From the NCBI GenBank assembly GCA_026392155.1, contig JAPLCP010000054.1:24026-88025 (forward strand): a stretch of 64,000 nt of DNA. Reading direction: 5' to 3'. Numbering within the stretch: position 1 is the stretch's first letter; each line of letters begins with the position of its first letter. This document shows positions 1 to 64,000 of the stretch, piece after piece. The notes under the pieces are model-generated. The model saw only the letters and a list, made by a program, of their open reading frames with translations, was not told the DNA's origin and did not search any database. This stretch comes from Armatimonadota bacterium (GTDB lineage Bacteria; Armatimonadota; Armatimonadia; Armatimonadales; Armatimonadaceae). Both the position numbers and the translations under genes were made by a program.

Positions 1-195
1 ACCGAACTGCCCATCGTCTACTCAGATACGGACATGGTGATCTACCATAACACGGCAGGCCAAGACGCTCCCAGCCCTGACCGAACCGTACCCGGCTCCG
101 TAAAGCTCGGGCTGGTGCTCGCGGGGCTGGCGCTGCTAGTCTACATCTCTTTGAGCATTTCAAAGGCTCGTTCGAAGTCTTCTTCGGTGTTGTAG
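1..195 (+). CDS. C-terminal end of a membrane-anchored protein (5' end outside window)
   Basis: Only frame 1 is open from the first base; the other two forward frames stop within 50 bases. It gives 64 residues ending in a hydrophobic helix (VKLGLVLAGLALLVYISL) and a short basic-serine tail, then TAG at 193-195. This looks like a C-terminal membrane anchor or the last helix of a membrane protein. Its last 55 bases overlap the 3' end of the convergent aminotransferase gene, which is longer than usual, so a chance open frame remains possible. No family was recognised. Confidence 0.45.
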   Translation, partial: TELPIVYSDTDMVIYHNTAGQDAPSPDRTVPGSVKLGLVLAGLALLVYISLSISKARSKSSSVL

Positions 196-1298
196 TAGGC
201 CATCGAGAGGCGGAGGGCATCGAACTCCGGGACAGGGCGTAGGAAGGCTCGTTTTTCCTGAAGCATCTTGGCGGCAAACGCTCCGATCTGATCCCCCGTT
301 TTATCGGTGATCTTTACGCTGGCGAGCGCCGAAGATTTCTCAAACTCCCATGGTGTGAGTAGCGTGAAGCGCTCCGGCATCTCTAACACGCGCTTCTTGA
401 CATACGCCGTGAGGCTTTTTTGCCGTGCCCAGATGTTCTCCAGTCCCAGACGCTCTAGCCAGTCGAGGGCCGCATGCATCGTCGCCAGCACTTGTGCGGG
501 CCTTGTCGCTGTCAGCTCAAAGCGGTGCGCTCCAGCTGACCATGCGCCGTGCTGGGAAAAATCCATTGTCCCCATTCCGACCATAGTGGGGGTAAGCTCG
601 CTCTCAAAGCCGGACTTGACGTAGAGCAGCCCGACTCCGTTGGGGCCGAAGAGCCACTTATGGCCGTTGGTGATGTAGAGATCGCAGCCTAGGGCGTGGA
701 GGTCAATGGGGAACTGTCCTGCGGCCTGGGCACCGTCGATGAAGCTCACTATCCCATGGTTCTGTGCCCACGCCGCCAGCGCCTGGGCATCGGTACGCAG
801 GCCGGTGTTGCAGCAGACATGCGATGCCACGAGAAGCTTGGTGCCCGGCGTGATACTCTGCTCCAGCGACGCTCGCACCACTTCCGTGTCCTCAGAGAGC
901 ACGTAGCGAATAAGCCGCGCCTTGCCGATCTTTTCCAAGTACCCAAAGACCATGTTGGTGGTCGGGTACTCGTGGTCGGAGATCAGCACGTCTATGGGTG
1001 CTCCACCACCCCAGCGCTCCCAGGGCAGGGAGAGGGCGACATTGAGACTAACACTGGCGTTACCGGTGAAGGCCAGCTCGCTCTCTTCGCAGCCGAAGAG
1101 GCTTGCCAAGCGTATCTTGGCACGAGCCGCTTTTTCTTGCATCTCACAGTAGCCGAGATAGCCACCGTATTCCACGCGTCGCGTGTTCTCCAGCAGTGCC
1201 TCCACAACCGGCGCGGCGCAGATCCCCTTGGTGCCGGAGTTGACCTGTAAACTCTCGGTGAGAGCGGGCATCCCCGCCCGAATGGCTTCGATATTCAT
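141..1298 (-). CDS. Class V aminotransferase / cysteine desulfurase-like PLP enzyme
   Basis: 385 residues, full length for the fold type I class V family (cysteine desulfurase, isopenicillin N epimerase-like, kynureninase). The cofactor site is intact: Asp188 in FIDGAQAAGQFP pairs with the pyridine nitrogen, and Lys214 in TNGHKWLFGPNGVG is the Schiff-base lysine. Family members catalyse desulfuration, epimerisation or transamination of amino acids in the cytosol; the substrate cannot be read from the sequence, and no catalytic Cys loop typical of IscS is evident. It is the last gene of a minus-strand operon, 6 bases after a small membrane protein. A selenocysteine lyase/isopenicillin N epimerase-like annotation is the most defensible. 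Confidence 0.85.
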   Translation of the reverse strand: MNIEAIRAGMPALTESLQVNSGTKGICAAPVVEALLENTRRVEYGGYLGYCEMQEKAARAKIRLASLFGCEESELAFTGNASVSLNVALSLPWERWGGGAPIDVLISDHEYPTTNMVFGYLEKIGKARLIRYVLSEDTEVVRASLEQSITPGTKLLVASHVCCNTGLRTDAQALAAWAQNHGIVSFIDGAQAAGQFPIDLHALGCDLYITNGHKWLFGPNGVGLLYVKSGFESELTPTMVGMGTMDFSQHGAWSAGAHRFELTATRPAQVLATMHAALDWLERLGLENIWARQKSLTAYVKKRVLEMPERFTLLTPWEFEKSSALASVKITDKTGDQIGAFAAKMLQEKRAFLRPVPEFDALRLSMAYYNTEEDFERAFEMLKEM

Positions 1299-1304
1299 TC
1301 GCGT

Positions 1305-1973
1305 TTACACCCACTGGCGCTGGCTGAGAGGCGACTCGACGTAGGGAAAAAGGAGCCAGTAGGGAATCAGCTCGATACCGGCTTGCTCACCGTACTCCGC
1401 GACGCAGGGGAGCACCATGCTGGTGAGATAGCCCGAGGAGAGCATGCCGGGGTGGAGAAACAAATCACAGCAGTAGACTTCGGAGCCATCGGTAAGTGTA
1501 AGGGGGAGCTGGTGCCGGCGGTAGCGCACTTTCCAATCCCGGTCGCGGGTCTGCTCTGCCCAGCGCTGGGCCAGATGCAGCATGTAGTCTTTATCCCCCG
1601 AGACCTCTGGCTGAAAGCTGATAAGAACCTGACAGGGCTGGACGTGCGAGCCGGGGCGGTAGAGGGAATCGTGGGCACGTACCACGTAGGCATTGACCCG
1701 CTGGCCCCGCTCCACAATACGACGAACCGTCGCGGCGAGCCTCTGATCCCTGCGCACGGAAACAAGCTGCCAGACACCCCAACCAATCAGCCACAGCCCG
1801 AGCGGTAAGAACGGCGCGGCCACCAACCTGCGCCAGTAGTAGGCCAGTACAACGGCGACACCTAGAGTGAGAATCCCCGCAACAATACCAACAATGCCCC
1901 GAGTAGGACGGTTATCGGTGATGGGCTTGGCATCATCCAAGTAGGCAGTGAAGCGTTCGGTCAGGCTGGTCAT
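1305..1973 (-). CDS. Hypothetical protein with two membrane helices
   Basis: 222 residues starting at the ATG at 1973, which overlaps the aroE stop as ATGA; an upstream extension would only read aroE out of frame. Residues ~25-75 hold two hydrophobic helices (GIVGIVAGILTLGVAVVLAYYW and PLGLWLIGWGVWQLV, quoted separately), followed by a soluble domain of about 140 residues with several Trp and Arg. No family was recognised. It is translationally coupled to aroE and followed by the PLP enzyme, so it is co-expressed with both, but no functional link is apparent. Confidence 0.75.
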   Translation of the reverse strand: MTSLTERFTAYLDDAKPITDNRPTRGIVGIVAGILTLGVAVVLAYYWRRLVAAPFLPLGLWLIGWGVWQLVSVRRDQRLAATVRRIVERGQRVNAYVVRAHDSLYRPGSHVQPCQVLISFQPEVSGDKDYMLHLAQRWAEQTRDRDWKVRYRRHQLPLTLTDGSEVYCCDLFLHPGMLSSGYLTSMVLPCVAEYGEQAGIELIPYWLLFPYVESPLSQRQWV

Positions 1974-2836
1974 AGGGCTTTCTGTATTGTATCGGTTTTT
2001 CCTCGTAATTGTTTCACGGTCTGACGCATAATTTCTGTGGGGGCAGCCGCGCCTGTCCAGCGCGTGAACGCAAGTGCTCCTTGCTGCACCAGCATCTCGA
2101 TGCCATTTTGGGTGTGGCAGCCCTGAGCCTGCGCCAGCGCCAGCAGGCGTGTCTGTGCCGGGTTGTAGATCAGATCGCTCACAAATAGCTTGGGGTGAAG
2201 GGCATCTGTGGGAACGGGGGGGCACTCGGACTCATGGGGATACATCCCGATACTTGTCGTATTGACCAGAAGCGCTGCGGCTTTCAGCGCGGGGCGCAGC
2301 GCGTCTTCGGTGAGAGCAATCGCCTCACTGGCACCAAAGCGGTCAGCCAGCTCCTGGGCTCTCGCGATAGTGCGATTGGCGACAATCACTCTAATTCCCG
2401 ACTGCACCAGCGCATCCACCACTGCACGGGCACTGCCTCCCGCTCCTAGAACCACAGCCTGCATTCCTGGAGTGATCGTAAACTCTGCCTGGTTGAGTGC
2501 GGCCAGAAACCCCGGCCCGTCCGTGGAGTCGCCGCAGAGCGCGTCGCCCTCCCAGAAAAGCGTGTTGACAGCCCCCAGCCTTGCGGCACGATCCGTGAGC
2601 TTGTCCAGAAACTCAGGGACGCGCTCTTTGTGGGGTACCGTGACATTGATACCCAGTAGGTCGAGTGCACGCACACCGGCGACCGCGGCTTGGAGCTGCT
2701 CTGGGGCTACCGAGAATGGCACATAGGCGATGTCGAGGCCAAGCTCTGCAAAAGCTGCGTTATGCATGGCTGGGGAGGCGGAGTGCTTAACCGGCCAGCC
2801 CCAGACACCACAAACCCGCGTCGTCCCTCGGATCAT
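1970..2836 (-). CDS. aroE: Shikimate dehydrogenase (NADP+)
   Basis: 288 residues, normal length. It reduces 3-dehydroshikimate to shikimate in the chorismate pathway in the cytosol. The N-terminal substrate domain has SASPAMHN and NVTVPHKERV (catalytic Lys), then DGPGF. The Rossmann domain has GAGGSARAVVDAL and VANRTIARAQ, where the Arg after Asn suits NADP. The C-terminal QNGIEMLVQQGALAF closes the substrate site. The start at 2836 overlaps the stop of the preceding transglutaminase-like gene by four bases (ATGA), and the stop overlaps the next start in the same way, so the genes are translationally coupled. Confidence 0.95.
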   Translation of the reverse strand: MIRGTTRVCGVWGWPVKHSASPAMHNAAFAELGLDIAYVPFSVAPEQLQAAVAGVRALDLLGINVTVPHKERVPEFLDKLTDRAARLGAVNTLFWEGDALCGDSTDGPGFLAALNQAEFTITPGMQAVVLGAGGSARAVVDALVQSGIRVIVANRTIARAQELADRFGASEAIALTEDALRPALKAAALLVNTTSIGMYPHESECPPVPTDALHPKLFVSDLIYNPAQTRLLALAQAQGCHTQNGIEMLVQQGALAFTRWTGAAAPTEIMRQTVKQLRGKTDTIQKAL

Positions 2837-4320
2837 TGAATGCTGAGAACCTTAACTGTGTAGCGGCCCATATCGGCGGCGATACTAGCCACATCCGTGA
2901 TCTCCCCTTCGGTGAGCTTTATATGGGTGGCATCGGCAAACGGGGCTCCCCAGGTCGGCTCTAGGGCAACCCAGAGGTCGGCACCGTTCTCATCGGTACC
3001 CAGCCAAACTTCCGGCCAAGCATGGTAGAGAAAGAGACCGTTGGCGTAGGCGATTCCGGTGCACTGCTTGGTGGGAAGCCCCACTGCGCGGGCGAGGGTT
3101 GCAAAGTAGGTCGTGTAGTCGCGGCAGACTCCACGCGGATCTTTACGGATGTCACCTGCCGTGCGAACAGCGGCGATACTGGGATCAGGTTTGATGCTCT
3201 TATGCGTGTACGTCGCCAGAAGCTCAGCCACTCGGGCAGCGTCTGTCTCACCGCGAATCACTTGCCGGGCAAGCGCGATAAACGACGCATCGGTGCTGGG
3301 GACAAACTCGGTAGCCTTCAAGAACCGGCGTAGGCGCTCGGGGGCGGCTTCGGGGCTGGCAAAGAGCGCAACCGTGGTGCTGGTCGGAAGATCCAGGCTG
3401 GTGACCGTGATCTTCAGTGTCTTTTCGCCCTTCTCTCTCCCTGGAATCGGGAGCTCCTCCCAGCGCTGGACGGAGTCATTGGCGGGTAAGGGGCGGGTGA
3501 CACTGCCAAGCTCGTAGGTGGCAGTACGCGATGCCCGGGCGATTTTTTCCAGTGATATTCCTGTCGGGCGGGTTCCCACCAGCTCCGCGAGGTCTCCCTT
3601 GCCATTAGAGCCAAGCGCCACCTCGCGCGGGACACGCCGAATCTCGATTCCCAAGGCGACGCGGGTCAGGAGCATGGCGCCCGAGTCGTCCACGAAAGTT
3701 GTGGAGGGAACCGTGCCGAGCGACTGGATCTTATAGGCCATCACGGACTTGTTGCCCACGACGACAAGCTCTTTCTCACGGACGACGATCTCGGTGTCCA
3801 CGAGGGTCTGGGTGTCTGCTGAGAAAGACTTCCCTTTGGTGTGGGTACCTGGAATCGGCTTGCTTCCTGGCGTGTCCGAAGGATCGCGCAGAAAAGTCTC
3901 ACCCGGCTTCAGGGTGAGCGTCCCCGACTTTTTCGTCCCCTGAATATCCGCCACATAGCTTACCGAGCGCTCTGTGTAGGTCGCTTTCACCGTGGTCACC
4001 CGCCCCGATGCCTCCGTGGTCGAGTCCTCGGAGAGAGTCGCCCCGGTCTTGGGGTGCATAAAGACCGTCGCGCTGGTCTTGATCGTACTCTCGGAGCCCA
4101 TCATGCCGATGTTCATCACGGAGCGGGCCATGAGCTTGTTGGCGGGCTTGCCGTTGTACGTGGCCTTTGTGTCCGTCTCCTGGTACATGTGCCCCAGCTT
4201 GAGATCCTTCAGATAGATACCAAAGTAGGTGCCTCTCTCCGCTGGGGGCGTGGTTTTTTGGGCATGGGCCGAGAGTGCGAGACAGCAAGCAGCGATAGCT
4301 AGGGTGAAGTAGCGGAGCAT
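2833..4320 (-). CDS. Secreted transglutaminase-like protein
   Basis: 495 residues with a clear signal peptide (MLRYFTLAIAACCLALSAHA). The first ~370 residues are beta-rich and resemble the N-terminal part of periplasmic transglutaminase-like proteins. Residues ~380-470 form a transglutaminase core: nucleophile Cys in DPRGVCRDYTTYFATLAR, His in YHAWPEVWLG, and a third position reading ALEPTWG, where the family normally has DPTW, so the acid is Glu rather than Asp. Such domains act as cysteine proteases or amidases, or are inactive. First gene of the operon with aroE. A TACAAT box ends six bases before the ATG, suggesting a leaderless mRNA. Confidence 0.82.
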   Translation of the reverse strand: MLRYFTLAIAACCLALSAHAQKTTPPAERGTYFGIYLKDLKLGHMYQETDTKATYNGKPANKLMARSVMNIGMMGSESTIKTSATVFMHPKTGATLSEDSTTEASGRVTTVKATYTERSVSYVADIQGTKKSGTLTLKPGETFLRDPSDTPGSKPIPGTHTKGKSFSADTQTLVDTEIVVREKELVVVGNKSVMAYKIQSLGTVPSTTFVDDSGAMLLTRVALGIEIRRVPREVALGSNGKGDLAELVGTRPTGISLEKIARASRTATYELGSVTRPLPANDSVQRWEELPIPGREKGEKTLKITVTSLDLPTSTTVALFASPEAAPERLRRFLKATEFVPSTDASFIALARQVIRGETDAARVAELLATYTHKSIKPDPSIAAVRTAGDIRKDPRGVCRDYTTYFATLARAVGLPTKQCTGIAYANGLFLYHAWPEVWLGTDENGADLWVALEPTWGAPFADATHIKLTEGEITDVASIAADMGRYTVKVLSIQ

Positions 4321-4326
4321 GAAATT

Positions 4327-4332
4327 ATTGTA
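4327..4332 (-). promoter_or_regulatory. -10 box of a leaderless promoter (transglutaminase-aroE operon)
   Basis: TACAAT on the minus strand, six bases before the ATG at 4320. Initiation ~6-7 bases downstream would place +1 on the start codon. No Shine-Dalgarno sequence is present and no good -35 hexamer is visible. Confidence 0.55.
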
Positions 4333-4341
4333 CCGTGCGAA

Positions 4342-5079
4342 TCAGGCAGGGAAGAAGAACTTCAGGGCATCCTGGATATGCACATCCCAGTACTCCCAGG
4401 TGTGCGCTCCAGGGAACTCTTCGTATTCATGTGGGATTTTGTTCTCGGTGAGAAACTCCGTGAAGGCGCGGTTGTCCTCAATCAGAAAGTCCTCTGTGCC
4501 GCAGTCGATGCGTAGGGCGGGGAGGGTGCCTTCTGCTTTGTTTTTCAGGGCGAGGGCGTAGAGATCGTGGTCGCTTCCCTTGTAGTCTTTCCCGACAATG
4601 CGCTGAAACTCCGGTATTCGGGCATCGTCGGGGTTGGGGTCTTTGTGGCCAAAGCCCATCGCTCCGGAGAGGCTGTGCGCGGCGCGAAATGTCTCGGGGT
4701 AGGACAGTGCCAGCCGTGCTGCACCGTAACCGCCCATGGAAAGACCGGCGATCACGCGCCCCTCGCGGTTGGCTTGTGTGGGAAAGGTCTTATCTATCCG
4801 CGCCACCAGCTCCTCCCCGATTGCCTTTCCGTAGGCATAGCCCTCAGCGGCATCGGTGTAGAAGCCACGGCCCCCATCGGGCATGACCACGATCACGCCA
4901 AGGCTTGCGACATAGCGCTCAATGCTCGTGCGCCGCAGCCAGATCGTGTGGTTGTCCGAGAGGCCGTGGAGGAGATAGAGCACTGGAAACGGGCCCTCGC
5001 CGGTCTCGGGCAGCAGGACATAGGCGGCGGTCTGCTTGCCGAGCGCTTGCGAAAAATAGTGGTAGTCAAGAAATGCCAT
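4342..5079 (-). CDS. Esterase of the EstA / S-formylglutathione hydrolase-like family
   Basis: 245 residues, an alpha/beta hydrolase without signal peptide. The oxyanion region is YLLHGLSDNHTIW, and the nucleophile elbow GLSMGGYGAARLAL carries the catalytic Ser. A late acid lies in DCGTEDFLIEDN and the His in PGAHTWEYWDVH. The family (putative esterase PF00756) hydrolyses short acyl esters such as tributyrin or xylan acetyl groups; the substrate here is unknown. TAAACT ends six bases before the ATG, so it likely has its own leaderless promoter. Confidence 0.85.
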   Translation of the reverse strand: MAFLDYHYFSQALGKQTAAYVLLPETGEGPFPVLYLLHGLSDNHTIWLRRTSIERYVASLGVIVVMPDGGRGFYTDAAEGYAYGKAIGEELVARIDKTFPTQANREGRVIAGLSMGGYGAARLALSYPETFRAAHSLSGAMGFGHKDPNPDDARIPEFQRIVGKDYKGSDHDLYALALKNKAEGTLPALRIDCGTEDFLIEDNRAFTEFLTENKIPHEYEEFPGAHTWEYWDVHIQDALKFFFPA

Positions 5080-5085
5080 GGGAGT

Positions 5086-5091
5086 AGTTTA
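5086..5091 (-). promoter_or_regulatory. -10 box of a leaderless promoter (esterase)
   Basis: TAAACT on the minus strand, six bases before the ATG at 5079, in the 9-base gap after the sugar isomerase gene and running into its last codon. Confidence 0.45.
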
Positions 5092-5862
5092 CCTAGTTTG
5101 GAGCCAGGCACGAACGGCGCTGGCATACTGGGGGAAGGCGAGCTCGGGCTCGGGGAGCTCGGGGTGCCAGCGCTTCTCCCACTCTAGCGAGATCGCCCCG
5201 GTGTAGCCGGAGTCTAGCGCGAGCGCGAGCATGGGGAAGACGGGCACATCGCCCTCCCCGAGTAGCGTGTAGCCCTTGCCTTCAACCCCATCTTTGATGT
5301 GGATATGACGAAGCGTTGGGGCGAGTAGGCGATGCGTGTCTTCGATGGCCTCGCCCTGACGGTACGGGTGGTGCAGATCCCAGAGCGAGAAGACGGCGGG
5401 ATGGGCCGCTTCACTCAGAAGCGTGGCGACGGTCTCGCCGGTCGAGAAGTCATCGTGCGTTTCGAGCACCAGGCTCACGCCCGCCTCGGCGGCGGCATCG
5501 CCAAATGCGGCCAGATTGTTGAGGGCTAACTCGCGGCTCTCCGGCTTGCCGCCAAAGATACGGACATGGGGGGCTCCGAGATCACGTGCCAGCTCGCAGT
5601 GGCTCTTGACATGATCGAGGTTGCCCTGCGCGATCACCCCTGACGACGACACGCAGCAGACTGCGATCCCCGCATCGGTGAGCTTGCGTCTTGTCTCGAT
5701 ACGGTTCTCTGGTGTGAACGGGGCAGCAAGGGGCAAGTCCATCACATCGAGGTAGCCGCGTAGCTCAATGGCATCGTAGCCGAACGCGACCGTATTGGTG
5801 AGAATGGTGTCCAAGTCCCAGGCGGGGCAGCCTAGGGTGGAGAAAGCCAGTGGGTTTGTCAT
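5089..5862 (-). CDS. Sugar phosphate isomerase/epimerase (xylose isomerase-like TIM barrel)
   Basis: 257 residues, typical for the AP-endonuclease-2/xylose-isomerase-like superfamily (PF01261). Metal-ligand candidates follow the usual order: Glu in LVLETHDDF, Asp/His in LWDLHHPY, His in HIHIKD, and a late Glu in ISLEWEKRWHPE. Members are IolE/IolI-type or hydroxypyruvate isomerase-type epimerases, and the specific sugar cannot be assigned. The ATG at 5862 is preceded by TATTAT at a 6-base distance, itself abutting a GC-rich hairpin that follows pnp. Confidence 0.82.
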   Translation of the reverse strand: MTNPLAFSTLGCPAWDLDTILTNTVAFGYDAIELRGYLDVMDLPLAAPFTPENRIETRRKLTDAGIAVCCVSSSGVIAQGNLDHVKSHCELARDLGAPHVRIFGGKPESRELALNNLAAFGDAAAEAGVSLVLETHDDFSTGETVATLLSEAAHPAVFSLWDLHHPYRQGEAIEDTHRLLAPTLRHIHIKDGVEGKGYTLLGEGDVPVFPMLALALDSGYTGAISLEWEKRWHPELPEPELAFPQYASAVRAWLQTR

Positions 5863-5868
5863 ACCAAA

Positions 5869-5874
5869 ATAATA
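5869..5874 (-). promoter_or_regulatory. -10 box of a leaderless promoter (sugar isomerase)
   Basis: TATTAT on the minus strand, six bases before the ATG at 5862. It immediately follows the 3' arm of the 5875-5904 hairpin, so the T-rich stretch could also act as the U-tract of a pnp terminator. Confidence 0.5.
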
Positions 5875-5904
5875 CCCCCTCCTCCCAGAATTAGGAGGAG
5901 GGGG
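5875..5904. repeat. GC-rich palindrome between pnp and the sugar isomerase gene; likely pnp terminator
   Basis: Perfect 11-bp inverted repeat (CCCCCTCCTCC / GGAGGAGGGGG) with an 8-base loop. On the minus strand it is followed by TATTATTTT, so it can terminate rpsO-pnp transcription. Similar short C-rich/G-rich palindromes occur at 13940, 46295, 57383 and 60596. Confidence 0.7.
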
Positions 5905-5919
5905 CAGGGGGAGAAGGGA

Positions 5920-8264
5920 TCAGCGGCGCGGGCGGAAGCGTGCCTTCGGAAGATCGTCGCCGTCTTCCTCAACAGGCTGTACCACCGGGTCGAGACTCGG
6001 CGATGAGGCGGTTAGCTCCTCGCGACGTGGGCCACGGTCGCGGTCGCCACCACGGAAGCCACCACGGTCTCCGCCGCGATCACCACCAGGACGGGGGCCA
6101 CGGTCACGGTCTCCGCCGCGTCCGCCTCGGTCTCTATCGCCGCCGGGGCGTGGGCCACGGGGGGGACGACCTGGCTCGGGGCTGGCTGGGTCGAAGGGAG
6201 AGTCCAGATCACGAGCCGTCGCGTTCACGCGGCCCTGGCTGTCAATCTCCGTGATACGAACCCGGATCGTGTCACCGATCTTGAGGTTCTCCTCAGGACG
6301 GCTCGGAGGCGGATCGGAGAGCTGGCTGACGTGAACCAGCGCGTCTTTCCCACCCGGCAGCGCGACAAACGCGCCAAACTGGAGGAAGCGAACCACCTCA
6401 CCGTCGTAGATCTCGCCGGGGCTGAGAGTCTTGGTCATGCCCTCGATAATGGCACGCGCCGCGTCTCCGGCGATGCCATCGGTCGCGGTAATGTGCACCA
6501 GACCGCTCTGCTCGATGTCAATCTTGGCACCTGTGTCCGCGGTGATCTTCTTGATCGTCTTGCCGCCGGGGCCGATGATCATGCCGATCTGCTCGGGGTC
6601 AATCTGCACCGTGATAATGCGCGGGGCGTACTGGCTCGCCGTCGTGCGGGACTCAGGAATCGCCTCGGTGATCTTGTCTAAGATATAGAGACGGGCCACG
6701 CGAGCCTGCTCAAACGCGTCCACGAACACGTGGCGTGGGATGCCCTGGATCTTGGTGTCGAGCTGAAGAGCGGTGATCCCCTCGGCGGTTCCTGCGACTT
6801 TAAAGTCCATGTCGCCAGAGAAGTCCTCCATGCCCTGAATGTCGGTGAGAACGGCGAACTTGTCGCCTTCGTTGATCAGGCCCATCGCGATTCCCGCAAC
6901 CGGAGCCTTGATCGGAACGCCCGCATCCATCAGCGCCAGAGTGGAGCCACAGGTAGACGCCATAGACGTCGAGCCGTTGGACTCCATCACGTCGGAGGTC
7001 AGGAGCATGGTGTAAGGCCAGTCCTTGCCCTCGGGGAGCACGGGAACCAGAGCACGCTCCGCGAGTGCGCCGTGGCCGATCTCACGCCGACCCGCACCAC
7101 GCAGAGGACGAGCCTCCCCAACGGAGTAGGGCGGGAAGTTGTAGAAGTGCATGTACTTCTTCTCGCCGTCTTCCTCAAGGGTATCCACCATCTGGGCATC
7201 GCCCGGTGAGCCAAGGGTCAGGGCGGTCAGCACCTGGGTCTGGCCACGGGTAAAGAGCCCGGTTCCGTGCACACGCGGCAGGAGCGCCACTTCACACGTG
7301 ATCTCGCGGATGTCTTTGGTGCCACGGCCATCGGGGCGCTTGCCCTCGGTGACAATCAGATCGCGCAGCTGCTCTTTGACCACTTTATCGGCCAGCTCTT
7401 TGAGGTCGGCGATGTTGTCCGGGTACTCAGGCTTGAGGGCGTCTACCACGCCATTGATCAGGATCGTCAGACCGGCCTCGCGGCTGGCCTTGTCGGGATC
7501 TTGTAGCCCGGCGCGCAGCTCAGCAGAGAAGCGCTCGCGGATGACTTCAAGAATGTCTTTGTTGTACTCGTGGAGCTTGATCTCGCGCTTGGGCTTGCCT
7601 GCAATCTCGCGTAGCTTCTCAATCGCGGCGCACTGGGTCTTGATGACCTCATGGGCGTAGTCAAAGGCTTCGAGCATCTTGGTCTCGGAGACCATATTAG
7701 CGCCGGCCTCGATCATCAAGATCGCTTTGGCGGTTCCGGCGACAACGAGATCGAGATCACTGGTCGCGATGGCGTCTTGGCTGGGGTTGATTAAAAACTC
7801 GCCTGCCTCGTTCATCCCGACGCGCACACAGCCAATCGGCCCGGCCCACGGAATGTCGGAGATATGCAGCGCTGCCGAGGCTCCGAGAACGGCGTAGACA
7901 TCGGGGAGGTTCTCCATCTCGACGGAGAGAGGCACTCGTTGCGCATGTTCTTGTCAAACAGCGGGCGCAGCGGGCGGTCAATCAAACGACAAGTCAGAAT
8001 CGCCTTCTCAGAAGGACGGCCCCCGCGCTTGACAAAGCCACCGGGGATTTTTCCGACGGCGTACTTTCGCTCTTCGAAGTCGCAGGTCAGGGGGAAGAAG
8101 TCAAGGCCACTCTTGGGCTCGCCACTCATGGTGGCATTACACAGGACATAGGTATCGCCTACTTTGACGACGACGGAGCCATTGGCCTGCTTGGCCAGCT
8201 TTCCCGTCTCAAGGGAGACCACGCGCCCATCGGGGAGCGTGAACTCAACGGATTGTACGGACAT
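5920..8264 (-). pseudogene. pnp: Polynucleotide phosphorylase, frameshifted
   Basis: PNPase degrades RNA 3'-5' by phosphorolysis. Two frames cover the gene. 8264 to ~7935 encodes the start of the first RNase PH domain up to [11 protein letters not shown]. From ~7935 the other frame continues with [19 protein letters not shown], through the second RNase PH domain, a KH domain (GPGGKTIKKI) and an S1 domain (GEIYDGEVVRFLQFGAFVAL). Family alignments normally have about six residues between RNE and PLSV; here only two bases remain, consistent with a ~16-nt deletion. After S1 comes an unusual Arg-Gly-Asp-rich tail of ~75 residues. The gene follows rpsO as in most bacteria. Either a real null mutation or a sequence error. 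Confidence 0.85.
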
Positions 8265-8323
8265 AGATTTTTATACTCTTTTCTTACAACGCAATATGCC
8301 CAAAAGGGGCAGGAATGCACAAA

Positions 8324-8354
8324 GGGCGCGCCGCTTTATTGTCGCGGTGCGCCC
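8324..8354 (-). terminator. Hairpin between rpsO and pnp (attenuator or processing site)
   Basis: 11-bp stem with one G-T mismatch/wobble (GGGCGCGCCGC / GCGGTGCGCCC on the plus strand) and a 9-base loop. Only a short T run follows on the transcribed strand, so termination would be partial. The position matches the attenuator and RNase III hairpin between rpsO and pnp known in enterobacteria; the function here is inferred from position. Confidence 0.6.
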
Positions 8355-8382
8355 TCTGTACTCGGGTCGCTTATCGCGTCCC

Positions 8383-8658
8383 TTAAATCTTGGTGCGGAT
8401 GGCAAGTCGCTGGCACAGGGTGCGGTAGCGCTCGATATCCGTCTTGGCCAGATACGCCAGCATTCGCTTGCGGCGTCCGATCAGCAGGAACATCCCTCGG
8501 CGGGAGTGATGGTCTTTTTTATTGACCTTCAGGTGCTCGGTGAGCTGGCTGATACGGGCCGACATCAGAGCGATCTGCACATCGGTCGAGCCGGTGTCGC
8601 TCTCATGGGTCTTGTAGTCGGCGATAACGCCTGCGGTCTTGTCTAACGGTAATGGCAT
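8383..8658 (-). CDS. rpsO: 30S ribosomal protein S15
   Basis: 91 residues from the ATG at 8658, full length for S15. It binds 16S rRNA helices 20-22 early in small-subunit assembly. Signature stretches: [22 protein letters not shown], quoted in parts as [10 protein letters not shown] and [20 protein letters not shown], then [20 protein letters not shown] Shine-Dalgarno lies about 13 bases before the ATG; longer upstream reading has no family similarity. It is first gene of rpsO-pnp and has a sigma-70-like promoter with a ~100-base GC-rich leader that could carry the S15 autoregulatory site. Confidence 0.95.
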
Positions 8659-8764
8659 GGGGGTTACATAACTCCTCAAAGGGTTTTTAATTTCGACCTG
8701 CGCTTCCGCCCCCCGGCGGTGAGCCGCACGCCCGCTCTCGAAGCAAGTGCTCCTGAACCTGAAC

Positions 8765-8793
8765 AACATACCACAAGTAAGGGGAGCATGCAA
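8765..8793 (-). promoter_or_regulatory. Sigma-70-type promoter of rpsO
   Basis: On the minus strand TTGCAT is followed after exactly 17 bases by TATGTT, about 100 bases before the rpsO ATG. Unlike most promoters in this window, it gives a conventional long leader. Confidence 0.6.
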
Positions 8794-8805
8794 ATTTGGG
8801 CGAGG

Positions 8806-10128
8806 CTACCCCCGCACCGGCCCCCGCAGGCAGCGCTCGTAGAGTTTTGCCCACGCGTCAGTGTTGTCTTCTTTCCAGACGGAGAGGTGCACGCCACGGG
8901 GCTCGATGGGCTGGTTGCCTAGCAGGAAGTCCTCCCAGCACTGGCGGTTGGTGTCTAAGTGATACGCATTGGCGGCGTGCGAAAACGGGACGGCGGCGTG
9001 GTTGCCGAGGCGGTTCACTAAGTACGCGTAGTGCATCTGGCGGCCTGAGGGCCAGGAGATGGTGACGATATGCCGCCGCTCGGGCAGGTGATACGGGGGC
9101 TCCATGGCGTATTTCTCTAAGACGCTCTCATCAAACTCTACCCCAAGGCCGGGTGTCATGGGCACTTCCACAAAGCCGTCTTTGATCTTCAGCGGCGAGA
9201 CAAGCAGATCGTCGGCGTAGTTGTTCATGCAGGTCACGGTGGGCCAGCGGGCGTGGGAGAGCACAGCCCCGAGGTGTGCGAGATAGGCAGTCATCAGGCC
9301 CACCCCGACTCCCTGGAGCCAGTAAGGCTTCTCAAACGCCGCGCAGAGCGCATTGACACGCTTGGCGTTGCTCAGGCCACACTCCGAGAGCACGAAGCCG
9401 TCGCAGTTCTCTTCCCGGAGTGCGATTTGGAGCGGTGGGACATCGGCGTGGGTGGCGATGGGCTTGACAATCTTCTCACGGAGCTTGCGGTAGCCTTCTA
9501 GGTCGCGCTGGGGGATGGGGCCTTCGTAGAGCGCGACTTTCTCGTAGGTGTCCAGCTCCTGCAAGATCGGTGCGGCGATTCCGGCGTGGAGAAGAAGATC
9601 GTTGAAGTCCATGTCCAGGCGAAAGTGCGACGGCGTGACGGCGGAGATGGCCTCGACCTGCGCGAACGTGTCCAGAAACGGGCGGGCCTTGATCTTGTGG
9701 AACGTGTAGCCTGCCGCCACGGCATCCTTGGCCTCTTCGGCAAGCACCTCAGGGTTCATCTCCGTGTTCCACCAAGCGATCGGCGTTTCTTCCCGCAACA
9801 ATGGCCCACCGACCAGCGCCCAGACCGGGAGCCCCAGCGCCTTGCCCGCCGCATCCAAGAGCGCAATCTGCAAGCCTGCCCCAAGGCTATCGTCGTGGAT
9901 CAGGGAAAGCGCGTTCTGCCCAACAATATTTTGCAGCATGGCATCGCTCGCCTTGGCCCAGGTGTAGTGCGGCAGCGACTCGCCCCAGCCCACGGTGCCA
10001 TCGGCCAGGGTGACTTTGATGATCTCCACAATCCGCCACTGGCGTACCATCAGGGCGTTCCACTCCTCACAGCGCGGGGTGTAGGGGACATTGAGCACAA
10101 AGCGCTCGGCGCGGGCAATCTTTAACAT
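8806..10128 (-). CDS. Enolase-superfamily enzyme (mandelate racemase / muconate lactonizing-like)
   Basis: 440 residues. The N-terminal capping domain includes VGWGESLPHYTW; the barrel has the Lys motif FHKIKARP, then metal-ligand candidates in FRLDMDFND and further acids downstream. Superfamily members abstract a proton alpha to a carboxylate and act as racemases, dehydratases or cycloisomerases on sugar acids or amino acid derivatives. The C-terminal ~100 residues after LEKYAMEPPYHLPERRH extend beyond the usual barrel and are Trp- and His-rich; no domain was recognised there. It is preceded by a decayed glycosidase gene. The substrate is unknown. Confidence 0.8.
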   Translation of the reverse strand: MLKIARAERFVLNVPYTPRCEEWNALMVRQWRIVEIIKVTLADGTVGWGESLPHYTWAKASDAMLQNIVGQNALSLIHDDSLGAGLQIALLDAAGKALGLPVWALVGGPLLREETPIAWWNTEMNPEVLAEEAKDAVAAGYTFHKIKARPFLDTFAQVEAISAVTPSHFRLDMDFNDLLLHAGIAAPILQELDTYEKVALYEGPIPQRDLEGYRKLREKIVKPIATHADVPPLQIALREENCDGFVLSECGLSNAKRVNALCAAFEKPYWLQGVGVGLMTAYLAHLGAVLSHARWPTVTCMNNYADDLLVSPLKIKDGFVEVPMTPGLGVEFDESVLEKYAMEPPYHLPERRHIVTISWPSGRQMHYAYLVNRLGNHAAVPFSHAANAYHLDTNRQCWEDFLLGNQPIEPRGVHLSVWKEDNTDAWAKLYERCLRGPVRG

Positions 10129-10146
10129 GGCGTTAGATTCGCCACG

Positions 10147-10444
10147 TCACTCCTCACACTCCTCCCAGAGACGGGCCATGGCCAGCAGAGGATTGTGCCC
10201 TAAGTAGTCCGGCGACGGCCGATTAAAGGGTGTGTGGGGTTTACGAGTGCGGGTTCTAGGAGCTGTCGTGCCGCCTCAGGATGACCGAGGCGAATACAGC
10301 CACCCGCGGCCCAGAGGGTCATGGAGTTCCAGGCAGGCCCGCGCCACATACGCTTTTCGCGTTTAGCTTGGGTCGCAGAGACGGTGCGAATGTAGATTGC
10401 GCCCGGAACAAAGCCATCGTCTCGGGCTTGCCGATTCGGTTCAC
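10147..10444 (-). pseudogene. Remnant of an MGH1/GH63-like glycoside hydrolase gene
   Basis: No intact frame exists, but two frames carry recognisable C-terminal pieces. The first reads GFVPGAIYIRTVSATQAKRE, then MWRGPAWNSMTLWAA, the signature of (alpha/alpha)6 glucosidase or trehalase-like domains. The second, in another frame, reads KPHTPFNRPSPDYLGHNPLL and ends in a normal stop at 10147. The segment expected between them (around an IWEFYHP-type motif) and nearly all of the N-terminus are missing. A possible GTG start overlaps the stop of the acyltransferase gene, suggesting the pair was once translationally coupled. Confidence 0.7.
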
Positions 10445-11196
10445 CGCACTTCCTCTCGGAGTAGGTAGCACCGCCCTGAGTTCACCGGCTTGCCTGCTTC
10501 GAGTAACTCCAGCAGGCTACGACGCAGGTGCGTATCTCGGGGAGCCGTGGCAGGATCTACGTCTCGGTAGCCAAAGACAAAGTAGCAAGCGCTTCCGGGG
10601 CTATTGCCGCCCGGCAGAAGATGGAAGAGCTGCTGGAAGCGATCTAGGCTGCCTCCCAATCCTGCCGCCTCAGGCACCCAGTCCCCCAGCATCCACGATG
10701 AGCAGACAATCGCTCTGGCAGGGGAGATCTCGGGGAAGTAGGTATCGAAGAAGGGAAACGCCGCGGCAAGAGACCTCTTGCATTCTTCGATGTCCAGCGG
10801 CGCTTCGGCGGGAATATGCATCCCCAGCACGCTGTCGCCCTGCACAAGCCCCGGCACATCCTCCCAAGTGTAGGATTCGATTGCAAACTGGAGCCTCCCC
10901 AGACGGCACAGCTTCCCCGATGCGTGGAGCTTGAACCAGCCTAGGTGCATGTCCGCGATCCCATGCGTCCCACGAGTGCGCTCACAGTGCCGTGTCCAGA
11001 TTCCCACATCCTGAAGAGTCGCTTCGGTGACCTCTGCCGGGATGCCGCGGCGTGCATGCTCGGCTCGCTCCAGACGCGCTGCTTCCTCAACCACGCGCAG
11101 AGTCCACGAGTCATCCCATGCCGCAGGGAGCTCAGGGCGCTCACCACTACCGGCAAACCAGCTACCGAGCGCTGTGAGTGTTTCCTCGTTGTTCAT
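10441..11196 (-). CDS. Acyltransferase domain protein (DUF5596 / GNAT_C-like)
   Basis: 251 residues from the ATG at 11196; an ATG at 11289 would add 31 residues, and neither start has a clear ribosome site. Recognisable parts are LGWFKLHASGKLCRLGRLQF and a SSWMLGD motif followed by a C-terminal helical region, as in acyltransferase proteins with an N-terminal helical domain and a GNAT-like C-terminal domain. Donor and acceptor are unknown. In my recollection such genes often sit beside MGH1-like glycosidases, and here the next gene is a decayed one, so the partner has been lost. Confidence 0.6.
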   Translation of the reverse strand: MNNEETLTALGSWFAGSGERPELPAAWDDSWTLRVVEEAARLERAEHARRGIPAEVTEATLQDVGIWTRHCERTRGTHGIADMHLGWFKLHASGKLCRLGRLQFAIESYTWEDVPGLVQGDSVLGMHIPAEAPLDIEECKRSLAAAFPFFDTYFPEISPARAIVCSSWMLGDWVPEAAGLGGSLDRFQQLFHLLPGGNSPGSACYFVFGYRDVDPATAPRDTHLRRSLLELLEAGKPVNSGRCYLLREEVR

Positions 11197-11241
11197 AGAG
11201 TGCACGTTCGCCAAGTCTAGGTTGAAGTCCTTCGAAGGTGG

Positions 11242-11266
11242 GTACCATAGAGAAGCGATATGGTAC
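11242..11266. repeat. Inverted repeat in the divergent acyltransferase/glycosyltransferase region
   Basis: GTACCAT (11242-11248) and ATGGTAC (11260-11266) form a perfect 7-bp inverted repeat with an 11-base spacer, inside the 122-base divergent intergenic region. Spacing of the half-sites (18 bases, nearly two helical turns) suits a dimeric regulator; this is a suggestion only. Confidence 0.35.
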
Positions 11267-11318
11267 GATGTGGGCAGATTCTGGCCCATTGAAATAATGG
11301 GTGTTTTGAGGGGGAGTA

Positions 11319-12053
11319 GTGGCAGATAAGGTAATAGGCAACTTTGTACTTTCAGTTCTAATTCCGGTTTATAACGAGGAACATACGATTCTGGAAATTC
11401 TGGATCGGGTGCGTGCGGTTGATATCCCCAAAGAGATCATCCTTGTAGACGATGGGAGTAAAGATGGAACCCGCACGATTCTGAAAGAAAAAGTCGAGGG
11501 AGCCTTTCCTGATGTGAAGGTGTTTTACCACGAAAAAAACCGAGGGAAGGGCGCCGCGATTCGCACCGCAATTGGTGAGGCAACGGGTGACTTTGTGCTT
11601 GTCCAAGATGCTGATCTTGAATATGATCCTGATGACTATTCGGTTTTGCTGAAACCCTTGCTCAGTGGCGATGCCGATGTTGTTTATGGTTCACGCTTCC
11701 TGGGAGGGACGCACCGGGTCTGCTTCTTCTGGCACCGCGTGGCTAATGCCTTGCTCACAAATCTCTCGAATATGACCACGAACTTAAACTTAACGGACAT
11801 GGAGGTCTGCTACAAAGTTTTTAAGCGTGAGGTGATTCAAGGCGTCAAACTGAACTGTAATCGCTTTGATTTTGAACCGGAAGTGACGGCGAAGATCTCT
11901 CGCTGGAAACACCCAGAGACGGGGCGTAAGTGTCATATCTACGAAGTCCCGATCTCTTACTATGGTCGTGACTATAGCGAGGGGAAGAAAATCGGACTTA
12001 AAGATGCTTTCTCTGCGGTCTGGACGATTTTGAAGTATAAATTTGTTGACTAG
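11319..12053 (+). CDS. Family 2 glycosyltransferase (polyprenol-phosphate sugar transferase-like)
   Basis: 244 residues from a GTG at 11319 with a GAGGGGGAG ribosome site just upstream. The GT-A fold is complete: [26 protein letters not shown] for UDP/GDP binding, the metal motif [19 protein letters not shown], and a C-terminal [19 protein letters not shown]. This matches dolichol/undecaprenol-phosphate mannosyl- or glucosyltransferases without membrane helices, which load a lipid carrier at the inner face of the membrane. The gene stands alone; its base composition is slightly richer in A/T than that of its neighbours. Confidence 0.9.
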
Positions 12054-12748
12054 CGGCCCATCTGCGGTTCCCAGCCGAGCAGGTGCTTTGCCTTGCTCAT
12101 GTTCATGCGCTTTTGCTGCCAGTCGCCGGAGATCATGAAGGCCTGGTAGCTACCGAAGGAGTGCTCTAGTGCGGCGAGGAGGGCGTGGGCGACATCGCTG
12201 GCTTCTGTATGGATGTCCTGTCGTCCCTCTGCGGCGAGCGTCTGCCAGGTCTCTTCGGTGACGGGGAGGCAGAGGCGCAAGGCATTGATGGAGATTCCCC
12301 ACTGTCGCCATGCCGCACGTGCGACTTCTTCCCCGAGGCGCTTGGTCAGGCCGTAGTGGTGGTGGGCATCGGGCTCGGCATCTTCGTCCCAGAAGAAGCG
12401 CTGGCCAAGCTGCTCATAGACCGACATGGAGCTGGTAAGGGCAGCATGCGTGATGCTTGCCTGATGGGCGGCTCGGAGCGCAAGATACAACCCCGTGACG
12501 TTCACATCGAACTGCGCGGTGGGGTTGGCGTTGCCGTCGTGGTTGCCCATGGCCATGTAGAGGAGCTTCTCGCAGCCCTGCGCCGCTACTTTCAGCGCCT
12601 CGAAGTCGCGGACATCGCCCTGAATCCACTCACCGAGCACGGGTTGTTTGAGATCGAAGACGCGAAGTGTGTAGTGCTCTGCGAGATAGGGGAGGATGAG
12701 GCCCCCGACGTGGCCGGAGCCACCGATGACCAGTAGCTTAGGGTTCAT
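12050..12748 (-). CDS. NAD(P)-dependent epimerase/dehydratase
   Basis: 232 residues from the ATG at 12748, which overlaps the stop of the preceding epimerase gene as ATGA. The Rossmann fold has [16 protein letters not shown]. The catalytic pair is [10 protein letters not shown] (YxxxK), with an upstream Ser in [12 protein letters not shown]. It is an atypical short SDR of the extended type. It ends convergently with the glycosyltransferase, overlapping by four bases. The paired gene is a similar enzyme, so the two may act on consecutive sugar or cyclitol intermediates; the substrate is unknown. Confidence 0.85.
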
Positions 12749-13554
12749 GCAGATGCCCTCCAGCTCACCTTGGGCTGCCACCCGAGAAGCTCTTTGGCGA
12801 CCCGGCAGTCAATCAAGCCGCGATAGGGACTCTCTGCCAGCCACTCGTCTTGGGAGATGCACCAAGGCACATCAGGGAGAAGCTTCTGAACCAGCTCTGC
12901 CGTAGGAGTGGCAGAGGTGGTATCGTCGGCGGCAAGTAGAAACGCATGAAAGCCAGACAGCTCGGGCTTGGTCAGTGCTAGTCGTGTTGCCTCCGCCACA
13001 TCGGTGACATCCACGTAGCTGATAAGGTCGGGGACATAGCCATCGCCGCTACTCCATTTGGCGTAGTTTTCGGGGCTACTGACAAACACAGGGCGGGGGC
13101 AGAGAATGGTCATGTCGTGCTTCTGAGCAAAGTAGGTGCAGGTCACTTCGTTCACGTGTTTGGAGAGCTGGTAGATGTTAAAAGAGCCGTGAGGGTAGTC
13201 ATCGCCGCCGGGTAAGTGAACCACTTTCCGATCCACGCCAAACGAGCCAAATGCATTCACACTGGAGTAGGCCACGACTCGCTTTACGCCGTGCTGGACG
13301 CAGGCAAGTAAGACATTATTAGTGCCTTGGACATTCACCGACATGACCTCGTAGTCCTTACCCGGCATTGCCCAGGGAATCGCCCCGAGGTGTGCGACGG
13401 CATCCACGCCTTCAACCGCAGCGGTCACTGCCTCGATATCGCGCAGATCGCCCTGCTCCTTGTCAAAGGGCCGAACGGTGTGCCCATGTGCTTCCAGAAG
13501 CGCCGTGACGACTTTGCCTATCCGCCCCGCGCTGCCCGTTACCAGTATCTTCAT
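12745..13554 (-). CDS. NAD(P)-dependent epimerase/dehydratase
   Basis: 269 residues from the ATG at 13554 (MKILVTGSAGRIGKVVTALL, an intact glycine motif at the very N-terminus). The catalytic Tyr/Lys are in YQLSKHVNE, with AYSSVNAFGSFG supplying the Ser. It belongs to the extended SDR family that includes UDP-sugar 4-epimerases and uronate dehydrogenases. TAGAAT lies seven bases before the ATG, indicating a leaderless first gene of a two-gene operon with the following epimerase. Confidence 0.87.
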   Translation of the reverse strand: MKILVTGSAGRIGKVVTALLEAHGHTVRPFDKEQGDLRDIEAVTAAVEGVDAVAHLGAIPWAMPGKDYEVMSVNVQGTNNVLLACVQHGVKRVVAYSSVNAFGSFGVDRKVVHLPGGDDYPHGSFNIYQLSKHVNEVTCTYFAQKHDMTILCPRPVFVSSPENYAKWSSGDGYVPDLISYVDVTDVAEATRLALTKPELSGFHAFLLAADDTTSATPTAELVQKLLPDVPWCISQDEWLAESPYRGLIDCRVAKELLGWQPKVSWRASA

Positions 13555-13561
13555 TGGGGCT

Positions 13562-13567
13562 ATTCTA
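13562..13567 (-). promoter_or_regulatory. -10 box of a leaderless promoter (epimerase pair)
   Basis: TAGAAT on the minus strand, seven bases before the ATG at 13554. It overlaps the stop codon region of the upstream DUF1611 gene. Confidence 0.5.
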
Positions 13568-14641
13568 CCCTGTAAGCACCGCGCGGAGAAGCTTCTCGCC
13601 GCCAAATCGCACGACATCCGTGGTTGGAAGGCCCGTCTCGGCTTCAGTCTGCTCACACGCGACTCTTGCCTCGTCGTCGGTGAGGTGGCCGCAGTTGAGC
13701 GCAATCCCGACAACCCGTGCAGGCAAGATCGGCGCACAAACCGCTTCGTAGAGGGCCGCGACTTCTTTGAGCGGTGGGAACGTTACCCAAGGCGCACGCG
13801 CAATGCTTTCCTGCCCGGCGCGGTGGCAGAGAATCAGATGCGTGGGCACGCTCCCACGGATCAGGGGCAGCCAGGCCGTCGATGCGGGATGGAGCGCGGA
13901 GCCTTGGCCCTCGACCCAGATCAGGCCCTCCTCCCCCGGCCCCTCCTCCCGATAACGGGAGGAGGGGAGTGTCTTGGCTGCTTCTAGCACTGCCCACTCG
14001 ACACCGCCTGAGGCGAAGTCCACGCGTACAGCGTCTAGTGCGATTCCCGCCCCCGAGATGCAGATTCCGATCTGACCCGTCGCGACAAACGCCGAGGTGA
14101 GATTTTGGCGTTGTGCCGCTTGGTGTAGCTCTAAACTGGCCGTCATCTTGCCAATGGCCATGTCGGTGCCGACGGTGAGAATGCGTTTCGCATTGACCTC
14201 CCACGCTCGCCCGAGGCCGTTCTCAAGACCAACTGGCTCCTGGCGCACATCCCAGATCCAGGCGTTTGGCGTGAGTGCGACGCGGAACTCAGGGGCGTCG
14301 GCCATGCGCTCGTGGAGGCCATTGACCAGCGACATCCCACCGCGCAAGCCCTCAATGACTTCCTCTCGCCACTCCGCAGGTAAGATCCCACCTGCGGGGG
14401 CAATCGCAGGAACGAGCGTGTCGGCCCCGAGCGCGCGTGCTTCTGCAATGCGGGCGACAATGGGGACACTTCGCGCAATGCCCGTGAGCGCGGCTAGGTC
14501 CTGTCCTGCTGTCTGTCGGTCAATGACGCAGGTGATCTGCGCATCGGAGTAGCGCAGTAGACCGAAGCCCATCTTGCCCCCGCTTCCTACAACCGCTTCG
14601 TGCATGAGAAGCGCGAGCTTGCGGTCGGCGGTGAGTTTCAA
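13565..14641 (-). CDS. DUF1611 protein, DgcN-like (D-glutamate N-acetyltransferase candidate)
   Basis: 358 residues from a TTG at 14641 that overlaps the epimerase stop as TTGA. Further upstream reading only covers the epimerase out of frame. The N-terminal domain has VIDRQTAG and APAGG. The C-terminal domain has the P-loop-like VGTDMAIGKMTASLELHQA typical of DUF1611/COG3367. Published work on DgcN of this family describes N-acetylation of D-glutamate, followed by racemisation by the enolase-superfamily protein DgcA, which matches the upstream gene here. Within the gene, 13940-13967 is a GC-rich palindrome encoding an in-frame insert (SSRYREEGPGEE) in the C-terminal domain. Confidence 0.8.
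   Translation of the reverse strand: MKLTADRKLALLMHEAVVGSGGKMGFGLLRYSDAQITCVIDRQTAGQDLAALTGIARSVPIVARIAEARALGADTLVPAIAPAGGILPAEWREEVIEGLRGGMSLVNGLHERMADAPEFRVALTPNAWIWDVRQEPVGLENGLGRAWEVNAKRILTVGTDMAIGKMTASLELHQAAQRQNLTSAFVATGQIGICISGAGIALDAVRVDFASGGVEWAVLEAAKTLPSSRYREEGPGEEGLIWVEGQGSALHPASTAWLPLIRGSVPTHLILCHRAGQESIARAPWVTFPPLKEVAALYEAVCAPILPARVVGIALNCGHLTDDEARVACEQTEAETGLPTTDVVRFGGEKLLRAVLTG
13940..13967. repeat. GC-rich palindrome inserted in frame in the DUF1611 gene
   Basis: Perfect 11-bp inverted repeat (CCCCTCCTCCC / GGGAGGAGGGG) with the loop gataac. It is closely similar to the element at 5875-5904 but lies inside coding sequence without breaking the frame. Confidence 0.7.
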
Positions 14642-15702
14642 TTTCGTTTCACTCCCAAGCCCGGCACGTCGGTGGGGAGTACCTTGCCGTCTTTCCAAGC
14701 CGCACCGACAAAGGGGTCGTTCTTGAGATTGAGATGACTGTCTAAGTCCAAGTGGTCGAAGGCGGCTCCGATCTGTGCACCTGCCGTGATGGCCAGCGAC
14801 GACTCGCCCATACAGCCGAGCATGGTGTGTAGGCCGTGGGCCTTTGCTACCGCGACAATGCGTAGCGCCTCGCGCAGGCCGCCGCACTTCATGAGTTTTA
14901 CATTGACGCCGTCAATCATGCCCGCCACTTTGGGGACATCGGAGGCGACGCGGATCGTCTCGTCGAGGAAGATCGGGATTGGAGCGGGGCGTAGCGCGGC
15001 GAGACCGTCTTCGTTGCCTTGCTCCAGCGGCTGCTCGACGTACTCGACGCCGCGTGCGGCCAGCCAGGGGATCATCTTCTGAGCATCCGCGACGCTCCAG
15101 CCGCCATTGGCATCCACGCGGAAAATAGCATCGGGACGGGCCGCTCCTTGGATAGCAGCAAACATCGCTTGGTCTGCGTCTGTTCCCTCAGGGCTGCCCA
15201 GCTTGATCTTGAGAACCCGTGCGCCGGTTCGCGCGTGCCAGTCCAAGGTCTGGCTTGCAGCCTCTTCCGGCGACTGAATGCCCACGGTAACGGATGTCTC
15301 GACGGTGCGCGTCGGGTCCAGTCCGTAGAGCTGCCAGACAGGCACACCTAGCTTCTTACCGAGCCAGTCGTGGCAGGCCATCTCAATGGCAGCCTTGACC
15401 GCACCGCCACCGCCCACACCGCCAAAACCCACTGCTGCCGACGGAAGCTCGCTCAGAACGCCCTCCACACGATCCAGCTCGCCGGGGGAGAGGGCAGAGA
15501 GGGGGGCGCGAAGGCTCTCAATATCTGCCTCGCCCGTGTGGGCCTTGTCGCCGCTGACACTATTGGGGCCAAGCTCGCCCAGCCCGACAATCCCGTCGTG
15601 CTCGATCGTGACAAATAAATTGGTTGCGTTGCCGCTCACGCCCCGGCTGATGCGTAGGGGGATAAGCTTTTCCAGCGTGATGCGCTCCGTCGTAATGATC
15701 AT
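14638..15702 (-). CDS. Dipeptide epimerase / N-acetyl-D-glutamate racemase-like (enolase superfamily)
   Basis: 354 residues with all muconate-lactonizing-subgroup features: capping domain (GLGELGPNSVSGD), Lys pair in ARVLKIKLGSPEG, metal ligands in FRVDANGGWS, VEYVEQPLEQG and IFLDETIR, second catalytic Lys in GVNVKLMKCGG, and late GCMGESSLAI. It is typical of L-Ala-D/L-Glu epimerases (YkfB/YcjG). Next to a DUF1611 gene it also fits DgcA, which racemises N-acetyl-D-glutamate. It starts directly after the stop of the PhyH gene and overlaps the DUF1611 start. Confidence 0.9.
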   Translation of the reverse strand: MIITTERITLEKLIPLRISRGVSGNATNLFVTIEHDGIVGLGELGPNSVSGDKAHTGEADIESLRAPLSALSPGELDRVEGVLSELPSAAVGFGGVGGGGAVKAAIEMACHDWLGKKLGVPVWQLYGLDPTRTVETSVTVGIQSPEEAASQTLDWHARTGARVLKIKLGSPEGTDADQAMFAAIQGAARPDAIFRVDANGGWSVADAQKMIPWLAARGVEYVEQPLEQGNEDGLAALRPAPIPIFLDETIRVASDVPKVAGMIDGVNVKLMKCGGLREALRIVAVAKAHGLHTMLGCMGESSLAITAGAQIGAAFDHLDLDSHLNLKNDPFVGAAWKDGKVLPTDVPGLGVKRN

Positions 15703-16548
15703 CTAGTTCCAGGGTTCCAATCCCAAAAGTTTTTTACCTAGCTCGGTTAGCTCAGCGGTTTTTCCGTATTTTTGCTCCCAGCCACGCGGGTCGCCGGGTG
15801 CCCAGCCCGCCTCGGGGCTACGTCGCTCCCGCCAGCGCATGACTCTGTCATCGCGCTCCGCTTGGTTGTCGTAGCGCTCCGGCCACATCGTGATGTACTG
15901 CGCCAGACGTGGCTGATCCGAGAGATTGCGGCCATTGCCGTGCAGTAGCCGCGTGTTCCAGATCACCAAGTCGCCCGCCTCGGCTGCAATCGGCACGATC
16001 TCAATCTCACTCTTATCTCGTGGCGAGCGCTTGCCTTCATCGGGGGCTCCAGGCACTTGTTCTCGGGTGGCGGCCCAGCGCTCGATCAATTTGTGGTGGC
16101 CGGGGACGCAGCAAAAGCCGCCGCGCTCGACGGGTGTGTCCGACAGATAGAGCACGCCCTGTACCCGAAACGGCGCGGTGTGCGCCTCCATCGGATCAAT
16201 ATCCCAGTGGATCATGCCCAGGTGGTCGTACTCTGGGTGGTCGGGGTGCACCGGCGGGTTGAAGTTCACGCGATCAAAGCTCACCCAGAGCTTTTCTGTA
16301 CCATAGATCTGGGTGAAAGCGGCGTGGACACCGGGGTGTTGGCGCGTGTCCCAGAGCGCCTGGTGCTGATAAAGCTCCAGCATCCCGCCGCGCTTTAGAG
16401 GCTCCTGGTACCAGCCATCAGGGTTGGTGGGGGCAAAGCCTAGAAAGTCGTACTCTGCGGCAACTACTGCGTCGCAGAGCGATTTGGGAACGACACTTTT
16501 CACGACTACATAGCCGTTGGTCTCAAAAAAATCTTGGTCTAGTTCCAT
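15703..16548 (-). CDS. Phytanoyl-CoA dioxygenase (PhyH) family protein
   Basis: 281 residues, a non-haem Fe(II)/2-oxoglutarate dioxygenase. The facial triad is visible: His and Asp in MIHWDIDPMEAHTAPFR, and the distal His in WNTRLLHGNGRN. GGFCCVPGHHKL is the usual loop between strands. Such enzymes hydroxylate CoA esters, amino acids or small secondary metabolites; the substrate is unknown. It overlaps the upstream kinase-like gene by 10 bases and abuts the epimerase gene, so it belongs to a four-gene operon with the DgcN-DgcA-like pair. Confidence 0.88.
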   Translation of the reverse strand: MELDQDFFETNGYVVVKSVVPKSLCDAVVAAEYDFLGFAPTNPDGWYQEPLKRGGMLELYQHQALWDTRQHPGVHAAFTQIYGTEKLWVSFDRVNFNPPVHPDHPEYDHLGMIHWDIDPMEAHTAPFRVQGVLYLSDTPVERGGFCCVPGHHKLIERWAATREQVPGAPDEGKRSPRDKSEIEIVPIAAEAGDLVIWNTRLLHGNGRNLSDQPRLAQYITMWPERYDNQAERDDRVMRWRERRSPEAGWAPGDPRGWEQKYGKTAELTELGKKLLGLEPWN

Positions 16549-17297
16549 AGGGTATAAAATGCCTCAAAAAGCCGGAGAGCCTCCACGCCGCCCTCCCAGC
16601 CGTAGCCACGAAGAAACGCGTCTTGGTAGTGAGGCGTCTTCGGGTCACCATTGCTATTGCGCCGTAGGCTCCAGAGCGCTGTCGCCAGATCGTAGCGCGG
16701 ATCGGCCCAGCCGCCATCGCCCCAGTCCACAGCTCCGGTGATTGTACCCGTCTCGACCATAAAATTAGGCAGGCAGGCGTCGCCGTGGCAGAACGCGAGC
16801 TGCGAGGAGATATGAGGGCTCTCGCGCTCAACCCAGTCGGCGACATCGGCGTAGCGCTCCCCGGCAAACGGCGTGTAGCTCAGTTCGATGCTCTCCCAAA
16901 AGCGCTTCTCTGCCGTTGCCCGCACCCGAGCCAGGGCTTCATCGCGCCAGAGTGTTTCGGGTTTGGGGATTGGCGGCTCCCAGGTGTGAATCAGTTTGAG
17001 CGCCTTGCCAAAAGCCTCCGCCAGCGCCGTGCGCCGCTCAGGTGTCTGCTCAAATGCCTCGGCCAAGTTGATGCCAGGCAGCTCCGAAAAATACAGCGCG
17101 CCGCTCGCATCCTCGCCCCGAAACGCGGGAACCAACGGCTGATAGGCCGCCAAAGCGCTCACGACTTCACCCTCGCGGCAAGTCGCACCGAGTTTTTGAA
17201 TGAGCTGTTGCCCGCCCTCCGTAACCACACGGTACACGGTTGCGTTTTCTCCTTGGAAGGCAAGAGGACCGAGTGAGATGACAGGATCGGAAAACAT
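16539..17297 (-). CDS. Aminoglycoside phosphotransferase-like small-molecule kinase
   Basis: 252 residues with the APH fold. The N-lobe is short (GENATVYRVV, with the ATP Lys in LIQKLG). The catalytic loop is FCHGDACLPNFMVETG, and the Mg-binding Asp is in AVDWGDGGWADPRYDLA. This is the APH(3')-II/APH(3')-I pattern, but genes like this on bacterial chromosomes usually phosphorylate metabolites and need not confer resistance. It is the first gene of the operon with PhyH, the epimerase and DUF1611; the shared promoter region is the 53-base gap to the divergent cupin gene. Confidence 0.85.
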   Translation of the reverse strand: MFSDPVISLGPLAFQGENATVYRVVTEGGQQLIQKLGATCREGEVVSALAAYQPLVPAFRGEDASGALYFSELPGINLAEAFEQTPERRTALAEAFGKALKLIHTWEPPIPKPETLWRDEALARVRATAEKRFWESIELSYTPFAGERYADVADWVERESPHISSQLAFCHGDACLPNFMVETGTITGAVDWGDGGWADPRYDLATALWSLRRNSNGDPKTPHYQDAFLRGYGWEGGVEALRLFEAFYTLWN

Positions 17298-17350
17298 AAA
17301 GCCTGGTTCTGTGTCGCGTACTGCGTTTCCTGCCGTACAATAGGGGCTGT

Positions 17351-17731
17351 ATGGACATTAAACCTGAAGACCTCCCCGTACGAGTCGAAAAACCCTGGGG
17401 CTATGAGATTTGGTACGCGTGGACCGACATCTATGTTGGTAAGATCATTCATGTCAATGCGGGCCAGAAGCTCAGCTTGCAGTACCATGACTTTAAAGAT
17501 GAGACGAGCTACTTGCTCAAGGGGCGCATGAAGCTCACCAAGGGCGCGACGGTGGATACACTCACGGTCACGGAGATCGCGGAGGGGCATCAGTGGCGCA
17601 ACCGGCCTCTGGAGATCCACACCATCGAGGCCATTGAAGACTCCGATGTCCTAGAGGTGTCGACCCCACACCTCGATGACGTCGTGCGTCTCCAAGATGC
17701 CTATGGTCGTGAGGGGACAAACAAGCCCTAG
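17351..17731 (+). CDS. Cupin-domain protein, mannose-6-phosphate isomerase type II-like
   Basis: 126 residues, a single cupin. VEKPWGYEIWYA at the start and LSLQYHDFKDETSYLLKGRM match the C-terminal isomerase half of ManC-type proteins, with EGHQWRNRPLEIHTIEAIED as the second cupin motif. Metal ligands could be His, Glu and His of these motifs. Stand-alone ManC-like cupins may isomerise phospho-sugars or only bind them. TACAAT ends nine bases before the ATG, so the leader would be two or three bases at most. Confidence 0.82.
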   Translation: MDIKPEDLPVRVEKPWGYEIWYAWTDIYVGKIIHVNAGQKLSLQYHDFKDETSYLLKGRMKLTKGATVDTLTVTEIAEGHQWRNRPLEIHTIEAIEDSDVLEVSTPHLDDVVRLQDAYGREGTNKP

Positions 17732-17737
17732 CTAGGT

Positions 17738-17995
17738 CTAGCCTCTCTTGAGCAGGCCCATGACGCGCTGGCGAAGCCCATCCGGGGCCTGCACCTGACC
17801 TACTTTTTCGCGTAGGGTCTTTAAGAGTGTCTCCTCAAAGTGAAACTTCTCGAAGCAGCCCTTGCACTGCTGGAGGTGACTCTGCACTAGTGTCTCTTCC
17901 TCCGGATGAAGCTCACGGCTGAGGAAGTCGTTGAGCCGCTCGACGGCTTGCTGGCATTGATTAAATTCTAGAGACTCGATCGGAGCCTTATCCAT
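17738..17995 (-). CDS. Zinc-binding anti-sigma factor (ZAS domain)
   Basis: 85 residues from the ATG at 17995. It has the HxxxCxxC motif (HLQQCKGC), preceded by CQQAVERLNDFLSRELHPEE, as in mycothiol/redox-sensing ZAS anti-sigma factors of the RsrA type. There is no membrane helix, so it acts in the cytosol. It lies 14 bases after the ECF sigma gene, the usual arrangement for a cognate pair, and would hold the sigma factor inactive until zinc-thiolate chemistry or another signal releases it. Confidence 0.85.
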   Translation of the reverse strand: MDKAPIESLEFNQCQQAVERLNDFLSRELHPEEETLVQSHLQQCKGCFEKFHFEETLLKTLREKVGQVQAPDGLRQRVMGLLKRG

Positions 17996-18009
17996 GGTCG
18001 TATACAATC

Positions 18010-18618
18010 CTAGCGTGGGTTTTCTTCCGTAAAGGCCCACAGGGCGCGCTGGACAAGCCGTCGCCCTCGGGAGAGCCTGGAACGTACCGTACCAATCGGT
18101 ATCTCCAAGATCTCACTGATCTCCTGATAGGAAAGCTCATTCAAGTCTGCAAGAATCACGGTGTCTCGGTACTCACCTGGTAAGTTCCCGATGGCTTCTT
18201 GAATGGCTTCCACCTGAATTTTACCCATCACTGCCGATTCGGGAGTATCTGCCTTGCCGGAGACATAGGCATCTTGTAAGCGATTGTAGAGAAAGAAGTC
18301 TTCCATCTCATCGTAGGAAGTCTTCTCCGGCTCTCGCTTTTTCCGTCGGTAGTTATTGATAAATAAATTTGTTAGTATGCGAAACAGCCAGGCCCGTGCA
18401 TTAGTTCCCACTTGAAATTTATCAATAAATTGGTAGGCACGGACAAACGTATCCTGAACCAAATCATCGGCGTCTTGAGCGTTGCGCGTCATCGAGAGCG
18501 CCGCACGGTAGAGCGAGTCGAGATGGGGGAGCATCTGGGTCTCGAAGAGGATATCCGATGAAGACTTAGCCAAGTCGCGCACCTGTGAGGGCCGCTCGGG
18601 CAGGGCTCGGGCTGACAT
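18010..18618 (-). CDS. ECF RNA polymerase sigma factor (RpoE/SigR-like)
   Basis: About 202 residues. Region 2 is LYRAALSMTRNAQDADDLVQ with TFVRAYQFIDKF and AWLFRILTNLFINNYRRKKR. Region 4 is LPGEYRDTVILADLNELSYQ with EILEIPIGTVRSRLSRGRR. The start is uncertain: ATG 18618 or GTG 18582; both lie inside the 3' end of the MTAP gene, giving an overlap of 17-53 bases. The following gene is its likely ZAS anti-sigma factor. This is the SigR-like arrangement, usually responding to thiol-oxidative stress. Confidence 0.9.
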   Translation of the reverse strand: MSARALPERPSQVRDLAKSSSDILFETQMLPHLDSLYRAALSMTRNAQDADDLVQDTFVRAYQFIDKFQVGTNARAWLFRILTNLFINNYRRKKREPEKTSYDEMEDFFLYNRLQDAYVSGKADTPESAVMGKIQVEAIQEAIGNLPGEYRDTVILADLNELSYQEISEILEIPIGTVRSRLSRGRRLVQRALWAFTEENPR

Positions 18619-19360
18619 CGGGGAGCGTCTCGACGAGCTCGGCAAGTAGGCCTCGGAGGTTCTCGATGTTGGCGGCGAAGACTTCAAGTACGGCTTCGTG
18701 CGTGACGGCCTCAGCACTCTCGCTGACGAGGCCCGCATCATAGTCGGTCACCAGAGAGAGATTGAGATAGGGTAGCTCTAGCTCGCGGGCGAGGTAGGCT
18801 TCAGGATACTGGGTCATGCCAATAATGTCCCAGCCCATGTGGGTGTACCAGCGCGACTCCGCCTTGGTGGAGAAGCGTGGCCCATTGACCACGACAATCG
18901 TCCCGTTTTCATGGACGGTCACGCCGCGACGCTGGCAGACCCCTAGCGCGTGGGCTCGCAGAACCGGGCAGTAGGGATCTGCCGCGGAGACATGGGTGAC
19001 GATAGGGCCGTCGTAGAACGTATCGGTGCGCCCACTTGTCCGGTCTATAAACTGATCGCACAGTACCACATGCCCGGGTTCAATGTGCTTTTGGAGCGAG
19101 CCGACCGCACAGGGCCCAATCACAGCGTCAACCCCCAGAGACTTCATAGCCCAGACATTGGCGCGGTAGTTGATCTTATGGGGTGGGATCGTGTGACCGC
19201 GTCCGTGGCGCGGTAAAAAGGCAACTTCTTTCCCCCCCAGCATCCCCAAGACGACTTTGTCCGAAGGCGGGCCGTAAGGCGTCTCAATCCAGCGTTCCTC
19301 AACATCGCCTGTCAGGAGCTGATAGAGCCCCGAGCCACCGAAAATTCCCACCTGTGCCAT
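18566..19360 (-). CDS. mtnP: S-methyl-5'-thioadenosine phosphorylase
   Basis: 264 residues, normal length. It cleaves methylthioadenosine with phosphate in the methionine salvage pathway. GIFGGSGLYQLL is the phosphate-binding start, then FLPRHGRGHTIPPHKINYRA, the family signature, and GMTQYPEAYLARELELPY and VTDYDAGL near the purine and ribose sites. The Asp in VTDYDAG favours 6-aminopurine substrates. The ATG at 19360 has TATAAC ending seven bases upstream, so the mRNA is probably leaderless. The downstream sigma gene begins within its last codons. Confidence 0.93.
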   Translation of the reverse strand: MAQVGIFGGSGLYQLLTGDVEERWIETPYGPPSDKVVLGMLGGKEVAFLPRHGRGHTIPPHKINYRANVWAMKSLGVDAVIGPCAVGSLQKHIEPGHVVLCDQFIDRTSGRTDTFYDGPIVTHVSAADPYCPVLRAHALGVCQRRGVTVHENGTIVVVNGPRFSTKAESRWYTHMGWDIIGMTQYPEAYLARELELPYLNLSLVTDYDAGLVSESAEAVTHEAVLEVFAANIENLRGLLAELVETLPDVSPSPARAALTGARLG

Positions 19361-19367
19361 GTCCTCT

Positions 19368-19373
19368 GTTATA
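19368..19373 (-). promoter_or_regulatory. -10 box of a leaderless promoter (MTAP)
   Basis: TATAAC on the minus strand, seven bases before the MTAP start codon at 19360. Confidence 0.5.
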
Positions 19374-19433
19374 CCCGAGTTCTTAGCGCTTTTTGCTTGC
19401 CTTATTCACCTCTTGATATTTCCTGGCAAGTGC

Positions 19434-19462
19434 TTGACATTCCTAGGGGCAGGGGTTATACT
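19434..19462 (+). promoter_or_regulatory. Near-consensus sigma-70 promoter of the polysaccharide export operon
   Basis: TTGACA, exactly 17 bases, then TATACT. This is the best housekeeping promoter seen in the window. Expected +1 is near 19469, leaving a leader of ~47 bases before the ATG at 19516 and excluding the ATG-like start at 19462. Confidence 0.8.
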
Positions 19463-19515
19463 TGCCAAACAGGATGCTTGCCATCCAGTTGAAAATAGGA
19501 GCAGTAAACGAGACG

Positions 19516-19722
19516 ATGGATTCGGAGAACCGGGAACTTTTGACAGTGGAGCAGGCAGCGAACTACCTGCAACTGTCTCAATCCAGCATCCGCTCGTATA
19601 TCCGTCAGGGAAAGCTTAAGGCCTTTCGTGTTGCGGGAAAACGTAAAGTTCTCATTCACCGGGAAGACCTCCTCAAGCTCCTTGAGCCTGCCCGTGAAGA
19701 AGAACACGATACCGCTGAGTAG
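19516..19722 (+). CDS. Excisionase/MerR-type helix-turn-helix protein
   Basis: 68 residues from the ATG at 19516. LLTVEQAANYLQLSQSSIRS followed by YIRQGKLKAFRVAGKRKVLI and a C-terminal HREDLLKLLEPA is the helix_turn_helix_17 (excisionase family) pattern, a winged-helix that binds DNA. It sits 9 bases before the ABC exporter permease, under a near-consensus promoter, so it is probably a local regulator of the export operon and not a phage excisionase; no phage genes are nearby. Confidence 0.85.
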   Translation: MDSENRELLTVEQAANYLQLSQSSIRSYIRQGKLKAFRVAGKRKVLIHREDLLKLLEPAREEEHDTAE

Positions 19723-19731
19723 CCACGAGGC

Positions 19732-20643
19732 ATGAGCCTCCGAACTCTTCTTGAGGAAGCACGGGAAGCAGGGCGCTACCGTGAGCTACTGGATAATCTG
19801 GTTCGTCGCGAGCTGGATGTCCGCTACAAAAACTCCAAGCTTGGTGTCGCTTGGTCGCTGGCAAATCCCGTCGTCCGTGCGCTGATTCTCGCCGTTGTTT
19901 TTACCTACATTGTCCAGATCAAAATCGAGGGGAGCCCGTACTTTCCCTTCGTCGTGGCGACATTTTTCCCCTGGACGTACTTTCTCACCGGTGTTTTGGA
20001 TGCAGGTGACTCGGTCTCTAAGCACCTTCCTCTGATCCGTAAAGTCTACTTCCCGCGCGAGCTACTGCCTCTGGCAACCACGATTGCCAACTACCACCAC
20101 TTTCGGCTGACACTTTTAGTGGTGGTGCTCCCTCTGGTGTTTTTTCTCTACCTCAGTGACTGGCTACGCAATGGGCACTTGACACTTCCTCCCGCAGGAA
20201 TTCTGCTATTGCCGGTTTTGGTGATGATGCAGACACTGCTGATCGGAGGAATCGCGCTCTTTCTCTCTGCACTCAACGTCTTTTTCGAGGACGTGAAGTT
20301 CCTGACCGCTGTCGCACTGGATCTGCTTTTCTATGGTATCCCGATTATCTATTTTTTAGAGATGGTGCAGTACTCCGACAAGATCCCCGCCTGGCTTCAA
20401 GGGCCGATCTATCAAGCCTACTTGCTCAATCCCATCGTGGTGATCGTCACCAGCTACCGTGCATTTCTGCTACACCCCGTTAACATGCCCGCAGGGGCCT
20501 TGGGGCTTACCTCGCCCATCTCGGTGAACCACCCGGTGCCCTGGCCGTACTTTATATCTGCCTGTGTGGTCTGTGTTGCGACTTTTATCGGGGGCTATGC
20601 GTTCTTTAATAGCCGCAAGTGGCGCTTTGTGGAGCAAGTGTGA
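19732..20643 (+). CDS. Polysaccharide ABC transporter permease (Wzm/TagG-like)
   Basis: 303 residues with six predicted membrane helices and the ABC-2 polysaccharide export motif near the N-terminus (LVRRELDVRYKNSKLGVAWS), then FFPWTYFLTGVLDAG and later FLSALNVFFEDVKFLTAVAL. It would form the channel for an undecaprenyl-linked glycan such as O-antigen or teichoic acid-like polymer. The next gene is the matching ATPase, whose GTG start overlaps this stop (GTGTGA). Confidence 0.92.
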   Translation: MSLRTLLEEAREAGRYRELLDNLVRRELDVRYKNSKLGVAWSLANPVVRALILAVVFTYIVQIKIEGSPYFPFVVATFFPWTYFLTGVLDAGDSVSKHLPLIRKVYFPRELLPLATTIANYHHFRLTLLVVVLPLVFFLYLSDWLRNGHLTLPPAGILLLPVLVMMQTLLIGGIALFLSALNVFFEDVKFLTAVALDLLFYGIPIIYFLEMVQYSDKIPAWLQGPIYQAYLLNPIVVIVTSYRAFLLHPVNMPAGALGLTSPISVNHPVPWPYFISACVVCVATFIGGYAFFNSRKWRFVEQV

Positions 20644-21419
20644 GCCTGCCTGCCATTGAGCTTGCTCATGTTACCAAGCGCTTTCGGCTCCGCGAAGACG
20701 GTTATGCAGGGCTGAAGGGGAGGCTGGGCCAGCTCTCGAAAGGCATCAAGCCGACCTACAAGATCGTCGCGGCACTCGAAGATGTCTCGCTGACGATCCA
20801 CAAGGGCGAGACGGTGGCGCTTCTAGGGCGTAATGGCTCGGGGAAGTCGACGCTACTCTCGCTGATTGCCAACGTGATGAAGCCCGATGAAGGCACCGTG
20901 ACGTTTCCTGCGTCTGCTGACCCCGCTCATCCTCGCCTCGCCCCGCTGCTGGAAGTAGGAGCAGGCTTTCACCCTGATCTGACAGGCCTGCAGAATATCA
21001 CGTTCAACGGCTCGATCCTGGGGCTGACACGGGCTCAGATGGAGGAGCGTCGCGAAGAGATTCTCGCCTTTGCGGACTTTGCGGAGCCCAAGTACTACAA
21101 CATGCCCGTTCGCACCTACTCATCGGGGATGTTTGTGCGCCTCGGCTTTGCGGTCGCTGTCCACACCGACCCAGAGATCGTGCTGGTGGACGAGACTCTC
21201 GCCGTCGGGGACGCGCTGTTTCAAGAGAAGTGTCTCGCGAAGATCGCCCAGTTTCAGCAAGAGGGACGCACGATCGTGGTCGTGAGCCACGACATGGAGG
21301 CGGTCAAAAAAGTAGCGACCCGAGCCGTGTGGCTTGCACAGGCTCGGGTCGCCGACGATAGCACGGATGTTGGGAGTGTCATCCAGCGTTATCTGGACTC
21401 GCTCCACGAAACTCGCTAA
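20640..21419 (+). CDS. Polysaccharide ABC transporter ATP-binding protein (Wzt/TagH-like)
   Basis: 259 residues from the GTG at 20640 (MSLPAIELAHVTKRF), overlapping the permease stop. Walker A is LLGRNGSGKSTLL, the signature is YSSGMFVRLGFAVAV (SSGM instead of LSGGQ, typical for glycan exporters), Walker B is EIVLVDETLAVGD and the H-loop is VVSHDME. There is no C-terminal carbohydrate-binding extension like that of E. coli Wzt, so export is probably not coupled to chain-end recognition. No transcription terminator follows at once; the nearest plus-strand terminator is at 22270. Confidence 0.93.
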   Translation: MSLPAIELAHVTKRFRLREDGYAGLKGRLGQLSKGIKPTYKIVAALEDVSLTIHKGETVALLGRNGSGKSTLLSLIANVMKPDEGTVTFPASADPAHPRLAPLLEVGAGFHPDLTGLQNITFNGSILGLTRAQMEERREEILAFADFAEPKYYNMPVRTYSSGMFVRLGFAVAVHTDPEIVLVDETLAVGDALFQEKCLAKIAQFQQEGRTIVVVSHDMEAVKKVATRAVWLAQARVADDSTDVGSVIQRYLDSLHETR

Positions 21420-21736
21420 GCGCCTGCCGCTTCGGGTTCTATGGTTCCGCCCGCTTCGCCGCGCTTGCCAATACGGGCCGCGACGCTCGAAGCGGACTCT
21501 TTAACACTGGAGGCGATGGTCGTGGTCTTCTCCTTTAGCGTTCCTCCGACCTCGGTTGCCTTGGTGCGTGCTTTCTCGTAGGTATCGGCTGTCTTCTCTT
21601 TCAGCTCGCCGCTTTTATCTTTCAGCTTGCCACGCGTCTCTTCGCCGCTCTGCGGGGCATAGAGCAGCGCCAAGGCCGCGCCCAGTGCGCCGCCGATGAG
21701 CAAGCCAACAAGGAAGTCACTTTTATTATTCGCCAT
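21416..21736 (-). CDS. YtxH-domain membrane-associated protein
   Basis: 106 residues. One N-terminal membrane segment with glycines (FLVGLLIGGALGAALALLYA) and the family motif APQSGEETRGKLKDK, followed by a long amphipathic Lys/Glu/Thr/Ala-rich helix. YtxH proteins of Firmicutes and others are stress-related and of unknown mechanism. The gene overlaps the upstream DUF948-like gene by 11 bases and the convergent ABC ATPase gene by 4. Confidence 0.85.
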   Translation of the reverse strand: MANNKSDFLVGLLIGGALGAALALLYAPQSGEETRGKLKDKSGELKEKTADTYEKARTKATEVGGTLKEKTTTIASSVKESASSVAARIGKRGEAGGTIEPEAAGA

Positions 21737-22172
21737 GATGAGGGTTCTCCATTACCGAAAGTTGGGGTTTATTTGATTGTAGCACACTCGATGATGGTCT
21801 CGCACGAAGTGCCTTCGCACCCGCCGCGACACCGGCTAAGAGGGCATTGACGCTGACAAAAGGACTATGAATCGTTTTTTGCACCAGTCGCGAGGTGACC
21901 TCTGTCTTGGCCTCCACGGTCGCTGCAACTGCATCCCCGTGCGCCAGCAGGCTCTCCGTGGTGTCGCCAATCGTGGCGAGCTTCTCATTGGTCAGAGCGA
22001 GTGCCTGATCTGCTTTTTGCAAGAGCGGCTCGACCTGGAGAGTGAGTGCCTCCAAGCGGCTATTGACCTTGAGAAGTACCACAGTCAGTCCGACGACAAC
22101 GAAAGTCAGGATCAGGGAGAGTCCCAGATACCAGATGATAACCAGATTGCTGGCGACAGGATTAAGGTTCAT
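21726..22172 (-). CDS. DUF948-like membrane protein
   Basis: 148 residues from the ATG at 22172. One N-terminal membrane helix (IIWYLGLSLILTFVVVGLTV) is followed by a long helical region with repeated small and charged residues (LEALTLQVEPLLQKADQAL) of the methyl-accepting-like DUF948 type. In many genomes DUF948 and YtxH genes are adjacent, as here, which supports the call. A promoter with TTCTTA and TATTAT spaced by 17 bases lies ~40 bases upstream. Confidence 0.72.
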   Translation of the reverse strand: MNLNPVASNLVIIWYLGLSLILTFVVVGLTVVLLKVNSRLEALTLQVEPLLQKADQALALTNEKLATIGDTTESLLAHGDAVAATVEAKTEVTSRLVQKTIHSPFVSVNALLAGVAAGAKALRARPSSSVLQSNKPQLSVMENPHHGE

Positions 22173-22209
22173 AGAAAAACATCCAAAATTTTTGCTCTCG
22201 ATCGTATAG

Positions 22210-22238
22210 ATAATACCGCCCCGCACCGAGAATAAGAA
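22210..22238 (-). promoter_or_regulatory. Sigma-70-like promoter for the DUF948-YtxH pair
   Basis: TTCTTA, 17 bases, TATTAT on the minus strand, giving a leader of about 30 bases before the ATG at 22172. Confidence 0.45.
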
Positions 22239-22269
22239 CATCTCCTTTCTACCACTTAACTTGATAGCT

Positions 22270-22301
22270 GACCTGCGGAACTCTCCGCAGGTCGTTTTTT
22301 T
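22270..22301 (+). terminator. Intrinsic terminator for plus-strand transcription
   Basis: Perfect 9-bp stem (GACCTGCGG / CCGCAGGTC), loop aactct, followed by G and eight T. On the minus strand there is no T run after the stem, so it acts on plus-strand RNA. The closest upstream plus-strand gene is the ABC ATPase, whose transcript would run antisense through the YtxH and DUF948 genes to reach it. Confidence 0.8.
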
Positions 22302-22312
22302 GGGGTTTAAGA

Positions 22313-22350
22313 GAAAAAAAATCCCCACTTGGCTCGTCCAAGCGGGGGGA
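22313..22350 (-). terminator. Intrinsic terminator of the ParB-like gene
   Basis: On the minus strand a stem of two 4-5 bp blocks separated by one A-C mismatch (CCCC, CTTGG paired with CCAAG, GGGG) is followed by eight T. It begins ~27 bases after the stop of the ParB-like gene. Confidence 0.8.
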
Positions 22351-22376
22351 TTGTCAATCTGTGATCGGGTAAACGG

Positions 22377-23555
22377 CTACGCTACCATTTTTAGTTTTGT
22401 CGCTTGCACATCAAACTTGGGCTTGTACATCGGGCAGCGGTAGCTCTTCGAGTGCTCTTTCGGGTTCTCTGCCTCCGCGACAAAGATCTTGCCTCCCGTG
22501 ACCCCACATTTCTCAAAGTTGCGGTCGTAGTTGCCACAGTCGTAGCAGCGCCGCAGGATAGTCCAGCAGACCGAGCAGCGCACGGAGCCGATGAGCTCGA
22601 CACGGCCACAGAGCGGGCAGTGGATATAGACCTCGCGGAACCCAAAGTCCTTGGTGGCCAGCGCATCCCGTAGCTTGGAGTTGAAGCTCTCTAAGTCTCG
22701 CTGGAGCTCCGCGGTAGTGGCCAGAAGCTGATTCATGTGCTCCGCCGTCAGAAACTCCCCAATGCGATCATCGAGCATGTCGGAAAGAACGGAGGCCTGT
22801 TTTTCGATTCCCTTGAGGTGCTGCTCGGCTGTTTGTGCCTTGTAGGGTTTCTTGCGCTCTTCGCGGGCTCCCAAGCTACGGAGCATCTGCTCCGTGACAG
22901 CTATGGAGACACGTAAAAACGCTTCTTTTTTCGCCGGGAACTGCTTGATCGCGCTGAGAATCTTCTCCAGATCTGAAATATTGAGCTTCTCGCCTTTTAT
23001 TTTTTCGACGAGCCGGAGCTGGCAGACCGTATCCCCATTGATGGCGAGGAGGGCCCTGGCATGACCTTCCTGGAAGACAGCACCTTTGGCCGGATTTTGG
23101 ATCAGCTCTTGCTGAATCTGCGATGGAAGCTCCAAAAGCTCCAGAGTTCGTCGAACCGTGGTCTCTGAGACACCAAGAGTTTTTGAGATCTTCTCATAGC
23201 TCATGTGCTGAAGAAGCCCCTGCATCGCGCGGGCCTTCTCGATAACGTTCATGTCCTCGCGCTGGTAGTTCTCCAGGAGGGCATCGGTGGCAGCATCTTC
23301 GTCGTTTAAATCCCGCACAATGGCCAGGATAGTCGGGAGGCCGAGCATCTTACAAGCACGATAGCGCCGCTCTCCCATCACAATCTCAAAGAAACCTTTA
23401 TTCGCACCGACGAGGGGGCGAACCACGATGGGCTGCAGAACGCCACGTTCCTTTATAGAGGCGGCGAGTTCTTCCAGGGATTCCTGATAAAATGTTCGAC
23501 GCGGCTGATTTTCGTTGGGACGAATCTTGTCTAGGGGAAGGTTCTCGGTAGCCAT
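22377..23555 (-). CDS. ParB/Spo0J-like protein with C-terminal zinc-ribbon region
   Basis: 392 residues. The N-terminal ParB nuclease-like/CTPase domain is intact: LDKIRPNENQPRRTF, IKERGVLQPIVVRP, and the CTP/phosphate motif IVMGERRYRACKML, then LLENYQREDMN. The central HTH is YEKISKTLGVSETTVRR. Instead of the short Spo0J dimerisation domain, a coiled-coil-like linker leads to ~75 residues rich in cysteine pairs (CPLC, CSVC, CYDC, later single Cys), probably two zinc ribbons. No parA lies beside it. It may be a chromosome-organisation or Noc-like DNA clamp; the tail suggests another partner. Confidence 0.85.
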   Translation of the reverse strand: MATENLPLDKIRPNENQPRRTFYQESLEELAASIKERGVLQPIVVRPLVGANKGFFEIVMGERRYRACKMLGLPTILAIVRDLNDEDAATDALLENYQREDMNVIEKARAMQGLLQHMSYEKISKTLGVSETTVRRTLELLELPSQIQQELIQNPAKGAVFQEGHARALLAINGDTVCQLRLVEKIKGEKLNISDLEKILSAIKQFPAKKEAFLRVSIAVTEQMLRSLGAREERKKPYKAQTAEQHLKGIEKQASVLSDMLDDRIGEFLTAEHMNQLLATTAELQRDLESFNSKLRDALATKDFGFREVYIHCPLCGRVELIGSVRCSVCWTILRRCYDCGNYDRNFEKCGVTGGKIFVAEAENPKEHSKSYRCPMYKPKFDVQATKLKMVA

Positions 23556-23610
23556 AGTTAGTCTCTATGTGAGATTGTTGGATTTTGTGATAGGAAACTG
23601 GAGGTTGGAT

Positions 23611-24141
23611 ATGGGGGGCCTGAATGGGCTACTCGGTGGGCTGGTGCACTGGGTAGAGACACAGCCTGGTGTGGCATTGCTGAGCTTAATACTAGTCAAT
23701 ACACTGATACTGATCCTGGTAGTCATGAGCCTCACCAAGATACAGAAGCTAAACCGCCGACAGACACTGATGCTCCGTGGCGTGGACGGAGGAAGCCTCG
23801 AAAACCTCTTGCTAGACTACTCTCAGCAAGTTCCTCGCTTCAAAGGCGGCTTGGAGCGAGCGCTGACGGTCGGTCAGGCCAATGAGACAGCCTTGCGACA
23901 GACTCTCCGTCGGGTGGGACTGTATCGCTACGATGCGTTTGCCAATGTTGGGGGAATGCAGAGCTTCTCGCTCGCGCTCCTAGACGAAGGAACAAACGGA
24001 GTTGTTCTGACGGGGCTCTACTCACGCCAAGACGTCAGAATCTACGCGAAGCCTATTGTTAAGGGCCGCTCGGAAGTGACGCTTACCCCCGAAGAGCAGC
24101 GTGCCATCTCCGAAGCGCGTCTGCCTGCGGAGCAAGAATGA
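23611..24141 (+). CDS. DUF4446 family membrane protein
   Basis: 176 residues from the ATG at 23611, with GGAGG six bases upstream. One membrane helix near residues 25-45 (LSLILVNTLILILVVMSL). The conserved C-terminal domain has GLYRYDAFANVGGMQSFSLA and LLDEGTNGVVLTGLYSRQDV, the family signature. Its function is unknown; in Firmicutes it often lies near parB, as it does here, divergently. Its stop overlaps the start of the ECF sigma gene (ATGA). Confidence 0.85.
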   Translation: MGGLNGLLGGLVHWVETQPGVALLSLILVNTLILILVVMSLTKIQKLNRRQTLMLRGVDGGSLENLLLDYSQQVPRFKGGLERALTVGQANETALRQTLRRVGLYRYDAFANVGGMQSFSLALLDEGTNGVVLTGLYSRQDVRIYAKPIVKGRSEVTLTPEEQRAISEARLPAEQE

Positions 24142-24752
24142 CCCTGACACCCTTGGAAGAAAAACAGCTCATTGAGCGGAGCCGCAAAGGCGATATTGCC
24201 GCCTTTGACAAGCTTGTGCGGCGCTATGAGCGCACGGTCTACAACGTGGCCTACCGCCTGAGTAACTCTCACGACGATGCTTCCGATATTGCACAAGAGG
24301 CTTTTGTACGGGCTTGGAACAACCTTAAGTCATTTCGGGGTGAGGCACAGTTTTCGACTTGGATTCATCGAATCGTCACCAATGTTTTCCTCGATGACAG
24401 AAAGAAAAAGCGCTCACGACCGACAACATCACTAGAGGAGTCGGTTGATCTAGACGAAAACAGTGTCACTCGGCAGTATGAGGATACTTCCCCCAGCCCT
24501 GAGGCACTCATGGAAGGCGAAGAGCGCCGTATGATCTTGGAGAAAGCCGTCCAGACCCTCCCTGAGGCCCAGCGCGTGATGATCGTCATGTACCACAACC
24601 AGGGGCTTGCCTACGAAGAGATCGCCGAGATCACGGAGCTTCCCATTGGTACCGTGAAGTCGCGCCTTAATCGGGCACGGCTTGCGCTACGAGATCGGCT
24701 GGGTAAAGTGGCGGAACTTTTTGGAGTAGAGGGAAGTCCTACCCTCCAGTAG
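24138..24752 (+). CDS. ECF RNA polymerase sigma factor (RpoE-like)
   Basis: 204 residues. Region 2 has RSRKGDIAAFDKLVRRYE and AYRLSNSHDDASDIAQEAFV, then STWIHRIVTNVFLDDRKKKR. Region 4 has LPEAQRVMIVMYHNQGLAYE and ITELPIGTVKSRLNRARLAL. It is translationally coupled to DUF4446 and followed after 8 bases by a membrane anti-sigma candidate, so the three genes form one operon. It is the second ECF system of the window, distinct from the SigR-like one at 18 kb. Confidence 0.93.
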   Translation: MTLTPLEEKQLIERSRKGDIAAFDKLVRRYERTVYNVAYRLSNSHDDASDIAQEAFVRAWNNLKSFRGEAQFSTWIHRIVTNVFLDDRKKKRSRPTTSLEESVDLDENSVTRQYEDTSPSPEALMEGEERRMILEKAVQTLPEAQRVMIVMYHNQGLAYEEIAEITELPIGTVKSRLNRARLALRDRLGKVAELFGVEGSPTLQ

Positions 24753-24760
24753 GAACAAAT

Positions 24761-25684
24761 ATGGATAGCAAACAGTGGCGCGAGATCGCGTCTGAATACA
24801 TCGAAGGAACTCTGTCTGCCGACAAGACTCGTGAGGTACGAGAGTTTCTGGCCATAAGCCTGGAAGCCCGTCTGGACGAGCTAGCCCTGCGTGGGATCAC
24901 ACAAAACCTGAACGACTTGCCTGAAGTAGACCCACCGCTCTTCTTTGCAGACAATACTATCGCCCGGATTGAGCGGGAGCGAGAAGAAGCACAGCAGAAA
25001 AGCTGGCGCTCATGGCTCCCGAACTTTGGGCGCTTGGCACTGGGCTCTCTGGTGGCCGGTGGCGTTATGGCAGGAGTGGCCTGGCAGTTCTTCTTTCCAC
25101 GTGCCAGTCAAGTCAGCCAAGCAGGCTTGGTAGGGGGACCTACAAACTCCGTACAACCCACAAGTGCTGCGCCAAGACCGATCCTGAAACTCTCGTCCGT
25201 CAAGGTTGAGGAGGCGACACTCACGTTTAATCTCACGCTGGAGAACGCCGAGTCTGCGATGGTGCTTGCCAGTGTGTCGGGCGGCCCCACGACAGGTGTC
25301 TCTTTGGGGGGCACCGAGCCGCCGACCCGTCCGCTGAAAGTCCCACTCGATCCTGCCCAAGATGTGCAGGTAGTCAAGCTGCTCTCCGCTGCAGGGGGCA
25401 CCAAGGGTGAGCAGTGGCTGATTACACCTCTGATGAACTTGCAACCTGCTAGTGCCCGTCTCTCGTTTGGGATGGGGGAGCTCCCGCTGACACCGCAGGC
25501 ACTCTCGGAGCTTGCCAAGCGATTTGGCCAGGCGATCACCGTGGTGGATGTCCCGCAGTCGGAGCGCCGGATTCAGTTCGACGCCCGCAATGAGACTCTT
25601 GAAGAGCTCCTGACACGCCATCTGGGGCCGCTTGGAATGACGGTAACCCGCGCCGAGAACCGTGTCGTCGTCTCCGCAAAATAG
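24761..25684 (+). CDS. Anti-sigma factor-like membrane protein with C-terminal STN-type domain
   Basis: 307 residues. Residues 1-80 are a short helical cytoplasmic domain resembling anti-sigma N-termini but without Zn ligands. A single membrane helix follows at ~91-112 (RLALGSLVAGGVMAGVAW). The periplasmic part has a beta-rich middle and a C-terminal ~60 residues (LSELAKRFGQAITVVDVP, LEELLTRHLGPLGMTVTRAE) that look like the secretin/TonB short N-terminal domain. It lies directly after an ECF sigma gene, so it probably sequesters that factor. Its last 23 bases overlap tilS. Confidence 0.72.
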   Translation: MDSKQWREIASEYIEGTLSADKTREVREFLAISLEARLDELALRGITQNLNDLPEVDPPLFFADNTIARIEREREEAQQKSWRSWLPNFGRLALGSLVAGGVMAGVAWQFFFPRASQVSQAGLVGGPTNSVQPTSAAPRPILKLSSVKVEEATLTFNLTLENAESAMVLASVSGGPTTGVSLGGTEPPTRPLKVPLDPAQDVQVVKLLSAAGGTKGEQWLITPLMNLQPASARLSFGMGELPLTPQALSELAKRFGQAITVVDVPQSERRIQFDARNETLEELLTRHLGPLGMTVTRAENRVVVSAK

Positions 25685-27044
25685 CGCACTTTCCCCGCTT
25701 GCCCGCTCTCTGGTCACTTTTGTCCAGGAGCGGGCTTTGCTGTTTTCGGGCGAGCGCCCTCTCATCGCGCTCTCAGGGGGAGCCGACTCGTGCGCCTTGC
25801 TTCTGCTCTGGTGCGAGGCGGCTGAGAGAGGATTGTTGCCGCAGGCGGCGGGCGTCGCACACTTTCACCACGGCATGCGGGGCCGCGATGCCGATGCCGA
25901 TGCGGGCTTCTGTGGGGCGCTAGCCACACGCTATGGCCTGCCCTGTGTGATTGAGCTGGGCGCGCTCTCCCAAGCCAACGAGGCCGAGGCACGCGCTGCA
26001 CGCTACACGTTTCTCGAAGAAGCGGCGCAAGAGCTTGGAGCGCACGTGATCGCCACCGCACACCACGCCGATGACCAAGCCGAGACCGTGCTGATGCGTG
26101 TCTTCCGGGGCACCAGTGTCAGTGGGCTGGCAGGTATCCCCGTGCGCCGGGGAGATATCATCCGTCCATTGCTCTTTGCCCGCCGAAGCGAGATCGAAGC
26201 GTATTGTTTAGAGCAAGGCATCGCGCCGCGCCACGATCCCACCAACGACAACCCTCACTATCCCCGACGAAAAGTCCGCACCCTCCTCCCGGAGCTTGCC
26301 CAGAGCTTCAACCCTCGCCTTACTGAGGCCCTCTGCCGCCTCGCGGACCATGCGCGGGACGATGCGGCGTATCTGGATGAGCTGGCCGAGAAAGCTCAAG
26401 CCACCGAAGACTTGCGCGTACTGTCCCGCCCGATCTTGCGCCGCGTTCTCCTCAAAAGGCTCTGGGAGCTGAGCCAAGGCGACGATGCATTCCGTGAGGA
26501 GCTCGTCACCACTGCCTGGGTCGAGCGTCTTGAGCGCCTTCTGAATAACAATCAGGGCGTCTTGCAGCTGCCGGGTGGCTGGGAGGCACGAGCGCATCAA
26601 GGAAGCCTCCGTCTCCTGCCTAAATCGCACGCTCTCCCCCAAAATACCTGGCAGAGCGAGCTCACGGTTCCGGGAAAGATCGCACTTCCAGCGGGCAACT
26701 GGCTCGTGGCGCGCGTCGAGGCACCCGTGCACAACTCACAGCGGCACCGACGCTCGCTTCGTGTGGACTGTGGTACAATCCCCGCAACTTTAACCACTCG
26801 CACCGTGCGGGATGGGGATCGGATCGCCCCACTGGGCATGGGCGGAAAAACACGCCTGGTACGAGACTTGCTCCGCGAGGCAGAGATCCCCGCCGATGTG
26901 CGCGGCTCTCAGCTGGTCGTGGAGGCTAAGGGCGAGATTCTGTGGCTCGTGGGAATCGCGCAGTCCGAGAGTACGCGCGTGCCTGAAGGAGCTGAACGCG
27001 TGCTTCTGCTCGAAGTCCACGGTGAAGAGCCATCGGAAAACTAG
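25662..27044 (+). CDS. tilS: tRNA(Ile)-lysidine synthase
   Basis: 460 residues from a GTG at 25662. It ligates lysine to C34 of tRNA-Ile(CAU), changing its codon from AUG to AUA. The PP-loop SGGADS is at residues 38-43, followed by FHHGMRGRDADADA, IATAHHADDQAETVLMRVF (family signature) and NPHYPRRKVRTLLPEL. The C-terminal substrate-binding domain ends with GGKTRLVRDLLREAEIPADV. The 23-base overlap with the preceding gene suggests co-transcription with the ECF sigma operon. Confidence 0.95.
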   Translation: MSSSPQNSALSPLARSLVTFVQERALLFSGERPLIALSGGADSCALLLLWCEAAERGLLPQAAGVAHFHHGMRGRDADADAGFCGALATRYGLPCVIELGALSQANEAEARAARYTFLEEAAQELGAHVIATAHHADDQAETVLMRVFRGTSVSGLAGIPVRRGDIIRPLLFARRSEIEAYCLEQGIAPRHDPTNDNPHYPRRKVRTLLPELAQSFNPRLTEALCRLADHARDDAAYLDELAEKAQATEDLRVLSRPILRRVLLKRLWELSQGDDAFREELVTTAWVERLERLLNNNQGVLQLPGGWEARAHQGSLRLLPKSHALPQNTWQSELTVPGKIALPAGNWLVARVEAPVHNSQRHRRSLRVDCGTIPATLTTRTVRDGDRIAPLGMGGKTRLVRDLLREAEIPADVRGSQLVVEAKGEILWLVGIAQSESTRVPEGAERVLLLEVHGEEPSEN

Positions 27045-27051
27045 GAAAATA

Positions 27052-27402
27052 ATGAGTCTGCAAGAACAAGAACCCAAAGAGGAAGTACAGCCTTTTGGCA
27101 TCACTCTGATTGCCGCACTGACGGCCATTATTCCACTGGTGGTCTTGCTACGGGGGAATGCCTACACGCTTAGTATCTTTGCGGCACTCCTAGGAGTGGC
27201 GGCAGGTGTGGGGCTGTTTCTGCAAAAAGCGTGGGGCCGCTGGCTGACCCTTTTGTACTATGTGATAGCCGTAGTGCTTTTGTTCGTACAGAGTCGAGGG
27301 ACTCCTCTCGCACTGCTCGCCTGCATCTTGCCGATCGTGATCCTTGTGTATCTGTTTCTGCCTGGTGTCGTCGCCTGCTTCGCTCCCAAAAAAGAAAGTT
27401 GA
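27052..27402 (+). CDS. Small integral membrane protein
   Basis: 116 residues from the ATG at 27052, seven bases after tilS. Three or four hydrophobic helices (ITLIAALTAIIPLVVLL, LSIFAALLGVAAGVGLFL, WLTLLYYVIAVVLLFV, ALLACILPIVILVYLFL). No family was recognised. It is likely the last gene of the tilS transcript. Confidence 0.65.
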   Translation: MSLQEQEPKEEVQPFGITLIAALTAIIPLVVLLRGNAYTLSIFAALLGVAAGVGLFLQKAWGRWLTLLYYVIAVVLLFVQSRGTPLALLACILPIVILVYLFLPGVVACFAPKKES

Positions 27403-27433
27403 AAAGCTGTCTTGCTTGCGTCATACTAGAGGC

Positions 27434-28864
27434 ATGCAACGACGACAACTCGAAGAGCTGTTTCTAACCCGGCGCGAGCTTCTGGGACGCATGGGGGCGG
27501 GTTTTGCGGGGCTCGGACTGGCGGGGACACTGGCAAGCGCGGCGGAGGCTACCGAGGGCGACAATCCGATGCTGCCCCGAAAGCCTCACTTCCCGGCTAA
27601 GGCCAAGCGGGTGATCTTTCTGTTTATGAACGGTGGTCCCTCGCAGGTGGATACCTGGGACAACAAGCCCAAGCTCACCGAGTACCATGGTAAGGCACTG
27701 CCGCTGACGAACTACGGGACTGAGCGCAAGACCGGCGCTGGTCTGGGCTCCCCGTTTAAGTTCCAGAAGTACGGGCAGAGCGGCATCGAGGTCAGTGAGC
27801 TTTTCTCCAAGACGGCAGCCTTTGTGGACGACATGTGCGTCATCAACTCCATGCACGCCGATGTGCCCAACCACGAGCCGTCGCTGCTTTTAATGAACTG
27901 TGGGGATGCCCGCCAGATTCGCCCCTCGTTTGGCTCGTGGACGTGCTATGGCCTAGGAACCATGAACCAGAACCTGCCGGGCTACATCGCCATGTGCCCC
28001 GGCGGCTTTCCGATTCAGGAGACACAGAACTGGCAGGCGGGGTTTCTTCCTGGAGTGCTTGCCGGAACCTACATTGATCCCAGCAAGCGCGATGTTGAGC
28101 AGCTGGTGGAGCACATTCGGAGCCACTACGCCTCCAAAGAGCAGCAACGTGAGCAGCTTGATCTGATCCAGGCGCTCAATAAAAAGCACCAAGCGGCACA
28201 CTCCAAAGATGCTCAGCTGGAGTCGCGAATCCAGAGCATGGAGCTGGCCTACCGCATGCAGAGCGAGGCGACCGATGCCTTTGATATCAACCTAGAGAGC
28301 GAGAGCACCCGCGAGCGCTACGGCGAAGGGAACTTTGCGCGGGGCGTGCTCATGGCGCGGCGGCTGGCGGAGCGCGGCGTGCGCTTTATCCAGGTCTACT
28401 CGGGAGCCGGGCAGCCCTGGGACCTCCACGACGATCTGGCCGATGGCATGAAGCGGCTCTGTGGCGAGGCGGATAAGGCGATCTCCGCGCTACTCACCGA
28501 TCTTAAGCAGAGCGGGATGCTCGAAGAAACTCTGGTGATCTGGGGCGGCGAGTTTGGGCGGACACCCGTGGTCGAGCTTCCAACACCCGGAGCCAACGCG
28601 GGCAAGATGAACGGGCGCGACCACAACCACTGGGGCTTTACGTACTGGATGGCAGGGGGAGGCGTGAAAAAAGGAACGGTCTACGGAGCCACCGATGAGT
28701 TCTGTTTTAAAGCCGAGAAAGACCCCGTCCATGTCCACGACTTTCACGCCACCGTGCTGCACTTGCTGGGCTTTGACCACACCAAGCTCACCTACCGCTA
28801 CGCAGGTCGAGACTTCCGCCTTACGGATGTGGTGGGCAATGTGGTCAAAGAGCTGATTGCCTAG
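27434..28864 (+). CDS. DUF1501 family protein with twin-arginine signal
   Basis: 476 residues from the ATG at 27434. The N-terminus carries a Tat signal (LTRRELLGRMGAGFAGLGLA). The alkaline-phosphatase-like core includes FLFMNGGPSQVDTWDNKP, INSMHADVPNHEP, and VRFIQVYSGAGQPWDLHDD, with WGGEFGRTPV near the end. DUF1501 proteins are abundant in Planctomycetes, Verrucomicrobia and Armatimonadota, usually paired with a DUF1549/1553 protein, which is missing here. They are probably sulfatase-fold hydrolases outside the cytoplasm. A CATACT box ends six bases before the ATG. Confidence 0.87.
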   Translation: MQRRQLEELFLTRRELLGRMGAGFAGLGLAGTLASAAEATEGDNPMLPRKPHFPAKAKRVIFLFMNGGPSQVDTWDNKPKLTEYHGKALPLTNYGTERKTGAGLGSPFKFQKYGQSGIEVSELFSKTAAFVDDMCVINSMHADVPNHEPSLLLMNCGDARQIRPSFGSWTCYGLGTMNQNLPGYIAMCPGGFPIQETQNWQAGFLPGVLAGTYIDPSKRDVEQLVEHIRSHYASKEQQREQLDLIQALNKKHQAAHSKDAQLESRIQSMELAYRMQSEATDAFDINLESESTRERYGEGNFARGVLMARRLAERGVRFIQVYSGAGQPWDLHDDLADGMKRLCGEADKAISALLTDLKQSGMLEETLVIWGGEFGRTPVVELPTPGANAGKMNGRDHNHWGFTYWMAGGGVKKGTVYGATDEFCFKAEKDPVHVHDFHATVLHLLGFDHTKLTYRYAGRDFRLTDVVGNVVKELIA

Positions 28865-28875
28865 CCCTAAGAGCC

Positions 28876-29976
28876 TTAAAGCGTCCCGCGCCGCTCCTGC
28901 TCGCGCTCAATGGCCTCGAAGAGGGCTTTGAAGTTGCCCTTGCCGAAGCTGCGGGAGCCGTGGCGCTCGATGATCTCAAAGAACACGGTGGGCCGGTCTT
29001 CAACGGGCGCGGTAAAGATCTGCAAGAGATAGCCTTCGTCGTCGCGGTCCACTAGGATGCCTAGCTCCGCGATCTCTTTGAAGTCCTCATCAATCTCACC
29101 CACGCGGGCCGGGAGGGCATCGTAGTAGGCTTGGGGGACGCGCAGGAAATTCACATCGTTGTTGCGTAGCTGGCGCACGGTCTGGAGGATATTCTTCGTG
29201 CCCATTGCGATGTGCTGGACGCCAGGGCCGTTGTAGAACTCCAGATACTCTTCGATCTGCGACTTTTTGCGCCCCTCCGCAGGCTCATTGAGCGGGAACT
29301 TGATACGCCCATTGCCGCCCTGCACCACCTTGCTCATCAGGGCCGTGTACTCTGTGGAGATGTCTTTCTCATCGAAGTGCACGAGCTGCGAGAAGCCTAG
29401 AATCTGCTCGTAGAAGCTTACCCACTCGTTCATCTTGCCCTCTTCGACATTGCCGACGATATGGTCAATGGCTTCCAAGCCGCAGCCGATGGCAGGTGTG
29501 TGGTAGCGATCGGGGTCGAGTGGCGCGTAGCCGGGCGCAAAGACGCCAGAGTAGCGGTCGTGGTTGACGAAGCTATGGGTCGTGTCGCCGTAGGCCTTGA
29601 TACTAGCAAACTCGACACTGCCGTACTGATCCGTAAGCGTGGTGGGCTCGATAACCCCCGTCGCACCGCGCTCTAGGGCAAGCTTGTAGGAGAGCGCCAC
29701 GTCGTCCACTTCCAGAGCAATGTCCCGCACACCATCACCGTGGAGGCGCAGACGATCTGACTCAGGGTGCTCGGCACGAAGGGGAGACTCTAGTACCAGC
29801 GTGATATTGCCTTGCCGCATCACATAGCCCGCCTCGGTCTGGTCGCCCGTTTCGAGCCCCTTGTAGGCCGCAATCTCAAAGCCAAAGGCATTACGATAGA
29901 AATAGGCCGACTGGCGTGCATTACCGACAAAAAAGCGGACATGGTGAACCCGTCGCAGGGGAATATCTTGAATCAT
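28876..29976 (-). CDS. hppD: 4-hydroxyphenylpyruvate dioxygenase
   Basis: 366 residues, normal length. It converts 4-hydroxyphenylpyruvate to homogentisate in tyrosine catabolism or tocopherol/plastoquinone-type pathways. Two VOC half-domains are present; Fe ligands are His in AIDHIVGNVEEG, His in GPGVQHIAMGTKNI and Glu in VFFEIIERHGSRSFGKGNFK, the last being the conserved C-terminal signature. No homogentisate dioxygenase or other tyrosine gene is adjacent. TATGAT lies 18 bases upstream with a GAGG ribosome site, so this gene has a conventional leader. Confidence 0.95.
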   Translation of the reverse strand: MIQDIPLRRVHHVRFFVGNARQSAYFYRNAFGFEIAAYKGLETGDQTEAGYVMRQGNITLVLESPLRAEHPESDRLRLHGDGVRDIALEVDDVALSYKLALERGATGVIEPTTLTDQYGSVEFASIKAYGDTTHSFVNHDRYSGVFAPGYAPLDPDRYHTPAIGCGLEAIDHIVGNVEEGKMNEWVSFYEQILGFSQLVHFDEKDISTEYTALMSKVVQGGNGRIKFPLNEPAEGRKKSQIEEYLEFYNGPGVQHIAMGTKNILQTVRQLRNNDVNFLRVPQAYYDALPARVGEIDEDFKEIAELGILVDRDDEGYLLQIFTAPVEDRPTVFFEIIERHGSRSFGKGNFKALFEAIEREQERRGTL

Positions 29977-30050
29977 CTCGGAACCTCGTGTCTTATCATA
30001 CCCGGAATTGTTCAGACTGTCTGCATTTTATCGGTACTTTAAGAGCAGGG

Positions 30051-30056
30051 TACAAT
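30051..30056 (+). promoter_or_regulatory. -10 box of a leaderless promoter (MFS transporter)
   Basis: TACAAT, seven bases before the ATG at 30064, with no ribosome site between them. Confidence 0.55.
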
Positions 30057-30063
30057 TAAAGCA

Positions 30064-31323
30064 ATGACCCGTAAGCCGCATCCGCCCGAATGGCTCTTTC
30101 TACTCGCCCTCTGCGCCGTTTCGGCCTTAGCCGAGCTGGGCTTTGTGATTGTCAATATCTCGGCGTTGCCTGTGTTTCTGAAGTTTGGGCTGCACCTGCC
30201 CAACCTACCGGGAATCGCTCTCGCTGCCTACTACCTAGTTGAGGCGCTGGCAAACTCCCCGATGGGGGCACTGGCGGATCGCCTGGGGCGACGGCGGCTG
30301 ATGGTGATGGGAACCTGTCTTTCCATTGTCACCTGCCTTGCCACTTCCCAGATTCACGCTCCTGAGGGGCGACTTGTTGTCCTAGGAGTGACCGCACTTA
30401 TCTTACTGCTACGCGCTTTCGATGGCATGGGAGCGGCGATGCTCTGGCCCAATGTCTACGCATCGGTGGCGGATCGGGTGGCACCGGAGCGTCGGGCACA
30501 GGCCAATACGCTCATTACCATTGCCTACATGGCGATGATCCCGCTAGGGCTGAAGCTCGGGGGCTGGCTTAACGAGAACTTTGGGCGAAACTTCACCGCG
30601 AGTGAGCCGGGACGCTATATTCCCTCGTTCCTCTTTGCGGCGGGCTGTTTTGCGGCGACCTCATTGCTTGCCTACATCGTCGCCCCTCGCCGCGATGCGC
30701 AGCGCACACCTGAAGAAGAAAGTGAAAATGCGCCTGTCAGCAAGAGTAGCCTGATGACGGCAATTCACCAGTACCCCTGGCTGCTCGCGCTGATCTTTCT
30801 CATCTTTATCGCCATTGGTCTGATTGCGCCGTATGTCAAGCCGTACTTCATGGAGCGCTTCGGGATCGCCGAGGAGACTTTTGGAAATCTCACGCTGGGG
30901 CCTGCGGTGCTGATCGGAGTTCTCTCTGCGCCGCTGGGAAAGCTGGTGGACAAGTGGGGCAAGCCCCAGGCCATCAAGCTGGGAACCGCACTGTGTGCTG
31001 GGGCGCTCTGGGGGCTGCTCTTTGCCACGCACCAGAACATGATCGTGGTCTTTGGCACGGTTCTCGGGATCGGCTTTGTGATGTCGTTTCCCGCCTACAT
31101 GGCCTTTGTCTCGGAGATGGCTCCTGAGTCCGAGCGCGGTGGGATGATTGGTGCGGTGCGTATGGCCCAAGGTGTGGGGGCGATGCTGGGCTCCGTGCTT
31201 TCGTCGCCGCTCTACACCGCGGATTCCCAGCACCACACCATCTTCTACCTCGCCTCAGGCATTCTCACGCTGGGCTTCGTTCTCTCCCTCGTGGTCGTCA
31301 AAGCCCCGACGAAAACAAACTAG
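30064..31323 (+). CDS. Major facilitator superfamily transporter
   Basis: 419 residues, about 12 membrane helices in two halves separated by a charged loop (RRDAQRTPEEESENAP). The helix 2-3 motif is ALADRLGRRRLMVMGTC, close to the MFS consensus GxxxDRxGRR, and its repeat is LVDKWGKPQAIKLGT. It resembles multidrug and sugar efflux members; the substrate is not predictable. Probably leaderless. The end overlaps a convergent gene by four bases. Confidence 0.9.
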   Translation: MTRKPHPPEWLFLLALCAVSALAELGFVIVNISALPVFLKFGLHLPNLPGIALAAYYLVEALANSPMGALADRLGRRRLMVMGTCLSIVTCLATSQIHAPEGRLVVLGVTALILLLRAFDGMGAAMLWPNVYASVADRVAPERRAQANTLITIAYMAMIPLGLKLGGWLNENFGRNFTASEPGRYIPSFLFAAGCFAATSLLAYIVAPRRDAQRTPEEESENAPVSKSSLMTAIHQYPWLLALIFLIFIAIGLIAPYVKPYFMERFGIAEETFGNLTLGPAVLIGVLSAPLGKLVDKWGKPQAIKLGTALCAGALWGLLFATHQNMIVVFGTVLGIGFVMSFPAYMAFVSEMAPESERGGMIGAVRMAQGVGAMLGSVLSSPLYTADSQHHTIFYLASGILTLGFVLSLVVVKAPTKTN

Positions 31324-32039
31324 CCCCGAAAAGGGCGTGTTTTGGGCAGGAGAAACGCCGCGCGTGCCGCCGCGCTGTCTTTGTCCGTGTGGGGGTAGAG
31401 GCCCTCGATGGCGTACTGAATCTGAATCCGCCGATCCGTGATGGTCTTGACTTGGGCCTGCGCCTCGGCGCGTTTTTGTGTGGCTGTCTGCTGCGCCCCG
31501 GCTTGCGCACTCTCGGCGTTCGTCCAGTCCGTGAGTGCCTGCTGTGCTTGGGCTAGAAATGCCGCGTCCAGACCCGGCAGGCTCTCCTCGGCTAGGTGCG
31601 AGAGAATCCCTGGTGCATACTGCGCCAGAGTCGCGCGGCTGTCGAGCAAGTTTGTCCCGATCCCGTACAGCGCCAGCTTGTGCTTGCTCTCCATGTCGCG
31701 GGCATACTTCTGGCTGGCAGCGGCTTGGATGCGCCGCAGAAACGCGATCAATGCCTTGTGCTTCTCGCCCTCGCTTTTGGTGCGTCCTTTATGGTCTTGG
31801 TCGGCATCAAAGGCGTCGTCCAGAGTTTGGTGGCAAGTGGCAATGTCCACCCGAAGGGTTGCCACAAACGCTGGGATAATCTCCACACCTGTCAGCTTCG
31901 CCACAAAGGGCTCTCTTTGCGCGGCCTGGGCCACGGTGTCGGCTACCTGGAGTTCTTTCAGAGTGGCCGTACTCAGTGCACTACGTTTTGTCTTGGTCTG
32001 CTGTGTTGCCGCACCTGCTGAGGTCGTTTCCGTTTCCAT
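31320..32039 (-). CDS. Hypothetical helical protein
   Basis: 239 residues, mostly helical, without membrane segments or a signal peptide. It is rich in Ala, Gln, Lys and Thr, with short coiled-coil-like stretches (QKRAEAQAQVKTITDRRIQI). An AGGGAGAG ribosome site precedes the ATG. No family was recognised. It follows a LuxR-type HTH gene on the same strand across 66 bases that contain a threefold 21-base repeat. Confidence 0.65.
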   Translation of the reverse strand: METETTSAGAATQQTKTKRSALSTATLKELQVADTVAQAAQREPFVAKLTGVEIIPAFVATLRVDIATCHQTLDDAFDADQDHKGRTKSEGEKHKALIAFLRRIQAAASQKYARDMESKHKLALYGIGTNLLDSRATLAQYAPGILSHLAEESLPGLDAAFLAQAQQALTDWTNAESAQAGAQQTATQKRAEAQAQVKTITDRRIQIQYAIEGLYPHTDKDSAAARAAFLLPKTRPFRG

Positions 32040-32048
32040 TTTTATCTC

Positions 32049-32111
32049 TCCCTGATATGTTTGGTAAGCTCCCTGATATGCCCGCTAAGTTCCCGGATAC
32101 GCTTCTTAGTT
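32049..32111. repeat. Three imperfect tandem 21-base repeats
   Basis: Units at 32049, 32070 and 32091 share TCCCTGATATG or TCCCGGATACG followed by a ten-base variable part ending in TAAG/TTAG-like sequence. They fill the space between the LuxR-type gene and the helical protein gene and include the ribosome site of the latter. Confidence 0.65.
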
Positions 32112-32369
32112 CACGGACTGTGGTGGCAGACAGACCCAGCCTGCTTTTAAGCTCATCAGAACCGCGCGGGTACGGTCACGGGTTCCCAGGCGCTGGTTAA
32201 TGCGCGAGAGCTGGGTCTTGACGGTACACAGGCACACTCCAAAGTGTGCCGCAAGCTCTTGGTCACTGGTGATCTCTTTGTCTACCATGACTTGCAATAT
32301 CTCACGCTGTCCCGATGTTAGCGGGCACTCTTCCCTCAACTCACTCTTTGCGACAACAATAGAAGGCAT
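32106..32369 (-). CDS. LuxR-type helix-turn-helix protein
   Basis: 87 residues from the ATG at 32369 with AGGAGAG eight bases upstream. The GerE/LuxR DNA-binding domain takes nearly the whole protein: LTSGQREILQVMVDKEITSD, then LAAHFGVCLCTVKTQLSRIN and QRLGTRDRTRAVLMSLKAGW. No receiver or sensor domain is present, so it would be a stand-alone regulator, probably of adjacent genes such as the following helical protein. Two Cys in the turn region (GVCLCTV) are unusual. Confidence 0.82.
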   Translation of the reverse strand: MPSIVVAKSELREECPLTSGQREILQVMVDKEITSDQELAAHFGVCLCTVKTQLSRINQRLGTRDRTRAVLMSLKAGWVCLPPQSVN

Positions 32370-32433
32370 TGCTTCTCTCCTGAAAATAACAGTTAGCAAT
32401 TATGCTTACGAGCGACAACGAATAGGTAAGCCA

Positions 32434-32461
32434 GAGCCTGGAGCCTGGAGCCTGGAGCCTA
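32434..32461. repeat. Four copies of a 7-base repeat (GAGCCTG)
   Basis: Four head-to-tail heptamers, the last reading gagccta, in the intergenic region upstream of the RHS gene and the divergent LuxR-type gene. The length could vary by slippage. The rest of 32370-32646 holds the RHS promoter candidate and an AT-rich stretch. Confidence 0.7.
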
Positions 32462-32553
32462 GAGTATTCTAGCGGAGTGGATTGTTAGCTGTCAAGACTC
32501 TAGGGAAAATAAAATTGTTAACCAAGATTAAGTTTCTGATTTCCCTGAAAATG

Positions 32554-32559
32554 TATACT
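32554..32559 (+). promoter_or_regulatory. Candidate -10 box of the RHS gene
   Basis: TATACT preceded directly by TG, in an AT-rich stretch ~90 bases before the GTG start. The -35 region is weak (TTTCTG-like). Confidence 0.35.
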
Positions 32560-32646
32560 TTTGGATGACGCGAAATAATTCTGTACCCCGTAGAATAGGC
32601 CAATTGTTCCGGCATCAGTTTTGCCGTTTCTCTTGGAGGTGTTTTC

Positions 32647-35600
32647 GTGGAAGAAATGCAGTCTCGTGGCGCTCAAAAGCGCTCTTCTCGTCGTGAGTTT
32701 TTACAGAAAGCGGCTCTTGTGGGAGCAGGTCTTGCTGTTCCTGTATTTACAGCGGAAGAGGCACTGGCTCAGACGAAACCCTCACAACCCGTTGTCCCTT
32801 TGCACTATGGAAGCTCGCTCTGGGATGAAGTGGGGCGCTTGCGACAGCCTGTTTCCGAGAAACAAGTAACTGCCTGGCGTGATGAGCTGCGAAAACGCTC
32901 ACTGCCCAAGGAGAGGACGGCACTCTTGCGGCTCTGGCTAGGGGAGTGGGAGCTTGATGCAGGACGTGCGCCTATTAAGGCACGTGAGCACTTTGAAAAA
33001 GCTCTTAAGCTTGCCAAACCGGGTGAGACGCTACATGGTTGGGCACGCTACAACGCGGCAGTCGCTTGTTTCTTTGAAGGGAAGTATGCGGCAGCGGCAA
33101 AAGAGTTTCATACCCTCCTGCGTGACAAGAAAGAGCGGGGCTTCTCGCGGCAAGCAACGGCGCTTTGGGCACGTCATGTCGGAGCCTGTGCAGCGGAGCA
33201 CGCGGCGCTGGGGGATATGGGGATTCCCCGTCCTCGTGAGGTAGACCCTATCTGTGGGGCAGCGGCACTGGCCTTCTGTATGCGGCAGCTTCGGATGCCC
33301 ATTACCAAAAAAGAGACACTGAGCAAAGTTGCCTACACCGGGCGTGGAAGCACGATGCAGGACTTGCTGGATGCCTGTCCCAAGTTGGGTCTATCTGGTC
33401 ATGTGATCAAGGCGGATAGTGAAGCCCTGAAGCTCTTTAAAGGCAAGGTACCAATGGTGGCCTGGGTGGAGCGGGATCACTTTGTGGCTTGCCTTCATGC
33501 CGACGAGGACGGAGTGCATTACTCCTGCTCAGACTGTGGGATGTGGCCGGGTGGGGTGAACGCAATTACCTGGAAGCAGTGGCAAGCAATGCGCCCTGGG
33601 GTTTATTTGGCGGTGGCAAAGCCGGGTAGTGAGGAAGACAAGCTTTTGTCACACCTGACCGCACCACGAAATAGCTCACTTGCTGTGCCTGGTGTGAAGG
33701 TTGCGATGGAAGCAGGCTCGGGGCAGGTGATCCAGAGCGCGATCCAGCTTTCTAGCCTCTACCGTAGCCTTGCTCCCCATGTGGTCGGATTTACGATGCT
33801 CATGGGAGTAGAGTGCGGCCTTTCTCCGATGGCGCTTCAGTGCCTGGTGGCACCTTGGGGGCCAGGCTGTCCTGATATTGGAGGGCCTTGTGGGAACTGT
33901 GGGGAACCACTGGAGGGTGTTGAGGCGAATGCTGCCAATGGGCAGGTAGATGTTCCTGCACCGTCCCGGCTCGATGTCCCGAATCCCAATGGGCCATCCG
34001 TGGACTTTGGGCCATCCTACAATAGCCTGCGTGGCCCGGATACGATGTACTGGAACAATGACTTCGGGCAGTCGTGGACGCATGACTACAAGATCTCGGT
34101 TTATGATGGGAGCGCGGTGCCTCCCGTTCCTGCCCCAACGGGACAAGTGCGTCAGGGCAACCCAACACCCAACCAGGTTCCGATTACGGGTGCGGTTGCT
34201 CCTGCGAACTCCAGCGTAACGTGGGAAGTCTACAAGGGCACTACTCTGGTCGCCGACTCGTCCCAGCCGCAGGGCTGGACTCTTCAGATGGGGTTCAGCT
34301 ACGGAGGTGGTGGGGGATATGGAGGAGGCTACGGTGGTGGAGGGAGCAATAGCACGACAATGTCCGTGGCTGCCCCGGTAGATGCCCCGACAGGAAATGA
34401 CTACTCGGCTCGCTATCATGGGGTGGTCTATCCCCAGGGAATCGCGACCAAGTCGGGGTCTTTTCAGGTGGTCTCACATGGAATTAGCCCCTCGACGGCC
34501 CCCCGGTATCTGGTGATGCCCAATGGTGCACGGGTGGGCTTTTCAGCTTCCAGTGTGCCCAGTGCGACCAATCCCACGGTTGGGTGTGCTGTTTCAACCG
34601 GCTTGCCCTATAAGATTGACCTTTGCTACGACCCGAACAACACGGGAGGGTACTACAAGATCACCCTGCCTGATGGGACAAGATGGACAACACAGGGAAT
34701 TAGCCAGGTAGACACGATTTATGGCTACAGCGGCACCGCCTATGCCCTGCACTATGTTCTGGGAGCGATCACGGACAAAGTGGGCAACTCGATCACGATG
34801 ACCTATGCTCGCTTTAACAATGGGCTGGGAGTCAGTACACCGCCTGTGCTGACGAGTATCAAGGATGCCAGCACGAACACAGCACTTCTGACTCTTGGCC
34901 GCAATGGACAAGGGGAGATAATCAGCGCCTCAGATAACACAGGGCGCACGGTTCACTATGAAATCCAGACGTATCTTACTGGTGGGTATGTTCATCCTAG
35001 TGTGCGCGGCCTGACCAAAGTTTCTCAGGTTGTGCCAACAGGTACCCCTGCGGCTAGTGCTCCGATGCGATCCCAGTACGGTTACTCTCAGGTGCAGAAC
35101 GGTATCTATGCCTATGGCGGCTACGAGACCACCCCGCAGCTTACATCAATTACCGTTCCGTCCCCGACAGGCACCGGTACGGCAACGGGCACCATTGAGT
35201 ACGAAGATGGGACGTGCTATGTCAAGAAGCTGACGGGGGCTGATGGAGCCTCGGTGGAGTTTCAGCAAGTTAATGCCGATGGCACTCCTTGGGATCCTTA
35301 TGGCAACTACCAAAGTGGAAGTTATGGGGGGGCTTCCCTCTTTACAAAAGTGATCACCAAGGCCAGCAATGGGGCTGTGATGACTTCGCAGACCATCGGG
35401 TTTGACTCCAACATGAACCAGACTGAGATAAAAACCGCCACGGGTAAAGTGCTCTCGACCTCGGTCTACGGTGATCCCACTACCCCGTATCGCCCCACTG
35501 CGACGATAGATGGTATGGGGCGTACCTGGAGCATGACTTATGACGACATGGGCAATGTGCTTACTAGGACCACCCCACGCGGCGTGGTCACGACTTACAC

Positions 35601-38217
35601 TTATGATTACAGCTTTGCCTCGGGATTGCTCACCAGCACCCAGGAAGGCAGCAAGCCCCCCGTTACGTTTAGCTACCTACCTAATGGCCTGCTTCAGGGC
35701 GTGACCTACCCAGCCCCACACGGTAGCGGCGCGACCACCTGCACGATTGGCTCCACCTACACGACCAAGGGGAACTTGGCGAGCATCAGCGGGCCGGGCA
35801 ACAATGCCGCCGCCGCACAGACTGTCACGTTTGGCTACACCCAGGATGGCACCTACTCGCAGCCTGAGGCACTGGCCCGGCCTTTGACGATTACGGATGC
35901 CAATGGCAACGCCTCACACATGCGCTATGATTCACGCGGCAATGTGACCAGTGCCTGGGATGCGCTGGGCAATAAGACCGACAGCGAGTACAACGTGGCA
36001 GGGCAAGTGACAAGAACCTGGCTCCCCGCCGCCACTTCCGGTGCCGCCCGTGGCTCTGTGACCAACGATTACCGTTATCCCAGTGGGGTACAAAGCCGGA
36101 CACGGGTCTGGCCAGCGGGTGGTGGGGGCGCTGCCTCTGACTCACAGTTCACGCACTACCCCAATGGTCTTCCCAGTGGTACTAACAATAATGGTATGCA
36201 GTATCCTTGGGGAACCAAAGATGCCGCCTGCCGTGTCACCGATATTCCCGACCCCAACGGCAACAACACGGACTTGGGCTACGACGACGACGGCTTCCCC
36301 AACGAAATCAGCTACCCTGGTGGCAACCTGGATGGGGATAAGACGACCTTCGGTGGCTACAACAACGCGGGCCAGCTTACGACCCGCACGGACGGCAACG
36401 GGAAAGTGGCGAACTTTACATACGCCGATCCCGAGGGTAAACTAACCGCTGTGAGCTTCCCCGCCTCGCCCGCCGACAACGTCTCGATGACCTACGATAG
36501 CTTCGGTCGCCCGGCAAGCCGCACGGACAAGAGCGGGACGCAAACCTTCACGTACGGGAACTTGGACGAAGTGACCAGCGTGACGACCCAGTACGTCGGG
36601 CTTCCTCCCCAAACTATCAGCTACACCTACCACCCCGACGGCAGCCGCAAAACCATGACCACGCCCGCCGGGACATTTACTTATAATTACGACGCAGGCG
36701 GTCGGCCCACCAGCATGACCAACCCGTTTGGCGAGACCACCACCTGGACGTACCAGGCAAACGACCTGCTTGCCACCCAGACAAGCCACAACGGACTCAC
36801 GGCGGCTTACAGCTTCAATGGTCTCGGGCAACTGACCGCTTTAACCAACACCATCGGCGGCAGTGCGGTTGCCACGTTCAATAACATGACCTACGATGCT
36901 GTCGGAAACCGCTTAACCCTCGCCGCCACCATCCCGATTGCCACAGCGCTTTCCGGTACGACGACGTATGGGTACGATTCCCAGTTCCGCTTGACCGGCG
37001 AGAGCACGACGCGAGCGGGCGGCGCAGTCAATGTGTTCTCGTATGACAACGCAGGCAACCCGACGGTCTTCAAAGGGCAGTCAAGAAGCTACAACGCCAA
37101 GAACCAGCACAACGCCAGTGGCTTCGTCTACGACAAGAACGGCAACCCCACCACCTACAACGGCACGACAATTGTTTACGATGTCTTCGACAACCCCACC
37201 CAGTTTGGCAATGTGTTGAGCTGTGGCTATACTAGCGAAGGCTTGCGAGCCTGGAAACAGCCTACGAATGGCACCAAACGCTACTTCCTCTATGATAGTG
37301 TGATTCCTATTTGTGAACTCGATGTAAGCGGCAATGTAATAGCGACAAATAGCATGGGGGCCAAGGGGCTTGTCTCTCGTCAGGAATCTGGCACTGGCTC
37401 GGTGTTCTACGGCTTCGATGAGCGCGGAGGGACTACAGTCAGAACAAGTGCAAGTGGTGCGGCACTGAGCGTTCATGGTCAAGATGGCTATGGCACTTTA
37501 CTGGCTGGCATATATGGCTCTGCCGACCCGTATTCTGGCATGGGAGCACAGTGGGGATACTACAGCGAGCCTGAGACAGGCTTCCAACTTTGTACATTTC
37601 GCTACTATGACCAAGCAGGCGGGAAATGGGTAAATAGAGACCCTATAGGATATATGGGAGGCATAAACTTATATGGCTATTGTGAGGGGAATCCAATAAA
37701 TAAGAAGGATACATTGGGATGGTGCAGTGATAAACGTCATGATGATCCAAACTGCCCTGAGGATCTTTATGTTCTTCCATTTAATACCAAAGGGCGTATA
37801 CAAGGCCCTGGGGAAGTAATTGGTGGGATTATTGGTGCTGTACTGGGTGCCCCATTAGGTGGACTAATACTTGGAGTACCATTTGGAGCACTTGGCGTGT
37901 TCATCGGTACGCCATTTGGTCCTTGGGGCCAAATTGGATTTGGATTACTTGGTATAGCCTTCGCTGAATTTATTGGTGGAGCAATTGGAAGTGGTATCGG
38001 ATCTGGTATCGGATCTGCAATTGGCTCTCTAATTGAGGATTTGATTGAGTCATGGCGCCGTGGACACGGGAAAATGTCACCATGTGACCGGAAATGGGCA
38101 ATTCAGCATATGAAAGATGCCTTTGATCAAAGTGGTTGGGAAGGTCTTTTTGGTGGATTATTTGGTGGTTGGATTTTGGGGAGACTAAAACCGTTAGAGA
38201 AGTTGTTCACTAAATGA
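32647..38217 (+). CDS. Large RHS-repeat protein with Tat signal, C39-peptidase-like domain and glycine-zipper C-terminal tip
   Basis: 1856 residues from a GTG with GGAGG seven bases upstream. Residues 11-42 form a Tat signal (SSRREFLQKAALVGAGLAVP). Residues ~60-180 are TPR-like helices. Residues ~195-330 resemble peptidase C39, with Cys203 (DPICGAAAL), His278 (RDHFVACLH) and Asp296 as a plausible triad. A Cys-rich linker and a YGGGGGYGGGYGGGG stretch lead into YD/RHS repeats up to ~1600. The RHS core is GGKWVNRDPIGYMGGINLYG, with KDTLGW where DPxG is usual. The 164-residue tip is AT-rich and holds a long glycine-zipper hydrophobic region (~1719-1800). Likely a secreted polymorphic toxin or surface protein. 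Confidence 0.85.
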   Translation: MEEMQSRGAQKRSSRREFLQKAALVGAGLAVPVFTAEEALAQTKPSQPVVPLHYGSSLWDEVGRLRQPVSEKQVTAWRDELRKRSLPKERTALLRLWLGEWELDAGRAPIKAREHFEKALKLAKPGETLHGWARYNAAVACFFEGKYAAAAKEFHTLLRDKKERGFSRQATALWARHVGACAAEHAALGDMGIPRPREVDPICGAAALAFCMRQLRMPITKKETLSKVAYTGRGSTMQDLLDACPKLGLSGHVIKADSEALKLFKGKVPMVAWVERDHFVACLHADEDGVHYSCSDCGMWPGGVNAITWKQWQAMRPGVYLAVAKPGSEEDKLLSHLTAPRNSSLAVPGVKVAMEAGSGQVIQSAIQLSSLYRSLAPHVVGFTMLMGVECGLSPMALQCLVAPWGPGCPDIGGPCGNCGEPLEGVEANAANGQVDVPAPSRLDVPNPNGPSVDFGPSYNSLRGPDTMYWNNDFGQSWTHDYKISVYDGSAVPPVPAPTGQVRQGNPTPNQVPITGAVAPANSSVTWEVYKGTTLVADSSQPQGWTLQMGFSYGGGGGYGGGYGGGGSNSTTMSVAAPVDAPTGNDYSARYHGVVYPQGIATKSGSFQVVSHGISPSTAPRYLVMPNGARVGFSASSVPSATNPTVGCAVSTGLPYKIDLCYDPNNTGGYYKITLPDGTRWTTQGISQVDTIYGYSGTAYALHYVLGAITDKVGNSITMTYARFNNGLGVSTPPVLTSIKDASTNTALLTLGRNGQGEIISASDNTGRTVHYEIQTYLTGGYVHPSVRGLTKVSQVVPTGTPAASAPMRSQYGYSQVQNGIYAYGGYETTPQLTSITVPSPTGTGTATGTIEYEDGTCYVKKLTGADGASVEFQQVNADGTPWDPYGNYQSGSYGGASLFTKVITKASNGAVMTSQTIGFDSNMNQTEIKTATGKVLSTSVYGDPTTPYRPTATIDGMGRTWSMTYDDMGNVLTRTTPRGVVTTYTYDYSFASGLLTSTQEGSKPPVTFSYLPNGLLQGVTYPAPHGSGATTCTIGSTYTTKGNLASISGPGNNAAAAQTVTFGYTQDGTYSQPEALARPLTITDANGNASHMRYDSRGNVTSAWDALGNKTDSEYNVAGQVTRTWLPAATSGAARGSVTNDYRYPSGVQSRTRVWPAGGGGAASDSQFTHYPNGLPSGTNNNGMQYPWGTKDAACRVTDIPDPNGNNTDLGYDDDGFPNEISYPGGNLDGDKTTFGGYNNAGQLTTRTDGNGKVANFTYADPEGKLTAVSFPASPADNVSMTYDSFGRPASRTDKSGTQTFTYGNLDEVTSVTTQYVGLPPQTISYTYHPDGSRKTMTTPAGTFTYNYDAGGRPTSMTNPFGETTTWTYQANDLLATQTSHNGLTAAYSFNGLGQLTALTNTIGGSAVATFNNMTYDAVGNRLTLAATIPIATALSGTTTYGYDSQFRLTGESTTRAGGAVNVFSYDNAGNPTVFKGQSRSYNAKNQHNASGFVYDKNGNPTTYNGTTIVYDVFDNPTQFGNVLSCGYTSEGLRAWKQPTNGTKRYFLYDSVIPICELDVSGNVIATNSMGAKGLVSRQESGTGSVFYGFDERGGTTVRTSASGAALSVHGQDGYGTLLAGIYGSADPYSGMGAQWGYYSEPETGFQLCTFRYYDQAGGKWVNRDPIGYMGGINLYGYCEGNPINKKDTLGWCSDKRHDDPNCPEDLYVLPFNTKGRIQGPGEVIGGIIGAVLGAPLGGLILGVPFGALGVFIGTPFGPWGQIGFGLLGIAFAEFIGGAIGSGIGSGIGSAIGSLIEDLIESWRRGHGKMSPCDRKWAIQHMKDAFDQSGWEGLFGGLFGGWILGRLKPLEKLFTK

Positions 38218-38274
38218 TCTTGATTCGGCTACGGGTATATACCTTGGGGTTTGCTCCGTGACCGCATGGAATGT

Positions 38275-38361
38275 GTGGGCATTTCTTAGAATGCCCACTT
38301 CTCCCAGAGCTTCGGCTCCCAGGCCGAAGTCTTACCAGGGATACCCCGGAGCTTGCTCCGG
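38275..38361 (+). other. Three consecutive hairpins between the RHS gene and the small membrane protein gene
   Basis: Perfect stems: 9 bp at 38275-38298 (GTGGGCATT / AATGCCCAC), 7 bp at 38310-38329 (CTTCGGC / GCCGAAG) and 6 bp at 38346-38361 closed by a CTTG loop (CCGGAG / CTCCGG). None is followed by a T run, so they are unlikely to be simple terminators. They could be a structured RNA, a processing site or a recombination element. Confidence 0.6.
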
Positions 38362-38411
38362 CGAGCGTCATTAGTTCTTGTAATTTATAACAGGAGTGGG
38401 GATAAGGCGAA

Positions 38412-38636
38412 ATGCATAATAAAAAAAATGAAAAATATAAATACTATGTAAAAATAATGATTTTTTCTTTCTTGTTGTCAATTATATTAAATTTAATAAA
38501 AATATTAGTTAGTTTTTTTAATAGAGGGCGTATTTATGATGATGTTGTTTATATATTTTCCGTTAATGTGCCAATAATCGGACTTTTTATTTATTTGATG
38601 TGTATATTTTTGTTAAAAAAGAAAAATGATTATTAG
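38412..38636 (+). CDS. Small AT-rich membrane protein, candidate immunity protein
   Basis: 74 residues with two membrane helices (IMIFSFLLSIILNLIKILVS and IFSVNVPIIGLFIYLMCIFL), a basic N-terminus (HNKKNEKYKYY) and a KKKNDY end. Base composition is extremely A/T-rich compared with everything around, as in recently acquired immunity genes. It lies just downstream of the RHS toxin-like tip, where cognate immunity genes are found, and a membrane immunity protein would suit a pore-forming tip. No family was recognised; function is inferred from position. Confidence 0.6.
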   Translation: MHNKKNEKYKYYVKIMIFSFLLSIILNLIKILVSFFNRGRIYDDVVYIFSVNVPIIGLFIYLMCIFLLKKKNDY

Positions 38637-38649
38637 GTATCATATCCCT

Positions 38650-38826
38650 GCCTCGCCCGCCGACAACGTCTCGATGACCTACGACGGCTTCGGTCGCGTT
38701 GCCAGCCGCACGGACAAAAGCGGGATGCAGACCTTCACGTACGGCAACCTGGACGAAGTGACCAGCGTGACGACCCAGTACGTCGGGCTTCCTGCGCAGA
38801 CCATCAGCTACACCTACCATCCCGAT
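38650..38826 (+). pseudogene. Displaced RHS-repeat fragment
   Basis: 177 bases closely matching 36463-36639 of the RHS gene, including DNVSMTYD, SRTDKSG and TFTYGNLDEVTSVTTQYVGL. It has no start of its own and ends at TYHPD, after which the sequence changes to unrelated DNA and a ychF remnant. The differences from the intact copy show it is a diverged paralogue piece, as expected for a remnant of another RHS gene. Confidence 0.8.
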
Positions 38827-38860
38827 GTCTCACGTCCACAAGTGTACTGGGTGACGTTGC

Positions 38861-39055
38861 CTAACCGCTGAACAAAAACTCGACTACGTCACCGTCTTGC
38901 ATGACGTAGTCTTTGCCTTCGGTGCGGAGCCAGCCTTGGTCGCGTGAGGCGGCGATACTCCTTGTTTCGACTAGCTTGGTTCAGTCAATCACGAGGGCGC
39001 GGATAAACGTGCGCTCCAGATCGGTGTGGATCACGCCCGCCGCCATGGGAGCCTT
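38861..39055 (-). pseudogene. ychF: 3' remnant of ychF (ribosome-binding ATPase), TGS domain
   Basis: Minus-strand translation gives KAPMAAGVIHTDLERTFIRA, then an in-frame TGA (38981-38983), then [20 protein letters not shown] and [15 protein letters not shown] before a TAG at 38861. This matches the C-terminal TGS domain of YchF/OLA1 (AAGVIH...FIRAEV...GKDYVVQDGD). The stop sits where the frame otherwise continues unchanged, so a TGG-to-TGA change fits. The GTPase domain is absent and the match ends abruptly upstream, so this is a broken duplicate; a functional copy should exist elsewhere. Confidence 0.75.
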
Positions 39056-39101
39056 GGCCTGCACAAACTGTACTTCAATGACGACGAACTGAACCTCAAT
39101 T

Positions 39102-40011
39102 CTAGCCCGACAAGTCTTTGGGCGTCTTCCAGAACTGGCCAAGCATCTTTTTCCAGATGCCTCGGATTGTCAGGCCGCAGAACGCCAGGTAGAACGTCGG
39201 CACAAAGAACCAGAGCCAGGCGGGGAACTCGCTGTTAGGGCCAAAAAGCGCCGGGCTGGTGAGGGCGGCAAAGATCGCCGCGGCGGGGTTGAGCAAGTTG
39301 GGGAGCCAGGCCAACCAGTGGAACCACACCGGCGGGTTGAACGAAGTGCCCATGAGGCTCGCCAGAAGTGCCGGGGCGGCGTAGGTGATCGCCGTGAGGC
39401 CGGGCAGACCAAGAATCGGGACAATCGCCCAGCCGCCTGCGTTGCCCGACGCCTGCTGGCTTTTCTTACTGATCAGAGAACAGTAGGTCGCCATGCTCAC
39501 GTTCAGAAGTGCGGTTACTAAAATCAGCAACTGCGCGGCCAGAAACCCCGTCCATGCCATGCCCGTGCCCAGCGCTGTGCAGAGGAGTGCGGGGAGCACA
39601 ATGGCATAGAACATCACGATGGGGCGCATCGTGGCGGCGGCCTTACCGATCAGGATCTGGAGAGGCGTGTTGCGCGAGAGCAAGAGCGCGTTCCAGGTCT
39701 GTTTTTCTCGCTCCGACGTGATCGTCATGGCGGCTTGGAGCGGCATCGCGATCATCAGCACCAGCGCCTCAATCACCACGAGAAAGCCGTGCATGCCCCA
39801 GAAAGCGGGCTTGGGATCGGTCGTTCCCGCGGCCAGAGACATGAGATAGAACATCCCTGCATAGAGCCCCAGAACCGCCAGAATGCCAAGAGCTTTCTCC
39901 GTGACACGGGTTCCCGGCTGCTTCTTCTCTTGGACGCGGCGCTGCGCCAGAGTCTCTTTCTGAAAGACGGGGTTATTGACAATTAAGTGAGCCCTGGTTC
40001 TGTCCGTACAT
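39102..40011 (-). CDS. ABC-2 type permease-like protein, 5' end frameshifted
   Basis: From 39983 downward the frame encodes ~293 residues: VNNPVFQKETLAQRRVQEKK, then about six membrane helices, the loop TSEREKQTWNALLLSRNTPL before helix 3 (typical of ABC-2 permeases), and a KTPKDLSG end. No ATG/GTG/TTG lies in this frame before 39854, which is inside helix 1. An ATG at 40011 with GGAGG just upstream begins MYGQNQGSL in another frame, so a one-base indel near 39985-39990 probably separates start and body. It is a paralogue of the next upstream gene. No ATPase gene is nearby. Confidence 0.75.
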
Positions 40012-40064
40012 GGGGCCTCCGAGTGGTGTGTATCTAGGTGAAATTATGGCATTTTCTCTCACAT

Positions 40065-40916
40065 TTAGCCAGAAAAATCTTTCGGTGCACTCCAGAGCTC
40101 GCGCTGCATGCGCCTCCAGAGCGCGACGCTGACACTGAGCGCGAGAGCGGCGTAGGCAAAGGGGAGCAAGAGAAACCCTTCGGCGACGCGTCCCCCCAAG
40201 GCAAGTGCGGAAAGGAGCACACTTACTAGGAGCGGGATCACCAGCAAGACACACCAGAGTGCTTTACGGCTTGCCTGGCGGACACTCGTGCTCCAGAGAG
40301 AGATGCGTAGCGCGAACAGAGTGGTCAGTAGGTGGCTCGCGAGGATAGGGACGATCAGGAGTAGTGCCACTGCGGGTAAGTGCCCGCGTAGTACCACGGC
40401 AACAGCTACCATAAAGACGCCCAGCAGTACGCCTAAAGTCTGCTGAAGGTAGAAAAGAAGCTTGCCACCTAGTATCTGCCGTGCGGTGAGCCCGGAAAGC
40501 AGCAGTGCATTCCAGGTGCGCTTCTCCCGCTCACTGACAATCGCTGTGGAAGCACTCAGCCCCCCCATCAGCACGCCCCAGAATCCCGATGCAAGTCCAC
40601 CCACTCCAGACTTCAGCCAGAGGGCTAGAACTGGGATAAGCGTGTAGGCAACCGCAAAGATGACCAGCAACGGGAATGTCTTTTTCCAGAGCTTCTGGGG
40701 CAGAGAGAGTGCGTCCCACTCGGCACGCTTCTGCCGCGCCGCCTCTCGCTGCTCAAGTTGTTTGTGCTCGGGCAGGTTCGCGTTGATCGGAGTCGCAATC
40801 AGGCTCTCTTTGCGGTAGACCGGGTTCTCCACCACGACCTCGCGCCAGAGAGCCGCAAGCGCGGACTCAGGCTTTGCGCGTTCGATGGTGCGCTCGCGTT
40901 GTTGTTGAAAGGCCAT
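40065..40916 (-). CDS. ABC-2 type permease-like protein
   Basis: 283 residues from the ATG at 40916 (a GTG directly precedes it). The N-terminal cytoplasmic part has ENPVYRKESLIATPI, and the helix-loop motif is VSEREKRTWNALLLSGLTAR, nearly the same as in the downstream paralogue. About six membrane helices; the end APKDFSG also matches. The pair would form a heterodimeric exporter channel, but the ATPase must be encoded elsewhere. It belongs to the minus-strand operon with the alpha-2-macroglobulin gene. Confidence 0.82.
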   Translation of the reverse strand: MAFQQQRERTIERAKPESALAALWREVVVENPVYRKESLIATPINANLPEHKQLEQREAARQKRAEWDALSLPQKLWKKTFPLLVIFAVAYTLIPVLALWLKSGVGGLASGFWGVLMGGLSASTAIVSEREKRTWNALLLSGLTARQILGGKLLFYLQQTLGVLLGVFMVAVAVVLRGHLPAVALLLIVPILASHLLTTLFALRISLWSTSVRQASRKALWCVLLVIPLLVSVLLSALALGGRVAEGFLLLPFAYAALALSVSVALWRRMQRELWSAPKDFSG

Positions 40917-40957
40917 CACTACTTTACTACGACGTAATTTTTCGACTCTGGTTGCGG

Positions 40958-41374
40958 CTAATCGGGGCTTTCTTCGTTTTTTGTTCGAAATCTTCCGGGG
41001 CGCAGGCTAAACAACCCGCAGAGACTCATGAGAAAGCTTGCGCCTAGTGTTGGGGCGCAGAGCATCAGAAGGCGCAAGAGATTGGGAATTGCCTCAAAGG
41101 GATTGCCCGAGACTGTCAGCCAGCCCCAGACTCCCAGCGGCACCAGCGAGAGGATCCCGGCAGCGAAGCAGCAGAGAGCACGACGCATGCCTATGGGAAC
41201 TCGCAGGGCTCTCTCCGCTCCCAACCCGAGTGCGGCTCCAGCGGGCACTGCTTGGAGCAGGAGAATGTCCCACGCGATTCCCGTCAGCTGATCGGGAGGA
41301 AGGCTCTGGTGATAGAAAGCAGTTAGGGCGCCCAGAGCACCCGCGCCAGCGAGGCTTCCTAGGAGACCTCTCAT
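40958..41374 (-). CDS. Hypothetical membrane protein
   Basis: 138 residues with four hydrophobic helices (LLGSLAGAGALGALTAFY, LLLQAVPAGAALGLGAE, ALCCFAAGILSLVPLGVW, LLMLCAPTLGASFLMSLC). No family was recognised. Its start overlaps the stop of the upstream 93-residue gene by four bases, so it is part of the macroglobulin operon. Confidence 0.65.
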   Translation of the reverse strand: MRGLLGSLAGAGALGALTAFYHQSLPPDQLTGIAWDILLLQAVPAGAALGLGAERALRVPIGMRRALCCFAAGILSLVPLGVWGWLTVSGNPFEAIPNLLRLLMLCAPTLGASFLMSLCGLFSLRPGRFRTKNEESPD

Positions 41375-41652
41375 GCTAGCTTATCCTCGACTATCTCAGA
41401 ATTCACCGTGCTGCGCTCCTCGAACTCATACCAGACACGGATAAACGGCTGCCAGTCCGGCGAGGGAATGACCACGGTCTCGATATTGACCACACGCACC
41501 TGATGAGCTGCAACCCAGAGGTTGGCCTGTTGAACCGCTTCCATCAGGTTGTCGTGCTCCGCCGACTGGAAGAAGCCGGAGGGGCGGTTTTGTTTGGGGG
41601 CAAAGTCACGAAAGGCAAAATGATTCACACTCTTTATATGGTCACTCCTCAA
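41371..41652 (-). CDS. Hypothetical small protein
   Basis: 93 residues if started at the TTG at 41652, which overlaps the macroglobulin stop (TTGA). A GTG at 41628 would give 85 residues and has GAGGAG upstream at a rather long distance. The core AVQQANLWVAAHQVRVVNIE and IRVWYEFEERS suggests a small alpha/beta fold. No signal or membrane segment is visible. Function unknown; translationally coupled to its neighbours. Confidence 0.6.
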   Translation of the reverse strand: MRSDHIKSVNHFAFRDFAPKQNRPSGFFQSAEHDNLMEAVQQANLWVAAHQVRVVNIETVVIPSPDWQPFIRVWYEFEERSTVNSEIVEDKLA

Positions 41653-44600
41653 TGAATCTCTAGTTGCTCCCCCGTGGACTCGGCACGCAAGGTGGTGCCG
41701 TACATCGGGGTGAGCGCGGTGGGGAGGGCATGTGCGACTCCTGTGGTCTGGGCGCGTAGATGGTACTCGTAGACATGCTTGCCCTTCGCCAGCCGCCGGG
41801 CAAAGAGCGCCACCCGATCGTCACGGATGTCTATATGCGAGTACCAGTAGTTCCACTCCCCGTAGGAGTCTTCCTCCTCAAGCGTGCCGCGAGCATTGGG
41901 CTCAAAGCCCGAGGGGAAGCGATCCTCCAGAAGAATGTACTCCAGCGGCTGGTCGGCCTCCACAATGAGGCGCACCCGAACCGTGTCGCCCTGAGTGAAC
42001 TTCGTGCTGGCGGCCTCGGGGATGAGACCCTTGGGGCCAGAAGCGAGCTTGATGTACTCACGTCGCACTTTAAGCCCCTTGGCTTCCAGAGCGGGCAGCG
42101 TTGTCGCTCGCGTTGTCTGGCGTAGAGTGGCTGTGGCGTAGCCCGAGCCCGCAAGGGCCAGGGAGTTCTCGCCACTCTGAAGTGCTGTTCCGGGCACGGT
42201 TACTTCTAGGAGTCGTCCCCGTTTCGCCAGCGTGAGTGGCTTGCCATTGAGCGTGACTTGTGGACGAGCGAGATTGGGGATTGGAGTGGCGTACTCGGGG
42301 AGCTGGCAGAGGGTCGAGACCACAAACGCTGTGTCGCGGGTGTCGCCGAAGTAGCCGTCGGTCTGGGTAGAGAGCAGGAAGCGTGTCGCTGGGCCGAGCA
42401 GGGGGCTCTTGGGGTTGGTGGCGAGCAGGGCACGAGTCGCCAGTGCGGTGGTCATGCGCTCGGTGGCGTTCCAGGAGGCTCCTTCATTGGCCCAGTGCGC
42501 AAGGACTCCATCCATCACGGCCTTCTTCTCCAGCGCGGCGGCGTAGGGCTTGGCGTCCAGCCCGACCGTTTTACAAAAGAGCGTCAGCCATGCTAGGGTC
42601 TCGGGGCGCTTGGCTGCGGATGGGCCGAAGCGGGTCAGCAGTGCCGTGAGCTTGGGCGCTCCCTGCTGGCGCACCCGTGCGCCGTCCACGCGGCTCAGCA
42701 CATAGAGCGCAAAGGCCGTCTCTGAGGTGATTTTCTTCGGGTTCTCCAGCAGGGGCCAGAGTGACTTTGCCCCTTTCTCAAGGAGCATCGGAGGCACAGC
42801 ATAGCCCGCATCCCGTGCCTCGGTGAGGCCCCAGAGCGCGTAGGTCGTGAGCCAGGGATCGGCGGCATCTTTGTACCACCAGCCCCAGCCGTTGTCACCC
42901 TGAAGCTGTGCCCCGAGCCGGGTGATTCCTGCCGTCACCAGCGTTTCATCCGCGACTTTGGCAGCCATGAGCGGGACAAAGCGGCTGACAGTCTGTTCCA
43001 CGCAGCCGTAGGGGTATTTCTTGAGGTACTCGGTGGCCTCGGTCACGGTCTCACGCAGGCTCGGCGCGACCCGAATCGTCACAAACGAGCGCTCTGGGAC
43101 GGCATCGGCGGGAAGCGAGAGCTTTGCTGTGGGAGCCAGCGCGATATTGGTCAGCGTCTCCCGTGAGAAGGGCCGCACGGTGAGGGGCAGCTTGACCCCA
43201 TCGGTGAGCTTGGTATCGGTCCAGCCTTCAAGAGTTACCTCGGTAGACTCAGGCATTGTGCCCGGCACGGTCCAGCTCCAGCTTGTCTCTCCCACTGTCC
43301 CCGATGCTACGGTCAGGGTCTTTTCCTCAACGGGAAGCCCGAGCGCCTTGAGCTGTAGGTGCGCGGTCTGCGACTGGCCGGAGTTGTTGTGAACCAGCCC
43401 ACTCAGCTTGACCTGATCGCCCTCCACCACAAAGCGGGGCATGTCGAGGCGCACAAAAAACGGACGGTTGACAATAATCTTCGCCCGTGCATAGCCCACG
43501 GCGGTCTGGTCGGTGATGGCATTGGCCACGGCGCGCCAGGTTGTGAGGTTATCGGGGAGCGTGAAGCTCACTTTCGCGTGGCCCGTAAGGTCGGTGCGAA
43601 GGGCTGCGTTCCAGTAGGCCGTGTCCACGAACTTCTCGCGGGTCTTGACTTTAATGCCATCTTTACCGTCGCCTGCCAGGTAGAGTATCTCAAATGAGTG
43701 ACGGGTGCGCACGCGGCTGGTGCGGTGGGGATAAAACGTCTTGCGGAGCGCCTTGGGATCGTCCTCTTTCAGCGCGTAGATCGCCTCGTCGGCCACGGAG
43801 AGTGTCAGCTCGGTGGCGACGGGCTTGCCGTCGCTATCGGTGATGGCGATATCAAAGTTGGCTTGGTCGCCGGGCTCGTACTGGGACTTGTCCGGGGTAA
43901 GCGCGATGCTGAGCGTCTTTCGTGGGAGCGTGACCCTGAGCGGGGTTTCGGTCTGAGCGAAGGTCTTGTTGCGGATGTAGCAGGCCGCCAGCGAGACATT
44001 GGGGCCGTACTCGTCCAAGACCGGCACCTCGACCGTCGTGACATTCTGGCGAATGGGAACTGACATGGTCTTGTAGATCCGCTCGCCCTCAATGGTCAAG
44101 ATCGCCGTCTGACCGGTCTCCGCCGCCCCGATCACGACACGCGCGGTCTCGCCAGGGGCGTAGCTGCGCTTGTCGGTGGCCAGCGTTAGCCCCGAGAGAC
44201 CGCTTTGCGCCAGATCCGTGTCCCCATCACTGGCGGGCGTCACCCAGAGTGTCTGGTGGGTCTGCGCCTCGCGGCCTTTTGCGTCTTTAGCCGTGGCAAT
44301 TAGATCGATATCGCCACTCTTGGGCAGGGTCACGGTGAGAATCGCCCGTCCGTCCTCGCCCGTGATGGCTTGTTGCGGCGGAACTACGGCTACGATGGCT
44401 TTTTTCTCGTAGTGCTCTACCCGCAGGCTCACCGGAGAGTTCGGAAGTGGCTTGCCCTCATGGTCGCGCACGGTGACAAAGAGCTTGGTTGGCTGACCAG
44501 CCCGTGCCAGATAGCCCTCGGGAGTCAGCGCCACTTTCACCTCGGCGGCAGTGACACTCACATCGGTGCTGCTCTCGACTTCGCGCTGGGCATCGTCGGT

Positions 44601-46379
44601 GATATAGGCCGTCAGCTTGTAGCGCTCAGTCTGCGGCGGGAACACGCGCTTAGGCGCTTCTTCGTCTTCATTTTCCCTGTCTTGCGTCTCTTCGTTGTGT
44701 TTTTCGGGCTCGGTGGGCAGGCGAAGCACTAAGCGCCCCGTGCCGTCCAATCTCCCTTCCCCATCTGCTACCAAGCTCCCGGAGCCGTAGTCCTCACTCG
44801 TAAGGTCTTCCTCAAGGCTCGGCCAGCCCGTGTTGTCGTAGTCGGCGCTCCAGTCGGTCTCGCGGGTCAGGCTCCAGTGGACTTTTGCGTTGGCGACGGG
44901 CGCACCGAAGTAATACGTTGCTGCAACGGTGGCCTCCAGAGTGGAGTTTCGTAAAATCCGCGTCTGCGTGGGCGTCACTTTCACCGAGAACTCTGGCTTG
45001 CGGTACGACGCGATCTCGATGCTGTGGGTCTGCTCTTGGCCATCGATGCTCACCTGGAGATCATAAAATCCTGTGGGAGCCTCGGCGCTCAGTGTGAACT
45101 CTCCGATCACGGCCCCCGTGGCGCTAATAGGCCGGGTCTCTTTTAGTACCTCAAGCCCTGTCGGATCCGTTAGCTTGATCTCGGCAGTGCCCTTGTTGGG
45201 GACAGTATAGGCATATGGGCTGCCTGGCGTGGGGCGGCGCAAGATAGTCTTGTAGTGAACGGTCTGGCCCGGACGGTAGAGAGGTCGGTCGGTGATGGTG
45301 TGGGCGATCAGGCTCTGGCTCTCAGGATCGGAGCCGCTTTGCTCATAGACCATCGTCTCGTCGTTGCCAATCGTGGCCAAGAGCGCCGTCCCTGCGGTCT
45401 GCGCCGACGGCAGGCTGAGGGTCGCCAGCCCACGATTATCCGTCGTGCCTCGCGCTGTCTCAGTGCCATTTAAGAAGTGCTGGATCAGCGCGCCGGGGCG
45501 GGGCTTACCGCTCTCTAGCTCGGCGGCGAAGGCCACTAAGCGGTTGTCGAGCGGGGAGCGAAAGGTCACCAGCGCGGTGTCCGTGGCGTGTACCCAGCTC
45601 CAGACCGACTCTTTGTCGTGAATCAGCCGGGCAAAGTAGAGCCCTGGCTGGTTCTTAACACCCTTGAGCGGCAGACGGAGCGTGAAGAACCCCTCGGCAT
45701 CCACGCGGGGAATCGCTTGGGTGTCGGTGGCAAGCGGCGTCTCACAAAGCGACTGGAGCGCTGCCGGGAGCTTGCTGGTATCGTCGCCGTAGCGGTTGCC
45801 GAGCCGTCCCAGTGCCAGAGCGCGCTCGGGTTTGGAGAGGACCTCGGAGAGCCGCGCACGGTAGAGTTCGACGGAGATTTTCTGCCCCGTGTCCCCAATG
45901 CCCGTGATGGTCAGCATCGGGGTTTCTTTGGTTCCAAACGTGCGCTGCTGCGTGTAGGCCAGCTCCAGTGTCGCGCCCGTCGGCTTGAGCACGACAGCTG
46001 TCGCGGTGGTCTTTGCCTCCGTGACCGTGATGGTCTGCGGGGGGCTGGAGTGGTGCGACGCTGAGTCTACCACTCTATAGGTACCCACAGGGATATGCCG
46101 GAAGGAAAAGTGCCCTTGGCGATCCGTCTTGGTGCGCCAGCTGCGGCTGTCGCTCTCGGAGAGGAGAGAGACGCGGCTATAGGCAAAAGGCTGGCTGTTA
46201 CGAGCGAATGTCACGGTGCCCTCGACCGCTCCCACGGGCTCGCTCTGGGTGAAGAGTAAACCAAAGCCAACTAAGATCAACAAAACGGCGGCGAGGGGGG
46301 CTACCCCCCTAACCCCCGCCGGGCGGGGGGACAAAACAGTATTCTCCCCCGCTGGGCGGGGGCTGGGGGGGAGGCTCAT
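41649..46379 (-). CDS. Alpha-2-macroglobulin family protein with thioester motif
   Basis: 1576 residues. An N-terminal membrane anchor (APLAAVLLILVGFGLLFT) is followed by a carboxypeptidase-regulatory-like domain (GTVTFARNSQPFAYSRVSLL), several macroglobulin beta-domains, the bait/ANA region, and the thioester YPYGCVEQTVSRFVP with Cys1126 and Gln1129. The terpenoid-cyclase-like and receptor-binding domains follow. Bacterial A2Ms trap proteases at the envelope. Usually they partner with PbpC, which is absent. The first ~27 residues are encoded by GC-rich palindromes. The start overlaps the upstream stop as ATGA. Confidence 0.92.
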   Translation of the reverse strand: MSLPPSPRPAGENTVLSPRPAGVRGVAPLAAVLLILVGFGLLFTQSEPVGAVEGTVTFARNSQPFAYSRVSLLSESDSRSWRTKTDRQGHFSFRHIPVGTYRVVDSASHHSSPPQTITVTEAKTTATAVVLKPTGATLELAYTQQRTFGTKETPMLTITGIGDTGQKISVELYRARLSEVLSKPERALALGRLGNRYGDDTSKLPAALQSLCETPLATDTQAIPRVDAEGFFTLRLPLKGVKNQPGLYFARLIHDKESVWSWVHATDTALVTFRSPLDNRLVAFAAELESGKPRPGALIQHFLNGTETARGTTDNRGLATLSLPSAQTAGTALLATIGNDETMVYEQSGSDPESQSLIAHTITDRPLYRPGQTVHYKTILRRPTPGSPYAYTVPNKGTAEIKLTDPTGLEVLKETRPISATGAVIGEFTLSAEAPTGFYDLQVSIDGQEQTHSIEIASYRKPEFSVKVTPTQTRILRNSTLEATVAATYYFGAPVANAKVHWSLTRETDWSADYDNTGWPSLEEDLTSEDYGSGSLVADGEGRLDGTGRLVLRLPTEPEKHNEETQDRENEDEEAPKRVFPPQTERYKLTAYITDDAQREVESSTDVSVTAAEVKVALTPEGYLARAGQPTKLFVTVRDHEGKPLPNSPVSLRVEHYEKKAIVAVVPPQQAITGEDGRAILTVTLPKSGDIDLIATAKDAKGREAQTHQTLWVTPASDGDTDLAQSGLSGLTLATDKRSYAPGETARVVIGAAETGQTAILTIEGERIYKTMSVPIRQNVTTVEVPVLDEYGPNVSLAACYIRNKTFAQTETPLRVTLPRKTLSIALTPDKSQYEPGDQANFDIAITDSDGKPVATELTLSVADEAIYALKEDDPKALRKTFYPHRTSRVRTRHSFEILYLAGDGKDGIKVKTREKFVDTAYWNAALRTDLTGHAKVSFTLPDNLTTWRAVANAITDQTAVGYARAKIIVNRPFFVRLDMPRFVVEGDQVKLSGLVHNNSGQSQTAHLQLKALGLPVEEKTLTVASGTVGETSWSWTVPGTMPESTEVTLEGWTDTKLTDGVKLPLTVRPFSRETLTNIALAPTAKLSLPADAVPERSFVTIRVAPSLRETVTEATEYLKKYPYGCVEQTVSRFVPLMAAKVADETLVTAGITRLGAQLQGDNGWGWWYKDAADPWLTTYALWGLTEARDAGYAVPPMLLEKGAKSLWPLLENPKKITSETAFALYVLSRVDGARVRQQGAPKLTALLTRFGPSAAKRPETLAWLTLFCKTVGLDAKPYAAALEKKAVMDGVLAHWANEGASWNATERMTTALATRALLATNPKSPLLGPATRFLLSTQTDGYFGDTRDTAFVVSTLCQLPEYATPIPNLARPQVTLNGKPLTLAKRGRLLEVTVPGTALQSGENSLALAGSGYATATLRQTTRATTLPALEAKGLKVRREYIKLASGPKGLIPEAASTKFTQGDTVRVRLIVEADQPLEYILLEDRFPSGFEPNARGTLEEEDSYGEWNYWYSHIDIRDDRVALFARRLAKGKHVYEYHLRAQTTGVAHALPTALTPMYGTTLRAESTGEQLEIH
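46295..46373. repeat. Two GC-rich palindromes encoding the N-terminus of the macroglobulin
   Basis: CCCCCGCC/GGCGGGGG around 46313-46329 and a similar element around 46346-46362, with C- and G-runs outside. They encode the repeated SPRPAG segments before the membrane anchor. They belong to the same general class as the elements at 5875, 13940, 57383 and 60596. Confidence 0.65.
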
Positions 46380-47698
46380 TGACGTTTCTTCTCCAGCTGG
46401 TAGCCAACTCCAGCGACAATCAGCCAGGCGAGCCCGATTCCTGCGACCAGCTCGAGGCGGGCGAGGCGGGTTCTATCGGCGAGGGGGGCCAGGTGCCCTA
46501 AAAGCTGCGCGACTGTGGCGGCGACTCCCAGAGCAAACAGGGGGGCTAGAGTTTTGGTCTTCTCCGACGCGGCGCTCCAGAGCTGCCCGGCGAGCAGGCC
46601 TAGCACCAGAGTTAGCCCCGCACGTGGCCCGTAGAGAATCGTCAGGGCCGTCGGGAGCGCAAGCAGGGTCGCACCTGCACCCAGCAGTGAGCCTGCCGCC
46701 TGAGCGAGCATGGGGAGCAAGCCACCGAGCAGCAAGCCCAGCAGCAAGTACTGCTCGTGGAGCCCGAAGCCACGCGTCTCGTCAAAGCGCTGTGCCACCA
46801 GCCGCCAGAGCGCCGCCACGGCTAGTGCGGCCAGAGCGGGGAGGAGTGTCTCGTGTTCCTCGGTGAGGAGTGTCAGTAACGCCAATCCAACGGCGAGCAG
46901 AGCAACTCCATAGCCTTGGCCAGTGTGGTTGGCGGAGGTAATGGCAAGAACCATCGCCAGCACACCCAGCGTCCGGTACTTGGCTCCCAGGCAGAGGAGA
47001 AGCAGCGCAAGAGGAAATGCCGCCGCCGGTGTGGTAATCGGCCCCCAGTTACTCAGAGCTCCGACGGTTACGAGGGCCAAGGGACGAACTGCAAGAAGTA
47101 CCAAGATCACGTAGCCGACCATGCCGACCACCAGCCGTGAGCCTCCTGCCTTGATAAACATGAGAACCGTGGCCAAGAGAAGTGCGCCTGCGGTAAAGAT
47201 CATCGGAAAGCTCAGCCAGCCCGTCTTGATCGTCCCAGTAGGCCGAAATGTTCCCAGGCAAGAGGCTGTTGCCACACTCACGGCCAGTGCGCCTACGACT
47301 GTCAACGTGGGAAGGGCTTCAGGATTGCGCCAGCCGACTATGCAGAGCGCGGCAAGAAGCCCGAGCGTTGCACCGAGCAGGTTCTCCAGAGGGAACATCC
47401 CGTGCAGGCTTAGAAGCAAGACCAGCGGAGTCAGTGCCAGTCCTGCCGCCGCGACAGGCTTTTCTTGAAGCGCTAGCCAGCCTGCGAGCGCCCCAAAAAC
47501 GCCGCCCAGAAGCACGCCCAGTCCGAGCGCCTGTCCCGGTGCAAACGCCCCGGTGGAGGGGAGGGAGAGAAGAAAGGCGAGCAGACCCGGCAAGGCCGCC
47601 TGCCAGGGGAATGCGACTCTCTTCCGAGGCGGCAGCAAGCCCACTCCTCCCACCAACAAACTTAACACTAGGGCGACGATCAGTAGGCCACGTTCCAT
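46376..47698 (-). CDS. Polytopic membrane protein of unknown function
   Basis: 440 residues from the ATG at 47698, with AGAGG six bases upstream. About 13 hydrophobic helices, Leu/Ala/Gly-rich, almost no soluble loops. No transporter motif was recognised. First gene of the operon macroglobulin - small proteins - ABC-2 permeases, and it overlaps the macroglobulin start by four bases; a role in anchoring or assembling that envelope system is plausible but inferred only from position. Confidence 0.7.
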   Translation of the reverse strand: MERGLLIVALVLSLLVGGVGLLPPRKRVAFPWQAALPGLLAFLLSLPSTGAFAPGQALGLGVLLGGVFGALAGWLALQEKPVAAAGLALTPLVLLLSLHGMFPLENLLGATLGLLAALCIVGWRNPEALPTLTVVGALAVSVATASCLGTFRPTGTIKTGWLSFPMIFTAGALLLATVLMFIKAGGSRLVVGMVGYVILVLLAVRPLALVTVGALSNWGPITTPAAAFPLALLLLCLGAKYRTLGVLAMVLAITSANHTGQGYGVALLAVGLALLTLLTEEHETLLPALAALAVAALWRLVAQRFDETRGFGLHEQYLLLGLLLGGLLPMLAQAAGSLLGAGATLLALPTALTILYGPRAGLTLVLGLLAGQLWSAASEKTKTLAPLFALGVAATVAQLLGHLAPLADRTRLARLELVAGIGLAWLIVAGVGYQLEKKRQ

Positions 47699-47790
47699 GA
47701 GTACCTCTTTGAACAAACTCTACTCGTAAGTATACCCGTATCGCGGGAAAGCTATGATAGAATTTAGCAAGAGGCTACTTCTTGACCAAG

Positions 47791-47868
47791 GCCTGCCCTA
47801 CCGCAATGCTGCGCCACGTCTGTGCGGGAACCCAGCTCTCTGATTCTGCGAGAACTGGGTGGGCTTTT
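47791..47868 (+). ncRNA. Structured intergenic segment, possible non-coding RNA
   Basis: The 286-base gap before the J-domain gene has no open frame. It can fold as a closing stem (GCCTGCCC with GGGTGGGC, two G-U pairs) around a hairpin CCGCA...TGCGG, with a competing hairpin ACCCAG...CTGGGT next to it and TTTT after. The overlap of the last hairpin with the closing stem gives two alternative folds. No Rfam family was recognised. The rest of the gap (47869-47984) has only a short TATGG/CCATA hairpin. Confidence 0.3.
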
Positions 47869-47984
47869 CGTCCTGCGGCGAGGTTTGCGCCAGAGCGTGA
47901 TGCAAAATTATGGCTTGTCTGCCGATAACCATAGCAGAGAATTAGGATGAGTGTATCTAACCCCGTTACTCAAAGATCATTCGT

Positions 47985-49157
47985 ATGACCGTTAAGTCCT
48001 GGACGACGTTTAATTGCTATGAGGTGCTAGAGGTGCCCGTGGAAGTCTCCGATGAGGAGATTCGTGCGGCGTTTAAGCATGCATCTCGGCGAGCACACCC
48101 GGATCTGGGCGGCTCACATGAGGCACAGGTACGGGTCAATATTGCCTATGAGGTACTGAGCAACGCGGAGCTACGCAGTAAACACGACCGGCACTGGAAG
48201 CTCGGCGCTAGCGCCACGGGCCCGATTGTTCCCTTCTTCACCGGCGAAGAAGCCCTCCGCAATCTCTGGACGGGCGTGGGGGGAAGCTCGCGAAAGCTCG
48301 CGGATGGGAAGACCTCCTCGGGGCTGGTGCGTCGCGTAAAAGATCGGATCACGCGGGATCGGGATCGGATTACTCTGGATCGCGAGAGCCGCAAGTCTGC
48401 CTGCGTGGACGAGTTTACGAAAAAGCTCCTCAAGGTCCGCCTGGAAGCCGCGGTTATTCTGCTGGCGATGGGCTTGTCAGGATTGGTAGGGGTTCTCTAC
48501 CCGGTTGCTTTTTTAGGGACGCTCGGTGGGGGCGCACTGCTGGTGCCTCGGCTACGCGGGGTGAACTTTGGAGTGGGCAGTGAGCTGAGCGTGGCACTCC
48601 TCGACCCACGGGCGGGCAGGCGGATTCAGGAGCTGGCCGAGCGGCTCTCCCAGGAGTCTGTGGCACGGGATCGGGAGCGGCTGGAAGTGCACTTTGCCGC
48701 CTTGGAGCAGCTTGGAAAGCTCGTCACGACCTCCACAAAAGCGGCAGACACGGAAAATCAGGTTCTCCGGCGCCTTCTGGCGACACTCTTTGTGCTTGGC
48801 CTCATGCCCACCCGGCACGATGCCTCCGCCAAACGCGTCGTGCTACAAGGAGAAGGGGAGTGGGCGGCGCTCTTTTACCAGCATGGGGTCAGCCAGCCCC
48901 TAGCGGTTGCCACGGTCGAGAGGATTCTCGATGCGCGTGCAGCTGTGGGAGCCCAAGCAGCGTTTCTCTACAACCAGGGCGGACTCTCTGAGAAAGCCGC
49001 GGAGTGTGCCGACAGTGCCTACGTCCGCTGGGTGGGGATACGTGAGCTAAACACATGGGCCAAGCAAGTCTGGACTTCTGAGAACGGTGGCCCCTCGGGC
49101 GATATTCTCCAGCGCCTCGCCGAGTTTAAGTCTTTCCTCGATACCCTTCCGGCATAG
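47985..49157 (+). CDS. J-domain (DnaJ-like) membrane protein
   Basis: 390 residues. The J domain is at the N-terminus: YEVLEVPVEVSDEEIRAAFK and HPD at residues 38-40 (RAHPDLGGS), so it can stimulate an Hsp70. A charged linker rich in Arg/Asp follows, then one or two hydrophobic helices (AAVILLAMGLSGLVGVLYPV) and a long helical C-terminal half with no zinc-finger or C-terminal DnaJ domains. It is a class C J-protein, probably membrane-associated. No dnaK lies nearby. Confidence 0.82.
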   Translation: MTVKSWTTFNCYEVLEVPVEVSDEEIRAAFKHASRRAHPDLGGSHEAQVRVNIAYEVLSNAELRSKHDRHWKLGASATGPIVPFFTGEEALRNLWTGVGGSSRKLADGKTSSGLVRRVKDRITRDRDRITLDRESRKSACVDEFTKKLLKVRLEAAVILLAMGLSGLVGVLYPVAFLGTLGGGALLVPRLRGVNFGVGSELSVALLDPRAGRRIQELAERLSQESVARDRERLEVHFAALEQLGKLVTTSTKAADTENQVLRRLLATLFVLGLMPTRHDASAKRVVLQGEGEWAALFYQHGVSQPLAVATVERILDARAAVGAQAAFLYNQGGLSEKAAECADSAYVRWVGIRELNTWAKQVWTSENGGPSGDILQRLAEFKSFLDTLPA

Positions 49158-49162
49158 GGTCG

Positions 49163-50347
49163 CTAGAGAGCAGCGCTGAACTCTATTTTCTGGCCAGGCA
49201 CGAGAGCATCGCAGGCGATCTGTAGTGTCTTGGCCTCTACCACCCCTGGAACTCGGCAGAGGCGCGTCTCACCGGCACAGAGTCCCTTCAGCGAGGTCGA
49301 GGAGCGCGTCGAGCCTACGGCAAAGTAGGCATCGTAGTAGAGCGGGGCGATTCCCGGGTTGCGCACGGTTATCTCCAGCCCTGCCGGAGTCACAAGTAGC
49401 TTCTCCACGTGAAAGCGGTAGCCCAGCGCCTGGCTTGCCTCACGAAAGCGCGTCATGGGCTGGTGCTCTGGCTGGTCGTTGGCAATCATAAAGGAGAGGT
49501 GGAAGCGCCGTGTGAGGGTCTCAAAGCGAGTCCCATGTGGGCCGCTCGGAGCCAGTGCTTCCTTCTGGTCGCTGTCCGTGTAGTAGCTTAGCTCCCCACC
49601 ACGTGGCGAGCTGCGCCAGCGCTCCTCACCAAAGAAACGCCAGTTCTTCGCGTTCTCCGTACTGTGGCTTTTGCAGAGAAATGAGTCGTCAAAGAGGCCA
49701 AAGTTGAGGGCAAGTAGGGACTTTTCTGCCGCAAAGGGCGTGCTTTCGTCATCGGCGGCATCAATGGAGAGCATCCAGGGTGTGGTCTTCCAGAGTGCGT
49801 TTTGGTGGCGCAGGAAGCGTGTCTGGAAGGCTTTTGTGGGAAAGGTCTTTCCCAGAGCAAACGGGCCATCGTAGAGATGGTACTCCGCCCAGAGCCCGAA
49901 GCCCACTTGCAGAAACGCAAGCCGTGGGTCGCTGTCGTAGCGGGCGGCGAGCTTCTCGAAAAATGCCAGAGTGCAGCGCTGCCACTCGGGGTGTGACCAG
50001 TCGGGAAAGCTTGTGTGCTTGCCTTCGCTCCTGCCCTTGGTTTCTTTGTAATCGGGCAGGGACTTTATATAGCCCGGCACCGTGGTGGGCTTGCCCACGT
50101 AGGTGTCGTAGAGGCGAATAATGGCCTGGTGCTTGCGGTGGGCGATGCTGTCTAAAAGCTTCTCTAAAGCGCTCCAGTCGTACTTATCTTTGCCCTTGAT
50201 GAGCTGATTGTAGCCTAGATAGCTGTACTCCAGCGAGATTGCGTCGGTACTGCGGTGCGGTGAGTCCTGCCAGAGAACGAGGCCCGTGAAGGGCTGAATC
50301 TGTGTGAGCTGGCGTGTGAGCGAGAGCCCTTTTTGTTGGGTTGGCAT
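49163..50347 (-). CDS. DUF4832-like glycosidase-fold protein
   Basis: 394 residues without a signal peptide. The N-terminal ~270 residues look like a TIM barrel (TGLVLWQDSPH, ISLEYSYLGYNQL, VGFGLWAEYHLYDGP with candidate acids), and the C-terminal ~100 residues a beta-sandwich (LLVTPAGLEITVRNPGIAPL), as in DUF4832 proteins. It lies 39 bases after a putative beta-galactosidase-like gene on the same strand, so both probably act in the same carbohydrate pathway. TACACT lies nine bases before the ATG. Confidence 0.65.
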   Translation of the reverse strand: MPTQQKGLSLTRQLTQIQPFTGLVLWQDSPHRSTDAISLEYSYLGYNQLIKGKDKYDWSALEKLLDSIAHRKHQAIIRLYDTYVGKPTTVPGYIKSLPDYKETKGRSEGKHTSFPDWSHPEWQRCTLAFFEKLAARYDSDPRLAFLQVGFGLWAEYHLYDGPFALGKTFPTKAFQTRFLRHQNALWKTTPWMLSIDAADDESTPFAAEKSLLALNFGLFDDSFLCKSHSTENAKNWRFFGEERWRSSPRGGELSYYTDSDQKEALAPSGPHGTRFETLTRRFHLSFMIANDQPEHQPMTRFREASQALGYRFHVEKLLVTPAGLEITVRNPGIAPLYYDAYFAVGSTRSSTSLKGLCAGETRLCRVPGVVEAKTLQIACDALVPGQKIEFSAAL

Positions 50348-50386
50348 GTCAGAAAAGTGTACCCTTGCAAAGCTTGCGCCCCACTC

Positions 50387-52459
50387 CTAGAGCAGCCACG
50401 CTGTCTCTCCTTTCTTGAGGGTAAGCGTCACCGGCTTGCCCCCATGCCTCGGGGTGACTGTTACTGGCCCGTCCTTCACGGCATGCACCGCGATCAGTGG
50501 CTCGTTGGCAAAGACCACCGCATCGGTCTGGGTGTAGAGATGGACTTTCGCCGCACGGCAGGCTGCTCGGAGCGCCTCGGTGGTGACTCCCTTCTCGTCC
50601 ACGAAGACCAGCACCTTGCCGTTTGCTCGGCGCTCCAGCGCTATCCGTTGTGAGGTTGTCAAGACGACCAGCACCTTAGCCGGACACGTGCCTGCCAGCA
50701 CATCCGTGAGCAAGTACTGGCCGTAGGGCGCTCCGACCAGCCCGAGTGCCTTGCGCGTCGCGGAGAGCGGCGCGTTTTGGGTAGCGTTGGGAGAGAGCTG
50801 GTAGGCGGCGGTTTCGTCGAGAACCAGCGCTATCTCTGGTTTGAATGGAGTCGGGTGGGCGAGAAAGTAGTCGTCCCAGGCGGCGAATCGTCGTATCTCC
50901 TCCCAGAGCTTGGGATCGTCGAACCAGCCCGTGCCCGGAAGATCCATCCACCACGTGGCGTGGTTGCGGCAGGCGTTCTGTGCTAGATTGCGCCGTAACA
51001 CCCCAAGCGTGCCTTCGAGTGTGTCCGCGCCCGAGTCCCAGCCGGGGAAGGTTCGTTCTTTGGCGAGATATGTCCGCGTGTCGTCCTCGTTGAGCCAGAG
51101 CTTTCCTGCGGCGAGGACGCTCTCCGCGGCACTCATCACCGGGCCGACTCCGCCGATACTGCGCTCGAAGTAGGAAAACGGGCCACAGATAATATCCACT
51201 GCGGGCGAGGTGAGGAGCTTATGGAGTGCGTAGTGGCCGCTGTTGGCCGGGCCGCTGGGCATCGGGGCGAACTCGAAGCCGTAGCCGTAGAACAGCAGCG
51301 AGAGCTTCTTGCCCTTGCTGGCTTTTCGGACCGCGCTTGCCATCACCAGCGCGGCGTCGGCGATGGTCTCGGAGAGGAAGCGGTGGAAATCAACGACCGT
51401 GGGTGAGGGCGTTTTTGCCTTGCGCTCTGCGGGTGTGGGAACAGGCGCGGGCGGGAGCTTCTGCGCAGCTCGCCAGGCGTCCCAGGCAGTGCGATCACAG
51501 GCCGTGTAGCCTGGAAGTGCGCCGGTCCAGGAGTCCATCCAGAACCACTCGCCGGTGTTCTGGCCCGTCGGATGGTAGCCAATCATGCGCTCACCAAACG
51601 TCGCCTCAAGGTGCGTCACCAGCGCCGAAAGATGCTCCGCACCGTCCCGTTGGTAGGCCACCGACGCCGCGCTGGCCATCCCTCCGCCGTGGTCGCCGTC
51701 GTCCCAGCGCATGACATCATCAGGGTGGGACTTGAGCCAGTGTGGCGGGGGATAGACCCCAATACGAGGGAGTAGCAGTGCCTTAGGGTTGGCGGCCAGC
51801 ACACGCTCACAGGCGACATCGGAGGCCTGGAAATCTAGCGGCTCGCCGGGGGCTGGCCAGGGAAGCGCCACTTCAAAGCTGACAATATTCACCCCCACGC
51901 CGGCAGCGAGCTTGACCTGGCTCTCGAACTGCACCGACGGCCCCGCCAGAAACGTGTAGCTTGTCCCTGGCTGGTAGAGCGCGACCGTGAGGCTCCGCGC
52001 TGGAGTCGCCTCCGCACTCAGGCTGACTTGGTAGATCTTGCCCTTGGTGAGCTTTAGCTGGTGCTCGTGAAAGACGTGGAAGTCCGGCCACTCCTTGCCC
52101 GGTGGCGGCGCGACCACGTGAGCGACAAAGCCCCCCGCGCCAAACTCCACGTGGCTCTCCTCGGTCGGTGGCCAGACCTTCCACGCTGGCTCCGCTCCCA
52201 GCACGACCCGGCCTGAGCCTGCCTCAACAATGCGCACCCCGCGCACCCCGACCTTGCCTAGCTCACGACCAAAGCGAAAGTGGATCGTCCCCGTCTGGGT
52301 GGTAAGCGGCGCGACAAAGGAGAACGTAATCTCCCGCTCCGCCCCAATCGGGACCGGCGACGCGCTGGCTCCACCCCAGAAAAGCCGAGCCCGTGTCGGC
52401 TTACCATCCACTTCGATCCTGGGAACCCCGCCCACGGTTCGCACCCTTGCTGTCTTCAT
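50387..52459 (-). CDS. Putative glycoside hydrolase (GH42/GH-A clan-like)
   Basis: 690 residues, no signal peptide. It begins with a beta-sandwich domain, then a TIM-barrel region: GVNIVSFEVALPWPAPGEPL, IGYHPTGQNTGEWFWMD (Glu as acid/base candidate), LLFYGYGFEF, and LWLNEDDTRTYL (second Glu as nucleophile candidate), and later a flavodoxin-like trimerisation-type domain (EIALVLDETAAY, VLVVLTTSQRIAL). This order fits GH42-like beta-galactosidases. The start is 17 bases from the divergent isomerase gene, with TATAGT six bases before the ATG. Confidence 0.7.
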   Translation of the reverse strand: MKTARVRTVGGVPRIEVDGKPTRARLFWGGASASPVPIGAEREITFSFVAPLTTQTGTIHFRFGRELGKVGVRGVRIVEAGSGRVVLGAEPAWKVWPPTEESHVEFGAGGFVAHVVAPPPGKEWPDFHVFHEHQLKLTKGKIYQVSLSAEATPARSLTVALYQPGTSYTFLAGPSVQFESQVKLAAGVGVNIVSFEVALPWPAPGEPLDFQASDVACERVLAANPKALLLPRIGVYPPPHWLKSHPDDVMRWDDGDHGGGMASAASVAYQRDGAEHLSALVTHLEATFGERMIGYHPTGQNTGEWFWMDSWTGALPGYTACDRTAWDAWRAAQKLPPAPVPTPAERKAKTPSPTVVDFHRFLSETIADAALVMASAVRKASKGKKLSLLFYGYGFEFAPMPSGPANSGHYALHKLLTSPAVDIICGPFSYFERSIGGVGPVMSAAESVLAAGKLWLNEDDTRTYLAKERTFPGWDSGADTLEGTLGVLRRNLAQNACRNHATWWMDLPGTGWFDDPKLWEEIRRFAAWDDYFLAHPTPFKPEIALVLDETAAYQLSPNATQNAPLSATRKALGLVGAPYGQYLLTDVLAGTCPAKVLVVLTTSQRIALERRANGKVLVFVDEKGVTTEALRAACRAAKVHLYTQTDAVVFANEPLIAVHAVKDGPVTVTPRHGGKPVTLTLKKGETAWLL

Positions 52460-52464
52460 GGAGG

Positions 52465-52471
52465 TACTATA
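52465..52471. promoter_or_regulatory. Overlapping divergent -10 boxes for two leaderless genes
   Basis: The two start codons are 17 bases apart. TACTAT (52465-52470) lies six bases before the plus-strand ATG at 52477, and its reverse partner TATAGT (52466-52471) lies six bases before the minus-strand ATG at 52459. Each -35 region would fall in the coding sequence of the other gene, so RNA polymerase cannot occupy both at once. Confidence 0.6.
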
Positions 52472-52476
52472 CCCTC

Positions 52477-53295
52477 ATGAAAATCGCACTGCAGCTCGGG
52501 CTGATTCCGGGCCCGACCACGGCGGCGAAGGCGAAGTGGGCGCACGACAATGGGGTGGAGGGCCTGGAGCTGGGGGTCTGGGGTGGGGGACTGGAAAAAT
52601 GCCTGCGCGATGCCGAGGCGATCAACGGGCTTGTGCCTATCTCCAGTGTCTGTGGCAACGCCGACCCTGACGGCAATCCGTGCTTTGACTTCCTCGACCC
52701 CGACAAAGAGAGGCGGCGCAAGGCCATAGAAGGCAGCAAGGAGCTGCTAAAATTCTGCGGCGAGGTCGGTGCGGCGGGGCAGATCGTCCCGCCGATCTTT
52801 GGTGGCCCGAAGGTCCCTGATCTCTCGCCCTACAAGACCGCCATCGAGCTGGAAGACGGCCTGATGGTCGCCGCACTGCAAGAGCTTGCGCCCCACGCGG
52901 CGGCACACAACACGCGCTTTCTGCTGGAGCCGCTGAATCGCTATGAGCAGCACTATCTGCGAAGGCTTGCCGATGCGCAGCGCGTCATCGAGCGCGCGGG
53001 CGCCCCCGAAGGCGTCGGGATTCTCGCCGATCTCTTCCACATGCATATCGAGGAGACAAGCTCCCCGCAAGCACTTCGGGATGCTGCTAAGTATGTCTAT
53101 CACTTACACCTCGCCGACAACACGCGCCATGAGCCAGGAACGGGCGACATTGACTTTGTCGCTGCGTTTCGTGTGCTGAGTGAGCTAAACTTCGCTGGCT
53201 GGCTTGCTTATGAGTGTAGCATTAGTGGGGAAGACAAAGCCGCCAGTCTTGCCAAGAGCTTGGCGTTTGTTCGTGACTGCCTCACCAAAAAATAA
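52477..53295 (+). CDS. Sugar phosphate isomerase/epimerase (hydroxypyruvate isomerase-like)
   Basis: 272 residues from the ATG at 52477. Xylose-isomerase-like TIM barrel: GVEGLELGVWGGGLEKCL, then Glu in FLLEPLNRYEQHYL, Asp/His in ILADLFHMHIEE, His in VYHLHLADNTRHEPGTGDID and a final Glu in LAYECSI. This order of metal ligands matches Hyi/D-tagatose 3-epimerase-like enzymes. Divergent from the glycosidase gene and sharing its promoter, so the isomerase probably processes the sugar released. Confidence 0.85.
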   Translation: MKIALQLGLIPGPTTAAKAKWAHDNGVEGLELGVWGGGLEKCLRDAEAINGLVPISSVCGNADPDGNPCFDFLDPDKERRRKAIEGSKELLKFCGEVGAAGQIVPPIFGGPKVPDLSPYKTAIELEDGLMVAALQELAPHAAAHNTRFLLEPLNRYEQHYLRRLADAQRVIERAGAPEGVGILADLFHMHIEETSSPQALRDAAKYVYHLHLADNTRHEPGTGDIDFVAAFRVLSELNFAGWLAYECSISGEDKAASLAKSLAFVRDCLTKK

Positions 53296-53348
53296 TTGTC
53301 ACATTTTGTCTTGCTCTGACGTCTCTTATTACAGAGGAGAATTTTCCG

Positions 53349-54650
53349 ATGAAAGCGTTTTTAGCAACAGCTCTACTACTCATGGCCCCCGCGGCATTTG
53401 CACAGACGTTCTCGGCTACGCCGCCGCTGGCGCAGTCGCGTGCGGATGTTTTTGATTGGCGTGAGACTCCGCGCAACCAGCCAATTCCTATCGTCCGAGC
53501 GGTCTTCGACTCGAATGGCTACTTACTGACCGATGAGAATGGACAGATGATCTCGGTGCCATTCTCTGGGAATCTCTATGCGATGCAGTTTGGCAAGACC
53601 AATAGCGCGATGTACTTTGTCAATGAAGGCAATAATGTCCCCACTCTCTACTTGCCCGATAATGGTTTCTTGGAGAATGCGGCAGTTGCCAACGGGCGCT
53701 GGTTCCCTTTCCCGCAGCGCTACTTCTACACCCGACCCGTCTACATGGGACTAGCGCCAAGCTGGGATGCTTACTGTGGCATGGGCTGGTTTCCAGGGAT
53801 GACGGTCTTTGGTGGCTACTGGGGCAACCAGCCCTGGCGTAGTGGGATCGTCTACTCTCCCATGTCGTGCCTGACAATCTCGGTGGGCAACCGCTTCTGG
53901 AACAACTGGGACGACTACTGTGGTTTCTGGCCGGGAGCCGGGATTCGCCCTATCGTGATCCGCGACACACGTCCGATCTTTGTGGATCAGCGAAATCGCT
54001 GGGATGGCTCCCGCGACAGTATCCGCGACAAAGACTGGGATCGTGGTCGCCCGACATTTCGGCAGCCCTCACGTCCTGGCTTTCAGGCACCCGCACGGTT
54101 TAGTGAGGAGCGCGCCCAAGGCCAGGGAAGCTCAGATCGCTTCAACTATGGCACGACACCCAACGCGACCCGTGGAGGGAATACTTCGGTCTTTGGCGGC
54201 GGGACGAACCCGGGAGGGAGCCGCGAGTATGAGTCCAAGCGTCCCACGGCGCAGCCCTTTGTTCCTAACATGACCCCCAGCCGTCCTAGCACGGGGGGAT
54301 TCACCCCGCCAAACAGTGGCGGTTCGCGCGAGCGCGAGTCTGGCCGCCCTGGTACCTCGACCACACCTGGGTACTCGGTTCCCAACATGACCCCCGTACG
54401 CCCTGGCGGAACGCCATCTAACGGAAATGGGAGCCCCTTCCCCTCACGAGAGTCGCGTGAGATGCGCGGCGGCTTTACCCCGCCCAGCGGTGGCACCAGC
54501 CCCAGCTTTGGTAGGGGAAACGACTCGCGCCCGACGGGCCGTACCTACGAGCCCTCGCGTGAGTCCCGAAGCTCCGCAGGCTCCAGCTCGACGGGTTCTT
54601 CCCGATCCAGTGGCTCCTCCAGCCGCTCCCGGGAGCGCGGCAAAGGCTAG
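53349..54650 (+). CDS. Secreted low-complexity protein
   Basis: 433 residues with a signal peptide (MKAFLATALLLMAPAAFAQ) and a GAGGAG ribosome site. Residues 20-220 form a Trp/Tyr/Phe-rich domain (GYWGNQPWRSGIVYSPMSCL, NRFWNNWDDYCGFWPGAGIR). From ~250 to the end it is an Arg/Gly/Ser/Pro-rich disordered tail with an internal duplication (PNMTPSRP..., PNMTPVRP...; GGSREYES, GGSRERES). No family was recognised; a cell-surface or matrix protein is likely. Confidence 0.75.
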   Translation: MKAFLATALLLMAPAAFAQTFSATPPLAQSRADVFDWRETPRNQPIPIVRAVFDSNGYLLTDENGQMISVPFSGNLYAMQFGKTNSAMYFVNEGNNVPTLYLPDNGFLENAAVANGRWFPFPQRYFYTRPVYMGLAPSWDAYCGMGWFPGMTVFGGYWGNQPWRSGIVYSPMSCLTISVGNRFWNNWDDYCGFWPGAGIRPIVIRDTRPIFVDQRNRWDGSRDSIRDKDWDRGRPTFRQPSRPGFQAPARFSEERAQGQGSSDRFNYGTTPNATRGGNTSVFGGGTNPGGSREYESKRPTAQPFVPNMTPSRPSTGGFTPPNSGGSRERESGRPGTSTTPGYSVPNMTPVRPGGTPSNGNGSPFPSRESREMRGGFTPPSGGTSPSFGRGNDSRPTGRTYEPSRESRSSAGSSSTGSSRSSGSSSRSRERGKG

Positions 54651-54725
54651 CGGATTTTGTGGATTGTCAGGGAGGGCAGGGCAAATCGCTCTGCCCTCTT
54701 TTTCGTTTGTGTGAGCATCGCCGGG

Positions 54726-54731
54726 TATACT
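54726..54731 (+). promoter_or_regulatory. -10 box of a leaderless promoter (acidic protein)
   Basis: TATACT, six bases before the GTG at 54738, which decides the start of that gene. Confidence 0.5.
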
Positions 54732-54737
54732 ACTGGC

Positions 54738-55412
54738 GTGAGTGACCAATCTCCCCCTCCCGACGATTTTTCCGACGCTGAGTCTTTTACGCCCCAGATC
54801 CCGCTTCTCGCAACCCTTCCCGAGCCGCTCTACACGATCTGCTATGAGTACGGGACACCGTTTTCTCATGGGCCGATTGGCCAGGAGATCGGATGGGCCT
54901 TCCCCAACGCCGAGCTCGCCGAGAGTGCGATTGAAGCGGCGATTGAGCAAGAGCCCGACTCAGGCGCACTCCATGTTGCCCTCGTCACCCGTGAGGAGCT
55001 CGCCGACCGGTTTCCCGCCGTGCTCTTCTTCGACGAAGACGAAAACATCTGGCTTCATTTGCTTTTGGATCAAGAGCCACTCGAAGACCCCGGCGACACG
55101 CCGCTCCCCGATGAGCCTTATGCCCTGTTTGTCGCGGGCGGTGGCATTGATCGCTATCTGGAAGAGCCGCGTGAGGGCGACTGGGTAGTGCACCATGATG
55201 AAGACGACGATATTGACTATGTTCTCTTTTTCGAGGACTTAGATACCGCCGAGCAGATCCTCGCCGAGTTTATCGAAGCCAGTGGCGATCATGCCGAAGT
55301 CCGCCGCACCCGCGCCGATACCCTCACAGAAGAACAAGGGGTTCGCTACTACCACGCCAGCGGCCACATCGAAGACCTCCCCCGAAAAGAATACCTCCGC
55401 CGCTGCCGCTGA
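54738..55412 (+). CDS. Acidic hypothetical protein
   Basis: 224 residues from the GTG at 54738, chosen because TATACT ends six bases before it and upstream reading has no sense. It is strongly acidic (many Asp/Glu, for example FFDEDENIWLHLLLDQEPLE and HHDEDDDIDYVLFFEDLD). Two similar halves may be present (AELAESAIEAAIEQEPDSGA and LDTAEQILAEFIEASGDHAE), suggesting a duplicated small fold. No membrane segment. Its last 21 bases, including the stop, are the left copy of the direct repeat that brackets the toxin-antitoxin cassette. Confidence 0.72.
   Translation: MSDQSPPPDDFSDAESFTPQIPLLATLPEPLYTICYEYGTPFSHGPIGQEIGWAFPNAELAESAIEAAIEQEPDSGALHVALVTREELADRFPAVLFFDEDENIWLHLLLDQEPLEDPGDTPLPDEPYALFVAGGGIDRYLEEPREGDWVVHHDEDDDIDYVLFFEDLDTAEQILAEFIEASGDHAEVRRTRADTLTEEQGVRYYHASGHIEDLPRKEYLRRCR
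55392..55412. repeat. Left copy of the 21-bp direct repeat bracketing the toxin-antitoxin cassette
   Basis: Identical to 56063-56083 over 21 bases. Here it encodes the terminal YLRRCR and the stop codon of the acidic protein. Confidence 0.85.
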
Positions 55413-55448
55413 GAAGACACGATAAAATAGGCTTTGAGGACGATGCAA

Positions 55449-55634
55449 ATGCCTGAATCAACCAATCTGACTGCGGAACGTGACGCAATAACTCTCCCCG
55501 CTGATCATCCGTTAGCTGCCGTTTTTGGTAAGCGCAAGGATGATCCTATGCTAGAGCGAGTTGCCGATGCTGTGGAGCGTCATCGCCGAAAGCTGCAGCT
55601 ACAAGAGGAAAAAGCAACCGAGCGTGCCAAGTAG
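55449..55634 (+). CDS. Antitoxin-like small protein
   Basis: 61 residues from the ATG at 55449, with GAGGA eight bases upstream; a TAAAAT box at 55423 may be the promoter. Start: MPESTNLTAERDAITLPADH; the end is a charged helix (RHRRKLQLQEEKATERAK). It overlaps the PIN toxin gene by 11 bases, the usual antitoxin-first order. No DNA-binding fold is certain, though the short N-terminal part could be an AbrB- or RHH-like strand. Confidence 0.72.
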   Translation: MPESTNLTAERDAITLPADHPLAAVFGKRKDDPMLERVADAVERHRRKLQLQEEKATERAK

Positions 55635-56061
55635 AGGTTTTCTATTGGATACCAATATGGTTCGCCTGATTCAGGCAGGTAACGCTGCCGTCTTAAGCTA
55701 CCTTGTTGCGATTCCAGCAGATCGTATTTGGTTGAGTTCCATTGCCGCCGAGGAAATTCTCGCTGGCCTTTTGGCGAATATCAACCGTGCTCGAACAAGA
55801 AAGCCTCCCTTCCGTTTAGGAGAAGCCCACTCTGATCTGGCGAAGAACCTGGAAGATCTTCGGTGGTTTTCTATTCTTGCCTACTCCGAAGAAGCCGAGA
55901 CAATCTTCCAAGACTTTTCTCCCGCATCTAAGCGCACCGGTTCGCAGGACTGCCGAATCGCCGCTCAGGCTCTTTCCGAAAACTTGGTTGTAGTGACACG
56001 CAATCTTACGGACTTTGAGACCATCGGTGTTGCCTGTGTAGACTGGTCAAGGTCTGAATGA
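55624..56061 (+). CDS. PIN-domain toxin (VapC-like ribonuclease)
   Basis: 145 residues from the GTG at 55624. PIN acids: Asp9 in FLLDTNMVRL, Glu44 in IAAEEILAG, Asp109 in GSQDCRIAAQAL and Asp130 in TRNLTDFETI. VapC toxins cleave tRNA or rRNA in an Mg-dependent manner when the antitoxin is lost. The stop overlaps the next start (ATGA). Both cassette genes look less GC-rich than their neighbours and lie between perfect 21-bp repeats. Confidence 0.88.
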   Translation: MPSRGFLLDTNMVRLIQAGNAAVLSYLVAIPADRIWLSSIAAEEILAGLLANINRARTRKPPFRLGEAHSDLAKNLEDLRWFSILAYSEEAETIFQDFSPASKRTGSQDCRIAAQALSENLVVVTRNLTDFETIGVACVDWSRSE

Positions 56062-56750
56062 GTACCTCCGCCGCTGCCGCTGACTCCCCGATGCGCCGCT
56101 ACGGGGCGTTTGGTTTACTGGCACTTGCGTGTGGTTATCTGGCGTGGCGAGATCAGAGCGTGCTTTGGGGCTGGCTGGCGTTTAGTTTCCTAGCGGTCTG
56201 CGCGGCGTACTTCAAAGCCGGGCCGAGGCTTTTTGGCAAGCGTTTGGACGGTTCTACTGCTCTTTCGGCGCTCCTTCTCTGGCTCCCGTATTTTTTGCTA
56301 ACGTGGGGCATCTGGTACCTGGCTCGTCTCGTTAAACGTAAACCACACGCCCATGAGATCGTCCCCGATCTCTGGCTCGGAGCTTGGCCCAATACGGCGA
56401 AGCGGCTCCCACCAAACACGGCGCTCATCGTAGACCTCACCGCAGAGTTCCCACGAAAAGCCAAAGTTGGGGAGTATCTCTGTCTGCCCACGCTCGACGC
56501 CGACGCACCCACGCCCGAAGCGCTACAAACCGCTATCGCCGCTATCCAAGCCTCCTCTGGCCCCGTCTATGTCCACTGCGCCGCCGGGCATGGCCGCTCT
56601 GCCACGATAGTTGCTGCTGTCTTAATTACACGCGGACTCGCCAGAGATGCAGACGAAGCGGAAGCCCAAATGCAGAAAATTCGACCTGGTGTACGCCTCA
56701 CGCCACCCCAGCGCCGCTTGCTCTTTCATTCTTTCCCATCTGTCCCATGA
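56058..56750 (+). CDS. Membrane-anchored dual-specificity phosphatase-like protein
   Basis: 230 residues. Three hydrophobic helices in the first 90 residues (FGLLALACGYLAW, WGWLAFSFLAVCAAYF, ALLLWLPYFLLTWGIWYL), then a DSP/PTP-like domain: VPDLWLGAWPNTA, ALIVDLTAEFP, and the P-loop HCAAGHGRSAT with Cys174 and Arg180 (CX5R). Asp147/149 is the likely general acid. The first ten residues come from the right copy of the direct repeat; the original start was probably the ATG at 56091. Confidence 0.83.
   Translation: MSTSAAAADSPMRRYGAFGLLALACGYLAWRDQSVLWGWLAFSFLAVCAAYFKAGPRLFGKRLDGSTALSALLLWLPYFLLTWGIWYLARLVKRKPHAHEIVPDLWLGAWPNTAKRLPPNTALIVDLTAEFPRKAKVGEYLCLPTLDADAPTPEALQTAIAAIQASSGPVYVHCAAGHGRSATIVAAVLITRGLARDADEAEAQMQKIRPGVRLTPPQRRLLFHSFPSVP
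56063..56083. repeat. Right copy of the 21-bp direct repeat bracketing the toxin-antitoxin cassette
   Basis: Identical to 55392-55412. It lies 671 bases from the left copy and now encodes STSAAAAD of the phosphatase N-terminus. Confidence 0.85.
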
Positions 56751-56756
56751 AGCGGG

Positions 56757-56762
56757 TACAAT
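56757..56762 (+). promoter_or_regulatory. -10 box of a leaderless promoter (prolyl oligopeptidase)
   Basis: TACAAT, seven bases before the ATG at 56770. Confidence 0.55.
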
Positions 56763-56769
56763 AATTACC

Positions 56770-58818
56770 ATGCAGAACCTGATGCCTCCTGTGGCGACAA
56801 TTGTCCCGACTACCCACACGATCCACGGCGATACCCGCACCGATAACTATCGCTGGTTGCAAGATAAGACCAGCGCCGAGGTGATTGCCTATCTCAATGC
56901 CGAGAATGACTACACCAAGTCCGTGATGGAGCCGACCGAGGCGCTTCAGAAAACGCTCTACGATGAGATGCTCTCTCGGATTCAGGAGACCGATCTCTCC
57001 GTGCCCTACAAATACGGCGACTGGCTCTACTATGTCCGCACCGAAGAGGGCAAGCAGTACCCGATCTACTGCCGCAAGCAAGGCGATGAGTGCACTGAAG
57101 TCGTGACTTTAGATGTGAATGTACTGGCGGAAGGCGAGAAGTTTATGTCCGTCGGGGCCTATGCCATCTCCGATGATGGCAATCTGCTGGCCTACACCAC
57201 CGATAACACGGGCTTTCGTGAGTACACGCTCCGCATCAAGAACTTACAGACCGGCGAGCTGCTGCCTGATGTGATCGAGAAAGTGGATGGCGTGAGCTGG
57301 GCGGCGGACAGCAAGACTCTCTTCTATGTGACCGAGGACGAGACCAAGCGTCCCCATGAGATCTATCGGTACGTCATTGGCTCCCCCGCGAGCGGGGGCG
57401 GGGGGGGCACGCTGATCTACGCGGAACCAGATGCACTCTACCGCGCCTTTGCCTACCGCTCACGCGACAAGAAGTTTCTCTTTGTGGGCTCAGCCTCTTC
57501 GACAACGACGGAGCTTCACTACTTAGAGACGGACAATCCCACCGGTGAGCTGACCGTGATCCTGCCGCGTGAAGAGAACCATGAGTACTACGCCGAGCAT
57601 CGTGACGGGCTCTTCTATCTGCGTACCAACAAAGATGCCCTGACCTTTAAGCTGATCGCCACACCCGTGAGCGCCCCGGAGCCGCTGCACTGGAGCGACG
57701 TGATTCCCTACCGTCCTGAGGTTGGCCTCGAAGACTTCGATCTCTTCTCCGGGCACCTGGTCGCCAGCGAGCAGGCCGACGGGCTCCCGCAGCTTCGGGT
57801 TCTTGACTTTTCCACCGGCGACGAGCACACGATCAACTTCCCAGAACCGACCTACAGTGCCTCCAGTGATGTCAATCGCGAGTTTGACACCACGATTTTC
57901 CGGTTTCGGTACTCGTCGCTGGTAACGCCCTTGTCGGTGTTTGACTACGATCTTAGCTCTCGTGAACGGACTCTGCTGAAAGAGACTCCCGTGCCCGGTG
58001 GCTGGGATCGGACGCAGTATGTCAGTGAGCGGCTCTTTGCCACGGCGGGCGATGGAACCAAGATTCCCCTCTCGATTGTCCGGCATAAAGACACACCCGT
58101 GGATGGGACGGCAGCGTGTGTCCTCTATGGCTACGGCTCGTATGGAATCATCATGCCTGCCTCATTCCGCACCGGGATTTTCTCACTACTGGATCGAGGC
58201 GTGGTCTATGCCATCGGGCATATCCGAGGTGGCGGTGAGTACGGCAAGCCCTGGCACGATGCGGCCAAGCTAATGTTCAAGAAAAACACCTTCACGGACT
58301 TCATTGCCTGCGCCGATTTTCTGGTGGAGCAGGGCCACGCGGATCGTGAGAAGCTGGCGATCATGGGAGGAAGCGCAGGAGGGCTGCTGATGGGAGCGGT
58401 CGTCAATCTACGCCCCGATGTTGCCAAGCTCTGCCTGAGCTACGTCCCGTTTGTGGACGTCATCAACACGATGCTGGACGACACCCTGCCTTTAACGGTA
58501 GGCGAGTATCTGGAGTGGGGCAACCCCAACGAGCCCGAGGCCTACGCCTACATGAAGTCCTACAGCCCGTATGATCAGCTCGAAGCCAAGCCCTACCCGA
58601 CGATGCTCGTCAAGACAAGCCTCAACGACTCGCAGGTGATGTACTGGGAGCCTGCTAAGTACGTCGCCAAGCTCCGCACGCTCAAAACCGACTCGAACCC
58701 GCTCCTTCTGCACTGCAACATGGACGCGGGCCACGGGGGGGCATCCGGTCGCTACGACGCCCTCACCGAAGCCGCTTTCGACTACGCATTTCTGCTCACA
58801 CAGCTCGGACTGGTTTAG
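56770..58818 (+). CDS. Prolyl oligopeptidase family serine peptidase (S9A)
   Basis: 682 residues from the ATG at 56770. It lacks a signal peptide, so it is probably cytosolic and cleaves short peptides after proline. The seven-bladed propeller takes residues ~70-410; the hydrolase domain has YGYGSYGIIMPASF, Ser535 in MGGSAGGLLMGAVV, Asp620 in TSLNDSQVMYWEP and His655 in DAGHGGASGRYD. A short GC-rich palindrome at 57383 encodes SPASGGGGG in a propeller loop without breaking the frame. Leaderless promoter likely. Confidence 0.94.
   Translation: MQNLMPPVATIVPTTHTIHGDTRTDNYRWLQDKTSAEVIAYLNAENDYTKSVMEPTEALQKTLYDEMLSRIQETDLSVPYKYGDWLYYVRTEEGKQYPIYCRKQGDECTEVVTLDVNVLAEGEKFMSVGAYAISDDGNLLAYTTDNTGFREYTLRIKNLQTGELLPDVIEKVDGVSWAADSKTLFYVTEDETKRPHEIYRYVIGSPASGGGGGTLIYAEPDALYRAFAYRSRDKKFLFVGSASSTTTELHYLETDNPTGELTVILPREENHEYYAEHRDGLFYLRTNKDALTFKLIATPVSAPEPLHWSDVIPYRPEVGLEDFDLFSGHLVASEQADGLPQLRVLDFSTGDEHTINFPEPTYSASSDVNREFDTTIFRFRYSSLVTPLSVFDYDLSSRERTLLKETPVPGGWDRTQYVSERLFATAGDGTKIPLSIVRHKDTPVDGTAACVLYGYGSYGIIMPASFRTGIFSLLDRGVVYAIGHIRGGGEYGKPWHDAAKLMFKKNTFTDFIACADFLVEQGHADREKLAIMGGSAGGLLMGAVVNLRPDVAKLCLSYVPFVDVINTMLDDTLPLTVGEYLEWGNPNEPEAYAYMKSYSPYDQLEAKPYPTMLVKTSLNDSQVMYWEPAKYVAKLRTLKTDSNPLLLHCNMDAGHGGASGRYDALTEAAFDYAFLLTQLGLV
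57383..57398. repeat. GC-rich palindrome inserted in frame in the prolyl oligopeptidase gene
   Basis: CCCCCGC / GCGGGGG with a two-base loop, followed by a further G run. It encodes a small glycine-rich loop insert. Confidence 0.6.
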
Positions 58819-58826
58819 GTTTCACT

Positions 58827-59618
58827 ATGGCCGATCTCTTTATCCTAAAAACATCGCTGCTGGAAGCCCTGAAGCCTAAGCGGTTGGCAACAGCGCTCCT
58901 AATGCTACTGCTCCCGGCACTGGCGGCGATTGTCTGGCGCGCGGTGACACCGGGGGATCGCTTTGACCCGGCAGAAGCCTACAACACGCTGGCGGCCTAC
59001 TTTGTCTTTGGCTTCACCCTGACGATTCTCTCGGTGATCTATGGAACCGGGGCGCTCTCGGCAGAGATTGAGGGAAGGACGATTGTCTATCTGCTGACCC
59101 GGCCCATCCCCCGCTGGCGCTTGCTGCTGATGAAGCTCATCGGAGCCTGGGCAGGGATTACGGTGACGGTCTCTCTCTCGGTGATCCTGCTTGGCTTTGC
59201 CGTCTATGGGATGAAGCCGGAGTGGGGGCGCATTGTCTCCGACCTGAAAATTATCCCGGTCGGGGCGCTGGCGTACTCCTCGCTCTTTCTCTTCTTTGCA
59301 ACCCTGATGACAAAGCCCCTGATCTGGGCGCTACTCTACGGCTTTGGCTGGGAAAATATCGCGGCTCTCTTTCCCAGTGGCTTTGCCCGGCTCTCCGTGC
59401 TCTCTTACTTGCGCGTGCTGGCTCCGCATCTCAAAGAAGTCGTTGGGGCGAGCGAGGGAGGCGAGGATGTTTCTAATATCTTGCTCCGGGCCAATCCGCT
59501 GGCGATCACGCCGACGATTGCTTGGGTGACGGTCAGTATTCTCACGGTTCTCTCCCTCGGGCTTGCCTTGTTTTGCTTTAGCACCCGCGAGTACGTCCCG
59601 CGTGAAGAAGGCGGCTAG
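58827..59618 (+). CDS. ABC-2 type permease (NosY-like)
   Basis: 263 residues with six membrane helices (LLMLLLPALAAIVWRAV, YFVFGFTLTILSVIYGTGAL, GITVTVSLSVILLGFAVYG and others). The loop SAEIEGRTIVYLLTRPIPRW before helix 3 matches ABC-2 export permeases. It starts 8 bases after the peptidase gene, likely in the same transcript. No ATPase gene adjoins; it must come from elsewhere. Substrate unknown. Confidence 0.8.
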   Translation: MADLFILKTSLLEALKPKRLATALLMLLLPALAAIVWRAVTPGDRFDPAEAYNTLAAYFVFGFTLTILSVIYGTGALSAEIEGRTIVYLLTRPIPRWRLLLMKLIGAWAGITVTVSLSVILLGFAVYGMKPEWGRIVSDLKIIPVGALAYSSLFLFFATLMTKPLIWALLYGFGWENIAALFPSGFARLSVLSYLRVLAPHLKEVVGASEGGEDVSNILLRANPLAITPTIAWVTVSILTVLSLGLALFCFSTREYVPREEGG

Positions 59619-59627
59619 TCTAATCGT

Positions 59628-60263
59628 ATGCTCCGAAAAGGCTTTGTGCAGCAGCAGATAGAGGGCCTCTCTCAGGCTCTGGCGGCGATCTTCGGGATCG
59701 AGCTGACAAAAGAAGATGTGGTCAAGCGCCTCGGGACCTCGTGCAAGAACCTCACGGGGCTAGACTTGGACACGCTCCTGCGGCTGGACGACACCTCGCT
59801 TTTGGGGATGTTCTCGGGCGGCGACCGAACCCGCACCGCAGGCAATGCCTTTGTCGCGGCGCAGTTTCTCCTCCAGCGCGCCAAAGCGGAGCCGCTGCAG
59901 GGGCGGGTGGCTCGCCGAAAAGCGCTCTTGCTCTACGCCGAAGCCCTCGCGTTGGAGTCGTCACTGCGCTCCTCGGAGTTCCTGGCGGAGTTCGAGGCGC
60001 TGCTCATGGAAGTCGAGTCCACGGATCGCACGGCGCATATTCTGCGACAAGCCGCGCGGGCAATGGAGGCACTGGGCTACTACGATCGCGCCGAGAACTA
60101 CCACTTTCATCTGCAAGATAGCCATATTGACCACGCCGCCGATGGGACCCGTGAGTTTTATGGACGCCTCTTAGAGCTGCCCGACCACGAGCTAGAAGCC
60201 GGTGGCCTCCCCCGTGATGAGATCCAAACCGCTCTCTCTGAGCTTTTGGAGACATTAAAGTGA
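59628..60263 (+). CDS. Hypothetical helical protein (DUF6483-like)
   Basis: 211 residues, wholly helical and acidic, no membrane segment. The N-terminal QQQIEGLSQALAAIFGIELT and a central ARRKALLLYAEALALESSLR resemble DUF6483-type helical proteins with a TPR-like half; this assignment is weak. TAGTCT ends six bases before the ATG, so a leaderless promoter inside the operon is possible. The stop overlaps the next start (GTGA). Confidence 0.62.
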   Translation: MLRKGFVQQQIEGLSQALAAIFGIELTKEDVVKRLGTSCKNLTGLDLDTLLRLDDTSLLGMFSGGDRTRTAGNAFVAAQFLLQRAKAEPLQGRVARRKALLLYAEALALESSLRSSEFLAEFEALLMEVESTDRTAHILRQAARAMEALGYYDRAENYHFHLQDSHIDHAADGTREFYGRLLELPDHELEAGGLPRDEIQTALSELLETLK

Positions 60264-60589
60264 AGTTCTTCCGGCAGTGGGCGGGGGTAATTGCCTCCCT
60301 GATTCTGGCAGGCTCTGGCTTTCTGGTCAGCTTTGGCAAGGAGGCGCACTACTTTGGCCTGATACTGGGCTGTGTCGGGCTGGTTGCCGCCGCGTGGCAA
60401 GCCTGGCAGGTCAAGAAAGAAATGGGCGACCCATACGATCTCAACAAGCTCTGGGACTCGCCCCTGCCAGAAGACATCCAGCCCGAAGCTGCCGACTACG
60501 AGCCCGATCAAGCCTACTGCCACCGCTGCGGCCATATCGTCCCCGACGACTTCGCACGCTGCCCCGACTGCGGTGAGCCCGTTCGGTAA
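60260..60589 (+). CDS. Small membrane protein with C-terminal zinc ribbon
   Basis: 109 residues from a GTG at 60260. Two membrane helices (WAGVIASLILAGSGFLVSF, FGLILGCVGLVAAAWQAW), an acidic linker, then a zinc ribbon of the zinc_ribbon_2 type (YCHRCGHIVPDDFARCPDCG, CxxC...CxxC). It is the last gene of the plus-strand run. Function unknown; ribbons of this type often serve protein-protein contact. Confidence 0.72.
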   Translation: MKFFRQWAGVIASLILAGSGFLVSFGKEAHYFGLILGCVGLVAAAWQAWQVKKEMGDPYDLNKLWDSPLPEDIQPEAADYEPDQAYCHRCGHIVPDDFARCPDCGEPVR

Positions 60590-60595
60590 GCTCTG

Positions 60596-60619
60596 CCCCT
60601 CCCTGCCCTGAGGGAGGGG
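60596..60619. repeat. GC-rich palindrome between convergent genes, possible bidirectional terminator
   Basis: Perfect 9-bp stem (CCCCTCCCT / AGGGAGGGG) with a 6-base loop, in the 41-base gap between the zinc-ribbon gene and lysS. No T run follows on either strand, so termination would be weak. Confidence 0.65.
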
Positions 60620-60630
60620 AGACGCGAGTC

Positions 60631-62193
60631 TTACGAGTGGTTGGGTGGGTTCTCAGGCCGCATCAGGGGGAAGTAGATAATGTCGCGAATGCTTTGTGCG
60701 CCGGTAAAGAGCATCGCGACGCGGTCTAGGCCCATCCCAAAGCCGCCGGTGGGGGGCATTCCGTACTCTAAGGCGCGGATATAGTCCGCATCGTAGGGAT
60801 GTGCCTCTTCATCACCCGCGGCGGCCTGCCCCGCCTGGAACTCGAAGCGCTCTTTTTGGTCAATCGGATCGTTGATCTCTGAGAACGCGTTGCCGGTCTC
60901 GCGGCCCGCGATGTAGCACTCAAAGCGCCGCGTGAGATGCGGCTCACCCGGTTTTTTGCGTGCGAGGGGGCTGGTCTCGTAGGGGAAGTCCGTGATGAAC
61001 GTCGGCTGTATGAGCGTCGGCTCCGTCAGAATCTCATTGAGCTTCTCGATAATACCGCCCACAGTGTTCTCTTTTTCAGGGGAGCCGCCCACACGCGCAA
61101 GTGCCGCCTTGGCGCTGGCAAGGTCTAGGAGCTCGGTGCGGGAGATGCGGCCTCCCGAGTTTTCCTCAATGCCTTGAAGCATCGGAAGGCGACGCCAGGG
61201 TTTGGAGAAGTCAATCTCGGTGCCATCAGGGAGCGTGAGAGTATCTCCGCCGATCACCGTGTTGCAGATGTGGCGGAACATCTTCTCGACAATATCCATC
61301 ATGCCCTCTAGGTTGGTGTAGGCTTCGTAGAGTTCAAGAAGGGTAAACTCCGGGTTATGATCGCTGTCTACTCCCTCGTTGCGGAAGACCCGCCCGATCT
61401 CATAGACTTTCTCGATTCCTCCGACAATCAGGCGCTTGAGAGGCAGCTCCAGCGAGATGCGTAGGTGCATTTCGAGCTTTTCAGCATTGTGAAGCGTGTT
61501 AAAGGGCCGCGCCGCCGCGCCGGTTGCCTCCGTCACCAAGACAGGGGTCTCGACCTCTAGGTAGTCTACACTATCAAGATACTCCCGTACGGCGCGGGTA
61601 ACTTGCATGCGCTTCTTCAGCGTCTCACGGGCATCGCGGTTGACAAAGAGGTCCACATAGCGCTGTCGGTAGCGGATCTCGACATCTTTGAGCCCACCCT
61701 GAACCCGCTTTTCGCCATTTTTATAGTAGACCTTAGGAAACGGCGGCTGGCGCAAGGCTTTAGCAATCAGCTCAAGCTTGGTGACGCGCACGGCCCAGTC
61801 GCCTTTTTGGGTCTGGAAAACCTCGCCCTCTACTCCCACAAAATCGCCGAGGTCCACGAACTCCTTGACATAGTCCTGGATCTCGGTCGCATCGTCTTTA
61901 GAGACGAAGACTTGACCGTCGCCCGACTCGTCTTGCAGACCCAGAAACGGCAGGCGCAGGCTACTCACACGCCCTGCCACTTTAACCATGGTTCCGGCCA
62001 GCGTCTCATGTTTCTCTCGTATCGCCTGAAGAGAGCACGAGCGCTCCCAGACCTCATGGGCAAAGGGATCACGTCCCTGCGTGCGCAAGGCTTCCCGTTT
62101 TCGGAGCCGGTCCGGGTGGACGGCATTCATGGCATGCTCTTCTTCCGTCAGGGCACGCTCAGAGTGAATAATTGCATTCTCGTCAGTTGTCAC
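60631..62193 (-). CDS. lysS: Lysyl-tRNA synthetase, class II
   Basis: 520 residues from the GTG at 62193. The start was chosen because TACAAT (62201-62206) ends seven bases before it; a GTG two codons earlier is only one base from the box. The OB-fold anticodon domain (VAGRVSSLRLPFLGLQDESG) is followed by class II motif 1 (VDYLEVETPVL), motif 2 (YEIGRVFRNEGVDSDHNPEF) and motif 3 (GFGMGLDRVAMLF). Residues ~330-400 (LPDGTEIDFSKPWRRL onward) are the usual insertion. It charges tRNA-Lys in the cytosol. Confidence 0.96.
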   Translation of the reverse strand: MTTDENAIIHSERALTEEEHAMNAVHPDRLRKREALRTQGRDPFAHEVWERSCSLQAIREKHETLAGTMVKVAGRVSSLRLPFLGLQDESGDGQVFVSKDDATEIQDYVKEFVDLGDFVGVEGEVFQTQKGDWAVRVTKLELIAKALRQPPFPKVYYKNGEKRVQGGLKDVEIRYRQRYVDLFVNRDARETLKKRMQVTRAVREYLDSVDYLEVETPVLVTEATGAAARPFNTLHNAEKLEMHLRISLELPLKRLIVGGIEKVYEIGRVFRNEGVDSDHNPEFTLLELYEAYTNLEGMMDIVEKMFRHICNTVIGGDTLTLPDGTEIDFSKPWRRLPMLQGIEENSGGRISRTELLDLASAKAALARVGGSPEKENTVGGIIEKLNEILTEPTLIQPTFITDFPYETSPLARKKPGEPHLTRRFECYIAGRETGNAFSEINDPIDQKERFEFQAGQAAAGDEEAHPYDADYIRALEYGMPPTGGFGMGLDRVAMLFTGAQSIRDIIYFPLMRPENPPNHS

Positions 62194-62200
62194 GATCACT

Positions 62201-62206
62201 ATTGTA
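62201..62206 (-). promoter_or_regulatory. -10 box of a leaderless promoter (lysS)
   Basis: TACAAT on the minus strand, seven bases before the GTG at 62193. The stretch 62207-62406 holds the divergent regulatory region, AT-richer than average, with no further recognisable element except a TAGGAT-like box at ~62394. Confidence 0.5.
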
Positions 62207-62406
62207 TCGCGTCTATCTTTGAGGTATAGTTACTAGTGATGGGCGATCAAGTGGGGTTTCGAAATTTTGTCATGGGGCTGTTTCATAGTGGTTCGTCTTA
62301 CGTACCGTTATTGGTAATACGGAAGAAGCAGGAACCAATCTCGCCATTTTTCAAAAATGAACTTCCGGGAAAATAAACCGTCTTTTAGGATAAAGGTTAA
62401 AACTAT

Positions 62407-62667
62407 ATGAAAATTTCTGTCATGTCAGTTATCAAAATCAGCCTCTTATTGGTTGTTGCATTGGATCTTACGGCATCAAAAGCGAATGCTTACATTGATC
62501 CTGGAGCCGGTAGCTATGCTTTTCAGGTCGCTTTAGCAGGAATGGCAGGCTTACTCGTCAGTAGTAAGCTTATTTTCCAGAAAATCCGTTTGTTTTTTTT
62601 AAGTAGAACAGCATCTTCTAAAGAAGAGCAGTCAGGTACTAAGGATAGCACTTCGGTTGGGAAATAA
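62407..62667 (+). CDS. Small membrane protein with YIDPGAGS motif
   Basis: 86 residues: a signal-like N-terminal helix (VIKISLLLVVALDLTASKANA), the motif YIDPGAGSYAFQVALAGMAG and a second helix region (LLVSSKLIFQKIRLFFL), ending in a charged Ser/Thr/Lys tail. Small proteins with YIDPGTGS motifs commonly lie beside NoeA-like methyltransferases and alkaline-phosphatase-fold genes, as here. Function unknown; likely part of an envelope-polymer modification module. Its end overlaps the next gene by 11 bases. Confidence 0.75.
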   Translation: MKISVMSVIKISLLLVVALDLTASKANAYIDPGAGSYAFQVALAGMAGLLVSSKLIFQKIRLFFLSRTASSKEEQSGTKDSTSVGK

Positions 62668-64000
62668 TATCTCGGAGCAGAATCGTCATCCGGCATCGTT
62701 TCGTGATCCCGATGGGTATGTGTATTATCAAGGGGATTCCATCCTACGATACATTTGTTCTGGCTACTTAGAAACCTACAAGTCCTGTGTTTCTTCTGGT
62801 TTTTTTCAAACGCTCTTTGATAAGTCTATTTTAATTTATCATGAAGAAATCGAGCGTGGTGATGATCATGTCATTATTAAGCCTGAAATAATTGATTTTT
62901 GCTCTTATCCATATGAGTGGTGTTTTAGTCAGTGGAAAGATGCTTCACTTCTGACACTTAGTCTACAAAAGATAGCATTAGAGTTTGGTTTCACGCTTAA
63001 AGATGCTAGTGCATTTAATGTGCAGTTCCATAAAGGTCGCCCCGTTTTTATTGATACTCTCTCGTTCGAGCCTTACATCGAAGGAAATGCGTGGGGAGCC
63101 TACCGTCAGTTTTGCGAGCATTTCCTGGCTCCTCTAGCTCTGATGGCCTTAAAAGATATCCGTCTCGGGACACTGTTCCGTATCTTCATTCATGGCATTC
63201 CCTTAGACCTTGCTGTCTCTTTGTTGCCTATCCAGGCGCGGTTTAATCCTAATCTTTTAGCCCATCTCTACCTTCATGCATCCTCGCAAAAGCGACTCGA
63301 GAATCGTCCTGGTGATGCACCCGCTCGTGCAGATATCGCCATTTCGCGCAAGAGTCTACAGGGCATTTTGGAGAGCTTGGAGATGGCTATTCGGAGCCTG
63401 AGCTGGAAGCCGGCAGGCACGGAGTGGGGAGATTACTACGACAAGACCAACTACACCGACGCCGCGCTTTTAACAAAGCGCGAGCTTGTCGGAGAGTTTC
63501 TATCCAAGGTCACACCAGCTCCTAAAACGGTCTGGGACTGCGGAGGCAATACGGGCTTTTTTAGTCGTGTTGCCAGTGAGCAGGGAATGTTGACACTTTG
63601 TCTTGATATAGATCCCGCAGCGGTGGAGCAGAACTATCACCAGGTACGTACAAAGGGTGAGACATTTCTCCTGCCGCTTCTGCAAGATTTTACGAATCCC
63701 AGTGCGGATCGTGGGTGGAATCAAGAGGAGCGGACTTCCTTGCTGGGCCGAAAATCGGCGGATGCTACTTTTGCTCTGGCACTGATCCATCACTTAGTCA
63801 TTGGCAACAATGTGCCTCTCGTAAAAGTCTCCGAGTTTTTTACACAGATCTCACCCTGGTTAATTATTGAGTTTGTCCCGAAAGAAGACTCTCAAGTCAA
63901 GCGACTTCTTGCACATCGCAAGGATATCTTCCCTGACTACAACGAACAAGGTTTTGAAAAAGCGTTTTCTGCGCATTGGAAGCAAGTAGACAAAGTGCTC
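62657..64000 (+). CDS. NoeA-like SAM-dependent methyltransferase (3' end outside window)
   Basis: At least 448 residues, open to the end of the window. No ATG/GTG suits; the TTG at 62657 begins with the family-like HPASFRDPDGYVYYQGDS. The N-terminal ~220 residues resemble a kinase-like fold (FNVQFHKGRPVFIDTLSFEP, AYRQFCEHFLAPLALMAL). The methyltransferase domain begins near residue 290: VWDCGGNTGFFSRVASEQG (SAM motif I) and LDIDPAAVEQNY (motif II), later ALALIHHLVIGNNVPL. This two-domain build matches nodulation protein NoeA-like methyltransferases. Confidence 0.82.
   Translation, partial: MGNNISEQNRHPASFRDPDGYVYYQGDSILRYICSGYLETYKSCVSSGFFQTLFDKSILIYHEEIERGDDHVIIKPEIIDFCSYPYEWCFSQWKDASLLTLSLQKIALEFGFTLKDASAFNVQFHKGRPVFIDTLSFEPYIEGNAWGAYRQFCEHFLAPLALMALKDIRLGTLFRIFIHGIPLDLAVSLLPIQARFNPNLLAHLYLHASSQKRLENRPGDAPARADIAISRKSLQGILESLEMAIRSLSWKPAGTEWGDYYDKTNYTDAALLTKRELVGEFLSKVTPAPKTVWDCGGNTGFFSRVASEQGMLTLCLDIDPAAVEQNYHQVRTKGETFLLPLLQDFTNPSADRGWNQEERTSLLGRKSADATFALALIHHLVIGNNVPLVKVSEFFTQISPWLIIEFVPKEDSQVKRLLAHRKDIFPDYNEQGFEKAFSAHWKQVDKVL

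What the first reader, a model, noticed from the sequence alone, without database searches (positions are those of the whole stretch)
55392..56083. Perfect 21-bp direct repeat brackets a 671-bp toxin-antitoxin insertion
Seen: 55392-55412 and 56063-56083 are identical. The left copy holds the natural end of the acidic gene (YLRRCR and stop); the right copy is read as the N-terminus STSAAAAD of the phosphatase. Removing one repeat plus the cassette restores acidic gene stop, CTCCCCG, then ATG at 56091. Inferred: the PIN cassette moved in as a unit with duplication of the target, adding a fused 5' extension to the phosphatase and coupling it by ATGA to the toxin. No transposase is present, so the mechanism is unclear.
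Basis: partly seen in the sequence, partly recalled or inferred. Interest (0 to 1): 0.78.

Follow-up and report, generated by a model that had tools for sequence, protein, structure and literature searches.

The report
Toxin-antitoxin insertion duplicating a gene overlap
A 644-base, likely toxin-antitoxin gene pair sits between two copies of a 27-base stretch that was likely once a single stretch shared by two overlapping genes, so its insertion would have left both neighbours whole; in related bacteria a minority of similar pairs also sit between repeats, often copies of a neighbour's gene end, which suggests that such modules likely move with long target duplications and without a transposase of their own.

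Summary
The repeat is real: 21 identical bases (27 with two mismatches), 671 bp apart, found nowhere else in the held assembly. Between the copies lie 644 bp of lower-GC DNA with a small VapB-like antitoxin and a PIN/VapC-like toxin.

One part is likely wrong: the phosphatase N-terminus STSAAAAD is not an insertion-made extension. Four relatives (76-97% identical) start this way, and the same DNA can encode the conserved EYLRRCR end of the acidic gene in another frame. The target was likely a 26-bp gene overlap.

The pattern recurs in the order. Flanking repeats (blastn E<=1e-4) occur at 24 of 119 PIN places, 6 of 26 ParE places and 0 of 86 acetyltransferase controls; 13 and 5 remain after removal by eye of dispersed, tandem or ill-fitting repeats. 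A fabF-end cassette has a DNA-level empty site in a sister species. Lengths vary (22-138 nt), with no inverted ends in 11 inserts tested. [quoted passage not shown] The window's own empty site and the mechanism are unproven.

The parts
54738..55412 (+). acidic-protein gene (GTG start inferred), 224 aa, ends YLRRCR-stop inside the left repeat copy
   Evidence: conserved C-terminus in relatives; no Pfam family over its cut-off and no NCBIfam match
55386..55412 (+). left copy of the duplicated target (perfect part 55392-55412)
55413..56056 (+). inserted cassette, 644 nt, GC 0.506 against 0.585 for the window
   Evidence: only the antitoxin and toxin frames of 40 aa or more lie within it on the coding strand; no terminal inverted repeat above the shuffle range
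55443..55634 (+). VapB-like antitoxin, 63 aa (ATG 55443; TTG 55434 or ATG 55449 possible), no Pfam, NCBIfam or PADLOC match
   Evidence: an HPLA..FG..DDP-like pattern is shared, by eye, with proteins before some other VapC toxins
55624..56061 (+). PIN-domain VapC-like toxin, 145 aa from GTG 55624 (start inferred from relatives); its stop codon lies in the right repeat copy
   Evidence: Pfam PIN 1.9e-5, VapC models below their cut-offs, best PDB match Ribonuclease VapC 6nkl, E 1.2e-4
56057..56083 (+). right copy of the duplicated target (perfect part 56063-56083); reads NEYLRRCR-stop in the acidic frame and MSTSAAAAD in the phosphatase frame
56058..56750 (+). dual-specificity-phosphatase-like gene, 230 aa, with hydrophobic N-terminal stretches (by eye); its ATG lies in the right copy
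   Evidence: DSPc 1.2e-9 and related models over their cut-offs; N-terminus shared with four relatives

Best explanation
A two-gene, VapBC-like toxin-antitoxin cassette likely inserted, without any transposase of its own, into a 26-bp out-of-frame overlap between two genes and duplicated that overlap, so that both genes would have kept their coding sequence. Shown: the repeat, the cassette between its copies, the double-coding capacity of the repeat, the same N-terminus in four relatives, the enrichment of such repeats around toxin-antitoxin-type cassettes of the order over one control family, and a DNA-level empty site for one sister cassette. Inferred: the ancestral overlap at this exact locus, and the route. 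The route I think most likely is illegitimate capture of the cassette DNA during repair of a broken or stalled target whose two ends overlapped by tens of bases (staggered ends filled in, or template switching). After that, selection would keep only insertions whose duplication rebuilds the damaged gene ends, and addiction to the antitoxin would help to keep the cassette.
For: Repeat and uniqueness. Native C-terminus EYLRRCR. MSTS-type N-terminus in four relatives: of 120 listed phosphatases only these four fit double coding, and of 39,323 nine-residue windows in all 207 proteins held only their four N-termini do; A5V (P0092) and A7V (P0089) are silent in the acidic frame (codon reading). P0071 (acidic) and P0092 (phosphatase) are each listed with one contig, of 4,674 nt, and none of 65 VapC relatives is listed with that length. 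Keeping one copy restores both frames. Insert GC 0.506 against 0.585. Generality: exact shared words of 17 nt or more at PIN 18 of 123, ParE 3 of 28, acetyltransferase 0 of 87 (Fisher PIN against control 6e-5); blastn E<=1e-4 at 24 of 119, 6 of 26, 0 of 86 (Fisher 8e-7); after removal by eye 13 of 119 against 0 of 86, Fisher 0.0008. Empty site: G013 has the fabF end once at the site, running straight into the downstream flank, where G016 has 761 nt between two 56-nt copies. The glmS site is also without cassette in G013. Two flanked cassettes (L144, L175) lie in a genome held as one contig, G014, so assembly error is not a general explanation.
Against: No DNA of an empty site at this locus; the ancestral overlap rests on proteins and on contig lengths. 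P0066, 98% identical to the acidic protein, ends RKEYLRRCR, and a Lys codon there gives no start codon in the phosphatase frame; so its organism either also has two copies or lacks the overlap. P0091 and P0093 start MEAPADSP and MDAPADSP and do not fit the overlap. 95 of 119 PIN places show no such repeat at E<=1e-4. The control is one family of single genes; at the looser E<=0.01 it has 7 of 86 weak matches, against 28 of 119 PIN and 7 of 26 ParE. An accessory, non-toxin family was not tested, so the link to toxin-antitoxin genes in particular is not established. The removal of 11 PIN rows was by eye and not blind. At the glmS site the sister species has about 35 extra intergenic bases. Ku is absent from the genome, so Ku-type end joining is not available there now. 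The repair route was not observed.
Confidence: 0.74

Rival explanations
1. Site-specific integration: the repeats are attL/attR of an integrase that targets gene ends, as tRNA-type islands do, with the integrase acting from elsewhere.
For: Several copies are ends of conserved genes, for example the 3' ends of fabF, glmS, a yifB-like gene and pyruvate phosphate dikinase, which is classic for islands (general knowledge).
Against: Among the 13 curated loci the repeats differ in sequence and length (22-138 aligned nt). The 16-mers that a repeat shares with other held loci lie in part in other species' copies of the same site or gene (L309, L312, L323 and others); a few further matches (for example L012, L078, L084) were not followed up, and the dispersed L150 had been dropped for this reason. 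No integrase lies in the window's insert; whole genomes were not searched for recombinases.
Confidence: 0.11
2. Homologous re-integration: an excised circle (cassette plus one repeat copy) from another lineage recombined with the same gene end here, so the two copies come from two lineages.
For: Copies differ by 5-18% at the 13 curated loci, and in some coding copies many differences fall at third codon positions (my reading, not counted by script). The insertion before the SMC gene is present in both G013 and G016.
Against: It does not explain how the first insertion at each site arose. Third-position differences are also expected if the intact copy stays under selection.
Confidence: 0.12
3. 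One reading: the phosphatase originally began at ATG 56091 and the insertion created a new N-terminus.
For: Removing one repeat and the cassette leaves ATG 56091 seven bases after the acidic stop. P0094 and P0095, 69% and 63% identical, begin at that residue.
Against: Four closer relatives begin MSTS(A/V)A(A/V)AD(S/F)P, fully double-codable with EYLRRCR-stop.
Confidence: 0.08
4. Leftover of an insertion-sequence or composite-transposon event whose transposase was lost.
For: A restriction-modification plasmid moved with IS copies in E. coli (PMC3031569, passages).
Against: No terminal inverted match above the shuffle range in 11 of 11 inserts tested, of 13 curated; duplications longer than the 4-10 bp which that paper gives for IS5 and IS1.
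Confidence: 0.04

Closest known systems
Insertion with long and variable target duplication (restriction-modification genes, first in Helicobacter pylori; Nobusato et al. 2000, not read: known here from citing passages, and recall)
   Same: Addictive gene unit, direct repeats of locus-specific sequence and variable length, tens to about 100 bp, no transposase in the unit
   Different: Cargo is a toxin-antitoxin-type pair in Armatimonadota; here the duplicated segment is likely a gene overlap and both copies still code; occurrence is compared with a control gene family
ParDE-like pair of Microcystis aeruginosa between 152-bp direct repeats (PMC7935541, passages)
   Same: Type II pair bracketed by direct repeats downstream of a gene
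   Different: Those repeats are 152 bp, contain a 16-bp inverted repeat and lie outside the genes; the passages seen do not call them a target duplication
VapBC type II toxin-antitoxin
   Same: PIN-domain toxin preceded by a small overlapping gene
   Different: NCBIfam VapC models are below their cut-offs; the antitoxin has no family match; activity untested
Integron gene cassettes
   Same: Small gene units between direct repeats
   Different: attC repeats resemble each other between cassettes (general knowledge); these repeats mostly do not

Membership tests
Insertion with long target duplication | direct repeats of tens of bp or more flank the unit | tested here: met
   27 nt here; 22-138 aligned nt at the other 12 curated PIN loci
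Insertion with long target duplication | repeat length and sequence vary between loci | tested here: met
Insertion with long target duplication | relative without the unit has one copy | tested here: inconclusive
   met for the fabF site, and for the glmS site apart from about 35 extra bases; at the window locus only protein evidence
Insertion with long target duplication | known cargo is a restriction-modification unit | tested here: not met
   cargo is a PIN protein and a small partner
VapBC toxin-antitoxin | PIN domain in the toxin | tested here: met
   PF01850 25.7 bits, cut-off 23.6
VapBC toxin-antitoxin | match to a curated VapC family over its cut-off | tested here: not met
   best NCBIfam VapC model 38.6 bits against cut-off 140
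VapBC toxin-antitoxin | toxic alone and neutralised by the partner | not testable with these tools
   none
DNA transposon or MITE | terminal inverted repeats | tested here: not met
   longest inverted match of the 40-nt ends within the shuffle range in 11 of 11 inserts tested, the window's included
DNA transposon or MITE | fixed short target duplication | tested here: not met
   22-138 aligned nt
Integrase island | shared att core between insertions | tested here: not met
   for the window's repeat the only other held locus with a shared 16-mer is L027, the same gene in G001; no gapped or motif search for a core was run
Integron cassette | attC site common to cassettes | tested here: inconclusive
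   no 16-mer shared with the attC-like repeats of L140; no dedicated attC search was run

The most novel reading that the evidence does not exclude
Minimal toxin-antitoxin pairs are mobile units in their own right: a dedicated, still unknown process inserts them at gene ends with long duplications, and at this locus it resolved an out-of-frame gene overlap into two separate, both intact genes, with the host target supplying the toxin's stop codon.
Probability: 0.3. Interest if true: 0.85.

Novelty: new variant of a known kind. Interest (0 to 1): 0.67.

Why it matters
How chromosomal toxin-antitoxin pairs spread when no mobile element carries them is an open question. Here a scar is visible: locus-specific duplications, many of them gene ends, against 0 of 86 in a control family, with an empty site for a sister cassette. 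That makes the question testable, since target, insert boundaries and age can be read for many loci. It also suggests why compact genomes could tolerate such insertions, because the duplication would rebuild the damaged gene ends, and a way in which overlapping genes can be pulled apart without loss.

Tried and rejected
Other copies of the cassette in the genome: no second full copy (one partial match, 69% over 120 bases of the toxin, otherwise matches of 16-26 bases); of the repeat: none. The nearest toxin paralogue is 51% identical and shows no long flanking repeat (longest shared word 9). Acidic gene in genome contigs: two scans, nothing confirmed. VapC in viral contigs: nothing. Only 12 genomes of the family are held; in the 61 genomes searched only the window's own has matches to both the acidic protein and the phosphatase. 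Ku-dependent end joining: Ku not found in the window's genome. Terminal inverted repeats: none in 11 inserts. Defence families: none.

Rows dropped before counts: of 136 PIN matches (table) 17 with frames of 385 aa or more were left out and 4 places added, giving 123; 4 lacked enough flank, giving 119. Acetyltransferase: 87 places used of the 531 matches summed from the table (27 of 30 ready loci, 3 near contig ends left out; 60 more chosen by me from the listing, mostly by frame size), 86 after the flank filter. ParE: 28 of 34 (4 without a ready locus and 2 with stops inside left out), 26 after the filter. From the 24 PIN rows with E<=1e-4 I removed 11 by eye, knowing the result: L140 (attC-like), L147 (repeat inside genes, loose geometry), L166 (palindromic; not shown to be dispersed), L067, L115, L148 twice and L150 (palindromic or shared with other loci), L179 (tandem toxin copies), L181 (geometry does not fit a target duplication) and L050 (broken frame). 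From the 6 ParE rows I removed L228 (tandem copy). My first control, 700 of 1076 frames of the same loci, gave 29 with shared words of 17 nt or more; many are the same cassette repeats seen through overlapping frames, some are not (for example L182, L077, L135, L136), so I replaced it by the acetyltransferase control. One search compared fewer loci and is superseded. The rows were rebuilt because some loci were in the wrong orientation.

Full report
What is there. The match extends left to 27 nt with two differences, AAAGAA against AATGAG. Between the copies lie 644 nt of GC 0.506; the window as a whole is 0.585, and 6% of its 644-nt windows are as low. On the coding strand the insert holds a 63-aa protein without family match and a 145-aa PIN-domain protein. 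The PIN protein resembles VapC in NCBIfam (below cut-off) and in the PDB. The small protein shares an HPLA..FG..DDP-like pattern (my reading) with proteins before some other VapC toxins. Of 26 toxin relatives aligned, 18 end in DWS plus one or two residues, others run on longer; this one reads DWSRSE and stops in a TGA that belongs to the right repeat copy, so the insert boundary likely lies in or just after the last codons of the toxin.

What the target was. All eight acidic-gene relatives read in full end in EYLRRCR, and all 21 alignment rows end in it or a close variant, so the left copy is the native 3' end. Close relatives of the phosphatase say otherwise: P0088, P0089, P0090 and P0092 begin MSTSAAAADFP, MSTSAAVADSP, MSTSAAAADSP and MSTSVAAADSP. 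A stretch NTG AGT ACC TCC GCC GCT GCC GCT GAC codes this N-terminus in one frame and EYLRRCR-stop in the other. Of the 120 phosphatases listed (of 320 found) these four fit the double coding, and of 39,323 nine-residue windows in the 207 proteins held only their N-termini do. The two substitutions, A5V and A7V, are silent in the acidic frame. P0071 and P0092 are each listed with a single contig, of 4,674 nt, and none of the 65 VapC relatives is listed with that length, which fits an overlapping, empty site there; it is indirect, since only the longest contig of a cluster is shown. Keeping one copy and dropping the cassette gives ...PRNEYLRRCR-stop and MSTSAAAADSPMRRYG from the same 26-base overlap. 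Against this, P0066 (98%) ends RKEYLRRCR, which cannot supply the start codon, and P0091 (78%) and P0093 (73%) start differently. The ancestral overlap is therefore likely, not proven.

Is it a one-off? A first look at VapC loci showed two more cassettes with long flanking repeats. I then took PIN places from 19 genomes of the order (18 with matches) and compared 600 nt before with 400 nt after each toxin frame. Exact shared words of 17 nt or more occur at 18 of 123 PIN places, 3 of 28 ParE places and 0 of 87 acetyltransferase places of the same set of genomes. With blastn at E<=1e-4, in slightly wider windows, the counts are 24 of 119, 6 of 26 and 0 of 86 (Fisher 8e-7 for PIN against control); at E<=0.01 they are 28, 7 and 7. 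After removing dispersed, tandem and ill-fitting repeats by eye, 13 PIN and 5 ParE places remain (Fisher 0.0008 and 0.0005 against the control). At the 13 places the copies are 82-95% identical over 22-138 aligned nt, and the right copy starts from 5 nt before to 103 nt after the toxin stop, median 24, within 20 nt at 6 of 13. Many copies are gene ends (names by NCBIfam): the 3' ends of fabF (L177), glmS (L185), a yifB-type ATPase gene (L144), an SDR oxidoreductase gene on the other strand (L128, models below cut-off), a response-regulator-like gene (L173, below cut-off) and, nearly to its stop, pyruvate phosphate dikinase (L175, piece of the gene); the 5' end of smc (L165); and, for a ParE pair, the 5' end of nuoG (L246). 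For the other curated loci I did not identify a gene end. L144 and L175 lie in a genome held as one 7.6-Mb contig (G014), so assembly error is not a general explanation. What this does not show is whether the scar is special to toxin-antitoxin genes: no accessory, non-toxin family was tested.

Empty sites. Five joined flanks were searched in five genomes. At the fabF site G013 has the stretch once and runs on into ATCGGATATTTATCAGGTCGGC, the downstream sequence of G016, while G016 has 761 nt between two copies; the left flank aligns up to the end of the left copy, the right flank from the second base of the right copy, and the two alignments overlap on the single copy. That copy matches the left one at 50 and the right one at 48 of 55 places, the two G016 copies each other at 52 of 56. 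At the glmS site G013 also lacks the cassette, but has about 35 extra intergenic bases. At the smc site G013 and G016 share the insertion, and in G016 only parts of the toxin still align and no PIN match was reported. At the dikinase site G018 lacks the PIN cassette but has a ParE-type toxin further on. The yifB-type site (L144) gave matches to the gene part alone.

How it likely works. Repeats of different sequence and length, no inverted ends in 11 of 11 inserts tested and no enzyme other than the PIN protein in the window's insert fit neither a classic transposase nor a site-specific integrase; recombinases elsewhere in the genome were not searched for. I favour capture of the cassette during repair of a target whose ends overlapped by tens of bases. 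Ku is absent from this genome, so filling-in with another ligase, or template switching, would be needed. Selection would then keep those events in which the duplicated stretch rebuilds the gene ends; at this locus the repeat spans the 26-bp overlap from ATG to TGA plus one base, which is what that selection predicts. These steps are inference.

What is known. One review says that some restriction-modification systems can insert with long and variable target duplications of the order of 100 bp (PMC3874152, passage); two research papers and a software paper repeat or illustrate it (PMC3031569, PMC4978471, PMC1643837, passages). The original paper (Nobusato et al. 2000) was not read, and Furuta et al. 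2010 is not held. A ParDE-like pair of Microcystis between 152-bp direct repeats is reported (PMC7935541, passages). PMC2654758 (passages) says that restriction-modification systems share the apparent mobility of toxin-antitoxin systems and cites Nobusato. I found no report of long target duplications as a general feature of toxin-antitoxin pairs, nor of one that splits a gene overlap, in the listings; most subscription papers are outside that library.

Verdict. The finding is a new variant of a known kind, and its wider pattern is the more interesting result.

Noticed in passing
L140 (G016:C132:6100-10586): Repeats like GTCTAACAATGCGCTGCACC around a broken PIN frame look, by eye, like integron attC sites, so this order may also carry toxin genes in integron cassettes.
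   Followed up: no
G014:C1 near 7,425,985 (L175) and G018:C729 (L237, L309): Downstream of pyruvate phosphate dikinase one species has a PIN pair with a duplicated gene end, the other a ParE-type toxin: a possible hotspot.
   Followed up: partly
L165 (G013:C148) and L323/L327/L331 (G016:C226): The insertion before smc is shared by two species and only parts of the toxin still align in one, so such insertions may outlive their toxin.
   Followed up: partly
L094 (G001:C3:89251) and L069 (G000:C128:34871): In both genus members a PIN toxin sits just before the same gene (MTPEDALL...); in G001 the toxin stop and that gene's start overlap as ATGA.
   Followed up: no
window 36463-38803: Exact direct repeats of 44, 35 and 17 bp, all at 2187-bp spacing, suggest an imperfect tandem duplication.
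   Followed up: no
L067 (G000:C139:1000-6500): Two PIN frames on opposite strands lie within 1 kb; a repeat with AGCGGGCTTTAGCC beside one of them shares 16-mers with another contig (C45) of the genome.
   Followed up: no
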